From the IMG/VR virus record IMGVR_UViG_3300028399_000015, positions 1 through 40,623 of that record: DNA of 40,623 nt, one strand, 5' to 3'. Positions within the stretch are counted from its first letter, which is position 1, and each line of letters begins with the position of its first letter. The position numbers and the translations under genes are program-made. Origin of the DNA: a virus. The notes under the pieces are model-generated. The model saw only the letters and a program-made list of their open reading frames with translations, had not been told where the DNA came from and made no database searches. Below, one piece after another: positions 1-40,623 of this stretch.

Positions 1-144
1 TATCGCTCCATTCGCATTCGGAAAGGTGTTCCTCAGCACACTCTTAATCAACCGATGGTGATCATCGCTCGTCGCAGCGGCATCCGAACCCGCCGGATTC
101 GTCGTGACCAGCTCACTAATATACGTTGCACTTTCCAAAGGCAT
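1..144 (-). CDS. Phage tail fibre/collar-type protein, N-terminus (runs off left edge)
   Basis: An ATG at 144 opens a frame that stays open for 48 codons to base 1, so only the N-terminus is visible. It begins MPLESATYISELVTTNPAG and continues with a DDHHRLIKSVL and FPN motif. This pattern (NPxG, DDHxRLIK, TFPN) is familiar from the N-termini of many phage tail fibre or collar proteins. A strong GGAGG lies about 8 bases before the ATG, and the gene starts 3 bases after the stop of the adaptor gene. If the genome is circular, the frame continues into the partial gene at the right edge; see findings. Confidence 0.65.
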   Translation of the reverse strand, partial: MPLESATYISELVTTNPAGSDAAATSDDHHRLIKSVLRNTFPNANGAI

Positions 145-147
145 CTC

Positions 148-801
148 TTAGCCCTCCATATACCTTTGCTTACCTTCCTCAGTCATCGCCACATGCTTCG
201 CATACAGCCGCGCCTCTGCCGCCTGGGCTTGGCCTTTGAACAGCTGGGCCATCTGCGCACTGAGCAAATACTGCTCCGCCATCACTAGGCCCGTCCGAGC
301 GATCAGCAAATCCGAAGCCAGCCGCAGCCACTTATTCTCCACATTATTCGCATCCCCCCAGACCCCGCTAATGTCTGCATCCTGCGCGTAGTAGCGCCAA
401 TAGACCGTATAATCCTTATCCGGCGTAGGGAAGACTCGCACCTGCTGATCCCCCACAAAGTCATACACCTTGGGCGCGCCAGTGCCTGTATACTCCCGCA
501 GCGCCACATCATAATCCTCCCGCACCAGAAACTTCCGCGCCCCAGCGCTATCCACCCAGTACGGATGCCAGTCCTCCCAGGGCGCAAGCCAATCGTTCGC
601 GAAACTCTGCGTGGGCGCGCTCGCGGTGAAGGTAACCCCTACCTCACCCCCCAGCAAAAACCACGGCAGCCACGCATTCCCTTCCAGCTCCGTCCGCTGC
701 ACCTGGGCCATTTCTGCTATCGTCAAGTCCCGAAGGCTCGTCTGCGCACTCCGCTGCCCCAGGCGTTTCAGCACCAAATCCACCGCGGTATCACGTAGCA
801 T
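148..801 (-). CDS. Putative head-tail adaptor / tail tubular protein
   Basis: This 217-residue protein resembles the gp11-like tail tubular or head-tail adaptor proteins of podoviruses: an N-terminal helical part (AVDLVLKRLGQ), a beta-rich middle (KVYDFVGDQQVRVFPTPDKD, VYWRYYAQ) and a helical C-terminus rich in Ala and Gln. It would connect portal and tail. I chose the ATG at 801, although TTG and GTG codons lie at 807 and 804, because GAGGAGG sits 7 bases upstream of it. The ATG overlaps the stop of the holin-like gene by one base, which points to translational coupling. The family assignment rests on overall pattern, not on a diagnostic motif. Confidence 0.5.
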   Translation of the reverse strand: MLRDTAVDLVLKRLGQRSAQTSLRDLTIAEMAQVQRTELEGNAWLPWFLLGGEVGVTFTASAPTQSFANDWLAPWEDWHPYWVDSAGARKFLVREDYDVALREYTGTGAPKVYDFVGDQQVRVFPTPDKDYTVYWRYYAQDADISGVWGDANNVENKWLRLASDLLIARTGLVMAEQYLLSAQMAQLFKGQAQAAEARLYAKHVAMTEEGKQRYMEG

Positions 802-1226
802 CACCAATCCTCCTCTTCATCATCCAGGAGCTCTTCCTTCTTCCGCTCTTCCTTCCGTTTCTTTTCCTGGTGCCGAGAGATCATCCACCCTGGGAAGCTA
901 CCGAAGATCGCTGCGATGGCAAGTTGTCCCACCTCCCCAAGGGCGGCCAGGCGCTCCAGCATTGCCGGGTCCACCATTACCCAGACCAAAAGGGCCCCGC
1001 TCATCAGCGGCCGGAAAAGCCCCTTCACAATCTGCGTACTCGCATATGCCAATTTCACCAGCGCATCCACCCACGGATAGGTGCGTGTGTCCAGGAGCTT
1101 GAACGCTAGCTCCTGGCTCATCTGCTGCACGCGGAAGGCATACTCCGCCTTCTTATCCTTATCCTCTATCAGCTTATCCCCCAGCTTAAGCAGCCCCGGG
1201 ATGATCCCAGCAAGTAATTGCATCAT
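801..1226 (-). CDS. Holin-like protein of the 3-TM type
   Basis: A 141-residue membrane protein. An N-terminal helix (LLAGIIPGLLKLGDKLI) is followed by an amphipathic charged helix (EDKDKKAEYAF), then hydrophobic segments around residues 68-85 (FRPLMSGALLVWVMV) and 98-115 (QLAIAAIFGSFPGWMI), and a very charged Lys/Glu/Asp tail. This layout, including the D-K-D-K stretch and the FRP before a membrane segment, matches the holin family described as '3TMs'. It would form the inner-membrane lesion that releases the endolysin. It overlaps its upstream neighbour by 4 bases and its downstream neighbour by 1-3 bases, inside the late operon. Confidence 0.6.
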   Translation of the reverse strand: MMQLLAGIIPGLLKLGDKLIEDKDKKAEYAFRVQQMSQELAFKLLDTRTYPWVDALVKLAYASTQIVKGLFRPLMSGALLVWVMVDPAMLERLAALGEVGQLAIAAIFGSFPGWMISRHQEKKRKEERKKEELLDDEEEDW

Positions 1227-1510
1227 GACTTAAACCCCTTCGTAACTGCCGCCCAGACAACCGCAACCGCACCGCCTGTCACTGCCAGCCACTTAATGGC
1301 AAAACCAATCCAGCCCACCACTCGCACAAATCCCTTCGCACTCTTCCAAAGATCCAGCAGCTCCTGCACATTCTGCTGAATCCCCTCCACCCCTGAGAGT
1401 ATCTCCTCCTGCCGAGTCTCCGTCTGCTGCAACCGATGGACCAGATCTTCCACCATCCCCTCAACTACCCCAAGCCGGCGATCCAGCTCGCGCATTTCTT
1501 GCTCACTCAT
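1223..1510 (-). CDS. Coiled-coil membrane protein, XhlA-like holin accessory
   Basis: A 95-residue protein with an N-terminal heptad-rich coiled coil (about residues 3-60; LDRRLGVVEGMVEDLVHRLQ) followed by one hydrophobic segment near the C-terminus (WLAVTGGAVAVVWAAV). The architecture matches XhlA-type (hemolysin XhlA) phage proteins, which work with a holin and an endolysin. It sits directly upstream of the 3-TM holin-like gene with a 4-base overlap, which fits a shared lysis role. No catalytic motif is present. A tail-associated membrane protein is an alternative. Confidence 0.5.
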   Translation of the reverse strand: MSEQEMRELDRRLGVVEGMVEDLVHRLQQTETRQEEILSGVEGIQQNVQELLDLWKSAKGFVRVVGWIGFAIKWLAVTGGAVAVVWAAVTKGFKS

Positions 1511-1953
1511 CAGCTATCCTTTAGTGCTAAGAACTTACCCACAGAGAGCGCCTTTGGATTTTGCCAGATAATATCCGCAGACGTGCTCTGGACCTCAATA
1601 AGCCCGGCAGAATTATTCGAGATAACCTGTACCTGGTTCTGCACAAGTACTCCCCCTGCTACATCGAAGATATTATTGTTCGACCCAACCAGACGCACCG
1701 TGTACTGCCCATCCTCAAACTGCACCTGGTAGCCGTTTATCATTTCTACCTTCCTGGCGTAGGTAATCCCCGCGACAGTGTACCCGCTCACATGGTCATG
1801 CGTCCGGGGCCAGACCATCCCCGCCTCACTGTCCTCCTGCGCCTTTAACTGCAGTCGGAACCAGTTCGTGTCCAACTCATAAAGCGTCCCGCTTATCAGC
1901 GTAAGCTCCGAGCGGAGGATAGTAATGAGCTTGTTCGGCCAATCAATGTCCAT
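1510..1953 (-). CDS. Conserved phage virion-associated protein, unknown function
   Basis: A 147-residue soluble protein. The second half is predicted to be all beta, with a run such as IFDVAGGVLVQNQVQV followed by NSAGLI. I associate that motif with small virion-associated proteins next to tail fibre genes in many phages, but I cannot name the family. It starts at ATG 1953, overlaps the upstream coiled-coil gene by 11 bases and shares a TGATG junction with the downstream XhlA-like gene, so it is translated as part of the late operon. A baseplate or fibre-attachment part is a reasonable guess only. Confidence 0.55.
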   Translation of the reverse strand: MDIDWPNKLITILRSELTLISGTLYELDTNWFRLQLKAQEDSEAGMVWPRTHDHVSGYTVAGITYARKVEMINGYQVQFEDGQYTVRLVGSNNNIFDVAGGVLVQNQVQVISNNSAGLIEVQSTSADIIWQNPKALSVGKFLALKDS

Positions 1954-2215
1954 ATTCCGTAGAGCCTATCGTGCCACCCAGGGCATGCTGAACCAACATT
2001 TGCATCTGCGCCAGCTCGGTTTGCAGCATCAGCACATTGCTCTTCAAGTGATTCACCTCCACCTCAAGCTCCCGAAGTTGCCCTTTTACTTCCTGATAGG
2101 CAACGTGCAATGCGTGGTCCGTCTTGCGCAGGTGCCGTATCTCCCCCTCCGAAGGCGTCCGTTCTTCCAGCACCCCCAGCTTCAACTTCAACTCATGCAA
2201 TAAGTCGCCCATCAT
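1943..2215 (-). CDS. Small coiled-coil protein
   Basis: Ninety residues, nearly all predicted alpha-helical coiled coil (for example GQLRELEVEVNHLKSNVLML and QTELAQMQML). There is no membrane segment and no catalytic motif. It may start at either of two consecutive ATG codons (2215 or 2212). It overlaps the stop of the beta-helix protein by 4 bases and the next gene by 11 bases. The position between fibre and lysis genes suggests a structural accessory or fibre chaperone, which is inference from context. Confidence 0.5.
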   Translation of the reverse strand: MMGDLLHELKLKLGVLEERTPSEGEIRHLRKTDHALHVAYQEVKGQLRELEVEVNHLKSNVLMLQTELAQMQMLVQHALGGTIGSTEYGH

Positions 2216-4071
2216 TCATCACTCACCAAGTAGGAGTTAATCCTCAGCCCTGCCAACGTGACAGTGCCACCAAGAACGCCCTCTTTGTACCTAGGGGCGG
2301 AAGTCGTCTTGCGAGCCCAGCCTTCCACCGGCTGGTCGCTTGAATAGTTGAAACCGTTGTCAACGACGGAGCCGGTGGAGTCTGTGGTTCCATAGAGTAC
2401 AACCGCTGTAGCGGTAGGCGAGCCGGTCGCACTTCCCGCTGCTATTGTGGCAATCGTGTAAGTATACGTCGTCGCATCAACCACCGTGATCTGAGCCAGC
2501 TTGTTATATTCCGGCTCCGCCGCCCCTTCGATAACGACATAATCACCAGTGCTAAACCCATGATTATTGTGCGTTACGGTAGCAGTCCCGGCTCCGTCGT
2601 TGCTTATGCTCACCGCTACTTGGTAAGGCAAAGGCCCACCACTGCCTGCCTTGAGCAGCACACGCGCCCCTTGGATAACCGTTCCAGGATTAGCCGCTTC
2701 ATAGCAGGTCACTGAAACCGTCACCGAGTTGATAATGGTAACACTGCCTCCATTGACGTTGTTGACTTTCAGCGGGTCCGGGTTACTCCCGTTCGTCGCG
2801 TAGATGGTAATATCGCCACCAGATTTGTTGATGATGTCGTAGGTATTACCGTAGAACTTTATATTGTCCAGTGTGTAGCTACCGACAGCGTTGAAGGCCA
2901 AAGCTCCCTGGTTATTAACAAAGGTACAATTCGTTATGTTAGTATTGAAGTCCAACACGCCATTATCCGGCTGATCACCATTGTAGAAAATACAGTTGTT
3001 AATAACCGGATTATTAGCTGTCGTCATTCGCCCCAGCACATTCATGCGGCATGAAATAAGCTCGAAATTGGCATTGTCAAGGGAGGTCCGCCCCCAACCG
3101 TTAAACCTAACAGCATTCACGCCGTAAAGCCCACCGCTGGTAGCTAGGTCACGGGCGTAAAGCTGAAAATTATCAAACGGTGACCCACCAATAAATGGTC
3201 CATCAATGCCTTGCAGCTCAGTACCCAGAGTCAGCTTGTCCCCAAATTGGATAACTGTTTCAGATCCAGTTGCGGATGTAGTCAACAAGTCGGCATAGTT
3301 AGCTACTCTGGAAATAGTGAACTTCTGCAGTGGGTATCCTCTTGAGACAAACCGCGTGGGCGTCACACCATCTGTTGTGCCTATGGTGATTTTGCCGGAA
3401 ATCATAAAAGCATTGCCCTTCCGAATAACATACCCTATACCTGCATTTTCCAGCGCCTGTTGTAATTCAGGCAGCGCCTCTCCGTCTGTATTATTCGCTC
3501 CAGTAACAACGACACCAAGTTGCCCTGTATCAGGCGCAGAATCCATATACATCCAGTCGATAAAAACATCAGGTACAAGCTGAGTGCTAGCGGTCCCCAT
3601 CACGACAGAAAAGCCGAACTGCACGACTTGCGTAAGATCAACCGAGGTCCCAACAACCACAACATCAGGAGCAAAGGCGGTGAAGACGCCGAGCTGCTGC
3701 CATCCACCAACAATGCGCCTGCCGACATTCCCTAAGTAGTATTCGCCAACGCGCCAATATCCATAGTTACCATTGGCATCCCTGACGTATAGCTTAACCG
3801 GCTCGTTTGTGGTTGCTAGATTCCTGTAATTAACTACGTTTATCCAAAACAGTAAATACCTTGCATTAGCTGCTGAAGGGCTAGTTATATCCCTCGCTGG
3901 AAAAGTCGGCCCCCACACGATCTGATCGACAGTATCGGCAGTCCAGCCAATACACGCGGTGCCCTGCCGCTGCATTTCCGTATTCAACGTCAACGACGCG
4001 GGCCCCGTCCATCCGGTCAGGGACTCCATGTCATAGAGTGTTATGAACTGATGGGAAACCGTAAAGGCCAT
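2212..4071 (-). CDS. Beta-helix tail fibre / tailspike-like protein
   Basis: A 619-residue protein. The first ~180 residues form a beta-sandwich-like domain (MESLTGWTGPASLTLN; VQFGFSVVMG; PDVFIDWMYMDSAP) reminiscent of carbohydrate-binding modules. Residues ~290-430 show short repeating turns typical of a right-handed beta-helix, with NNCIF, ITNCTFVNNQGAL and LDNIKFYGNTYDI spaced as rungs. The C-terminal third is Gly/Thr/Val-rich with Ig-like strands. I see no catalytic acid motif, so enzymatic depolymerase activity is unproven. It probably forms a receptor-binding appendage of the virion. It follows the 136-residue gene by only 3 bases. Confidence 0.65.
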   Translation of the reverse strand: MAFTVSHQFITLYDMESLTGWTGPASLTLNTEMQRQGTACIGWTADTVDQIVWGPTFPARDITSPSAANARYLLFWINVVNYRNLATTNEPVKLYVRDANGNYGYWRVGEYYLGNVGRRIVGGWQQLGVFTAFAPDVVVVGTSVDLTQVVQFGFSVVMGTASTQLVPDVFIDWMYMDSAPDTGQLGVVVTGANNTDGEALPELQQALENAGIGYVIRKGNAFMISGKITIGTTDGVTPTRFVSRGYPLQKFTISRVANYADLLTTSATGSETVIQFGDKLTLGTELQGIDGPFIGGSPFDNFQLYARDLATSGGLYGVNAVRFNGWGRTSLDNANFELISCRMNVLGRMTTANNPVINNCIFYNGDQPDNGVLDFNTNITNCTFVNNQGALAFNAVGSYTLDNIKFYGNTYDIINKSGGDITIYATNGSNPDPLKVNNVNGGSVTIINSVTVSVTCYEAANPGTVIQGARVLLKAGSGGPLPYQVAVSISNDGAGTATVTHNNHGFSTGDYVVIEGAAEPEYNKLAQITVVDATTYTYTIATIAAGSATGSPTATAVVLYGTTDSTGSVVDNGFNYSSDQPVEGWARKTTSAPRYKEGVLGGTVTLAGLRINSYLVSDE

Positions 4072-4074
4072 TGC

Positions 4075-4485
4075 TTAGCTAATCCCACCCATCGGCTCGC
4101 CAGTGCCAATCTCAAGCTGCAGGCCAAGGGCAAGCTGGAAGTAAGCCATCAGCTTGAACGGATCCCAGGTGCCTGCTGCGAACTCGTCATTGACGGCGGT
4201 GACGGCAGCGGCTTTTTTGGTCAAGGCATCATTCATGTCCACCGCAAAGCCGTTCGCAATGCACCATTCCACTACCGCACGCTCAAAGTCAGTGTTGGTA
4301 AACTGAATCGTCTCAGGTGTATAAATCCTTCCACCGCTCCCATCATCAGCATACTTCCGCGCCAGCATGTTCACCACATACCGATAGGGCGGCTTCGTCT
4401 CCACCCGCAGGGCATAGTTCTCGATGTGCAGCCGACTATACGTAAGCGCAGGCTGCGATACCGGATTGCCAGATTCAATCGCCAT
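4075..4485 (-). CDS. Hypothetical virion-associated protein
   Basis: A 136-residue protein of mixed helix and strand (ENYALRVETKPPYRYVVNML; FERAVVEWCIANGFAVD; LMAYFQLALGLQLEIG) with no recognised family. It has a good AGGAG site upstream of ATG 4485 and lies between two large fibre-type genes, so it is probably a small tail component or fibre partner. It has no signal peptide or membrane segment. Confidence 0.5.
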   Translation of the reverse strand: MAIESGNPVSQPALTYSRLHIENYALRVETKPPYRYVVNMLARKYADDGSGGRIYTPETIQFTNTDFERAVVEWCIANGFAVDMNDALTKKAAAVTAVNDEFAAGTWDPFKLMAYFQLALGLQLEIGTGEPMGGIS

Positions 4486-4496
4486 TCTCTTGTCTC

Positions 4497-6194
4497 CTAT
4501 GCGTCACTTGTCCGAATCGCCGTCACCGAGCCCCCAGAGGAGCCGAGCACAGCAGAAGTGATAAACTCCTTGATAGGTGTGGCCTTGCCGTCCCGTACCC
4601 GAATCATCAAGTTCCTGTCCGCACTGTAGACGACAGTAAAACTCTCCCCCGTGCTCGCTGCGAGCTTGTCAATGTAGCTGATAAACACATCATTCCCGGC
4701 CGCTGCGTTGTCAGCGGAGAAATCCGTCGAGGGAATCGTAAACGTGCTGCCGCTCCAGGACGTGTAGCTGATGCGCCGGTAGAGCCCCGATGCCACCTGT
4801 ATGCGAATGGTGCCGCTTGCGGGTGTGTCAGACGGGATCGCCGTGGACACAACCACCGCCGTCTCCGCCGTTCCAGTAAGCGCTGTCTGCAGGGAGAATT
4901 GATTGTACTGTGGCACCGGATTCCCTTCCGCATCCGTCGAAGTGCCATCCCAGGGCGCAACGAGCACCTGGTCCTCGTTCGCGACGAGTCCGAGCACCTG
5001 GAACGTCACATTGTTCGGCGGGGCGATGGTATTCCCGGCAAGGTCAATCAGCCGGTCATTCGCGCTCAGATCTGCCGCCTGCACGCCGAAGCCGAAAGCG
5101 CCGAGGATGGCATTTCCTGTGGAATTGCCGAGGAACGGAGTGGAAACTGTCCGTTCCACAACATTGACGTTCACCAAACACGTCGCCCCACTCGTGCCGC
5201 CGGTGATGGTAACGTTATCTCCAGGGGCCGTGCCTGTGAGAAGCTGGATCCACATTTTCGTCGGGGCAGTGGTACTGTCAATCGCAAGAAGCTGCCCCGT
5301 TCCGCCTGTCCAGCTAACCGGCTCAGGCTCTACGAACGTCCCCGTGGGCGTATCTACGTCGATCTCATGTGTTATACCCCGGAACAGTTCACCGCTAAGT
5401 CCATAAAGCGTACTGGTCGAACCCTCCCGGGTCAGATACTTCAGATACTCATAAAGCTGATTGATAGTATAAATATCCCGATCCCACTGGGAATAGTAAG
5501 CCTCATTCGTCCCGTTCCCATCTACATCCTGCAGCGTGTAGCCCTCGTTCAAGTTCGTAATACTCGTCCATGTGGCTACGGTTCCCTCCGCCGTCTGGTT
5601 GTTCGTGTCTGCCTCGTTCGCCAGCGCCAGGACGTTATTCCCCCTGTTCGTCCCGTTAATGCGGAACTCTCGGTAGGTTTTGCCAAACTCCCTGGTAATA
5701 CCGATAAGCCGCCGTCCATCTATGTCCGCACCGGCAGAGCGGACCTTCAACAGAAAGCGATGGGAAATGCCCTGCGCCGCGTCTGCATTCAGGCCACCAT
5801 TGGTATTCCAGAAGTCATTGGCGATAACCGCACCATTCTGAATAATCTGTATGCGAACCCCAGCGTTCCCATAATTGACGATGCCATCGTAGATATCGTC
5901 CCCATTATTCTGCTCAATGGACCCATCGTACAAATGCTCCGCCGCCACATCGTCGATGTTGAATCCATTCAGCAGGATAACGTAGTTGTCCGTTTTCTTG
6001 TCCGTCGGGTTGACCGAGATGATGTCAATCTGATCATCCCCAGTAAACTCCGGATCATCCGCCAGGTCCTGCAGCCACCTATGCAGTTCCAGCACCGTCG
6101 CATAGGATGGATTGGCGCCAGTGTGCCCATCCCCCACATACCTGATCGCCTTCGTCGATCTCGTAACCGTCCAATCAGCAGGAACCAATGGCAT
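4497..6194 (-). CDS. Large virion structural protein (tail/fibre type)
   Basis: A 565-residue protein beginning MPLVPADWTVTRSTKAIRY, followed by GDGHTGANPSYATVLELHRW. This start is familiar from large structural proteins of marine and environmental podoviruses. The body is Thr, Gly, Val and Asp rich, with many predicted strands (GDNVTITGGTSGATCLVNV) and a C-terminal region of repeated beta motifs (ISYTSWSGSTFTIPSTDF). That fits a fibrous or baseplate protein. It has no protease or lyase signature. A GAGG lies upstream of the ATG at 6194. Virion location is inferred from composition and operon position. Confidence 0.6.
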   Translation of the reverse strand: MPLVPADWTVTRSTKAIRYVGDGHTGANPSYATVLELHRWLQDLADDPEFTGDDQIDIISVNPTDKKTDNYVILLNGFNIDDVAAEHLYDGSIEQNNGDDIYDGIVNYGNAGVRIQIIQNGAVIANDFWNTNGGLNADAAQGISHRFLLKVRSAGADIDGRRLIGITREFGKTYREFRINGTNRGNNVLALANEADTNNQTAEGTVATWTSITNLNEGYTLQDVDGNGTNEAYYSQWDRDIYTINQLYEYLKYLTREGSTSTLYGLSGELFRGITHEIDVDTPTGTFVEPEPVSWTGGTGQLLAIDSTTAPTKMWIQLLTGTAPGDNVTITGGTSGATCLVNVNVVERTVSTPFLGNSTGNAILGAFGFGVQAADLSANDRLIDLAGNTIAPPNNVTFQVLGLVANEDQVLVAPWDGTSTDAEGNPVPQYNQFSLQTALTGTAETAVVVSTAIPSDTPASGTIRIQVASGLYRRISYTSWSGSTFTIPSTDFSADNAAAGNDVFISYIDKLAASTGESFTVVYSADRNLMIRVRDGKATPIKEFITSAVLGSSGGSVTAIRTSDA

Positions 6195-6205
6195 CGCTCA
6201 CATCC

Positions 6206-6427
6206 TCACTTAACAACCGCGTCCTTCCCTTCGTCCGCTTCCACTGCCCGCTCGCAGTGCCGCTTATCAAACAGCGACAGGAAGCGGCAGACCCAATACG
6301 CCACCAGGCTGGTCCGCAACTTCTTCCCCATCCGCGAACTCAGCGTCTCATCCGGATCCCCTCCCAGCAGCGCATTGGCCATCTGGGAAATGCTCACCAG
6401 CACATTCATTACGTACTTCTTCAACAT
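6206..6427 (-). CDS. Small conserved phage protein (LLGGDPDETLSSR motif)
   Basis: A 73-residue protein with an N-terminal hydrophobic helix (VMNVLVSISQMANALLGG), the motif GGDPDETLSSR, an aromatic-rich helix (YWVCRFLSLFD) and HCERA near the C-terminus. I have seen this combination (LLGG-PDETLSxR, then HCE) in small proteins of many phages and prophages, always of unknown function. A strong GAGGAGG precedes ATG 6427. The N-terminal helix could be membrane-associated. Confidence 0.55.
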   Translation of the reverse strand: MLKKYVMNVLVSISQMANALLGGDPDETLSSRMGKKLRTSLVAYWVCRFLSLFDKRHCERAVEADEGKDAVVK

Positions 6428-6439
6428 TTCCAGCCCTCC

Positions 6440-6724
6440 TCAACTATAGCTCAAGCTCGCCCTATCCGTCCAGCGAAAGGCAAAATCCGTACTCCCATTC
6501 GGCCACAGGGAAGTCACATTCCCCTGGCTCGTAAAGTCCAGCCGCATAATCTGCCACACCGCCGCACTCTCCTGCGCACCCGCCTGAGCCTTCCCAAGAT
6601 ACGCAAGCGAATCACTCACCTGCTCAAACCGCACGGCGCCGGGCTTCCCCCGCACATACGCTTGCCCCTGCTCATCCACATCCCAGGCAAAGCTCTTGCC
6701 CTGGAGCAGTATGTCCTCCGCCAT
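6440..6724 (-). CDS. Small virion-associated protein, unknown
   Basis: A 94-residue protein. The second half (VWQIMRLDFTSQG; FAFRWTDRASLSYS) matches a pattern I recognise in small podovirus structural-cluster proteins (VWxIxRI ... F...W.DR..L.Y), whose role is not known. The start codon overlaps the stop of the gene before it (TAATG), which suggests coupled translation. It has no membrane segment. Confidence 0.5.
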   Translation of the reverse strand: MAEDILLQGKSFAWDVDEQGQAYVRGKPGAVRFEQVSDSLAYLGKAQAGAQESAAVWQIMRLDFTSQGNVTSLWPNGSTDFAFRWTDRASLSYS

Positions 6725-6927
6725 TACTTATCCAGCCCCCTCTTCTGCACCCGCATGAGGAACTCTTGCACCTCCGAAAGCGGAAAGACCAGGCCCACAT
6801 CCCGCACCACCTTCAGCCGGTGCTCCACCTGCTCCACCTCCACCTGCCGACAGCCCTGGTCAAAGCACTCTACCCAAGTCCCGGGGCGCCAGTAGGGGTT
6901 CCGCTTTTTCACAAAGTACAGAGCCAC
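6724..6927 (-). CDS. Small hypothetical protein
   Basis: A 67-residue protein that starts at a GTG (6927) with GGAGG about 9 bases upstream. It has two Cys (ECFDQGC) and a helical C-terminus. No family is recognised. It is tightly packed between the Lys-rich gene (3-base gap) and the gene at 6440-6724 (TAATG overlap), so it is likely real and co-translated. Confidence 0.45.
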   Translation of the reverse strand: MALYFVKKRNPYWRPGTWVECFDQGCRQVEVEQVEHRLKVVRDVGLVFPLSEVQEFLMRVQKRGLDK

Positions 6928-6930
6928 CCC

Positions 6931-7110
6931 TTACTTCCTCCGCTTCTTCCCACCGCTCTTCTTTTTCTTCCCCTTATGCTTCATCATCTTAACCTCCCCC
7001 GCATAGGACTTCCCACCGAGAAAACAAATCCTCATATACTTCCCATCCCCCAGGCGCTTCGTCCGCACCCGCCCTCCCTTGCGCACGCACTCCTCAAAAG
7101 CCCTGGGCAT
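6931..7110 (-). CDS. Very basic small protein
   Basis: About 59 residues from ATG 7110 (a GTG at 7119 is an alternative). The C-terminus is almost entirely Lys/Arg (MMKHKGKKKKSGGKKRRK), and the body has a strand-turn pattern (GDGKYMRICFLGGKSY). Such a tail suggests binding to nucleic acid, or to the acidic capsid or scaffold proteins. No family is recognised. It overlaps the end of the glycosyltransferase gene by 14-17 bases. Confidence 0.45.
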   Translation of the reverse strand: MPRAFEECVRKGGRVRTKRLGDGKYMRICFLGGKSYAGEVKMMKHKGKKKKSGGKKRRK

Positions 7111-7756
7111 CTTGCACACCTTCTACCAGATCGTAGGTGTACTCCATCTTCCCCACATGCCCCACTTCCCGCGACACATCGTGGTCCACAAAGATCGGCA
7201 CCCCCGCAGCCTCCAGCCGCTCACAGAACGCCCAATCCTCCCCCACATAATCCCCAGTCTCCTCACTCCACCGGGGAGTGAACCAAGGCCGCTCACGCAT
7301 TCCTTCCCGGCGAAAGAGCCGCAGGTCCAACAGCATCACACCCGTGCCCACTCGCCAAACCTGCTCAAGTCCCTTCGACTCCCGCGTAGTAACCACCGGC
7401 ACATTCCCCTTCTTCCGCGCAGTGAAATTCGCCGGGAAGCTCTTCGTCACGATATTCGCAGCCACCACCATCTTCTGGTGGCCCATAAGGCGGTGGACAA
7501 GATCCGCCGGGAACGTCTGGTCACTGTCCAAGAAGAGCAAGTGCGTAGCCCCACCTTCCAAGGCCATCTCTACCAGCGCCTGCCGCATATTCGGCAGGAT
7601 GCTTCCGCGCTTGTTATGCACCCTCAGCTGCGTCACCTTCCCATTGATCTCCGGATGCGCCGCCAGGTAATTCGTCATAAACACCAGCGCCATCCCGAAG
7701 TCCGCGCTCCACTCCTGCCCAGAGGGAATCGCCACTACCAAGCGATTAGTCTTCAT
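7094..7756 (-). CDS. Glycosyltransferase-like protein (GT-A fold)
   Basis: A 220-residue protein with features of a GT-2-like GT-A glycosyltransferase: an N-terminal VVAIPSG strand-loop, NMRQALVEMAL, and the metal-binding DXD motif as LLFLDSDQTFP (DSD at about 77-79). It continues with MVVAANIVTK and a C-terminal GEDWAFCERLEAAGVPIFVD, which resembles the ED motif carrying the catalytic acid. It would transfer a sugar from a nucleotide-sugar donor, but the acceptor is unknown. Its place between capsid and tail genes suggests virion protein glycosylation. The ATG overlaps the preceding stop codon. Confidence 0.7.
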   Translation of the reverse strand: MKTNRLVVAIPSGQEWSADFGMALVFMTNYLAAHPEINGKVTQLRVHNKRGSILPNMRQALVEMALEGGATHLLFLDSDQTFPADLVHRLMGHQKMVVAANIVTKSFPANFTARKKGNVPVVTTRESKGLEQVWRVGTGVMLLDLRLFRREGMRERPWFTPRWSEETGDYVGEDWAFCERLEAAGVPIFVDHDVSREVGHVGKMEYTYDLVEGVQDAQGF

Positions 7757-8042
7757 CCTCTGCCATCCTCGTGAACTCGTTCTCCTCGGGCTTGATGCTC
7801 ACCTCCTGCAGCTCCAGGTTTATGTCATACTTGGGCGCCTCAGAATCCTTCCCCATTTCACACTCACGCACCCCTTTGACCTTGCCCAGGATATTAAACC
7901 GCACCACGTTCCCGACCTCCAGCATTTCCATCTGGTCCTTAGAGATCTCCAGCGTCACCGTAGGCCGCCACTGAGGCGCTTCCTCAGCGATTTGCTCGGG
8001 CTTGACTTCGTGGGTCATTTCCCCGGTCGGTTTATCCATCAT
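7746..8042 (-). CDS. Putative capsid stabilising (staple/decoration-like) protein
   Basis: A 98-residue acidic protein with a core of VTLEISKDQMEMLEVGNVVRF, read in two blocks (VTLEISKDQMEML; VGNVVRFNILGKVKGV), and a strand IKPEENEF near the end. Small proteins with this 'ISxxQLxxLxVGxxVxFxxxGKV' pattern often follow DUF5309-type capsid genes and have been described as capsid staple or decoration proteins. It lies just downstream of the major capsid gene, beyond a terminator hairpin. Two consecutive ATG codons (8042, 8039) are possible starts. The function is inferred from position and pattern. Confidence 0.5.
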   Translation of the reverse strand: MMDKPTGEMTHEVKPEQIAEEAPQWRPTVTLEISKDQMEMLEVGNVVRFNILGKVKGVRECEMGKDSEAPKYDINLELQEVSIKPEENEFTRMAEDED

Positions 8043-8059
8043 AATCCACCCCCTTTAAT

Positions 8060-8089
8060 TAAAAGCTGGGGGACCGAAGTCCCCCAACT
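8060..8089 (-). terminator. Rho-independent terminator behind the major capsid gene
   Basis: Read on the minus strand: TGGGGGAC, a TTCG tetraloop, GTCCCCCA, then GC and TTTT. It forms an eight-base-pair stem closed by a very stable UUCG loop. It lies immediately after the major capsid stop codon and before the staple-like gene, so it probably lets capsid mRNA accumulate above the downstream tail genes. Confidence 0.85.
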
Positions 8090-8093
8090 AGCC

Positions 8094-9272
8094 TCACACT
8101 ACGAAGTTCCCCAAATACGCCATGGTCTTCTCATGGCGAATCTCCAGGCCCGCTTCCGTGAGCCATTGGCCCTTCAGCGAGTCCTGATCCGGCGGCTGAA
8201 TGCCCTCCTGCGGCCGCGTGTCGCGCATGTAGCGATACACAATCGCAGAGGGATCGATGATGAACGCACTGTTCGTGTACGTAGCGTGCGTATTCAGCAG
8301 CGGATGGGTCCGCACGTAGAGCGTGCCCTGCGGCAGGATCCAACGCTGGAGCTGCATCCCGTAGGCCTTCAGCGAACCATCGAAGTTAATCCGAGTACTC
8401 GCAGAGTTCCGGGCCAGCTTGTTCAGCGAGTTCAGGAACCCGTTGCCCGCGAAGACGATCCGCTCATTCCCCGCATTCCCGGCATTGTAGTCGAATACCT
8501 TATAGGTATCATCCAGGAACACATCCTCCGTCGGGGTCGTGGTATAGACCTTGGAGTTCGTGGTAATGAAGTGCCGCAGCCCGCCGGTATAGCGCTTGGG
8601 CTTCGTACCCGAGGTGTCCTCGAAGGGCTTACCAAACAGCCACGCGAACTCCAGCGCCACCGAGTGGTCGAACATCTTCCGCTTCTTGTCATTCTTCAGC
8701 GGATCGCCCGTCCGGGTGCGCGTGATCTTCGCGGTATTGGTAATCTCATACGAGGTCTTGAAGATCTGACAATAGTTCGTCAGCTTCACCGGGTTCCGGG
8801 TGCTGCTATCCGGCGCGCGGGAGCCCTCCTCGTACACATTACCTACCTTGGTAAAGTACGTACCCGCAGGCACTGCCGCGGCAGTAGTTCCGGCAACACC
8901 CCGCTTGATAACAATAGCCGTATCATTGGTCACCGAGGACACTTCGACCAGCTCATTGCTATACACATCCGCATCCGCCGTCTCCACGAGCAGCACATCC
9001 CCCGGGACCAGGTTCAGACCCCCACTCACCAGCGTCACGTTCGTCGAGGCGGCGAGCAGGCCCGTCCCAGCTTCCTGAACCCGAATCGGATTCAGCTCCT
9101 CTTCCCACCAGCTAAACTCCGGGTCATCCACGGACTCGCTCTTCATCTTCGACATAAGCGCGGTCAGCGGCGCAGACCCATTGGGGTTTCGCCAGAGGAT
9201 CATTTCCCGAAAGTTCTTCGGGCGCTCATCGACACCCCAATCCAGAGTGCCTCTCATACCAGCAATAGCCAT
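8094..9272 (-). CDS. Major capsid protein, SU10/DUF5309-like
   Basis: A 392-residue protein that fits the SU10-type (DUF5309) major capsid family: N-terminal GTLDWGVDERPKNFREMILW, then PLTALMSKMKSESVDDPEFSW with the typical FxWWEEEL, a mid-region of GTYFTKVGNVYEEG, and a C-terminus with QEGIQPPDQDS and ETGLEIRHEKT-like sequence (EAGLEIRHEKTMAYL). The protein would fold as an HK97-type capsomer subunit. The gene starts at ATG 9272 with AGGAG upstream, directly behind the scaffold gene, and is followed by a strong terminator, as expected for the most abundant virion protein. Confidence 0.88.
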   Translation of the reverse strand: MAIAGMRGTLDWGVDERPKNFREMILWRNPNGSAPLTALMSKMKSESVDDPEFSWWEEELNPIRVQEAGTGLLAASTNVTLVSGGLNLVPGDVLLVETADADVYSNELVEVSSVTNDTAIVIKRGVAGTTAAAVPAGTYFTKVGNVYEEGSRAPDSSTRNPVKLTNYCQIFKTSYEITNTAKITRTRTGDPLKNDKKRKMFDHSVALEFAWLFGKPFEDTSGTKPKRYTGGLRHFITTNSKVYTTTPTEDVFLDDTYKVFDYNAGNAGNERIVFAGNGFLNSLNKLARNSASTRINFDGSLKAYGMQLQRWILPQGTLYVRTHPLLNTHATYTNSAFIIDPSAIVYRYMRDTRPQEGIQPPDQDSLKGQWLTEAGLEIRHEKTMAYLGNFVV

Positions 9273-9287
9273 TTTACAGCTCTCCTA

Positions 9288-10247
9288 TCAAAGTGCATCT
9301 TCTGCCAGCAGCTCTTCCGCAAGCAGCTCGTACTCATTCTTCGGACGCTCCTTCGGCGGCTCATAGGTCGCACCCCCGGTAGCGGCAGGCTGCCTCGGCG
9401 GAGGATTCTGCGCCTCCTGCGCACCCTCCTTCCCAAGGGCCTCATCTGCCGCACCTGCGCGCTTGAGCAGCCCATCCAGGGGCAGCCGCAGCGCCACCCA
9501 AGCTTGCGCACCGATCTCCTTGATCGCCTGCTCCCGGGAGGCCTTGGGGTTCATCTGCCAGTACGCTTCCTTAATCCGCTGGATCACCGGCTGATACTCC
9601 TCCTTCGCCAGCTCCGGCCACTCCCTAAAGAAGCTCTCCCGCTCCTCATTAAGCACCCTTTGCTGCTCCAGAATCCCCGCGACCACATCGGGCAGCTTCG
9701 CCTGAATGGCCCCTACCACCTGGTCATACACGTCCAAGAATACATCCGCCACTAGCTGCGGAAGAACCTCGTTTGGGTTCATGAGCAAAGCTTCCGCCTG
9801 CTCATCACTCAGCCGAAAGCGCTCCGCGAGCTCTCGCCGCGCTTGCTCTCGCTGAGCTTGCAGGTCCTCGGGCGTCGGCTCTGGTGCCTCCGGCTCCTCG
9901 GGAACCTGCGGAATGTCCTGGGAAGTTTCCTCACTCTCCTGCGCTGCTACCTCCGGCTCAGGCTCCGGCTCCCCTTCCGGTTCTGGCTCTACTGGCGTCG
10001 CGGGCTCCGGCCCCTGCGCAGCGGGAGTCTCCTCTCCTTGCGCGGGCTCTGCGCCCTCCTGTGCCCCTTGGTCCTGAGGAAGCCCCTCGCTATCCTCGGC
10101 AGTGAACTCGCTGGCAAGTGCTTCCCACTCACCAGCCTCTTGTGAGCCTTCAGGGGCCTGTGCCCCCTCGGCAGGAACATTCGCGAAGGCCTGGCCCTCC
10201 AGCGGAATGGCCACACCCTCATTCGCCTGTGCTTGTGCTTGCGTCAT
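9288..10247 (-). CDS. Putative capsid scaffolding protein
   Basis: A 319-residue acidic protein. Residues 1-130 are low complexity and dominated by Glu, Pro, Gln and Ala (EPEPEGEPEPEPEV), so they are likely disordered. The middle (about 130-250) is helical, with QREQARRELAERFRLSDEQ and ERESFFREWPELAKEE. The C-terminus ends with KNEYELLAEELLAEDAL. Length, acidity, helical core and position between portal and major capsid protein all match phage scaffolding proteins, which direct prohead assembly and are then lost. I see no protease motif. The start overlaps the preceding gene by 29 bases. Confidence 0.7.
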   Translation of the reverse strand: MTQAQAQANEGVAIPLEGQAFANVPAEGAQAPEGSQEAGEWEALASEFTAEDSEGLPQDQGAQEGAEPAQGEETPAAQGPEPATPVEPEPEGEPEPEPEVAAQESEETSQDIPQVPEEPEAPEPTPEDLQAQREQARRELAERFRLSDEQAEALLMNPNEVLPQLVADVFLDVYDQVVGAIQAKLPDVVAGILEQQRVLNEERESFFREWPELAKEEYQPVIQRIKEAYWQMNPKASREQAIKEIGAQAWVALRLPLDGLLKRAGAADEALGKEGAQEAQNPPPRQPAATGGATYEPPKERPKNEYELLAEELLAEDAL

Positions 10248-10557
10248 CTTGCAGTGCCTCTCTTAGTTCATCGTATTGCTCCTGGAAGTCCTGAATTGCG
10301 AGCTGGGGCATTTGCTTGATCAGCTCAAAGGCCCCCACCTCACCTTTCAAGAACTCCATCTTCACGAGCCCATCCAGCCCTTCCGAAGGGGCCCGCATCG
10401 AGCGCACACGCGCTTGAATCTGCCCCTCCATTAGGTCAACCAGCAGGCCCCAACCCGTCGAGTCTTGCAGCTCCTGAAACGCCCGCAGCATTTTGCGGGC
10501 CTGTTCCATCTGCTCTCGGAGGCTGTCCTCCGACTGCTCTCTCTGCTCCTCTGTCAC
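10219..10557 (-). CDS. Small helical protein overlapping the portal gene
   Basis: A 112-residue Glu/Gln-rich helical protein (MTEEQREQSEDSLREQMEQA; DFQEQYDELREALQ). It starts at GTG 10557, preceded by an excellent AGGAGG at a spacing of about 5 bases. Its first 122 bases lie inside the portal gene in a different frame. Its place between portal and scaffold suggests a head-assembly accessory, but no family is recognised. The overlap is discussed in findings. Confidence 0.6.
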   Translation of the reverse strand: MTEEQREQSEDSLREQMEQARKMLRAFQELQDSTGWGLLVDLMEGQIQARVRSMRAPSEGLDGLVKMEFLKGEVGAFELIKQMPQLAIQDFQEQYDELREALQDDASTSTGE

Positions 10558-12454
10558 GTTGTCCTCCTAAGGGAATCAAGTTCCCGGCTTGTGCTTGTGC
10601 CTGCGCAATGTCGTCAGGCACTACGTTGATACGGAAGCGTTTGATGTTCTTGATGCCCCCGAGCTGGGCTACGTAGGCAAATATCTTACTCAGGTCATAC
10701 TCCTGCGCAAGCTGCGGCATCTTCTGCATTTGCGCGAAGAGCTGGGTCCACATAGTCATCTGCGCGAAGCGGTCGATTGGCATAGTGCCATCGACGGGAA
10801 CGAAGTCATACGCCCCGGAAATGCTATCCGGATCGACGGTGATGAACGGGTCCCGCTGGTCCATCACATCCCCGGCGAGCTTGAGGCGGAGCTCCGTGTC
10901 CATCCGCTGCTGGGTGTTCTGCAGGAGGCGCTGGGCCAAAGGCGCCCACCCCGTCGCGGAGAAGTATTCGCACTGGGTCTTCAGGCGATTCGCGCCGAAG
11001 GTATTACTCGACCTCACTTCAGTCGCGGTCTTTCGCCCGCCCTGGTTCAGCATCCCCATGATGTTATCCGTCACGCCGGTGACGCGCTGGATCATCTCAG
11101 AGACGGCAGCGGCATCCCGCATGTTGTTCTGCGTTACGTCGATGGTTTGGAGCTGGTGGATCATCGTCCGGGGATCTTGGCCATAGCCCGCTGGTTTCAC
11201 GCGGATAAGACGCCCCGGAGCATCCTGCCGGAAGTCCTTCATCGTGATCCGAGAGGGATCATAGATAAACTGGCCATTGAGAATCTGCCGCACATTGAAG
11301 TAGTGCGAGTTCACCAGCCAATCCATCGTATTCTGCAGGGGCTCGATCATTTCCAGCATGCCCCGCTTGAACTGCCCATACGCCTCCATTTCGTATTCCA
11401 GCACGGAGAAAGGGAACTTGCCATGCAAGGCATCGAAGGGCTGGGACTCAATCACAATCGAGTCCTCCGCAACAGTGAACACCCACTTTTCCGGGTAGGT
11501 GCTGGAGCCTAGGCCCCAGTCGCGCGGGATGAGCTCCACGAACAGCTCCACCGCATCCACATAGCCAGGGCTCATGTTGTCGATATAGCCATCGACGGTG
11601 CTGAGATTGGAGGTGGTTACCTCGGGAATGCTCAGGCGCGGTGAGCCGGAATCCCGGTAGCCCTGATTCCCCTTCGCACTCGCGAGGCGTTTCTTGAGCT
11701 TCTTCAGCTCCTCCACATTGTAGAACTGCCCGCTCTCCGCCTTCCGCATCACGTCGTTCCAGGGAATCGACACGAAGCGCCCCGCGAACTCCCCTCGCTG
11801 GAAGTTTACCAGGGACACCCGCGGGTCAAAGAGAAAGTCCTGCGGGCGGACATTAAAGAGCTTGTTGCCAGTGTACCCCGGCACCCGCTTCGTACGCTTG
11901 ACCTTCTTCGTCTTCCCTGCAATGGGAATCCCCAGGTACGTCACCTGCTCCTCCTCAATCGAGGCGACCTGGATGATTTCCTCCTCCCAGTACTCCCCCA
12001 GAATCCCCGTGCCATACTTCCCCGCATCCAGCAGCCACAGGAAGTAAGGCACCAGATGCTCCCCCACCTGCGTCTGGTAGTCCATGATGGCCTCGACTGC
12101 CTGGACCTGCTGCTCAGTCTCCCCGTGCCGCCCCGCGTATTGCAGCACTGGCGAGCGACCAAGGAACACGCTGACCCAGTACGTATGGGCCGCCATCAAG
12201 ACCGCGTAGGAATAGGGAATATTCATGGTGGTGTACTGGGGCTCCCCATCCTCCCGCTTCACCCGGCGCTTGGCATCCACCTCAGTCTCCGGGATATACG
12301 CCATGAAGCTATCCTCTGCGTCCGCATACTCCTTCGTGCGGTTCTGGAGGGCGAAGCCCGCAGCGCGCACCCGCGTCAGCACGGCATCCAGAATCTTCTG
12401 GTGCTGCTCAGTACCATAGCGCAACTTTACCCCACTCACGGCGCGGTCCTCCAT
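10436..12454 (-). CDS. Portal protein
   Basis: A 672-residue protein with the composition and layout of a podovirus-type portal: an N-terminal helical segment, then TTMNIPYSYAVLMAAHTYWV, a wing region with a KVKRTKRVPGYTGNKLFNV stretch and NVRPQDFLFDPRVSL, and a long helical stem and crown (QNTMDWLVNSHYFNVRQILN; MIQRVTGVTDNIMGML; FGANRLKTQCEYFSATGWA). It forms the dodecameric ring for DNA packaging and ejection. It follows terL with a 19-base overlap. The last ~40 residues (Gly, Gln, Pro, Ala-rich) are read through the start of the next gene in another frame. Confidence 0.85.
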   Translation of the reverse strand: MEDRAVSGVKLRYGTEQHQKILDAVLTRVRAAGFALQNRTKEYADAEDSFMAYIPETEVDAKRRVKREDGEPQYTTMNIPYSYAVLMAAHTYWVSVFLGRSPVLQYAGRHGETEQQVQAVEAIMDYQTQVGEHLVPYFLWLLDAGKYGTGILGEYWEEEIIQVASIEEEQVTYLGIPIAGKTKKVKRTKRVPGYTGNKLFNVRPQDFLFDPRVSLVNFQRGEFAGRFVSIPWNDVMRKAESGQFYNVEELKKLKKRLASAKGNQGYRDSGSPRLSIPEVTTSNLSTVDGYIDNMSPGYVDAVELFVELIPRDWGLGSSTYPEKWVFTVAEDSIVIESQPFDALHGKFPFSVLEYEMEAYGQFKRGMLEMIEPLQNTMDWLVNSHYFNVRQILNGQFIYDPSRITMKDFRQDAPGRLIRVKPAGYGQDPRTMIHQLQTIDVTQNNMRDAAAVSEMIQRVTGVTDNIMGMLNQGGRKTATEVRSSNTFGANRLKTQCEYFSATGWAPLAQRLLQNTQQRMDTELRLKLAGDVMDQRDPFITVDPDSISGAYDFVPVDGTMPIDRFAQMTMWTQLFAQMQKMPQLAQEYDLSKIFAYVAQLGGIKNIKRFRINVVPDDIAQAQAQAGNLIPLGGQRDRGAERAVGGQPPRADGTGPQNAAGVSGAARLDGLGPAG

Positions 12455-13926
12455 TCCAGCTGCTCCGGCAGCCCACTCTCGTCGATCACTTCAAAATCCC
12501 CCTCTAGGGTGATGCCTTCCAAGGCGGGGTTAATAAGCCCCATTGCAATGGTGAGGGCATCGAGCATATCGTCCCGTTGCCCGGTGGCGCCGGCCTGGAA
12601 AGCCCCATACTGCTCCTTCAGCTCAGAGTGCTCCCGCGCAAGGCTCAGGCGCCCGTTCGCCGCATAGCGCGTGATGGTCTGGATAATCCGGGTTTCCTTC
12701 TTCCGCTTATCCTCCACCGGCACGATGGTGAAGAACTGCCGGCGCCGCAGCATTTCCTTCTCCATATACCACTTCAGCATCCGCTGGAACAGCGTCGTCT
12801 CCACGCCCACAAGCATGGGACGCCAGCGCAGGGCGAGCTCGAAGAACTTATTCACAAACTCCTCCGGGTCCGGGCTCTTGGCGAGGTAGTATTCGCACAC
12901 ATAGATCGTCCCCTCCAGCACCCGGATGACCATGATAACTGCATCGTCCAGCTTCTCATTCACCCGCAGGGAGTTTCCATCCCTCGGGGGCGGAGTGGGA
13001 TCGATGCCGATGTAGGTAATCCCAGCCTCCGGCGGCACTACATGCTCGCGAAGCCACTCCACCTTAAACGCCGCATTCTCCTGCGTGACGAGCTTGCACT
13101 CCATCTCCCGCAGCCACAGGGAAAGCTGGTTCCGCTGGATATGCGCCTCCTTTTCGCGGAGGAGCTCTTCGGTGCTCCAGCGCTCTGGCCACGCGCTCTC
13201 CCCGCGGGAGTCGAAGCAGCTAAACCTCACCGAGGCCCAGGAGGGGTCCCGCATCGTGCGCTCGCTTAGATCCTCCGGGTGCAGCGGAGTCTGCGCAAGC
13301 GCTATTGTCGCGTCCGGGGCCTCACTCGCTGGGGCTAAGGATTTGAACAAGGCCCCGTAGGTGAGATCTTCGATCTTAGCGCGCTGCTCCGGCGTCGCGG
13401 TGTTTTCTTCGTCCAGGGGGTCATCGAGCACGATCAGATCCGGCCGGTAGTCCTCCACATTCACCCCGCGGATGCTCCCTGTAATGCCCAGCGCAATTAC
13501 GCGGATGGGAAAGCGCTCCACCCCGTGGAGGATTTCCAGCTCCGTCGAGGTCCACTTGCGCCCCTTTTGGAGCTGGAAAGTCTTAGCCCAGAAGGGATTG
13601 TACTCCACCGCCCGCATAAGCCACTCTACCGACTTCACTGCATGGTCCTGGGACTTCCCCACAAAGAGAATCGTGTGCGAAATGCCGTAGGCAATGCGCT
13701 TGGAAGTGAACAGCCGCAGCTTCGTCGTCTTTGCGCCCCCACGGAAAACCTGGAAGCTTACATAGCGGTTCCGGGGGTCGTCCAGCACCCGGTCCATCTC
13801 TCGGTGGAACTCCGGGGAGGGCTGGCGGCAGGTCTTCGGAAAGAACACCCGCCCATAAAGATCCGAGTCCACCGCAGCGAGCTGGACCAGCTCCGCCGGA
13901 TCGAGTTGTTCCACCTGCGCGTTCAA
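12436..13926 (-). CDS. terL: Terminase large subunit
   Basis: A 496-residue packaging motor. The ATPase domain shows a Walker A variant, FRGGAKTTK (about 61-69), and a Walker B of LIVLDDPLDEE (about 154-164). The nuclease domain has the RNase H-like acids in YIGIDPTPP, then VGVETTLFQ and a final DDMLDALTIAMG. The protein pumps DNA into the prohead and cuts the concatemer. It probably starts at TTG 13926 with AGAGG about 7 bases upstream; no better start is nearby. It is followed by the portal gene with a 19-base overlap, the usual packaging order. Confidence 0.92.
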   Translation of the reverse strand: MNAQVEQLDPAELVQLAAVDSDLYGRVFFPKTCRQPSPEFHREMDRVLDDPRNRYVSFQVFRGGAKTTKLRLFTSKRIAYGISHTILFVGKSQDHAVKSVEWLMRAVEYNPFWAKTFQLQKGRKWTSTELEILHGVERFPIRVIALGITGSIRGVNVEDYRPDLIVLDDPLDEENTATPEQRAKIEDLTYGALFKSLAPASEAPDATIALAQTPLHPEDLSERTMRDPSWASVRFSCFDSRGESAWPERWSTEELLREKEAHIQRNQLSLWLREMECKLVTQENAAFKVEWLREHVVPPEAGITYIGIDPTPPPRDGNSLRVNEKLDDAVIMVIRVLEGTIYVCEYYLAKSPDPEEFVNKFFELALRWRPMLVGVETTLFQRMLKWYMEKEMLRRRQFFTIVPVEDKRKKETRIIQTITRYAANGRLSLAREHSELKEQYGAFQAGATGQRDDMLDALTIAMGLINPALEGITLEGDFEVIDESGLPEQLEWRTAP

Positions 13927-13940
13927 ATGCTTCCTCTCCC

Positions 13941-14492
13941 CTAGGGCGCCCAGATATGCACGCTAAACTGCCCCGCCTCGGCCCCCAGGGGGCTCTCCCG
14001 CAAGCGCACCGGCTCCGGGAAGGCGGTGGCACAGTCGTACCACTTAACCAGCTCCAGGGGCGCATGCGCCCACAGGTCCGGCGGGAACACTGCCGCAAGC
14101 ACGGGCAGGTAGAGCCACTTCAACTGCCACCAGGCATCCGAGGTGTGCTGGAGCTTAATCTCCACCACCACAAGCTTCCCCTCTTGCGGGAGGATGAGCA
14201 GGCCATCCGGCTGGCAGAAGCGCACCTTTGACTCCCCGAGGCATTTGAACTGAAACCAGGGCCCGGGAACGAATGCCTCCGGGAAGAGGCCCTCCAGGTA
14301 CTCCTTCGCTCTTGCCTCATAGCGAAGCCCCTGGCCCCTTCGTCCCTTCAGGCGCTTCCTTCCCCGCGCAAATGCCGGGGGCTCTTCCAGGGGCCGCGCC
14401 CACTCAATCGCCCCGGCTAAGCGTAATCGTGACGGCGGCAGGAGCACGGGGGAGGCTTTGCTCCCGCGCTTCCGCCCGCTCTGCTTCCGCAT
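13941..14492 (-). CDS. PD-(D/E)XK-type nuclease encoded between terS and terL
   Basis: A 183-residue protein. After a basic N-terminus (RKQSGRKRGSK; RGRKRLKGRRGQG) it shows the core of a restriction-like nuclease: GLRYEARAKEYLEGLF, then a PDGLL strand and VVVEIKLQHT, that is, an acidic residue followed by E-x-K (PD...VEIK). It then has AWWQLKWLYLPVL. It is compact, like VRR-NUC or resolvase-like phage enzymes. It may trim packaging intermediates or degrade host DNA. Its first ~89 bases overlap the end of terS, and a shorter protein without the basic leader cannot be excluded. Confidence 0.65.
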   Translation of the reverse strand: MRKQSGRKRGSKASPVLLPPSRLRLAGAIEWARPLEEPPAFARGRKRLKGRRGQGLRYEARAKEYLEGLFPEAFVPGPWFQFKCLGESKVRFCQPDGLLILPQEGKLVVVEIKLQHTSDAWWQLKWLYLPVLAAVFPPDLWAHAPLELVKWYDCATAFPEPVRLRESPLGAEAGQFSVHIWAP

Positions 14493-15126
14493 CCACTTCC
14501 CCCTGAGCAGGGTCTGCGTCCTCCCCTGCAGTTAGCAACTCCCGGCGCTCTTGCACCAGGGCCCCTTCGGATTCCTCCGCCGCGCGCTTGAGGGCCCGCA
14601 TCCGCTCGCGCGCTTCCGCCAGTGCATCCGCATCTACCATGTAGTAGTTGTTCTGCTGATTCTGCTGCACCACCGGGGTGCCGGGGAGCTTCGAGGGCCC
14701 AAGGCCCGCGGCCTTCAGCGCCATCTCCGTCACGTCCGCCACGTACTCCCGATCCCCCTGCGGGTCCGCCGCCTCTACGGCCTCGGAGAGCTTATCCACC
14801 GCCATCGCCGCGAGACCGAGCACCTGCTCCCGCAGCGGCAGCACGGTCGCCCCGAAGAGCTTCTCCTGCTTCGCCCGGAGCTGCTCCTGAAACGCATCCG
14901 AATGCACCACCACAGAGAGCCAGGCCCGGCTCACTCCGAAGTGCTCCGCCACCTGCCCCATCCGCAGCGTTGGATTCGCCAGCATGAAGTCCATAATCGC
15001 ATCATGCTTCACGCGCACCTTCTTCAGCACGGGCTTCTTCGCCCGCCGGGGCCTCCCGTCTTTGCGAAGGCCAAAGGGGGCCTCGGGGGCCGTGCCTTCG
15101 TTCCACTTGTCCTTTCCATCCAGCAT
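14404..15126 (-). CDS. terS: Putative terminase small subunit
   Basis: About 240 residues from ATG 15126 (a GTG at 15141 is possible). The long open frame upstream to 15276 is excluded because it crosses the promoter at 15192-15164. Residues ~25-75 contain a basic stretch (RRAKKPVLKKVRVK) and a helix-turn-helix (MGQVAEHFGVSRAWLSVVV), as in small terminase subunits that recognise the packaging site. A long helical segment follows (LREQVLGLAAMAVDKLSEAV), then an acidic, Glu/Ala-rich C-terminus. It is the first gene of the late operon. Confidence 0.75.
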   Translation of the reverse strand: MLDGKDKWNEGTAPEAPFGLRKDGRPRRAKKPVLKKVRVKHDAIMDFMLANPTLRMGQVAEHFGVSRAWLSVVVHSDAFQEQLRAKQEKLFGATVLPLREQVLGLAAMAVDKLSEAVEAADPQGDREYVADVTEMALKAAGLGPSKLPGTPVVQQNQQNNYYMVDADALAEARERMRALKRAAEESEGALVQERRELLTAGEDADPAQGEVDAEAERAEAREQSLPRAPAAVTITLSRGD

Positions 15127-15163
15127 TACGTGCGGGTCCACATTTGGGTTTTGGATTGGGGGA

Positions 15164-15192
15164 CTTATAGCATGGGCGGGGCGGGGTGTCAA
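15164..15192 (-). promoter_or_regulatory. Late-operon promoter (sigma-70 type, leftward)
   Basis: On the minus strand, TTGACA (15192-15187) is followed by a 17-base GC-rich spacer and TATAAG (15169-15164). This is near consensus and sits 40-60 bases before the terS start, so it is the probable promoter of the whole structural and packaging operon. Confidence 0.75.
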
Positions 15193-15331
15193 TGGGGATG
15201 GGGCAAGAGTAATTTTCCGATCGCTTCTCAATTTCCCTGTGCGCTCCCGGAAGTGGTCATTCCGTGACGAAGGCACCCCCGGGCCCAGGGGGGATGGCCC
15301 CCTCAGCGGGTAGGCGGAGGGCGGGGGCGGA

Positions 15332-15358
15332 GGGCGGATTAATAGAACTAATCCACCC
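15332..15358. promoter_or_regulatory. 27-bp palindromic operator-like element, copy 1
   Basis: Left arm GGGCGGATTAA, five central bases, right arm CTAATCCACCC. The innermost base of each arm does not pair, and 9 of the outer 10 pairs match. It lies about 27 bases upstream of the -35 box of the rightward early promoter and between the divergent early and late promoters. It shares its length and arm sequence with the copies at 18652, 21237, 25147 and 32934. Confidence 0.6.
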
Positions 15359-15384
15359 CATTAAAACATTTTGGGCAGCTCCGG

Positions 15385-15412
15385 TTGCATTTTCCGACCG
15401 GTTTGCTATCAT
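15385..15412 (+). promoter_or_regulatory. Rightward early promoter
   Basis: TTGCAT (15385-15390), a 16-base spacer and TATCAT (15407-15412). It lies 70 bases before the first early gene. Transcription starting at about 15419 would begin with two stem-loops. Confidence 0.55.
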
Positions 15413-15418
15413 ATCATC

Positions 15419-15454
15419 GTGGCCGGACGGTTCGGCCACCGGGGCGCAGCCCCG
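15419..15454 (+). other. Two consecutive stem-loops in the 5' leader of the first early gene
   Basis: GTGGCCG, seven bases, CGGCCAC (15419-15439) is immediately followed by CGGGGC, GCA, GCCCCG (15440-15454; base 15440 directly adjoins the first hairpin). Both stems are perfect. They sit at the predicted RNA 5' end, about 20 bases before the GAGGAGG site. They may stabilise the transcript or control translation; they are not terminators, since no T-run follows. Confidence 0.6.
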
Positions 15455-15483
15455 CCGCTCTTTACTAACGAGGAGGTATTACT

Positions 15484-15942
15484 ATGGCATCACGTGAGCG
15501 CGTGATTGTATGGACGCCCCTGACGGATGGTCAGGGATGGAAGGTAGACGTCCTCGGTGCGGGTGGCTTTGAGGTTACCCGGGAGGAGGTGCAGGACGTC
15601 TGGGACCAGCTCGCCCTTCATGGATTGAAGCAAAAAGTGGGGGATGCTGCGGCGAAGGAGGCCGGGGCGAGTGCGCAGGAGAAGCTCGCGTCTATGATGG
15701 CGGTGGTTGAGCAGCTCAAACGCGGGGAGTGGAACGCCCGCGGAACGGGTGGGCTCATCGTCGAGGCCATCGCCCGGGTGAAGGGCCTCTCCCTCGAGGA
15801 GGCGATGGAGCGCTGGCAGGGTCTCACGGAGGAGGAAAAGGCAGCAGTGCGGAAGCATCCGCTGGTCAAGAAGGCCGAGGCGGATATCCGGGCCGAGCGC
15901 CTCGCGGCCGCCGCGCAGGATGCGGCGGAGTTGGCGATCTAG
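15484..15942 (+). CDS. First early protein; paralogue A of the gene at 16407-16889
   Basis: A 152-residue charged, helical protein. The N-terminus holds a short beta region (VIVWTPLTDGQGWKVDVLG), then the conserved segment LALHGLKQKVGDAAAKEAG, a GEWNARGTGG motif, and a helical end with LTEEEKAAVRKHPLVKKAEADIR-type sequence, Lys/Arg/Ala/Glu-rich. Every block has a counterpart in the protein encoded at 16407-16889 on the other strand. I have a sense of having seen this family in phage genomes, but its function is unknown to me. The basic, helical C-terminus would fit nucleic-acid binding. GAGGAGG precedes the ATG. Confidence 0.75.
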   Translation: MASRERVIVWTPLTDGQGWKVDVLGAGGFEVTREEVQDVWDQLALHGLKQKVGDAAAKEAGASAQEKLASMMAVVEQLKRGEWNARGTGGLIVEAIARVKGLSLEEAMERWQGLTEEEKAAVRKHPLVKKAEADIRAERLAAAAQDAAELAI

Positions 15943-15954
15943 GGATGGTACCGG

Positions 15955-15978
15955 GCCAGGGATGGCCCTTTCTTTTGG
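15955..15978 (+). terminator. Rho-independent terminator after the first early gene
   Basis: GGGCCA, loop GGGA, TGGCCC, then TTTCTTTT. It is only 13 bases after the stop codon at 15942. It is probably partial, because the next gene has no obvious promoter of its own. Confidence 0.8.
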
Positions 15979-15999
15979 TAACTGCGAGGAGGGAACATT

Positions 16000-16275
16000 A
16001 TGGCTTTGATATTCGCGACGTCGCTGGACAAAGCTGCAGCAAAGGCCGGGCATTGTGGTTTGACAAAGGAACGGAGGACCACCTTAAGGCAACTGGCTAA
16101 GAACATAGACATATACGCGATGCTAGACAGCAAGGGCCAATGGGTCTTCCGGTCCGACAGTTACGCTATTCTAGAGCTAATTCGAGCTTTTGGACCTGGG
16201 TACGTTGCTATGGAATCGGCAGACCCCACACCTGCGGGGCAGTGGTCGGTGGTGTTCAACTGGCCCTGGGACTAG
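16000..16275 (+). CDS. Hypothetical early protein
   Basis: A 91-residue protein of no recognised family, with an N-terminal helical part rich in Ala/Lys and a C-terminus ending WSVVFNWPWD. A very good GAGGAGG lies before ATG 16000. It is bracketed by two terminators (15955 and 16293), so its expression depends on read-through of the first. It is noticeably less GC-rich than its neighbours. Confidence 0.6.
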   Translation: MALIFATSLDKAAAKAGHCGLTKERRTTLRQLAKNIDIYAMLDSKGQWVFRSDSYAILELIRAFGPGYVAMESADPTPAGQWSVVFNWPWD

Positions 16276-16292
16276 GACCGCCCGCAAGCGAG

Positions 16293-16325
16293 AAGGGGAG
16301 GCAGAGATGCCTCCCCTTTCTTTTT
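16293..16325 (+). terminator. Strong rho-independent terminator
   Basis: AAGGGGAGGCA, loop GAGA, TGCCTCCCCTTTC, then TTTTT. The stem is perfect over at least ten pairs. It ends the rightward unit 15484-16275 and lies between two convergent genes. On the minus strand the T-run is poor (TTCTCGCTT), so termination of the leftward transcript is doubtful. Confidence 0.9.
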
Positions 16326-16406
16326 GCCCCTGGGGCTTGGGAAGCCCAACAGTGCAGGGGCGAGGGTGCGCAAGAGGGGCGTCCCTGCCCCTTCGCATGC
16401 GCCCGC

Positions 16407-16889
16407 TTAGAGCGGCAGGTCCGCCGCAGCCTCCTCGCCCTCCGCCTTGGCGCGCTCGGCGGCCTTGGCCGCGGCCTCTGCGCGGTAGCGGGCCAGGATG
16501 GCCTTGATGCGGGGGTGCTTCCGCAGGGCCTTCCGCTCGTCGTCGGACATGCTTTCCACCTTCTCCATTGCAGCTTCGATGGGCTGCCCTGCGGCCTCTG
16601 CGAGCGCCTTGGCGAGCTGGGTGACGCGACTGCCGCCCTGGCCAGGAACGCGGGTGGTCCACTTGCCCTCGCGCAGGTTCGCATAGACTTCGGAGGCCAG
16701 CTTCGGCGCCTCCTCCGGCTCGGCGCCGGCGTAGGCATCTCCGAGCTTTTGCTTCAGGCCGTGGATGGCCAGCTTGAGGCGAATCTCCTCCGGGAGTTCG
16801 GCCAGGGAGGCCTCGAGAATGTCGCCAGTGGCAAACTCGAAGCGGACGCCATTTTCGATATCGGTCTTGTTTGCGATTTTGGAAGCCAT
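16407..16889 (-). CDS. Paralogue B of the first early protein, opposite strand
   Basis: A 160-residue protein from ATG 16889, with AGAGGAT about 8 bases upstream; the longer reading from 16952 overlaps the promoter and is rejected. It shares with the protein at 15484 the blocks LAIHGLKQKLGDAYAGAEP, GKWTTRVPGQGG, a LAKALAEAAG helix and DDERKALRKHPRIKAILARYR-type sequence, all in the same order. The C-terminus is Lys/Arg/Ala-rich. Function is unknown. It has its own consensus promoter and leader hairpin and is transcribed towards the early genes at 15484-16275. Confidence 0.75.
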   Translation of the reverse strand: MASKIANKTDIENGVRFEFATGDILEASLAELPEEIRLKLAIHGLKQKLGDAYAGAEPEEAPKLASEVYANLREGKWTTRVPGQGGSRVTQLAKALAEAAGQPIEAAMEKVESMSDDERKALRKHPRIKAILARYRAEAAAKAAERAKAEGEEAAADLPL

Positions 16890-16921
16890 CTTGGTTATCC
16901 TCTTGGTTAGTTGAGAAGGGA

Positions 16922-16939
16922 GGGGGCTGGGTCGCCCCC
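16922..16939 (-). other. Leader hairpin of paralogue B
   Basis: GGGGGC, six bases, GCCCCC lies between the -10 box (16952) and the start codon (16889) on the minus strand, close to the predicted RNA 5' end. It resembles in position the leader hairpins of paralogue A. Confidence 0.55.
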
Positions 16940-16951
16940 ATCGCACGGCCA

Positions 16952-16979
16952 ATTATACACGCGGCGGCGGGATTGTCAA
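16952..16979 (-). promoter_or_regulatory. Consensus sigma-70 promoter for paralogue B
   Basis: On the minus strand TTGACA (16979-16974), a 16-base spacer and TATAAT (16957-16952). Both hexamers are perfect. The promoter borders the 20-bp repeat array at 16982-17272. Confidence 0.85.
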
Positions 16980-16981
16980 GC

Positions 16982-17272
16982 GGCGGAAATGGCGGGATGG
17001 GGCGGGTGAGCTGGGTTCCCTATAATGGCGTGAAATGGCGGGATGGGCCCATGCCCTATGCAGCACCATATCGGCGTGATTTGGCGGTATGGCCACCCGC
17101 CCCTGCAGCAGCCTATTTTTTGGCGGGATATAGCCTATACTAGCCTGCTCCGACGCATGATGGCGTAATTTGGCGGTATGGGGTCTCTCTATATAGGGGG
17201 GTTTTTTTTTCTCTCTTCCAGACATACACAGCGGGCGGGCCCGGGACATACCCCATACCGCCATTTTACGCC
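16982..17272. repeat. Array of 20-bp repeats (iterons or operators)
   Basis: Four full copies of GGCGTRAWWTGGCGGKATGG occur at 17027-17046, 17073-17092 and 17162-17181 (direct) and 17253-17272 (inverted). A 19-base variant lies at 16982-17000 and a partial copy (TTTTTGGCGGGATATA) at 17117-17132. The cores of the first three are exactly 46 bases apart (16991, 17037, 17083), and the fourth full direct core is 89 bases on. A G6-T9 run lies at 17196-17210. The array fills the gap between two divergent promoters and contains no gene. It could be a replication origin or a repressor-binding region. Confidence 0.8.
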
Positions 17273-17292
17273 ATCACGCCGTTTTCCAGTGC

Positions 17293-17321
17293 TTGACAGC
17301 CACCCACGCCCCGCATATAAT
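17293..17321 (+). promoter_or_regulatory. Consensus early promoter with operator half-site
   Basis: TTGACA (17293-17298), a 17-base spacer and TATAAT (17316-17321), both perfect. The right arm of the 27-bp operator family (ATAATCCGCCC, 17317-17327) overlaps the -10 box, but the left arm is missing. Confidence 0.85.
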
Positions 17322-17361
17322 CCGCCCCACAACCACCCACCCACCCATCGGAGCTTCCCCC

Positions 17362-18552
17362 ATGCCGAACAAGCACAGATCCCACGCAGGAAAGTTTACT
17401 CGCTCGGTGCTGCTGAGCGCCGGGGATATCAGGAGGGGAGGGGTTAGCTTGGGGAGGTTTATCAAAGGTGGGAAAGCCCTCCAAGCGCGCGCCCGTCGAG
17501 AGGGGCAAGCTGACGCGCTCAAGCGCGCAGGGGAAAGCCACTGCCGCATCGTGCGTGTGGAGCCGGGGCATCCACCCCCCTTCGGCAGGGGTTACGTGAA
17601 TCGGAAGGGCTGGAGGATGCATCTTTCGTACCTGGGGAGGGACTTCGAAGTTCCCGCAGTGGCCGTGGCCTTCTGGGGGGATTCAGCTCACGCCGCCGCA
17701 AGGTGGTTGGATGGCTTCCGCCTAAGGCGCCTTTGCGGAAAGGCCGGGTGCTTGGAGCCTGCGCACTTCTATGAATATCACCCAGAGATGCAGAGACTAG
17801 AGGAGGACTCGCACATGACGCCTAAGCTGATACATCAACTCTTCGCCACCGCCGCAGAGCGAGGGGAGGCAGAAGTCGCCTTTCGCAAGCGCGGTTCCGC
17901 CATGCACGCGAGGTTTCAGCTCTACGCATGGAGGAAGAAGCACAGAGAGCGGAACGGGCTGGAGGAAGGCCTAGGTCCCTGGGATGGAGTGCAGGTCAGC
18001 ATTCGAGAAGAAGGCGAGCGTTGGGTTGTGCGCCTGGAGCAAGATGAAACCGAAGTGCTTTGCGAGCTTGTAGACGTGGAACCCCTCCAGAAAGAGCCCC
18101 TGGAGGTTCCCCAGATCAGCATAGCTGCCCCGGAGATTACCCTCGAGGAAGCAGAGCGCCTCAGGAAGCTCGTCCAGGAGCGCAGGGCAAACGCCCCCGG
18201 AGACGAACCACTTGGGGCACCCCAGCTCGAAGGCCAGGATCCTTATATTAGAGCCTTCATCGAGAGTACCTCTTCGCAAGCGCACCGGGATGGATCCAAG
18301 AGCGAAAACGCACAGCCAGACGCTCAGCCAGACTCCCCTGAGCTCAAATCCATCGAAAAGGACGGAATAGTGTGGCAGCCCAGCACCTCCGGCCTTCGCG
18401 GCAGGCCCCCTCAGACCGAAGCCGAGCGCCAGGCGCTGGAGGAATACAAGCGCACCGGCAGGTCCCGGGCAGTGCCCCTCCGGCCTTCGGAGGCAGAGGA
18501 AGAGCAAGAGCAGGGCCAGGGCCAAGAGCAAGACCAGGGCCAAGGCACCTAA
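17362..18552 (+). CDS. Early protein with HNH-like zinc motif and Gln/Glu-rich tail
   Basis: A 396-residue protein from ATG 17362, downstream of the promoter. The N-terminus (~1-60) is basic. Residues ~115-145 contain RLCGKAGCLEPAHFYEY, which resembles the C-x4-C-x-x-P-x-H part of HNH-type nuclease modules (CxNPxCxNPxHL), but the rest of an HNH site is not clear. The middle has MTPKLIHQLFATAAERGEAE and a helical, basic FQLYAWRKKHRER. Residues ~290-396 are low complexity, ending in repeated Gln, Glu and Gly. It may be a DNA-binding early regulator or a decayed endonuclease. Function is not established. Confidence 0.6.
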   Translation: MPNKHRSHAGKFTRSVLLSAGDIRRGGVSLGRFIKGGKALQARARREGQADALKRAGESHCRIVRVEPGHPPPFGRGYVNRKGWRMHLSYLGRDFEVPAVAVAFWGDSAHAAARWLDGFRLRRLCGKAGCLEPAHFYEYHPEMQRLEEDSHMTPKLIHQLFATAAERGEAEVAFRKRGSAMHARFQLYAWRKKHRERNGLEEGLGPWDGVQVSIREEGERWVVRLEQDETEVLCELVDVEPLQKEPLEVPQISIAAPEITLEEAERLRKLVQERRANAPGDEPLGAPQLEGQDPYIRAFIESTSSQAHRDGSKSENAQPDAQPDSPELKSIEKDGIVWQPSTSGLRGRPPQTEAERQALEEYKRTGRSRAVPLRPSEAEEEQEQGQGQEQDQGQGT

Positions 18553-18643
18553 GCCCGGCCTTGGCCGGGACCAAGTGATGCCCAAGCGCCCCTGCGCACC
18601 CGCGCACCCGCGCATGCACACTGGAATTGGTCCTCGGCAGAGG

Positions 18644-18678
18644 TTGACACCGGGCGGATTATATGCAATAATCCGACC
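18644..18678 (+). promoter_or_regulatory. Early promoter overlapped by 27-bp operator, copy 2
   Basis: TTGACA (18644-18649), a 17-base spacer and AATAAT (18667-18672). The element GGGCGGATTAT, five bases, ATAATCCGACC (18652-18678) covers the spacer and the -10 box; the inner arms CGGATTAT and ATAATCCG are perfect. A protein bound here would block RNA polymerase. The start codon of the next gene is 33 bases downstream. Confidence 0.8.
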
Positions 18679-18710
18679 ATACCCACCCACAACCAACGGG
18701 AGAACCCCAG

Positions 18711-19295
18711 ATGCCACAAGAAAAACCAAGCGACCCATTCGCCGCCCTTGTTGCGGAAGCCCTCGCGGAAGCGCGCAGGGCCAAGCCCACGCGCATGCGC
18801 GCCAAGAGCACCAAGGGCACCAAGAAGCCCAAGGGCAAACCCTACTCCCAGCGCCCCACCATGCGCGGCTTTGCGAATCCTACCGAAGGGAACGAAAAGC
18901 CCACCTGGGCCACAAGCCCCTGGACCACCGAGGCCCTCGTCCTCCTCATCCACAAGCGCACCTGCACCCAGTGCGGCACCTCCTACGAAGCGCCCGAGGG
19001 CCTCTTCATCCAGCGCTCCCGCCTCCTCCCTGGCGCGCGCTTGGACAGCCACCTCGAGCGCATCACGCTCGACCAAGCCCGCGGGGTCTACCCCCACCTG
19101 CCCCGCCGGCGCCTCGTCCGCCCTTTGCGCGTCCCCGCATGCGAGCTCTGCTTCGACACAGAGGAAACCCTCGCCCACATCGCCCGCGCGCAAGCGCCCT
19201 TCGGATGGCAACCCGAGCTGCCCCTCGGGGCCAGCGCAAGCGCCGCCAAGGCCCCAGAGCTCCTCCCCGCCCCTTCCAGCACCCAGGAGACCTAA
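18711..19295 (+). CDS. Hypothetical protein with zinc-ribbon Cys pairs
   Basis: A 194-residue protein. The N-terminus is Lys/Ala-rich (MRAKSTKGTKKPKGK) and probably disordered. Two Cys pairs, CTQC (about residue 85) and CELC (about 145), flank a basic region, which suggests a split zinc ribbon. The C-terminus is Ala/Pro-rich. GGGAG lies about 9 bases before ATG 18711. It opens a tightly packed set of small genes driven by the promoter at 18644. No family is recognised; nucleic-acid binding is inference. Confidence 0.6.
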   Translation: MPQEKPSDPFAALVAEALAEARRAKPTRMRAKSTKGTKKPKGKPYSQRPTMRGFANPTEGNEKPTWATSPWTTEALVLLIHKRTCTQCGTSYEAPEGLFIQRSRLLPGARLDSHLERITLDQARGVYPHLPRRRLVRPLRVPACELCFDTEETLAHIARAQAPFGWQPELPLGASASAAKAPELLPAPSSTQET

Positions 19296-19298
19296 GCC

Positions 19299-19862
19299 AT
19301 GACAGACATCGTAAAAGTCGGCCCCATGCGCAAGCTGCCCTACGCTATATGGGCCTGGAAACTCTTCGACCACCTCCCCACGTCTACAAACGCACAAGAT
19401 CCCCTCTACTCCTTTTGGCACCCCACCGCCCGGAAAAGTTTAAGTTTAGCCCAAAATTATGGCACCTACCGCTGTTACACCCCCGGTCGTCCTTCGCTGG
19501 AATCCCCCAAGGGCCTCGGCTTCTTCTGCTACCACTCCTTCGCAGACTACCTGTTCCAGCAACACGGCCATTGTACCAGCCACTATATGCGCAAGCACCG
19601 AACCCATACCTTAAAGCAAAACGGCCACCTCTGGCTCATCGCCATCCCCAAGGGCACACCCGTCCGCACCTGCTGGGACACCTTCATGGAGCGCTCAGCG
19701 CTCCTCACCCACGCCCTGGTGCCCCTCGTGCCCCTCCGCGGCTTTTACTCCCTGCACAAAGTCTCCCTATGGGTCAAGCACCACTGGAGCCAGGCAGAGG
19801 CCCATATTCCCTCTTACCCCGAACTCATCCGCAAACAGGAGGCTTCCAAATGTGCCAGATAA
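19299..19862 (+). CDS. Hypothetical protein, tandem paralogue 1
   Basis: A 187-residue protein rich in Trp, His and Tyr. It shares with the next gene product an N-terminal LPYAIWAWK, a mid-region G-x-FC-x-x-S, LWLIAIPKGTPVRTCW, and ALLTHALVPLVPL. These blocks occur in the same order and spacing in both. No known family is recognised, and there is no membrane segment or catalytic motif. It starts 3 bases after the upstream stop, and its own stop lies inside the next gene. Confidence 0.6.
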   Translation: MTDIVKVGPMRKLPYAIWAWKLFDHLPTSTNAQDPLYSFWHPTARKSLSLAQNYGTYRCYTPGRPSLESPKGLGFFCYHSFADYLFQQHGHCTSHYMRKHRTHTLKQNGHLWLIAIPKGTPVRTCWDTFMERSALLTHALVPLVPLRGFYSLHKVSLWVKHHWSQAEAHIPSYPELIRKQEASKCAR

Positions 19863-20347
19863 CCCACCTCAGCCCTTGGCAAACCCTTCCCTATGCAATA
19901 TGGGCCTGGAAGCGCCTCGCGCCTGGGGCTTCAGGTCCAGTTTCCTGGACACATCCCTGGCAAAGGGCACACCTCGCACTCCCCAACGCCCAGGGCCGCG
20001 GCCAGCAGTATCACTACGCCCGCCGATTCATCACCCGCGAGCTCCCCGGACGCCCGGGCCTGTTTTGCTTCTACTCCCTCTGGGAAGTGCACAATGAATC
20101 CTGGGAGGGCCCCCCATTTTGCCTCCCCTCAAACACCTGGCTCATCGCCATCCCCAAGGGCACCAAGGTCCGCCGGGCCTGGAACGGCCCTGAGCCAGTA
20201 GCCCTTCTCACCCGCGCGCTAGTGCCCCTAGAACCCGTGGATGCGTTCTTCCCTGACTACACCACGCGTACGAACTACCAAGCCCTCCGCAAGTGGGCCC
20301 AGCGAACCTTTCACGCCTACCAACAAAAGGAGCACAACCATGCCTAA
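19850..20347 (+). CDS. Hypothetical protein, tandem paralogue 2
   Basis: A 165-residue protein from ATG 19850, preceded by AGGAGG. It is homologous to the preceding gene product (LPYAIWAWK; LFCFYSLWEV; TWLIAIPKGTKVRRAW; ALLTRALVPLEPV), so the two arose by duplication and have diverged strongly elsewhere. The frame is open far upstream (to 18575), but that part is antisense-like noise and has no coding character. It overlaps its neighbours by 13 and 8 bases. Confidence 0.6.
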   Translation: MCQITHLSPWQTLPYAIWAWKRLAPGASGPVSWTHPWQRAHLALPNAQGRGQQYHYARRFITRELPGRPGLFCFYSLWEVHNESWEGPPFCLPSNTWLIAIPKGTKVRRAWNGPEPVALLTRALVPLEPVDAFFPDYTTRTNYQALRKWAQRTFHAYQQKEHNHA

Positions 20348-20573
20348 GCTTTCAAAAACCCAAATCTGGACCCTTTGGGGCCTGGACGCGACCCTTTCCA
20401 CCCAGCACCTCCACGACGGCCGGACCCTCCGCGCCCTCAAGCGACGGGGCCTCATCGCCGCCGCCTACTGGGTTGGCGGACCTGCCCGCTGGGCCATTCG
20501 CCTCTCAGCGGCCGGGCGCAAGCTCGTCGGTGAGCTCCACGGCCTCTCCCCAGCAACCCTGGACCAACTCTAA
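20340..20573 (+). CDS. Small winged-helix-like protein
   Basis: A 77-residue protein whose pattern TLRALKRRGLIAAAY, then WAIRLSAAGRKLV, fits the recognition helix and wing of a MarR- or PadR-like winged helix. It is small enough to be one domain. It starts at ATG 20340, overlapping the previous stop by 8 bases. It is a candidate DNA-binding regulator, but no operator can be tied to it. Confidence 0.55.
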   Translation: MPKLSKTQIWTLWGLDATLSTQHLHDGRTLRALKRRGLIAAAYWVGGPARWAIRLSAAGRKLVGELHGLSPATLDQL

Positions 20574-20586
20574 GGAAGCCATCCCA

Positions 20587-20811
20587 ATGCCTAAGTCCAT
20601 CACAGAACTCCAGCTCGAATCCGAGCTCATGGCACTGCTCGACCACATCGAGCAGCTCGACGCACGCATCCGCGCGGAGCTCCCCTCCGAGCTCCTCTTC
20701 ACCCACTCCGGCTCCCCTAACTTGCAGCACCTCTGGGGAGCCATCTTATTCAACCTCGCGCAGACCCGCGCAACGCTGCGCGCATTCCGGCCCAAGGAGG
20801 ACCCCTCGTGA
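20587..20811 (+). CDS. Small helical hypothetical protein
   Basis: A 74-residue protein of alpha-helical, amphipathic character (ELQLESELMALLDHIEQLDA; LFNLAQTRATLRAFR). It starts at ATG 20587 with AAGGAAG upstream. The longer open frame to 20293 is rejected. It is coupled to the next gene (GTGA overlap). No family is recognised. Confidence 0.5.
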   Translation: MPKSITELQLESELMALLDHIEQLDARIRAELPSELLFTHSGSPNLQHLWGAILFNLAQTRATLRAFRPKEDPS

Positions 20812-20996
20812 CCGCTAAGCGAAAGACCCCACCCCACTTCCACCGTGTCCGCACGTGCTACGACTGCAAGTGGTGCGTAGTCCAGACCGCCCCCGACGGC
20901 GCCCTGGGCCCCTACCGCTGCTCGCGCTACCGCGTGGAGCTCTCGGACTATGAAGCCGAATGCTACCGCTGTGACAACCTAGAGGAGAGCCGCTGA
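20808..20996 (+). CDS. Small Cys-rich protein
   Basis: A 62-residue protein with six Cys in CYDCKWC, RCSRYR and ECYRCDN, a likely zinc- or iron-binding knuckle of the zinc-ribbon type. It starts at GTG 20808 with GGAGGA upstream, in a GTGA overlap with the previous stop. Function is unknown. Confidence 0.5.
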   Translation: MTAKRKTPPHFHRVRTCYDCKWCVVQTAPDGALGPYRCSRYRVELSDYEAECYRCDNLEESR

Positions 20997-21232
20997 TGAA
21001 AAACCTCCACCTGACCTCCCCCGGCGAGGACGCCCGCTTCACCCTCGACGCCCTCTTGCTCTGCTGGACCACAGCCATCGCCATCGCCGTCTGGACCCTC
21101 CAAGGGCCCATTCCCCACTTCGCCCAGGGCCTCTGGCTCATCTCCGCTCTCGCGCTCACTGCCGGATGGGTTGCCCTCTTCGAGTGGGCCTTCTGGCTGT
21201 GGAAGGACAGCGCGGAGGAGGGCAGGGATTGA
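20996..21232 (+). CDS. Small two-TM membrane protein
   Basis: A 78-residue protein with two hydrophobic segments (ALLLCWTTAIAIAVW and LISALALTAGWVALFEWAF) and charged ends. It starts at ATG 20996, overlapping the preceding stop by one base. It could modify the host envelope or exclude superinfecting phages, but no motif supports a role. The -35 box of the next promoter overlaps its end. Confidence 0.5.
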   Translation: MKNLHLTSPGEDARFTLDALLLCWTTAIAIAVWTLQGPIPHFAQGLWLISALALTAGWVALFEWAFWLWKDSAEEGRD

Positions 21233-21263
21233 CACCGGGCGGGTAATGTGCCATAATCCGCCC
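21229..21263 (+). promoter_or_regulatory. Early promoter overlapped by 27-bp operator, copy 3
   Basis: TTGACA (21229-21234), a 17-base spacer and CATAAT (21252-21257). The element GGGCGGGTAAT, five bases, ATAATCCGCCC (21237-21263) has 9 of 11 arm pairs and covers spacer and -10, as at 18644. The next start codon is 32 bases downstream. Confidence 0.8.
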
Positions 21264-21294
21264 CATCAATAACCCAACCCAGAGGACCACCACC

Positions 21295-21516
21295 ATGCCC
21301 AAAGGCCGAAAACCCTACCGCATCCCCCCAGTGGAGAAAAAGCTCTCTCTCCCTGGGGAGGTCGTTACGCAAGTCGAGCTCCTACTTGCAGACCCCCTAA
21401 CCGGCCGCCCGCGTCACGGCGCTTGGTCCCGCCTATGCACCAAGCTCCTCCGCGCGTGGCTGGCCGAGCAACGCAGGCCGGCTAAAAACAATCCACCTGA
21501 AGGAGACCAGACATGA
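21295..21516 (+). CDS. Ribbon-helix-helix-like DNA-binding protein
   Basis: A 73-residue protein. LSLPGEVVTQVELLLADP, then TGRPRHGAWSRLCTKLLRAW, fits small phage proteins with an N-terminal beta strand and two helices like ribbon-helix-helix proteins. The strand would contact DNA as a dimer. It is the first gene behind a promoter carrying the 27-bp operator, which makes it one candidate for the protein that binds that element (autoregulation). That link is inference. Confidence 0.6.
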   Translation: MPKGRKPYRIPPVEKKLSLPGEVVTQVELLLADPLTGRPRHGAWSRLCTKLLRAWLAEQRRPAKNNPPEGDQT

Positions 21517-21725
21517 GTGCCACCGACGCAGCCCAGCGCATCAACGACCTTCGGCGCAAGGTCCTGGAAGGCTACGAACTCACCCGCGAGGAAGTCGCCG
21601 AGGCCATTTCCCTCCTTCGCCAGAGCCGCGCGCAATCCCTGGAGGAAACGAAGAAGCGCACGGAGCCCATCGACCTCGATGCGCTCTTCGCAAGCGACCC
21701 GAAGAAACCGGAGGCCAGCGAATGA
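21513..21725 (+). CDS. Small conserved phage protein
   Basis: A 70-residue protein with INDLRRKVLEGYELTREEV followed by AEAISLLRQSRA. This arrangement (DLRxKVLxGxELTxEE, then LLRxxRA) is, as far as I recall, frequent next to ribbon-helix-helix-like phage genes; its function is unknown. It starts in an ATGA overlap with the previous gene and is probably co-translated. Confidence 0.55.
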   Translation: MSATDAAQRINDLRRKVLEGYELTREEVAEAISLLRQSRAQSLEETKKRTEPIDLDALFASDPKKPEASE

Positions 21726-21988
21726 CCGCGCACAGGCACCCTGAGGACTTTTCCCCTTCCCTGCGAGAGCTCGTCCGCCAGGCCGCCCACGCGCCCGTCG
21801 TGCTCCGCTTTCCTTCAGAGAGCGAGGCCAAGCGCCTGCGCGCCCAGTTCTACGCCTACCGGGATGCGCTCAGCGCAATGGGATCCTTCCCCGAGAGCCC
21901 CTACTATCCCGATTGGCTCCACGCCAAGGACATTCGCACGGAACTGGAGGTATGGTCCACCCGAGTCACGCTTACCTTTACTAAATAA
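21722..21988 (+). CDS. Small hypothetical protein
   Basis: An 88-residue protein with a pattern FPSESEAKRLRAQFYAYRDA that resembles small phage proteins with a conserved SxxEAxRLRxxFYxYR motif. I have no function for it. It starts in an ATGA overlap with the preceding gene. Confidence 0.55.
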   Translation: MTAHRHPEDFSPSLRELVRQAAHAPVVLRFPSESEAKRLRAQFYAYRDALSAMGSFPESPYYPDWLHAKDIRTELEVWSTRVTLTFTK

Positions 21989-22012
21989 CCCAACCGAGGA
22001 GGTAGCACTGCC

Positions 22013-22435
22013 ATGAGCGCGCTATACAAGAGCATAACCCTGCATCGAACCTATGCAAACTACCACTACTATAACCTAAGCGACTCCCCACCCCGCTTGT
22101 GGCTCTGTGGGTCCTTGCTAGTCGCAGAGCAGGGCTACCAATACGAAACCCTTCCCATGGCAATCCTTCTCGAAGCCTCCACTGATCCCTTCGTGGAAGT
22201 CCCTGGAGCGCTCCAAGGCTGGATACAAGCAGATCCTGAAAGCATCATTCCCCTGAGCGAACGCAAGGGCTTCCTGAGCCGCTATTACTACACCCACGGC
22301 CTGGAACGCTACAGCGAAGAGGGCCGGCCGGAGTATACTTTCACTCGCTTAGCCCGATGGCTCAATGACTTCGGGGAAGCCAAGATCCACTTCACCATCA
22401 CCCCCCTGCCGGAGGGCCAAGACCATGCCGCATGA
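22013..22435 (+). CDS. Hypothetical protein
   Basis: A 140-residue protein rich in Tyr and Leu (YANYHYYNLSDSPPRLWLCG; TFTRLARWLNDFGEAKIHFT). It has a strong GAGGAGG upstream of ATG 22013 and overlaps the nuclease start by 11 bases. No family is recognised. Its codon use looks less GC-biased than its neighbours, so it may be acquired. Confidence 0.55.
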   Translation: MSALYKSITLHRTYANYHYYNLSDSPPRLWLCGSLLVAEQGYQYETLPMAILLEASTDPFVEVPGALQGWIQADPESIIPLSERKGFLSRYYYTHGLERYSEEGRPEYTFTRLARWLNDFGEAKIHFTITPLPEGQDHAA

Positions 22436-23360
22436 TCTCCAGCTAACCTTCCCCCAGGGCATCGACAGCACGATGCGAAAGACCTTCGTGGCTTGCCCCA
22501 CCAAGTTCCTCTATGAGTACTGCTACAACCGCCGCAAGGGCGAGCCCGGCCCGGACCTCCACGCGGGCAAGGCCTTCGCCGCCGGCCTAGAGGCCGCACG
22601 CCTTGCGCACTGGCGCGACGGCCTCCAGCCGGACGAAGCCCTCGCGGAAGGCATCAAGGCCCTCATTGCCGAATGGGGCTCCTACGAGCCCCCAGAGGAC
22701 CACCCCAAGTCCCTCCCCCGCATGGTGGGGGCCCTCGAGGCCTACTTCTCCCACTACGGCTGGGCCACGGACCATATCCAGCCCCTCATGCAAGAGGGCA
22801 AGCCCGCCGTGGAGTTTTCCTTCGCCATCCCGCTGCCAGAGACCCACCCAGAAACCGGCGAGCCTCTTCTCTACACCGGGCGCTTTGACATGCTCGGCCT
22901 GTACAACGGCTCCATCTTCGTCGTGGACGAGAAGACCACCAAGCAGCTCGGGGCCTCCTGGAGTCGCCAGTGGAACATGCGCTCCCAGTTCACCGGCTAT
23001 TGCTTCGCCGCAGAGGAATACGGCTACCCCGTCGCGGGTGCAATCATCCGGGGCCTCTCCATCCTCAAGACCAAGTACGGCCACGCGGAGGCCATCCAGT
23101 ACCGCCCAAAGCACGTGATTGACCAGTGGTACAAGCAGCTCATCCGGGACATTCGGGAGATGAAGGAGGCCTGGCGTCACGCCCCCAAGGAGCACTGGGA
23201 CCTCGCCCTGGACGATGCCTGCTCGCAATACTTCGGCTGCGTCTTCGAGCGCGTGTGCCTCCAGCCACCCGAGCAAAAGCTTAGCGTACTCGCAGAGGAC
23301 ACCATTGAATACGTCTGGGATCCACTCGCAGAACTGAAACCTCAGGAGGGAGGAAAGTGA
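22425..23360 (+). CDS. Cas4/RecB-like PD-(D/E)XK exonuclease with Fe-S Cys
   Basis: A 311-residue protein from ATG 22425. N-terminal ACPTKFLYEYC gives the first Cys. Residues ~145-185 hold the nuclease core: YTGRFDMLGLYNG (catalytic Asp), then FVVDEKTTKQLG (E-x-K) and QFTGYCF. C-terminal DACSQYFGCVFERVCL supplies three further Cys at regular spacing. One N-terminal and three C-terminal Cys around a RecB fold is the Cas4/AddB-type 4Fe-4S pattern. It probably acts as a DNA exonuclease in recombination with the Sak4-like ATPase and SSB downstream. Confidence 0.8.
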   Translation: MPHDLQLTFPQGIDSTMRKTFVACPTKFLYEYCYNRRKGEPGPDLHAGKAFAAGLEAARLAHWRDGLQPDEALAEGIKALIAEWGSYEPPEDHPKSLPRMVGALEAYFSHYGWATDHIQPLMQEGKPAVEFSFAIPLPETHPETGEPLLYTGRFDMLGLYNGSIFVVDEKTTKQLGASWSRQWNMRSQFTGYCFAAEEYGYPVAGAIIRGLSILKTKYGHAEAIQYRPKHVIDQWYKQLIRDIREMKEAWRHAPKEHWDLALDDACSQYFGCVFERVCLQPPEQKLSVLAEDTIEYVWDPLAELKPQEGGK

Positions 23361-23752
23361 AAACACCAGCGCAAAAGCTAGGATATTTCAAAGGGCAGCG
23401 TTTTGTTGTAACCGATAACAGCAGAGATGGTGCCTTCGGTAAAGGCAGCGTAGTTGAATTGTATAAAGATGACGGGACAGACTTCCCACTGTTCAAACTT
23501 ATCACAGGCGCCTGCAACTATCGCCACGTAGATGGCGCTGATGGAGCGTATCTCCACTTAGATAAGGTCAAACCTTTAGCCGGCCGGCAAGGCCTGCAGA
23601 TGAAGTACTTCGTTCTCGAGCCCGAAGGCAACGATATCTACGCTCAAGCCAGTCGAGAAGCTTTGCTCCATTATGCAAAGGTTATTGCAGAAGCAGACTC
23701 TGAGTTGGCTACTGAGCTCCTAGCTTGGGCACGCAGGGAGGAAGCCAAATGA
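23357..23752 (+). CDS. Hypothetical protein, AT-richer than neighbours
   Basis: A 131-residue protein starting at GTG 23357 in a GTGA overlap with the nuclease stop. The first half looks like a small beta barrel (GQRFVVTDNSRDGAFGKGSV) and the end is helical (LLHYAKVIAEADSELATELL). No family is recognised. Base composition shifts visibly towards A+T, as in the next small genes, suggesting later acquisition. Confidence 0.6.
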   Translation: MKTPAQKLGYFKGQRFVVTDNSRDGAFGKGSVVELYKDDGTDFPLFKLITGACNYRHVDGADGAYLHLDKVKPLAGRQGLQMKYFVLEPEGNDIYAQASREALLHYAKVIAEADSELATELLAWARREEAK

Positions 23753-23910
23753 AGCCCCAATACCAATACGAAGTCCAAAGCCACGACACCACGCTCGTGC
23801 TCACCCCCAAGCGCAGCCAAGCCCTCGCTGTGTTCGCAAAGGCCAGGCGCGCAAAGCTCTTCCGCCTTTGCGTGGATACGCAAGTGAAACACCTGCAAGA
23901 GGAAAAGTAG
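23749..23910 (+). CDS. Small hypothetical protein
   Basis: About 53 residues, MKPQYQYEVQSHDTTLVLT followed by a basic helical half (FAKARRAKLFRLC). It starts in an ATGA overlap at 23749 and is likely co-translated with its neighbours. No family is recognised. Confidence 0.45.
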   Translation: MKPQYQYEVQSHDTTLVLTPKRSQALAVFAKARRAKLFRLCVDTQVKHLQEEK

Positions 23911-23911
23911 A

Positions 23912-24016
23912 ATGCTAGAAGACCTCTTCGCTTTTCTTATCAGTTTAAGCTTGGGAGCTCTTTTGAGCTTTGCACTTTCCTGGCTGATAACCAAAGATGA
24001 ACCCCTAGGCCCATGA
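23912..24016 (+). CDS. Very small single-TM protein (34 residues)
   Basis: ATG 23912 follows the preceding stop by one base and has an AGAGG about 9 bases upstream. It encodes 34 residues: MLEDLFAFLISLSLGALLSF, then ALSWLITKDEPLGP. The protein is one membrane helix with a negative N-terminus. It is too short for automated gene finders but has an RBS and fits the operon spacing. A role in lysis or membrane modification is only a guess. Confidence 0.45.
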   Translation: MLEDLFAFLISLSLGALLSFALSWLITKDEPLGP

Positions 24017-24032
24017 AATGAGGAGAAATGAT

Positions 24033-24287
24033 ATGATTAAGTTCGAAACAGTTACCCAAGAGAATCGGCCCGTCGTGACGGGCAAAGTTCACCTTGATGC
24101 TGACGGGGACCTTGTTCTGTTGGTCTTAATCAACGATAGGGAGATCCCTCTTCTATACATTGACCGCAAAACAGGCCATCTAAACGGCTTCCGCCTGCCA
24201 CAGCGGAGTCTTGCCGCTTTGCATGAAGCAGGCTTTAGGACAAAAGATGGTCGGCTTTGTGTAAAAGGACTCGCGTCAGTTAATTAG
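24033..24287 (+). CDS. Hypothetical protein
   Basis: An 84-residue protein from ATG 24033, chosen over ATG 24018 because GGAG lies 7 bases before 24033. The N-terminal half is beta-rich (VVTGKVHLDADGDLVLLVLI) and the C-terminal half helical (RSLAALHEAGFRTKDGR). No family is recognised. It is another AT-richer gene. The structured RNA at 24293-24372 follows immediately. Confidence 0.5.
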   Translation: MIKFETVTQENRPVVTGKVHLDADGDLVLLVLINDREIPLLYIDRKTGHLNGFRLPQRSLAALHEAGFRTKDGRLCVKGLASVN

Positions 24288-24292
24288 ATTCA

Positions 24293-24372
24293 GCGGCGTG
24301 AAGCTGGCTGTGTAGCGAGGGGCGGCAATGCCGCCCCGTCGGTTGAAGTCCGGCCAGCCAGTGGATCGCCGC
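24293..24372 (+). ncRNA. Structured RNA: tRNA-like three-way junction
   Basis: Four nested helices pair perfectly or nearly so. P1 is GCGGCG/CGCCGC (24293-98, 24367-72), P2 is CTGGCTG/CAGCCAG (24304-10, 24355-61), P3 is GGGGCGGC-AAT-GCCGCCCC (24319-37), and P4 is GTCGG-TTGAAGT-CCGGC (24338-54; one G-T pair). P4, with a 5-bp stem and 7-base loop, abuts the 3' strand of the 7-bp P2 exactly as a T-arm abuts an acceptor stem, but the T-loop lacks the normal C and there is no anticodon arm with T33. No T-run follows, so it is not a terminator. It lies just before a small gene. Confidence 0.6.
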
Positions 24373-24394
24373 CCCCTTTATAGGAGATAAGTAA

Positions 24395-24562
24395 ATGCCC
24401 ACACACAATCCCCCAATGGCCAAGTGGCCGTCCCGCGTCTGGTTCCGCACGGCGAGCGGTAAGTGGGCCTCTCGCCGCCCTTCACGCCAGGACCGCCAGG
24501 ACCGCTTGGATTTCCAGTGCCAACGGCCGCATTGGCTTATTTTCCACTCAGAGGAGGCCTAA
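24395..24562 (+). CDS. Small basic hypothetical protein (55 residues)
   Basis: ATG 24395 is preceded by TAGGAGATAAG. The 55-residue product is Arg-, Pro- and Trp-rich (AKWPSRVWFRTASGKWASRR; RPHWLIFHSEEA) and ends 2 bases before the amidase start. It overlaps the N-terminal extension of the amidase frame but is in another frame. Being directly behind the structured RNA, it may be what that RNA controls. It is hypothetical. Confidence 0.45.
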   Translation: MPTHNPPMAKWPSRVWFRTASGKWASRRPSRQDRQDRLDFQCQRPHWLIFHSEEA

Positions 24563-24564
24563 CC

Positions 24565-25134
24565 ATGAAACCATCCCGATGGGTAGTTGACCTGCCCGAG
24601 CGTACCAAGTTGTTCTCCGACAACAGCGTCAGCGGGCATGCTCTGCGACGGGAAACACGCTTTATCGTCATTCACGCCATCGGTGAATACATCGACACCG
24701 GCAAGCCCGGCGAGGGTTCCCAGTACTGCGTAGATTTCCTCCGCGCTCGGAATGAGTTGCCTCACTATTTCCTCACGCCCAGCGGCATCGTCCTCCGCGC
24801 TTGGCACCACTCCCGCCTGGCCAACCACGCTCGGGGCTATAACTCCAGTTCCATCGGCATTGAGCTCATGCTCCCTGGCCACTGGACCTATGAGACCTTC
24901 GCCCAAGAGCTCACCGCCCCGGTACCCGAGCATCGCTTGGAAGATGTCCCCCGCCGCCTGGACTCCCTCTATAAGCTCATTGGGGAGCTCCTGGCGCTCT
25001 ACCCCCAGGCACGCATCGTAGGCCACTGCGAGCTCGACCCCACCCGCAAGGTGGACCCGGGCCAGTACGTCATGCTCTCATCCCTGCGGACGAAGTTCAA
25101 GCAGCCCCGATGGGAAGGGGAGGGCGGTAAGTGA
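24565..25134 (+). CDS. N-acetylmuramoyl-L-alanine amidase (endolysin)
   Basis: About 189 residues from ATG 24565 with AGAGGAGG upstream; the in-frame extension to 24463 is rejected. It is an Amidase_2/T7-lysozyme-like fold: FIVIHAIGEY (first zinc His), a WHHSRLANHARG segment, SSSIGIELML, and the C-terminal GHCELDPTRKVDPG (second His and the Asp that completes the zinc site). It would cut the amide between muramic acid and the peptide stem. Unusually for the layout, it lies in the early operon, while the holin-like genes are in the late one. It has no signal peptide, so it needs a holin. Confidence 0.88.
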   Translation: MKPSRWVVDLPERTKLFSDNSVSGHALRRETRFIVIHAIGEYIDTGKPGEGSQYCVDFLRARNELPHYFLTPSGIVLRAWHHSRLANHARGYNSSSIGIELMLPGHWTYETFAQELTAPVPEHRLEDVPRRLDSLYKLIGELLALYPQARIVGHCELDPTRKVDPGQYVMLSSLRTKFKQPRWEGEGGK

Positions 25135-25502
25135 GTGTGGTAATGGGGGCGGGTAATTATCAATTACCCGCCCGCTACCCTACCCTCTGGTTCCACCGAG
25201 GCCACCTGCTCGGCCAGGGCCGCGCGAGTGACCACTCCTACGCTGGCACCCTGGCGCCCCCCTTTTCCATCGCCTATGGATGCCAGCGCTGCGGGGACCT
25301 CTGGGCCCGCATTGTGGTGGAGGCGCAGACGCAGTGGCGCTTCATCCCCCGCCTGTGCGATCGCTGCGGCGGCGGCGCCCTCTTGCCCTTTGAGCCCTGC
25401 TATTCCGCGGACCTACCGCCCGCTGTAGCGGCGCACGAGCTCTTGTCCCTCCCCGCCCAGCGCGGGAGCTATGAAGCATTCCTAACCACAGGAGGATCTT
25501 AA
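25131..25502 (+). CDS. Zinc-ribbon protein with an operator in its start region
   Basis: A 123-residue protein from GTG 25131 (GTGA overlap with the amidase; ATG 25143 is an alternative). Two Cys pairs, CQRCG (~51-55) and CDRCG (~76-80), form a typical zinc ribbon. The first codons (GAGNYQLPAR) are encoded by the 27-bp palindrome at 25147. No family is recognised. It is followed by the Sak4-like gene, with AGGAGG at the junction. Confidence 0.6.
   Translation: MSVVMGAGNYQLPARYPTLWFHRGHLLGQGRASDHSYAGTLAPPFSIAYGCQRCGDLWARIVVEAQTQWRFIPRLCDRCGGGALLPFEPCYSADLPPAVAAHELLSLPAQRGSYEAFLTTGGS
25147..25173. promoter_or_regulatory. 27-bp palindromic element, copy 4 (perfect)
   Basis: GGGCGGGTAATT, three bases, AATTACCCGCCC: perfect 12-bp arms. 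It has no TTGACA box at the usual position (25139-25144 reads GGTAAT) and it lies inside the 5' end of a coding region. It would also form a very stable hairpin near the start codon in mRNA, with no T-run. Confidence 0.7.
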
Positions 25503-26333
25503 ATGACCCAGCAATCTACCCTCCCAGGCACCACTACCATGCTTGTCGGCCCCACGGGAACCGGCAAGACCTATTCCATCCGCACCTTCATCGACGCGGG
25601 TATTACGCCCTTCGTGCTCTTTACAGAACCCGGCATGCGTACCCTCAGCGATATCCCCTGCGAGCACTTGCACTTCAAATACATCCCGCCCGCGAGCCCT
25701 TCCTGGGATGATCTCTTAGAAAACGCCCGGAAGATCAACACTATGTCCTTCAAGGCCCTCACCCAGATGGGGGACATGGGCAAGCAGAAATACGGCCAAT
25801 TCCTCCAAGTCCTCACCGCTATGAACAACTTCACCTGCGACCGTTGCGGCCAGTCCTTCGGGGACGTTGCGCAGTGGTCCACCGACAGGGCCATCTGTAT
25901 CGACTCCCTCAGCGGCCTCAACATCATGGCTATGGACATGGTAGTGGGAGCGAAGCCAGTCAAAGCTATGGGCGACTGGGGTGTAGCGATGGATAATCTC
26001 GAGCGCTTCCTCATGGCGACGACGACGAATCTCCGCGCGCACTTCGTCCTCACAGCCCACCTCGAGCGGGAGCAAGACGAAGTCACCGGCGCGATTCATC
26101 TAATGGCCTCCACCCTCGGGCGCAAGCTCGCCCCGCGCCTCCCCCGCTTCTTTGACGATGTGGTGCTCTGCCAGAACAAAGAGGGCAAGTTCTCCTGGGC
26201 CACGGAGGCCGTTAACGTGGATCTCAAGTACCGCAACCTTCCCCCCGGAAAGGAACTTCCCCCATCCTTCCAGCCGCTCATTGAAAGCTGGAAATCCGCG
26301 GGCGGAGCCATCACCCCAACAGAGGAGGAATAG
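25503..26333 (+). CDS. Sak4-like RecA-fold ATPase (recombination)
   Basis: A 276-residue protein with Walker A GPTGTGKT (16-23), a Walker B-like AICIDSLSGLN and a RecA-like core (AAA_24 type), then a helical C-terminus. It matches Sak4-like phage ATPases, which anneal or exchange single-stranded DNA with an SSB partner. It carries a CDRCG Cys pair in an insertion that may bind zinc. The partner SSB-like gene is at 26645 and the nuclease at 22425, which supports one recombination module. Confidence 0.8.
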   Translation: MTQQSTLPGTTTMLVGPTGTGKTYSIRTFIDAGITPFVLFTEPGMRTLSDIPCEHLHFKYIPPASPSWDDLLENARKINTMSFKALTQMGDMGKQKYGQFLQVLTAMNNFTCDRCGQSFGDVAQWSTDRAICIDSLSGLNIMAMDMVVGAKPVKAMGDWGVAMDNLERFLMATTTNLRAHFVLTAHLEREQDEVTGAIHLMASTLGRKLAPRLPRFFDDVVLCQNKEGKFSWATEAVNVDLKYRNLPPGKELPPSFQPLIESWKSAGGAITPTEEE

Positions 26334-26335
26334 CC

Positions 26336-26545
26336 ATGCTTGTGCGTAAGCTCACCTGGGCCTTCATCGCCCTTGTCATTTCCGCAAGTGCCCTCGCCAT
26401 CTACTGGGCCGCCAAGCGTAACATCACGGCGAATGAATACTGCCTTTCCCGCTATAAATCCCCCGCCCAGTGGATCTCCGGGCGCTATTACTGCCGCATA
26501 GCCAGAAGGGGCCACGTGGTCTATTGGCCCGCTGGGGAGAAGTGA
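26336..26545 (+). CDS. Small single-TM protein
   Basis: A 69-residue protein with an N-terminal signal-anchor-like segment (LTWAFIALVISASALAIYWA) followed by a basic, Cys-containing soluble part (YCLSRYK; YYCRIARR). It starts at ATG 26336 behind GAGGAGG, two bases after the ATPase stop. It has no lipobox. Function is unknown; a periplasmic role is possible. Confidence 0.5.
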   Translation: MLVRKLTWAFIALVISASALAIYWAAKRNITANEYCLSRYKSPAQWISGRYYCRIARRGHVVYWPAGEK

Positions 26546-26553
26546 GGCAGTGC

Positions 26554-26582
26554 TTGACACCGGGCGCGTGGGGTGGCATAAT
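26554..26582 (+). promoter_or_regulatory. Early promoter before the SSB-like gene
   Basis: TTGACA (26554-26559), a 17-base spacer beginning CCGGGCG, and CATAAT (26577-26582). The start of the spacer is shared with 18644 and 21229. The right operator arm is degenerate (ATAATTCGCCA), but GTGGC and GCCAC around the -10 box still form a short palindrome. Confidence 0.75.
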
Positions 26583-26589
26583 TCGCCAC

Positions 26590-26605
26590 GTTGCCATATG
26601 GCAAC
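26590..26605. promoter_or_regulatory. Perfect 16-bp palindrome at the transcription start
   Basis: GTTGCCATATGGCAAC is a perfect palindrome starting 8 bases after the -10 box, that is, at about +1. It is likely an operator for a dimeric regulator and is different from the 27-bp family. Confidence 0.6.
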
Positions 26606-26644
26606 ACTTCCTTTCCGTAAAACCGAAACCAAGAGGAACCGCAA

Positions 26645-27070
26645 ATGTTTGATACCGAAAGCTTCCTGAATCAGCAAGTCGAAGGGGAAATGTCCACTGA
26701 GTTCACGCCTGTGCCCGAAGGCGAATACACCGGCATCATCAAGGACGTGAAAGCTCGGCAGGCAAAGGACTCTCACTTGATGGATGTGGTCTGGGAAATC
26801 GACGATGAAGAGGCGCGCCAAGTCACCGGCATGGAGCATCCCACCGTGCGCCAGACTATCTTCCTGGACCTGACGGACAATGGGGGCCTGGACCTCGGCA
26901 AGGGCAAGAACATCGCCCTGGGTCGCCTTCGCGACGCGCTGAACCAGAACGGCCCTGGCGCGTGGAGCCCTGCGATGCTCTTGGGCCAAGCCGCGAAGGT
27001 CCGCGTGGAGCATCGGATTTACGAAGGCCGCACCTACGCCGATGTGAAGGGCGTAGCCAAGCTGTCCTAA
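26645..27070 (+). CDS. Single-stranded DNA-binding-type protein
   Basis: A 141-residue acidic protein resembling the DUF669/SSB-like proteins that accompany phage ATPases: FTPVPEGEYTGIIKDVKAR, then MDVVWEIDDEEARQVTG, VRQTIFLDLTDNGGLDLGKG, KNIALGRLRDALNQN and a final VEHRIYEGRTYADVKGVAKL. These strands fit an OB-like fold, but the C-terminus lacks the acidic tip of bacterial SSB. It has its own promoter (26554) and palindrome and is followed by a structured 3' UTR. Confidence 0.7.
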   Translation: MFDTESFLNQQVEGEMSTEFTPVPEGEYTGIIKDVKARQAKDSHLMDVVWEIDDEEARQVTGMEHPTVRQTIFLDLTDNGGLDLGKGKNIALGRLRDALNQNGPGAWSPAMLLGQAAKVRVEHRIYEGRTYADVKGVAKLS

Positions 27071-27157
27071 CCCCCTCCCGACCACACCTCCTCGTGTGGC
27101 TGGGGGATGGCGCAGGCGCACCATCGCAAAACTCCCGTCTGTAGAAAGGGCGCCTGC
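27071..27157 (+). ncRNA. Structured 3' UTR (two nested/adjacent stems)
   Basis: CCCCC and GGGGG (27071-75, 27102-06) enclose CCACAC, CTCCTC, GTGTGG (27082-99). GCAGGCGC (27112-19) and GCGCCTGC (27150-57) pair perfectly around a 30-base loop. The terminator follows 12 bases later. Together they form a 130-nt structured, terminator-ended RNA with no gene, a candidate 3'-UTR-derived small RNA. Confidence 0.5.
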
Positions 27158-27168
27158 ATTTCCCCAAG

Positions 27169-27202
27169 GGCAGGGAGGGTTCTCCTCCCTGCCTTTTCTT
27201 TT
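27169..27202 (+). terminator. Rho-independent terminator after the SSB-like gene
   Basis: GGCAGGGAGG, loop GTTCT, CCTCCCTGCC, then TTTTCTTTT. It is a perfect ten-base-pair stem. It lies 17 bases before the dUTPase start, which has an AGGAG of its own but no evident promoter, so read-through or an unseen promoter is needed. Confidence 0.9.
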
Positions 27203-27218
27203 GCCTAGGAGAACTGTG

Positions 27219-27719
27219 ATGGAAGAAGAACCTCTGCCGAAGCCAACTATCGACTGGAAACCTCCAGAGATACAGGCCCGTTTCACTCTCTCAGAAACCG
27301 CCCAGGCGCCCAAGCGTATGTCCTCAGGCGCGGCGGCGTGGGATCTTTTCGCTGACGCCCCCGAGCCGCCCCTGGGCTCTTGGATCTGCGCCCAAGGGAA
27401 AATCACCACCATTTCCACTGGGGTGCGCTTGGAGCTGCCCAAGGACACCTTCGCCCTGATCCTCCCCCGCAGCGGCCTCGCCGCCAAGCGCGGTTTCACC
27501 ATCGTGAATGCCCCAGGGCTTATTGACAGCGACTACCGTGGGGAGCTGAAAGTCATCGCCACCCTCCTGGGACCGGTGAATGCGTATTGGGAGGTGGCCC
27601 CAGGCACGCGCATTGCGCAGCTTCTCATCCTTCCGCAGGAGCGCATTTCACTCCTACGGGCGCAAGAGCTCACCCCCACCGCCAGGGGTGAAAAGGGCCT
27701 GGGCTCCACCGGGGAATAA
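27219..27719 (+). CDS. dut: dUTPase
   Basis: A 166-residue trimeric-type dUTP diphosphatase with all five motifs: SSGAAAWDLFAD (I), PRSGLA (II), NAPGLIDSDYRGEL (III, with the catalytic Asp and the uracil-pocket Tyr), GTRIAQLLI (IV) and RGEKGLGSTG (V). It hydrolyses dUTP to dUMP and pyrophosphate, which lowers uracil incorporation. The start is ATG 27219 with AGGAG upstream; the open frame to 27096 crosses the terminator and is rejected. The phage also carries a UDG domain on its polymerase, so uracil exclusion looks deliberate. Confidence 0.93.
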   Translation: MEEEPLPKPTIDWKPPEIQARFTLSETAQAPKRMSSGAAAWDLFADAPEPPLGSWICAQGKITTISTGVRLELPKDTFALILPRSGLAAKRGFTIVNAPGLIDSDYRGELKVIATLLGPVNAYWEVAPGTRIAQLLILPQERISLLRAQELTPTARGEKGLGSTGE

Positions 27720-27738
27720 CACTGCCAAAGGAACAGCT

Positions 27739-29028
27739 ATGGAAACAATAAAACTCTCTGATATAATCATCAAAAACCGCCAGCGCCGGCACTTCGACGA
27801 AGCCGAACTGCAGAAGCTAAGTGAAAGCATCCGCACCAAGGGCCTCCTTCACCCCCCGGTGCTGCAAAATGACGGCAGGACACTCGTAGCCGGCGAGCGC
27901 CGCCTCCGCGCAATCAAGCTCCTCTATGACCTAGACATTCCCATCAAGTGCCACGGTCGCGAAGTCCCCCTCGGGGAGGTCCCCTTTACCCGCATTGGGG
28001 AGCTCTCGCAGGACGATCTCATGGAAGCCGAGCTAGAGGAAAATGTCCTGCGGCAGGATCTCACCTGGCACGAGCACGCCCAGGCAGTGAAGGCCCTCCA
28101 TGAGCTGCGCTCTCGCCAAGATCCCCAACACACCGTAACTGCAACGGCCAGCGAAATCCTTGGCCGCCGTGCGCAGGGAGCCCAAGTGCATAATACCACT
28201 AAGGAAATCCTGGTGGCGGAGCACTTAGACGACCCAGAGATTGCCACTGCTCCCTCTCTCCAAGAGGCCTACCGCCGCCTCCGACGCAAGGTGGAAGAGA
28301 CCCACAAGGCCCAACTTGCGGAGCAGTTTAGCCAGGAGAAAGTTCCCCATCAAATCTTCCTAGGGAAGTTCCAGGATAACCTCCCCGCCCCTGGGACCAT
28401 TGATGTAATCCTCACAGACCCTCCCTACGGTATCAACGCTGACGACTTCGGCGGCATGAACCCTGCAGGCCACGGCTATGAGGATTCGCCTGAGTATTTC
28501 CGGGAAGTCATCACCCAGTTCGCAGAAGCCTCCGCCCTCGTAGCCAAGCCCGCCGCACACCTCTATTGCTTCTGCGACTTCTCCCGGTTCCCCTACCTAA
28601 GCGAGCTCTTCACTTCCCACGGCTGGACCCCGTGGAAGCTCCCGCTCATCTGGGCCAAGAATCCCAACTTCGGCCCGGTGCCCCTTCCCGACCATTCCCC
28701 CAGACGCACCTATGAGTGTATCCTCTACGCTTGGCGGGGGGACAAGCCCCTCCTCGCAATCCACCCAGATGTAATCTCCCTCTCCCAAAGCTCCCGCCCA
28801 CGCTTTGCCGCTGAGAAGCCCCCAGAGCTTTACCTAAACCTCCTGCGAAGGAGCGCCCGCCCGGGAGATTCCCTCTGGGACCCCTTCGCAGGCTCCGGCC
28901 CCATCATCCCCGCAGCAAATACCCTTGGCGCAACAGCCTGGGCCTCCGAGCTTCTCGAAGAGAAGCACCGTTACATCCTCACACGATTGGAAGAGAAGGT
29001 GGGGGATGAGCTGGAGGAATTGTTTTAG
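27739..29028 (+). CDS. ParB-like domain fused to DNA methyltransferase
   Basis: A 429-residue protein from ATG 27739. Residues ~1-130 are a ParB/Sulfiredoxin-type N-domain: SIRTKGLLHPPVL, AGERRLRAIKLL and ENVLRQDLTWHEHAQAVKAL. A helical linker follows. The methyltransferase part has TDPPYGIN (DPPY at 227-230, motif IV) and a C-terminal LWDPFAGSGPI (motif I, SAM-binding), so motif IV precedes motif I, as in beta-class N6-adenine or N4-cytosine enzymes. It would modify phage DNA to escape restriction or mark it for other purposes. The target sequence cannot be read. Confidence 0.85.
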   Translation: METIKLSDIIIKNRQRRHFDEAELQKLSESIRTKGLLHPPVLQNDGRTLVAGERRLRAIKLLYDLDIPIKCHGREVPLGEVPFTRIGELSQDDLMEAELEENVLRQDLTWHEHAQAVKALHELRSRQDPQHTVTATASEILGRRAQGAQVHNTTKEILVAEHLDDPEIATAPSLQEAYRRLRRKVEETHKAQLAEQFSQEKVPHQIFLGKFQDNLPAPGTIDVILTDPPYGINADDFGGMNPAGHGYEDSPEYFREVITQFAEASALVAKPAAHLYCFCDFSRFPYLSELFTSHGWTPWKLPLIWAKNPNFGPVPLPDHSPRRTYECILYAWRGDKPLLAIHPDVISLSQSSRPRFAAEKPPELYLNLLRRSARPGDSLWDPFAGSGPIIPAANTLGATAWASELLEEKHRYILTRLEEKVGDELEELF

Positions 29029-29107
29029 GGGGCGGATTTTGGGCCGTTTGGTTTGGTGCCGTTTGGGGGCCGGGAAAACGCCAATAAAATCAATAGGTTA
29101 AGGGCCC

Positions 29108-29136
29108 TTGTAATAGCATGTAATCCGTGTTACAAT
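29108..29136 (+). promoter_or_regulatory. Early promoter before the polymerase cluster
   Basis: TTGTAA (29108-29113), a 17-base spacer and TACAAT (29131-29136). It lies inside a 206-base gene-free stretch (29029-29234). Perfect inverted arms TGTAATAGC (29109-29117) and GCTATTACA (29156-29164) flank the -10 box and the start, so this promoter is probably regulated. The region also has two direct GCCGTTTGG copies near 29043 and 29059 and a single left half-site GGGCGGATT at about 29033. A leader of about 90 bases follows. Confidence 0.6.
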
Positions 29137-29234
29137 GTATTATATGCCGTTATACGCTATTACACAGCACCCACGGGGGCCATCCCCCACCGGCATAGCA
29201 TATAAACCCGCATAACCAATCGGAGGCCTAAGCC

Positions 29235-29423
29235 ATGCCAAAATGCCCTCACTGCCACAAGGAAATCCTGCCACAGCAGGAGCGCGCTTGCGTGTGCCCT
29301 CAGTGCTTTGAGGAGTTCATGCCCAAGCGCGCGAACCAAAAGTTTTGCTCTCCGGAGTGCAGGACTGCGTTTCACAACAATAAACTGATGGAGAAATACT
29401 ATGAGGCAAAGCAAGAGCAGTAA
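29235..29423 (+). CDS. Small zinc-finger protein
   Basis: A 62-residue protein with CPHC, CVCPQC and FCSPECR. This is the zinc-ribbon plus FCS-type finger pattern of small nucleic-acid-binding proteins. The last 23 bases overlap the start of the polymerase gene, suggesting coupled translation. It may assist the polymerase, which is inference. Confidence 0.6.
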   Translation: MPKCPHCHKEILPQQERACVCPQCFEEFMPKRANQKFCSPECRTAFHNNKLMEKYYEAKQEQ

Positions 29424-31071
29424 CCCCCTCCCCACCCAATCCCCGCCCGACGGCCCCCGCGATGCCCCCATCCTCATCGTGGGCGAGGCCTTCGGCGCGG
29501 ACGAAGCCCTCCGCGGCAAGCCCTTCGTCGGCCCCGCGGGGCGCGAGTTAACCCGAATGCTCCACGATGCAGGCATCGCCCGCACGGACTGCCTCATCAC
29601 CAACTTGGTAAATGCCCGTCCCCCAGCGAACAACATCCGCATTTGGTTTGAGAAGTGGACCAAAGCCGAGCGGATTCCCGGCCCCATTGTCCAAGAGGGC
29701 CTTAGGCGCCTGCATGCGCTTATCCAGGAAGTAAAACCAAAGCTTATTATCGCCCTAGGCGAAACCGCCCTCTGGGCCCTCTCCGGCAGGACCGGCATCA
29801 TGGACTGGCGCGGGAGCCAGCTTTGGTACAAGGACTCCCAGGGCAACCCCATTGCCAAGCTCGTCCCCACCGTCCACCCTGCCGCGGTGCTCCGGCAGTG
29901 GTCCTGGCGCTTCCTCGCGGTCCATGATCTCAAGCGCGCACGTGCGTGGGCCTTCGAGGGCGCGCACCAGGAGAGGGAGTATCGCTTTCATATCCGCCCC
30001 ATATTCGAGGACGCCGTAGCGCTGCTATCCGAGCAGCTCCAGCGCGCAGACCGCGGCCCCATCCGCCTGTCCTTCGACGTGGAAACCCGCGCCAAGGATT
30101 TACAAATCACCTGCTTCGGCATTGGCATCAGCGCGCACGAAGCATTCTGCATCCCTATCACTTCAGTCCAGGACCCCGAGGGCTATTGGACCCAGCACCA
30201 GGAGGCCGAGCTAATCTGGCTCCTCACCCGCCTCTTCAGACATCCAAACATCCGCTGGGTTCTGCAAAACGCAGCCTACGATTTCCAGTGGACCGCACGC
30301 CTCTGGGGCACCATTCCGCGCAATCTCCACATGGACACCATGCTGGCCCATCATGTTGCCTGGAGCGGCTTACCAAAGTCCCTCGATTTCCTCTCCTCCC
30401 TCTACTGCGACTACCATTGCTTCTGGAAGCACGAGGGTGCGGACTTCCACAAATCCCTCAAGACCCCTTCGGATGAAGATACCTATTGGCGCTATAACTG
30501 CAAAGACTGCTGTACCACCTGGGAAGTTTCAGAGGTCCTGGAGCAGCTCATAGAGAAGGAGGGGCTCCAGCCCGCATTCCGGTTCCAGCATGAGCAATTC
30601 TGGCCGGTTCTCCGGATGATGCTCAGGGGCGTCCGCATTGATACCGCCTTGAAAGACTCCCTCCGTCTGGACCTCATGCACGCTATGGTCGAGCGGGAGC
30701 AGTGGATGCAGGACACCTTGGGCCAAGTCCTCAATCCCCGCTCACCTAAGCAAATGCAAAAGTTCTTCTACAAAGACCTTGGCCTACCCGTGCAGTACAA
30801 CCGCAAAAGTGGCCGGCCCACCTGCGACGCTAAGGCCCTTGCGAAGCTCGCGAAGCGGGAAATCCTCATCCGCCCGGTGGTGGAAGTAATCGAGCAATAC
30901 CGCTCCCTGGGTGTCTTCCTCTCCACCTTCATCAATGCGCGCCTGGACCATGACAAGCGAATGCGCTGCTCCTACAACATCGCGGGCACGGAGACCTTCC
31001 GCTACAGCTCCTCATCCGACGCCTTTGGCTACGGTACAAACTTGCAGAATCTGCCGAAAGGAGACGACTGA
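29401..31071 (+). CDS. UDG fused to family A DNA polymerase, N-terminal fragment
   Basis: A 556-residue protein. Residues ~22-190 are a uracil-DNA glycosylase of the family 4/5 type: VGEAFGADEALRGKPFVGPA and LVPTVHPAAVLRQ. Residues ~220-385 are the 3'-5' exonuclease: FDVET (Asp226, Glu228), LQNAAYDFQWT (Asp294), MDTMLAHH (Asp312) and YNCKDC (Tyr365, Asp369). Residues ~395-556 are the start of the polymerase domain and end in GTNLQNLPKGDD, just before where motif A should follow. The polymerase active site itself is in the next-but-one gene. The protein would excise uracil and proofread. Confidence 0.9.
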   Translation: MRQSKSSNPLPTQSPPDGPRDAPILIVGEAFGADEALRGKPFVGPAGRELTRMLHDAGIARTDCLITNLVNARPPANNIRIWFEKWTKAERIPGPIVQEGLRRLHALIQEVKPKLIIALGETALWALSGRTGIMDWRGSQLWYKDSQGNPIAKLVPTVHPAAVLRQWSWRFLAVHDLKRARAWAFEGAHQEREYRFHIRPIFEDAVALLSEQLQRADRGPIRLSFDVETRAKDLQITCFGIGISAHEAFCIPITSVQDPEGYWTQHQEAELIWLLTRLFRHPNIRWVLQNAAYDFQWTARLWGTIPRNLHMDTMLAHHVAWSGLPKSLDFLSSLYCDYHCFWKHEGADFHKSLKTPSDEDTYWRYNCKDCCTTWEVSEVLEQLIEKEGLQPAFRFQHEQFWPVLRMMLRGVRIDTALKDSLRLDLMHAMVEREQWMQDTLGQVLNPRSPKQMQKFFYKDLGLPVQYNRKSGRPTCDAKALAKLAKREILIRPVVEVIEQYRSLGVFLSTFINARLDHDKRMRCSYNIAGTETFRYSSSSDAFGYGTNLQNLPKGDD

Positions 31072-31072
31072 C

Positions 31073-31282
31073 ATGCAACTAGAAGAAAACTTTCCAGCAA
31101 TCGCAAGGGTGTGGAAACAGCTTGGACTTTCAGCCGGCACGCCTCTCTACGACGGCATCATTCGCGTGGCCAATTATACAGGCTACCCCATACCCATTAA
31201 GCGTACAGATTTAGTCGAACCCTCAATGACACATTTAGAGTATTGGCTTAGAGAAAACTACAAAAACCACGGGGAGCCCTAA
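31073..31282 (+). CDS. Small gene inserted between the polymerase halves
   Basis: A 69-residue protein (ARVWKQLGLSAGTPLYDG; HLEYWLRENYKNHGEP) with no homing-endonuclease motif (no HNH, LAGLIDADG or GIY-YIG). It has an RBS (GGAG) overlapping the end of the first polymerase fragment. It is AT-richer than the polymerase around it, which points to insertion. It could be a decayed homing gene or a linker subunit of the split enzyme. Function is unknown. Confidence 0.65.
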   Translation: MQLEENFPAIARVWKQLGLSAGTPLYDGIIRVANYTGYPIPIKRTDLVEPSMTHLEYWLRENYKNHGEP

Positions 31283-31283
31283 A

Positions 31284-32930
31284 ATGCCCAACGACTTGAC
31301 CCTTCCTAACGTCCGCAAGATGTTCATCCCGGACCCAGGGATGATTATTGGCGACTTCGACCTCGCGCAGGCGGATGCCCAGGTGGTTGCTTGGGAAGCT
31401 AACGATGAAGAGCTAAAGGCAATCTTCCGTGACCCTTCGGCAGATCTCCACGCCGAAAACGCAAAGACTATCTTTGGCAAGCTTACTGACAAATATCGAA
31501 AGCTCGCAAAGGCAGGCGTCCACGCTACGAATTACGGCAGCGGTGCGCGTACGCTCGCGAGCGCCCTGGGCATCACCGTCCACGAGGCAGAGCGGTTCCA
31601 GCGGCGCTGGTTCGAAGCCCACCCTGGAATCAAAGAGTGGCACCAGCGCACGCTGCACTCCCTTCAGACCAAGCGCATGGTCACGAATGCCTTCGGCTTC
31701 AGGCGGTACTATTTCGACAGAATCGAGGGCCTACTCCCTGAGGCCCTAGCGTGGGTGCCCCAGTGCGTTCCACTCGACCATGAGGTTTTAACAAGAAACG
31801 GATGGAAACAAATCGCAGAAGTTCGCGTGCAGGAGCAAATTGCTATATGGCAGGAGGGGTTAATACGCTTCGAAACACCGCAAAGATGGAATGTGGGGGA
31901 GACAAAAGAGCTTGTGAAATTGCACGGATGTGACTACCTTTGCACACCAAACCACCGCGTTCCCTATTACAATGCAGGGCGTTCTTCTCTACAAGTTGCA
32001 ACTGCAAACAGTCTCCCCACAGGAGCCCGAGTTCCTCGCTGCGGATTATACGAAGGGGAAGTTGCAGTTCCCAAAGAATGGATAACCTATTTTGTCGCAT
32101 TTCAGGCAGATGGCCGCTATGACGCAACCCGAGACGCTATCCAGTTTGAGTTTTCCAAAGGGAGAAAAATCGCGCGACTGCAAGAGGCTTTGGACGAGCT
32201 TGATATTCCCTACACTAAGTCCTTAGTTCGCCGGGGAGCTACACTTTTTTACATCCCAAAGGGGAAGCATGGGTTTCCGAATGCTGCCTTTTATAAAGTA
32301 TTTGGAGATTGGCTCCTTGCATTGGACGGAGACAGTCTCGACGCATTCTTAGAGGAGCTTGAATTCTGGGATGGCTGGAGATCCCCACAAGGGGAATTAT
32401 GGTACTCTTCCAAAGTTAAACAAAACTGCGAGTGGGTAGCAACGATAGCCGCACTGCGGGGGAAAAGGGCACGCTGGCTTTCGACAGATAACAGAGGTAA
32501 AAACCCGGTTTATCGCCTAACAATCGCCCCGAATAAAGGCAAGCGCAGTGCCGTGACCGCAGAGCGGATTGCTGTGTCGGAACCGGTCGTTGTAGCCTGT
32601 CCTACAGTCAGCAGCGGGTTTTTCTTACTTCGATACAACGGAGAGATTAGCGTAACGGGAAACTCCACGGTCGCCCTCGTGATTGACAAGGGCCTAGTGA
32701 ACATCTATAAGAACCTGCCCAAAGTCGAGCCCCTCCTCCAAGTCCACGACTCGCTTGTACTCCAGTGGGAGAAGCGCTACCACCCACACATCTTGCGCGA
32801 AATCAAGCGCGAAATGGAAATCGTGGTGCCTTATGAAGATCCCCTGGTCATCCCCGTCGGCGCAGCTATCTCCGACCGCTCCTGGGGCGCAGTGCGGGAT
32901 GTGGACTGGGATGGGAACTTCGTGGAATGA
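31284..32930 (+). CDS. Family A DNA polymerase, C-terminal fragment with intein
   Basis: A 548-residue precursor. Residues 1-160 and 461-548 form the catalytic palm/fingers: LPNVRKMFIPDPG, motif A as GDFDLAQADAQVVAWE, motif B as KAGVHATNYGSGART, and motif C as LQVHDSLVLQW (VHD, the DNA-binding Asp). Residues 161-460 are an intein inserted after PEALAWVPQ. After splicing, the product is about 248 residues and must pair with the fragment at 29401-31071. An RBS (GGGGAG) precedes ATG 31284. The ancestral polymerase was clearly continuous: NLQNLPK to LPNVRKMF is a normal family A sequence apart from the insert. Confidence 0.92.
   Translation: MPNDLTLPNVRKMFIPDPGMIIGDFDLAQADAQVVAWEANDEELKAIFRDPSADLHAENAKTIFGKLTDKYRKLAKAGVHATNYGSGARTLASALGITVHEAERFQRRWFEAHPGIKEWHQRTLHSLQTKRMVTNAFGFRRYYFDRIEGLLPEALAWVPQCVPLDHEVLTRNGWKQIAEVRVQEQIAIWQEGLIRFETPQRWNVGETKELVKLHGCDYLCTPNHRVPYYNAGRSSLQVATANSLPTGARVPRCGLYEGEVAVPKEWITYFVAFQADGRYDATRDAIQFEFSKGRKIARLQEALDELDIPYTKSLVRRGATLFYIPKGKHGFPNAAFYKVFGDWLLALDGDSLDAFLEELEFWDGWRSPQGELWYSSKVKQNCEWVATIAALRGKRARWLSTDNRGKNPVYRLTIAPNKGKRSAVTAERIAVSEPVVVACPTVSSGFFLLRYNGEISVTGNSTVALVIDKGLVNIYKNLPKVEPLLQVHDSLVLQWEKRYHPHILREIKREMEIVVPYEDPLVIPVGAAISDRSWGAVRDVDWDGNFVE
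31764..32663 (+). other. Intein in the polymerase, with LAGLIDADG-like insert
   Basis: The 300-residue intein begins with CVPLDHEVLTRNGWKQIAEV (block A) and has TPNHRVPYY (block B). It ends with PTVSSGFFLLRYNG, then EISVTGN, followed by Ser. The penultimate residue is Gly, not the usual His; the C-terminal Asn and +1 Ser are intact. The middle has FVAFQADGRYDA and LEFWDGWRS at LAGLIDADG-like positions, with the acidic residue kept. Composition is AT-richer than the exteins. It probably splices and may once have been, or still be, mobile. Confidence 0.88.
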
Positions 32931-32933
32931 GTT

Positions 32934-32960
32934 GGGCGGATAATTGCCAATAACCCGCCC
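32934..32960. promoter_or_regulatory. 27-bp palindromic element, copy 5
   Basis: GGGCGGATAATT, three bases, AATAACCCGCCC: 10 of 12 arm positions pair. It begins three bases after the polymerase stop and lies 22 bases before the next start. No TTGACA lies at the usual distance, so it is an operator without a promoter or a leader hairpin. Confidence 0.65.
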
Positions 32961-32981
32961 CCAAAACAAAGGAGCTTACCA

Positions 32982-33326
32982 ATGCCATATATCTACCTAG
33001 CCTCTCCTTACACCCACCAGGACCCTGCGGTCCAGCGCCAACGCTACCACGACGTAACACTCGTTGTAGCCAAGCTCGTAGGATCCGGCTATATCGTCTA
33101 TTCCCCCATAGCGCACTTCCATCCCATTTCCGAGCTGCACTCCCTCCCGGGGGATTATACCTTCTGGAGCAAAATCAACACCGCGATGCTGCGCGGGGCC
33201 CAGGCCCTCCACGTCCTCATGCTCGACGGCTGGAAGCACTCCCGCGGAGTGAAGGAAGAGATCCAGCTCGCCACTCGCCTAGAACTCCCCATCCGCTATT
33301 ACACCCAGGAGGAAGTCCCGGCATGA
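32982..33326 (+). CDS. DUF1937/nucleoside deoxyribosyltransferase-like protein
   Basis: A 114-residue protein with the family pattern YIYLASPYTHQDPAVQRQRY, GYIVYSPIAHFHPISE, and LHVLMLDGWKHSRGV, then EEIQLATRLELPIRYY. This belongs to the Rossmann-like nucleoside 2-deoxyribosyltransferase-related group (DUF1937 or DUF4406). It may act in nucleotide salvage or base modification; the catalytic residues are not proven. It starts behind GGAG, just after the operator-like element. Confidence 0.8.
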   Translation: MPYIYLASPYTHQDPAVQRQRYHDVTLVVAKLVGSGYIVYSPIAHFHPISELHSLPGDYTFWSKINTAMLRGAQALHVLMLDGWKHSRGVKEEIQLATRLELPIRYYTQEEVPA

Positions 33327-34546
33327 AGAGGCGGTTGGAGAACTGGCTCGCCACCTACATGGAATACACCCGGGCCAGCGAAGCCCCGGACAAGTTCCAC
33401 TTCTGGACCGGGATCTCCGTGGTAGCTGGCGCACTGCGCCGGAAGGTCTGGCTCGACATGGGCCACTTCCAGTGGACCCCTAATTTCTACATCGTCTTCG
33501 TCGCACCCCCTGGCATCGTCTCCAAGACCACCACTGCCAACATCGGCATGAACCTCCTCCGCGAGATCCCCGAAGTCGCCTTCGGCCCGGAGAGTGTGAC
33601 CTGGCAAAGCCTCGTGAACTCCCTGGCCAACAGCACCCAGACCTTCCCCTACCGCGACATGCTCTGGCCCATGTCCCCCATTACCATCGTCTCAGGGGAG
33701 TTCGGCACCTTCCTCGATCCCAGCGACAGGGAAATGGTAGACATCCTCGTATCCCTCTGGGACGGCCAGATCGGCACCTTCCACAAAGCCACCAAGACCC
33801 AGGGCAACGATGCTATTGAGAATCCCTGGATTAACATCCTCGCTTGCACCACCCCCGCTTGGATCGCGGGTAACTTCCCCGACTACCTAATCGGCGGCGG
33901 CTTCACCTCCCGCACCATCTTCGTCTACGCCGAACAAAAGCGCCAATACGTCGCCTACCCTGGCCTGCACATGGACCCGGAGGATGCCCAGCGCAAGGAG
34001 GATCTAATCCATGATCTGGAAATCATCGCCAGCGACCTCATCGGCGAGTATTCCCTTGCGCCCGACGCGCGCGCCTGGGGCGAGGAGTGGTATGAGAAGC
34101 TCTACACCGACCGCCCCTTGCACCTCGACAACGACCGCTTCGCCGGCTACCTCGCGCGGAAGCAGACCCACCTGCACAAGCTCGCCCTGGTCCTCACTGC
34201 GATGCAGTCTGATGAGCCAGTCATTACCAAGGCAGTCCTGCAGCACGCGGATGCTGTTCTCAAGGGCGTGGAGGCAGACATGCCCTTGGTCTTTGCCCAG
34301 ATCGGCCGAAATCCCCTCTCTATGGTAATGGATGAAATGGCCGCTTTCATCGACAGCATTGGGATTATCTCCTCCGAGCTGCTCTACCGGAAGTTCTATA
34401 CTCGCCTGGGCGCTCGCGATTACACCGAGGCCATTGAAGGGCTCATCCGCATGGGCCGGATAAAGCAAATCTCCCGCCCCACTGGAATCGAATACGCTTC
34501 CGCCGCCCAGCTCAAGAAAGCCCAGGAGCCCTCCGATGCCAGCTAA
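33323..34546 (+). CDS. Replicative helicase-like ATPase (DUF3987-type)
   Basis: A 407-residue protein. After FHFWTGISVVAGALRRKVWL comes an atypical Walker A, VAPPGIVSKTTTANIG (about 61-76), then TIVSGEFGTFLDPSD as a Walker B/sensor-like segment, and a helical C-terminus that ends in a winged-helix-like region. This arrangement fits phage DUF3987-type primase-helicase proteins, which act at replication forks. No primase motif is seen. It starts in an ATGA overlap with the preceding gene and belongs to the polymerase cluster. Confidence 0.65.
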   Translation: MKRRLENWLATYMEYTRASEAPDKFHFWTGISVVAGALRRKVWLDMGHFQWTPNFYIVFVAPPGIVSKTTTANIGMNLLREIPEVAFGPESVTWQSLVNSLANSTQTFPYRDMLWPMSPITIVSGEFGTFLDPSDREMVDILVSLWDGQIGTFHKATKTQGNDAIENPWINILACTTPAWIAGNFPDYLIGGGFTSRTIFVYAEQKRQYVAYPGLHMDPEDAQRKEDLIHDLEIIASDLIGEYSLAPDARAWGEEWYEKLYTDRPLHLDNDRFAGYLARKQTHLHKLALVLTAMQSDEPVITKAVLQHADAVLKGVEADMPLVFAQIGRNPLSMVMDEMAAFIDSIGIISSELLYRKFYTRLGARDYTEAIEGLIRMGRIKQISRPTGIEYASAAQLKKAQEPSDAS

Positions 34547-34772
34547 ACCCCGCCGCTCCCTGATGCGGATGCTCTGCTTAGCCGAGGGCGCTTGCTGTCC
34601 CTACGCCTACCTCATCGCCACGGGGGACTTGTCCTCCAAGCAAATAGCGGACCGCCTAGGGGTTGCGCCCAGGACAGTCCGCTATTGGAGAGAGCAGGTG
34701 CGGAAGGGGCGATGCACCTGCGAGGGAAATGGCAAGTGCTACCTTGGAAACGCTGGAGCAAAGTCCTCTTGA
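34536..34772 (+). CDS. Helix-turn-helix protein
   Basis: A 78-residue protein with a clear HTH: DLSSKQIADRLGVAPRTVRY followed by WREQVRKG. Four Cys (CLAEGACC and CTCEGNGKC) may bind metal. It starts at ATG 34536 with GGAG upstream, overlapping the helicase-like gene. Its last 34 bases lie over the end of the opposing late gene. It is the last early gene, so it may be the regulator of early or late transcription and a candidate ligand of the 27-bp operator, which is inference. Confidence 0.65.
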   Translation: MPAKPRRSLMRMLCLAEGACCPYAYLIATGDLSSKQIADRLGVAPRTVRYWREQVRKGRCTCEGNGKCYLGNAGAKSS

Positions 34773-37700
34773 ATTGCCCGTTCCCTGGGCGCGCGCACGC
34801 CGTAGTTTTCCTCCAGTGCCCGCTGGCGCAGCCGCCCGCGGAGGGCCTGGCGGATCGCACTGCCACTGATCCTCATGGGCCAGTAGGGCACGTAGTCATT
34901 GAACCTCCGAATGTCCTCCATCGCTGCCTCCCGGCCCTTGGTATCCCCACTTCGCACTGCCTCTGCCAGCCGCCATAGCTTCGCCCGCCGCAGGCTTTCG
35001 TAATACTGCACAGCCTCTTGGGTGGTGTAAAACTCTTCCTTCGCCCGCGTTTCCGCAGTGGCAGTAAAGCCCATTCCCTGCAGCACCGTGCGGATGATCG
35101 CCTCCGGCTTCCGCATGTCATACTCCACCAGCACCGCGCCATCTGGCAGGGTAATCCCCCCTTCCTCTGCTATCTTTACTGACTTAGCTATATTCCTCCC
35201 AAAGGCGGGCAGTGCCGAGCCCCACCGCCGAAGCAGGTCCGGGTCATCCGAGGCGGCGGCTTGTACGAGCCCCAGCGGTATCGTCCACACAGCGCCGGAG
35301 GTCTGCTCTGCCGCCGCGAATAGACGGGAGTCAAAGTCCCCTGTGCGCCCAAAGAGGGGCTCCACGAAGGGAATAACTCGGCCGAGGGACAGCGACCCGC
35401 TCAGATCCACCCCCATCACATCCCGCGAAACTCCGTGCATTACCAGATCTGGGTTCAGCCCCAGCTCCGCAATAAGCTTCCGTAGCTCCACTCGCAGGTT
35501 GAAATAGGGATCTCCCCGCCCCAGCCACTTCTTCCCCTTCCGTATGACAAAATCAATCAGATCCATCAGATCCTCTGCAAAGGGCAAACCAGACAGCCCA
35601 CCCACAAAGAGCCAGAGCAGCCACATCCGCGCGGCGCTCTTATCGTGCGTCATCTGGAAGATGGTCTTCTGCATGTACATCCAGAACACAAATATCGTAC
35701 TGGTCCTCCCCCGCATAAACCTGGGGCGATCCCAGTAGGCATACTCATACTGTGTATCCGCTACCGCCTCATACGCCTTCCTCACCGCCTTCGCCTGCGG
35801 CAGCCCCCGCTTCCGCGCCAGGTTATACGCAGCCAGCGCCACCAGCCGCCGGTTGAGCTTCTCCACCGTCTGGAACATCCACGCGGCTTTCCCCGCCAGA
35901 TCCCGCACGAACATCTGGCCCTTCCGATCTGAAACCATCAGGGTACTCAAGCTCGTACCTTCCCCAATGGCCGCCACCTCTGTCGCCATACTCTCATCAA
36001 TGATCCCCAGCCGCTTTAGCTCCTCCAGCATCGCCCGTTCACCCTCGGAGAGCTTGTGCGGAGAGCGAATCGTATACCAAACCCGCCCAGCTTGCCGCGC
36101 CAACTCCGCCACCGCCGCTGGCTCTCCATACCGCGCAGAGAGATACGGCAAGGCCACCATTGGCACTTGCGTCGCATTCACCAAGGCACTCTTGGGAACC
36201 AGGCCAAGGTGGAAGATGAACGCAAACGCGCGCAGGGAGGCCCACTCGTTCCCTGGATTCATGATATACTCCAGGTGATTCTCCATAAACTCTGCCACCT
36301 GGTCCACCTTCCGCGAGTCCCCGCCGTACCAGTTTAGCTTCTTCCCATACTCCCGTACTTCCTTAATCGCATCCAGCATATCCGCCTTCCAGCGCAGGCG
36401 CGCCATGTGGCCGGAGAAGCTCTGGAAGTATTGCGCAAAGGCCCGCATAGCATCCTGGGACCACCCCGGAGTAACCTTCCGTTCCTTCAGCCGTTTCAAA
36501 AAGCTATTCGCCGGGGACATTTCCAGGCGGAGCAACTTCAGCTGCTCTCGCTGCTGCGGCGTTAGCTCCAGCGATTTCTCAAAGAACGCTAGAAGCTGCC
36601 CGGGCATTTGCACCAGCGGTTGCATCTCTTCCAAGAGATACCCCTTCGATGCGATGAAGCCCTCCCGCGCGTTCATTTCTTCGTGGAACTTTGCAGCTTC
36701 ACTCTCCTTCTCGAACATTCTGACTTCAGCAATATCCCCGACCTTAACTTGCTTCCCTGTCACCTCATCATAGTACGGCGCTAGGGCCTTCACCACCACA
36801 ATATGCTGCCCAAAGCGCGCAAGGGGGAAATAGTTCTTCTTCCTCAGCTCATTAATCTCCTGCCGCACCTTCGCCAGCTGCTGCTCCTGCACCACCGGGT
36901 CATCCTTGTACTCCCGCCGGACTTCCTCCATCCGCACAGATTCCATCATGTCCAGCGCATCCACGAACATCTGCTCCACCCGCATCGCGAGGGCTTGCTG
37001 CTCCTGGTCCAGGTTCCACAGCTTAACCAGCTCAAAGTATTCCACATCCTGCGGGTAGAAGCGCTTGCCCTCCCGTTCGGATAGAACCGTGAGATCCAAC
37101 AGAAACCGCCCCAGGACATCCGCCCGCTCCGTGCCCAACTTCACCCAATCCCGCAGCACTTCATCCGCCTCCGTGAGCCAGCGCATCTTATCCACCCACC
37201 ACTTGCGCTCTACCGTCTCTACATACTTCTGCAGGCCCTTCAAGTGGGGGTTGATTTTCGCAAGCTGCGTGATGGTATATCCATACTTGGCCACCCGGTG
37301 GAAATTCGTCAGCTCATCCCGAACCTTCTTGGGCATCCCCTCCGGCAGGTCTGGGGTGGTGTCATCTGTAGGATCCACATACTCATCCACCCCAATTTCC
37401 GTCAGCGTCTTCGCTATCTCCGTCGCCACCTTGCGGACCTGCTCATCCTCCGCCTCCAGCCCCTCTAGTACCATCCGGCGCTTCTTGATCTCCTCATGCA
37501 CCTGCAAGAGCTCTTCATTAAGCGCCATGAGCTTTGTGAAGTCCCTAAAATCATAGTCCTCTCGCTGGGGGATCGAAGTGTACATGCGCCTCCACTTCCT
37601 ATAAATGGCCTTGGAGAACTTATCCGCCTCCGGCTGCAGCGAGCCATCTGCCCGCACGGTTTCTGCAAAGCGGTTTGCCAGCCATTCTGCGAAGCTGGTG

Positions 37701-39787
37701 ATGTATCTCACATACGCTGGATCATGCTCCCGCAGTTCGTCCGGGGTCAAGTCCCCATACCGATGGTTTTTATAATTCTTAGCCAGCTCCGCCATAAACG
37801 TATCCGCACTCACTGCGGCCTCGGCCCGCTGTTTGCTCTGCAACCACAGCTTAACCAACCGCGTCTGGTCTTCCTTTGGCAGCTTCTGGAAGGTTTCAAT
37901 CAGCTCCGTATGCCCTAGCTCATGCACAGCCGCATCGAGGATGGAGCTTTCTACGCTCCCGGTAGTTTCTGCGTGTGTACCCAGGCGATCGGTGTTCAAA
38001 TACACAAAATCAAAGGGCCCCATCGTAAGGGCGAAACCCAGATTCGTAGGCGTATCCAGCACATGGTCGTATAGATAGCTGAAAGTAGGCGAACCCCGCA
38101 GGGCCCGTATGGTAGCACTATCAAACACGACCAGGGGCTTTTTCCTCCCCAACTTATCCATCAGGGCCTGAAGCTGCGGAACAATGCGCTGTTGCATCAA
38201 GCGCCCGGTGTCAATAATCCGCCGCAGCCTTTCCTCATGATAAGGAGATGCGGCGCCACTGCCTTCATTCTTCCTATAAACCTCTTCCAGCTCTGCCAGC
38301 GCATCCAGAACAACCACTCTCCCCTCTGGCAAATTAGCAAAGTCCACGACCTCTCCCGAAGTATCCCTGAAGCCCAGCTGCGTAAGCTCAGCCACCTGAC
38401 TCTCCGTCAGCCGCTCCACATAGCTCCCAGCTCTCTTTTCCGCCTCTTCAAACACGCTCTCCGGGATCTCATCCACCAGCCCGCTATCTACCTTCTCCCG
38501 CAGCGCGGATTGCTTCTTCTCCGTGGCCGCCTTGTACTCCTCCCAAAGCCCCAGGTCCTTCGCGAGCAGCTCGCGCAGCCTTTCCCTCTCCTTCCGCTGC
38601 ACATATCGCCGCAAAGGCGGCACTGCCCCCAGGGCCTTATCCCCCAGCGCATCCAACACCTCCTGGCTCTTCCGCGGTAGCTTCTTCGCCGCCTCCTGCA
38701 TTCGATACTGCGCCCGTCCCACCGAGCCCACAATCGGCGCGGCAAGCATTCCCTGGAACCCTCCCGCCAGAGTCCGTGCGACAATCTCCCGCGTGGTCAG
38801 GTTCGGATACAGCACCGCCTTGTCCAACAGCGCCTGCAGTAGCTCCGAAGAGCCCTCTTGGCCGAACTCAAGGAGGGTGTACCTGAACAGCGTCTTAACC
38901 GTATCAGAGCCGAGGTTCTTAATCAAATACCCCAACGGCAACAGCTCCGTCCCAGATTCAATGAGCCCCGTCATTTGCGAGAGCGGCTTCGCTACCTCCG
39001 GCTTCACTCCCTTGCTAAGCAGCGCTCCATACTCCTGCGCGGACGTCTGGGCATACATTTCCAGCAGCCCCACAGAGGGCCGCTTCGTAGCCACCGAAGC
39101 CATCACTGCGGGCAAGCTTTGCTGCACACTCACCGCGAAGTTAAACATCTTCTCCGCAATGGGATTCTCCGGCGCGAGCGCCTTAAGCTCCCCTTCCAAT
39201 TCCTTGAACTCCCGCAGAGCCTGCTGTGCCCGTGGCGTTTCCAGCATATCCCCCGCCGTTACCTCTTCCCCCACCGGCAGTGCGCCTTCTTCCCCCAGCT
39301 TCCTCTCCAGCACCCGCGCCATCGGAGGCATTTCATACGGCCGCGTCAGCCACTCCAGCTCCATCCCTTTCGCCACCTGCTGCGCGATCGTAGGGGTGGC
39401 CTTAGCCGCCTGCACGACCCCCTCCACACCCTGCTCTACCACATTCTCCTCTGGCGGGCTCATGGCCGAGCGCCCGAAAGCCCCGGCGTCCTTGAGCAGC
39501 CGCACCGCTCCGCTTGCCACCGCCGCAGCACCCTTCCCCAGTGCTTCCGGCGCCTTGTCCAAGGCATACGTCCCCAGCGCCACCCCACGCACGATGTTAT
39601 CCAGATACCAGGGCAGCTCAGTCCCATCATCTATCTCCTGAGGCTCTCGCTGGAATCCCTTCCCTGCAAATGGGTCTTGCGAAGGCGCCAGCTCCGCACC
39701 CTCGAATCCCTTACCCTCAAAGGGATCTTTCTTGCTCTCCTGCCCCTTCGCACCTGCGAACCCTACGCCAGCAAAAGGATCATTCAC
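34739..39787 (-). CDS. Giant internal virion (ejection) protein
   Basis: A 1682-residue protein, the longest in the window. The N-terminus has three DPFxGxGF repeats (DPFAGVGF, DPFEGKGF, DPFAGKGF) separated by ~20 residues. Helical segments follow. Residues 622-626 are HELGH, a zincin-type zinc protease motif preceded by DAAVH. The C-terminal half is helical with hydrophobic parts (FIFHLGLVPKSALVN; MWLLWLFVGGLSGLPFAEDL), as in large polyvalent or internal virion proteins ejected with the DNA. No lysozyme-like transglycosylase motif was recognised. It follows the gene at 39784 with a 4-base overlap and is probably the last gene of the late unit. Confidence 0.75.
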   Translation of the reverse strand: MNDPFAGVGFAGAKGQESKKDPFEGKGFEGAELAPSQDPFAGKGFQREPQEIDDGTELPWYLDNIVRGVALGTYALDKAPEALGKGAAAVASGAVRLLKDAGAFGRSAMSPPEENVVEQGVEGVVQAAKATPTIAQQVAKGMELEWLTRPYEMPPMARVLERKLGEEGALPVGEEVTAGDMLETPRAQQALREFKELEGELKALAPENPIAEKMFNFAVSVQQSLPAVMASVATKRPSVGLLEMYAQTSAQEYGALLSKGVKPEVAKPLSQMTGLIESGTELLPLGYLIKNLGSDTVKTLFRYTLLEFGQEGSSELLQALLDKAVLYPNLTTREIVARTLAGGFQGMLAAPIVGSVGRAQYRMQEAAKKLPRKSQEVLDALGDKALGAVPPLRRYVQRKERERLRELLAKDLGLWEEYKAATEKKQSALREKVDSGLVDEIPESVFEEAEKRAGSYVERLTESQVAELTQLGFRDTSGEVVDFANLPEGRVVVLDALAELEEVYRKNEGSGAASPYHEERLRRIIDTGRLMQQRIVPQLQALMDKLGRKKPLVVFDSATIRALRGSPTFSYLYDHVLDTPTNLGFALTMGPFDFVYLNTDRLGTHAETTGSVESSILDAAVHELGHTELIETFQKLPKEDQTRLVKLWLQSKQRAEAAVSADTFMAELAKNYKNHRYGDLTPDELREHDPAYVRYITSFAEWLANRFAETVRADGSLQPEADKFSKAIYRKWRRMYTSIPQREDYDFRDFTKLMALNEELLQVHEEIKKRRMVLEGLEAEDEQVRKVATEIAKTLTEIGVDEYVDPTDDTTPDLPEGMPKKVRDELTNFHRVAKYGYTITQLAKINPHLKGLQKYVETVERKWWVDKMRWLTEADEVLRDWVKLGTERADVLGRFLLDLTVLSEREGKRFYPQDVEYFELVKLWNLDQEQQALAMRVEQMFVDALDMMESVRMEEVRREYKDDPVVQEQQLAKVRQEINELRKKNYFPLARFGQHIVVVKALAPYYDEVTGKQVKVGDIAEVRMFEKESEAAKFHEEMNAREGFIASKGYLLEEMQPLVQMPGQLLAFFEKSLELTPQQREQLKLLRLEMSPANSFLKRLKERKVTPGWSQDAMRAFAQYFQSFSGHMARLRWKADMLDAIKEVREYGKKLNWYGGDSRKVDQVAEFMENHLEYIMNPGNEWASLRAFAFIFHLGLVPKSALVNATQVPMVALPYLSARYGEPAAVAELARQAGRVWYTIRSPHKLSEGERAMLEELKRLGIIDESMATEVAAIGEGTSLSTLMVSDRKGQMFVRDLAGKAAWMFQTVEKLNRRLVALAAYNLARKRGLPQAKAVRKAYEAVADTQYEYAYWDRPRFMRGRTSTIFVFWMYMQKTIFQMTHDKSAARMWLLWLFVGGLSGLPFAEDLMDLIDFVIRKGKKWLGRGDPYFNLRVELRKLIAELGLNPDLVMHGVSRDVMGVDLSGSLSLGRVIPFVEPLFGRTGDFDSRLFAAAEQTSGAVWTIPLGLVQAAASDDPDLLRRWGSALPAFGRNIAKSVKIAEEGGITLPDGAVLVEYDMRKPEAIIRTVLQGMGFTATAETRAKEEFYTTQEAVQYYESLRRAKLWRLAEAVRSGDTKGREAAMEDIRRFNDYVPYWPMRISGSAIRQALRGRLRQRALEENYGVRAPRERAIQEDFAPAFPR

Positions 39788-40623
39788 TGCTGTTCCCCTT
39801 GACTTAGTTGCATCTGCTTCTTAATCCGCGCTAGGGCCTGCTGTGGTGTCAGGCCCATCACATCCACATAGTAGCGATACCTTGCTGCAGGCACCTTCAT
39901 GGCCTCTTGGCGCAGCTCATCCGGCTCCATCCCTATGTACATCTGCGAAGCCTGCTCCATCGACTGCAGTTCTTGCTCTTGCTGCACCCCGGGAGTGCCC
40001 GTGACCTCCCCAATCCCTGCGCGCCTGCCAGCTTCCTTCACCCCCTGCATTCCCTGCGCGATTTCGCTGGGCTTCTGCAGCCCAGCGGAAGACTTCACAT
40101 AATCCAGCAGCATTGCGGTCATAGGGTCCTTTCCGTCCCTGATCACAAACTCCAGGGCCTTCAGGTTCGCCTCCCGCTGGTCCTTGAATCTATCTGGATA
40201 ATTCTTATAGTAGAGCTCCCCCAAAGTCTGCGCGAGCGCCAGCTCCTTCGGCGCAGCTTTACCTGCCGCTTGCAACCGCGCAGCGGCCCCCTCCAAATCA
40301 TACTTCCTCGCTAGCGCTAAGAGCCGCTTCGCATCAGCCTCTAAGCGTTTCTTCTCGGAATCGGTAAGCTCGGTATCTGCACGGAACTTTCCTGCCTGCG
40401 CCCGCTTCAGGTCCAGCTCTACCTGCAGCTGCTCCCGCCGCAAGCGTCCCTGCTCCCGGGCTTCCTTCAGCTGCAGCTGCGAATCCATCGCCCCTCCTAC
40501 CGCCCGCGCAAAGGCATCCGCATCGCTCTGATACGGTCCCCTATCCTGCATCAGCCGCAGGCCCAAATCAATCAAAAACCGGCTTTTGCTTGGGCTGCTA
40601 ATCTCATCCAAAAAGCGATCCCA
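39784..40623 (-). CDS. Internal virion protein, 5' end outside window
   Basis: At least 279 residues. The frame is open to the right edge (WDRF precedes the TTG at 40611), so the true start lies outside. The visible protein is helical and rich in Ala, Gln, Glu and Lys, with GLRLMQDRGPYQSDADAFAR, QGRLRREQLQVELDLKRAQ and TPQQALARIKKQMQLS. This resembles podovirus internal core proteins. It overlaps the giant ejection protein by 4 bases. If the map is circular, its start is the ATG at base 144. Confidence 0.7.
   Translation of the reverse strand, partial: WDRFLDEISSPSKSRFLIDLGLRLMQDRGPYQSDADAFARAVGGAMDSQLQLKEAREQGRLRREQLQVELDLKRAQAGKFRADTELTDSEKKRLEADAKRLLALARKYDLEGAAARLQAAGKAAPKELALAQTLGELYYKNYPDRFKDQREANLKALEFVIRDGKDPMTAMLLDYVKSSAGLQKPSEIAQGMQGVKEAGRRAGIGEVTGTPGVQQEQELQSMEQASQMYIGMEPDELRQEAMKVPAARYRYYVDVMGLTPQQALARIKKQMQLSQGEQQ

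Follow-up and report, generated by a model that had tools for sequence, protein, structure and literature searches.

The window analyzed here, a 40,623-nucleotide stretch of viral DNA, encodes a family A DNA polymerase as two genes with a small gene between them. This raises the question of whether the phage makes its replication polymerase from two chains, and how the gene came to be broken at this position.

Architecture of the divided polymerase

An earlier note, made from the sequence of the window, had described a family A polymerase in two genes, cut just before motif A, with a small gene in the gap. A check of the sequence confirmed this three-gene arrangement, with the three ORFs at exactly the coordinates given there. 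The features are as follows:

29401..31071, + strand: polymerase N-half gene (556 aa), with UDG, 3'-5' exonuclease and the first part of DNA_pol_A (ORF call, Pfam, PHROG)
29443..29907, + strand: uracil-DNA glycosylase (UDG) domain, family 4-like (Pfam UDG; TIGR00758 at 3.2e-26, below the TIGR00758 curated cut-off)
30025..30552, + strand: 3'-5' exonuclease domain (Pfam PF01612)
31057..31063, + strand: AAAGGAG ribosome-binding site of the small gene, within the Pro-Lys-Gly-Asp codons of the N-half (sequence; Gly-codon test across relatives)
31073..31282, + strand: inserted small gene, 69 codons (69 aa), ATG start (ORF call)
31271..31276, + strand: GGGGAG ribosome-binding site of the C-half, within the 3' end of the small gene (sequence)
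31284..32930, + strand: polymerase C-half gene, with palm, fingers and motifs A, B and C (ORF call; Pfam DNA_pol_A, 5.4e-29)
31764..32663, + strand: 300-aa intein carrying LAGLIDADG-like endonuclease motifs (boundary analysis; tblastn)

The two large ORFs match consecutive parts of one family A polymerase. In the N-half, Pfam identified UDG (residues 15–169, 2.5e-25), DNA_pol_A_exo1 (residues 209–384, 7.8e-10) and DNA_pol_A (residues 423–553, 8.2e-13), and the protein matches PHROG 17 DNA polymerase (9.3e-62). It ends with NLQNLPKGDD and a TGA stop, and the C-half begins with MPNDLTLPNVRKMF. The TIGR00593 PolA profile is followed by the N-half up to position 642 and by the C-half from position 651, so the cut falls in the stretch leading up to motif A, and every conserved polymerase residue is retained. 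Along PF00476 DNA_pol_A (381 positions), the N-half reaches 133 and the C-half restarts at 140. The exonuclease residues D226, E228, N290, D294, Y365 and D369 occupy invariant columns in the aligned relatives. The same applies, among 15 aligned relatives, to D26 (motif A), K76/Y84 (motif B) and D189 (motif C) of the C-half (intein-free numbering), which were equated with Taq residues by alignment. The claims that each half has its own start and that the small gene and the C-half are each preceded by a ribosome-binding site also held (AAAGGAG and GGGGAG, respectively).

The second gene had been read simply as a polymerase; its palm and fingers are indeed present, but the intein had been overlooked. 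The C-half is a 548-aa precursor that would be reduced to 248 aa by removal of the intein. The intein comprises residues 161–460 (CVPLDHEVLT...ISVTGN/S), with the insertion point between Q and S of PQ/STVA, and its LAGLIDADG-like motifs read YFVAFQADGRY and ELEFWDGW. In tblastn searches, it was 28–30% identical to intein-bearing phage proteins (E to 2e-21), one of them annotated as intein-containing; a comparison with PDB sequences gave no match. It has an N-terminal Cys (C1), the block B TxxH as TPNH, and a C-terminal Asn before Ser (VTGN/S), and is predicted to splice itself out of the C-half. Splicing is not certain because the penultimate residue is Gly where His is usual. A split-intein fractured gene at the break was also considered and rejected, as the N-half ends with PKGDD, the C-half starts with MPNDLTLPN, and no intein sequence lies on either side.

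Recurrence of the cut among relatives

Among 142 related junctions, 100 were classified as intact and 42 as split; the relatives are mostly metagenomic contigs picked for their similarity to the window, and 42/142 is not a population frequency. All 42 cuts fall in one loop, with NLQN(I/L)PKG on one side and LPN(I/V)RK on the other, just before motif A. The split forms include a cultured isolate, Vibrio phage vB_VspS_VS-ABTNL-3, which is divided at exactly the same site; the arrangement in the window is not a product of chance. The earlier view of a stable two-gene arrangement is borne out. Relatives with a continuous ORF, which the earlier note had regarded as evidence against the split, do exist, but the split stands and the two forms coexist. 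In the model of an intact relative, the loop is a coil with pLDDT values of 81–82, among the lowest in the model (mean 95), and it varies in length and sequence even among intact relatives.

The gap between the halves ranges from 2 to 1948 nt. Fourteen splits contain no insert, and in some of them the halves overlap as ATGA. In the others, the gap is occupied by genes for HNH endonucleases, dUTPase, ThyX, ribonucleotide reductase, a methyltransferase, a Lon-type protease domain (Lon_C) or an exonuclease, or by uncharacterised small genes. The split is therefore not defined by the 69-residue gene, as had been assumed, since relatives show the same cut without an insert or with other genes. In every split C-half, no more than 20 residues separate the start codon from the LPN motif, and an SD-like site is present in 36 of the 42. 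The two forms can be compared directly in the sister phages L054, with an ATGA overlap and no insert, and L056, with a 146-aa gene exactly between stop and start; flanking identity is 87–90% on both sides of the junction. For this pair, dN/dS is ∼0.06 in the N-half and ∼0.075 in the C-half, and both halves are under purifying selection.

The conserved Pro-Lys-Gly-(Asp/Glu) is encoded by AAAGGNGA, a sequence that resembles a ribosome-binding site and so would make breakage at the loop easy. The Gly codon of PKG(D/E) is skewed to GGA/GGG when the polymerase is split: 32/37 split genomes have A or G in its third position, against a rate of 40% at the remaining Gly codons of these genomes (P = 1.6e-8). 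In intact genomes, the corresponding values are 30/57 vs 46% (P = 0.35), the baseline being each genome set's own Gly codon usage. The preference in split genomes yields a stronger ribosome-binding site for the next gene. The codon test shows a bias that would serve this site, and starts and ribosome-binding sites are, judged from these patterns, under selection in the relatives.

Parsimony gave 8–14 changes between intact and split states (two trees, several support cut-offs), a count that at deep nodes does not tell breakage from re-fusion. How many breaks arose independently is uncertain because the deep branches are weakly supported and because L006, L023, L081 and L134, from separated clades, have a common C-half N-terminus, MVAKTI.LPN, which hints that some splits were acquired by common descent or recombination. 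On balance, we lean toward the view that the pre-motif A loop of this lineage was broken several times independently because its conserved coding sequence also acts as a ribosome-binding site, and that unrelated genes of many kinds then settle in the gap and become co-expressed with the polymerase.

Origin of the split and nature of the product

The reading that best accounts for these data, and which we hold with considerable confidence, is that two genes together specify the replication polymerase. The N-half, with the UDG, the proofreading exonuclease and the thumb-side polymerase part, and the C-half, with palm, fingers and all catalytic motifs, would be translated separately from one operon and, once the intein has spliced out, would assemble non-covalently into one active polymerase; such a two-chain product is likely. 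In the presumed order of events, the gene broke in the surface loop that links the NLQN motif to motif A, eased by the near-ribosome-binding-site codons. One stop or frameshift and a nearby start codon, often as an ATGA overlap, would have sufficed to give two translated cistrons. The junction would then have become an ordinary gene boundary where unrelated genes could settle, here the 69-aa gene.

Programmed frameshifting or readthrough was rejected as the usual means of making one joined protein, as it is impossible in several gap-free relatives. The C frame of L022, L054, L065, L011, L082, L064 and L073 closes at the N stop or no more than 4 nt from it, so frameshifting cannot fuse the halves in these phages. 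L038 alone has the stop and start in one frame, and readthrough is possible in that phage.

The 69-aa gene is most likely a passenger. No relatives of its protein were found in an IMG/VR pattern search, in 50,697 phage records or in any ORF of the fetched loci. A profile search, which the earlier note had proposed, gave no match among Pfam, PHROGs and NCBIfam families, endonuclease families included. The earlier statement that no known homing motif is present in the insert was upheld. Its alignment-free AlphaFold model was weak (pLDDT 65), and a fold search with this model returned only noise.

These results bear on an alternative origin in which, as for nrdA and gene 43 of T4-like phages, a homing endonuclease gene invaded and split the polymerase and later decayed, with the 69-aa gene as its remnant or replacement. 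The HNH_3 endonucleases in the gaps of L002 and L007 would fit such an origin, as would the gap genes of L014 and L056, which are HNH-like by eye and whose C-terminal ARKSWE codons provide the next ribosome-binding site. However, the majority of gap inserts are not endonucleases, the 14 insert-free splits speak against it, and the 69-aa protein resembles no endonuclease family. Moreover, the insert-free L054 is sister to L056 in a wider clade that also contains the insert-free L074, which suggests that the split came first. We therefore consider a homing origin unlikely.

If the interval were a self-splicing intron or a bypassed segment, a single polymerase would be made after all. Phage family A polymerase genes do have introns in this vicinity; the possibility of one was raised for MEP401 in PMC10580990, and the 298-bp interval of Mic1 was called an intron (PMC7156551). 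Against this, the 212-nt interval is almost entirely occupied by the 69-codon ORF, which has a ribosome-binding site to itself, gaps of 2–67 nt in relatives leave no room for an intron, and the codon bias would be left unexplained. RNA splicing of the halves, raised in the earlier note as an outcome that would overturn the split, also gained no support: Rfam gave no match of any kind in window positions 29000–33400 (E up to 5) and none at gathering thresholds in seven relatives. This explanation is thus very improbable. We give equally little credence to decay of the C-half and of the whole polymerase, with the phage relying on the host enzyme. The gene is both broken and intein-bearing, as decay would have it, but the exonuclease and polymerase catalytic residues are all retained, dN/dS is well below 1 for both halves of split relatives, and starts and ribosome-binding sites are maintained. 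Although the window is a metagenomic record, an assembly error or chimera is refuted for the class by the same cut in many independent contigs and in VS-ABTNL-3, and it is extremely improbable for the window itself; the site is probably a recurrent breakpoint.

Relation to known split polymerases

Split phage polymerases are already known. In the T4-like Aeromonas phages 25 and 44RR, gp43A/43B is likewise a replicative polymerase in two genes, split by an endonuclease gene or intercistronic sequence; the gp43 halves of phage 25 co-purify and are active, and a split-first order was considered (PMC2988022). Unlike the enzyme studied here, it belongs to family B, is confined to one lineage, is cut at a different site, and contains a homing gene or untranslated sequence and not varied metabolic genes. 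MIJ3 has a split PolB with an intein. For family A, the earlier note knew of no polymerase cut exactly here. This stands insofar as MEP401/402 and Mic1 are cut elsewhere, but a cut just upstream of motif A had been published for the OM43 phages MEP401/MEP402 (PMC10580990; OP830906). There, PolA is also encoded by two ORFs with one small ORF between them (77 aa), the cut lies between NLQN and motif A, and the N-half holds the exonuclease and first Pol part and the C-half the remainder. However, the cut is 25 alignment columns (∼20 residues) further downstream (...FLSRYGE / MILNADAKALEW), the UDG domain and intein are missing, the small ORF is unrelated, and the phages belong to Zobellviridae. 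In cyanophage Mic1 (ORF85/86), two ORFs likewise encode a family A polymerase and the break is close to motif A, but the enzyme is DNA polymerase gamma-like and the cut is reported within motif A (PMC7156551). Pseudomonas phage PaBG, a jumbo phage, has the same UDG–exonuclease–family A polymerase order in gp205, which is reported to be one intact protein (PMC7412058). The 'fractured genes' of the split-intein type (Dassa et al. 2009, as cited in PMC6892783) are likewise in two parts with another gene between, whereas the intein in the window is whole and lies away from the break, in the C-half.

The literature search that found MEP401/402, Mic1, MIJ3, the T4-like review and PaBG returned no description of this loop as a recurrent breakpoint. 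The recurrence at one loop, the varied cargo and the embedded ribosome-binding site are new. Together, the relatives form a natural series of one enzyme (intact, barely split and split with cargo) that opens the transition from single-chain to two-chain polymerase to bench study, and they show that genes besides homing endonucleases settle in such gaps. They also mark a position at which family A polymerases, a family widely used in the laboratory, are divided in nature.

The closest cultured counterpart, VS-ABTNL-3 (PVS_27/28/29; MF497422), belongs to the same UDG-exo-Pol lineage and has the same cut (NLQNLPKGDG / MDCQLPNIKKLF), but its gap contains an unrelated 184-aa gene and it has no intein. 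Its record annotates separate genes and leaves the split uncommented; polymerase surveys based on full-length proteins will miss or miscount such phages.

Polymerase genes of the window

The window (40,623 bases, IMG/VR virus record) carries a tailed-phage gene set comprising a major head protein, a portal-like head-tail adaptor and a terminase. Three consecutive ORFs occupy 29401-32930 on the + strand, with the following features:

within 29401-32930, +: N-half polymerase ORF, 556 aa, C-terminal end NLQNLPKGDD
31057-31063: ribosome-binding site for the small gene, within polymerase codons
31073-31282, +: small ORF, 69 aa, between the polymerase halves
31271-31276: ribosome-binding site for the C-half, within the small gene
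within 29401-32930, +: C-half polymerase ORF, 548 aa, N-terminus MPNDLTLPNVRKMF
31764-32663, +: intein, C-half residues 161-460, breaking up the polymerase's invariant PQS

This order of ORFs is as the earlier note described. According to Pfam, the N-half contains uracil-DNA glycosylase (UDG), 3'-5' exonuclease and the beginning of DNA_pol_A, which continues in the C-half with its remainder. The match to the TIGR00593 profile ends at position 642 in the N-half and picks up at 651 in the C-half, and alignment with Taq polymerase places the break in the loop that follows NLQNIP and precedes the strand leading to motif A; both agree with the proposed cut just before motif A.

The intein had been overlooked; residues 161-460 of the C-half are not polymerase. 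It has a Cys at its start, TPNH in block B and VTGN at its end before Ser, with two LAGLIDADG-like motifs and 28-30% identity to intein-bearing phage proteins. Its removal leaves a C-half of 248 aa that aligns over its full length with relatives. We infer that the intein splices out, although its penultimate residue, Gly, is unusual. In-frame insertions of 756-915 nt away from this site in four relatives, at profile position 82 of the C part (L143, L157, L161) and position 350 of the N part, in the exonuclease (L065), are probably also inteins.

Upstream of the polymerase operon, 27580-29028 encodes a fusion between a ParB-like domain and a DNA methyltransferase. On the - strand, 34739-39787 encodes a protein of 1682 aa. 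Its C-terminal part has matches to PHROG families made up of very large proteins, and one of these families carries the annotation DarB-like antirestriction.

Recurrence of the break among relatives

Relatives were gathered from phage records and by searching with each polymerase half and with an alignment for each, and yielded 142 distinct classifiable junctions. Relatives with a continuous ORF, which the earlier note would have held against a genuine split, do exist (100 intact; the two profile matches are joined by a linker of 0-144 nt), yet 42 are split at the same loop, all between NLQN..KG and LPN.RK, a ratio that is not a population frequency because loci were picked by similarity (24/64 of the loci found with the C-half alignment were split vs 7/54 of those found with the N-half alignment). 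Split gaps span 2 to 1948 nt, and 14 are below 100 nt and contain no gene.

The trees require at minimum 14 intact/split changes (FastTree, 142 rows), or 9 with branches below 95 collapsed, and 12 and 8 in an IQ-TREE quick tree (138 rows), changes that at deep nodes may be breakage or re-fusion; shuffled labels require at least 24. Splits are nested in intact clades for L064 and the L107/L158/L014/L123 group. The N-terminus MVAKTI.LPN recurs in C-halves set apart in the trees, which suggests that some splits may share a common origin or were exchanged, and would count against many independent breaks.

The AlphaFold model of an intact relative, L033 (54 sequences), has a pLDDT of 95, and Foldseek matched it to family A polymerases, including the Klenow and Bst fragments. 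The segment corresponding to the break (about 541-560) is modeled as coil (pLDDT 81-82), which fits a tolerant loop. Among published polymerases, PaBG has an intact UDG-exo-Pol (PMC7412058), Mic1 polymerase gamma is encoded by two ORFs cut within motif A (PMC7156551), and reviewed T4-like splits include gp43A/B of phage 25, whose two parts co-purify and show activity (PMC2988022). The family A polymerase of MEP401/402 is split by a small ORF, for which the authors suggested an intron (PMC10580990); in the sequence record, this cut lies 25 alignment columns downstream of that in the window. In the literature within reach of our search, no account presents this loop as a breakpoint that recurs with varied cargo.

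In L034 (1837-4150), the polymerase is spread over three genes because the UDG part is also separate, 654 nt before the exonuclease part. In the more distant relatives L019 (Caulobacter phage Kuura), L020 (ctLwi270) and L015, the break, with genes in it, is at the exonuclease/polymerase boundary, not the motif A loop.

Expression of the halves and contents of the gaps

An intron at the break was rejected, as no Rfam family matched the polymerase region of the window (E up to 5) or the loci of seven relatives (gathering thresholds). In L022, L054, L065, L011, L082, L064 and L073, the C-half frame is closed at most 4 nt from the N-half stop, which makes fusion of the halves by frameshifting impossible. 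In L038, the N-half stop and C-half start share one frame, and readthrough is therefore possible there.

A start codon lies within 20 residues of LPN in 42/42 C-halves, and 36/42 have a Shine-Dalgarno-like site. The final N-half codons, PKG(D/E), read AA(A/G)GGNGA, a ribosome-binding site embedded in coding sequence. The Gly codon ends in A/G in 32/37 split genomes vs 40% of other Gly codons in the same N-halves (P=1.6e-8) and in 30/57 intact genomes vs 46% (P=0.35; split vs intact, P=0.0008), P values that are optimistic because the tests treat non-independent genomes as independent.

The larger gaps carry genes that differ from locus to locus.

Genes in the gap between polymerase halves
HNH_3 endonuclease: L002, L007
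HNH-like gene (recognised by eye only): L014, L056
dUTPase: L083, L086
ThyX: L030
ribonucleotide reductase: L174
methyltransferase-like gene: L024, L040
Lon_C or ChlI-like gene: L075, L091, L175
RNase_T exonuclease: L134
helix-turn-helix protein: L014
small ORF of unknown kind: window, L006, L008, L009, L063, L066, others

The profile search of the 69-residue protein proposed in the earlier note gave no match, nor did any other search run find relatives. By default, we regard this gene as a passenger; it may instead be a polymerase subunit or regulator.

The sister phages L054 and L056 share 87-90% identity to the left and right of the junction, with dN/dS of about 0.06 (N) and 0.075 (C). In L054, the junction is the overlap GAATGAGC, with ATGA common to stop and start. 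In L056, a 146-aa gene occupies the junction; its ATG overlaps the N-half stop as in L054, and the C-half start follows again at its end. Since their clade also includes the insert-free L074, the gene probably entered an already-existing break.

The Lon-type protease domains (L075:4702-5238, L091:5469-6008, L175:5234-5752) are free-standing, 173-180 aa long, and belong to one clade. Close relatives L171-L175 (genome_contigs) occur in MAGs labelled Nitrososphaera, Planctomycetota, Nitrospinota, Dokdonella and Ignavibacteria; these contigs, of about 24-51 kb, are probably binned phage.
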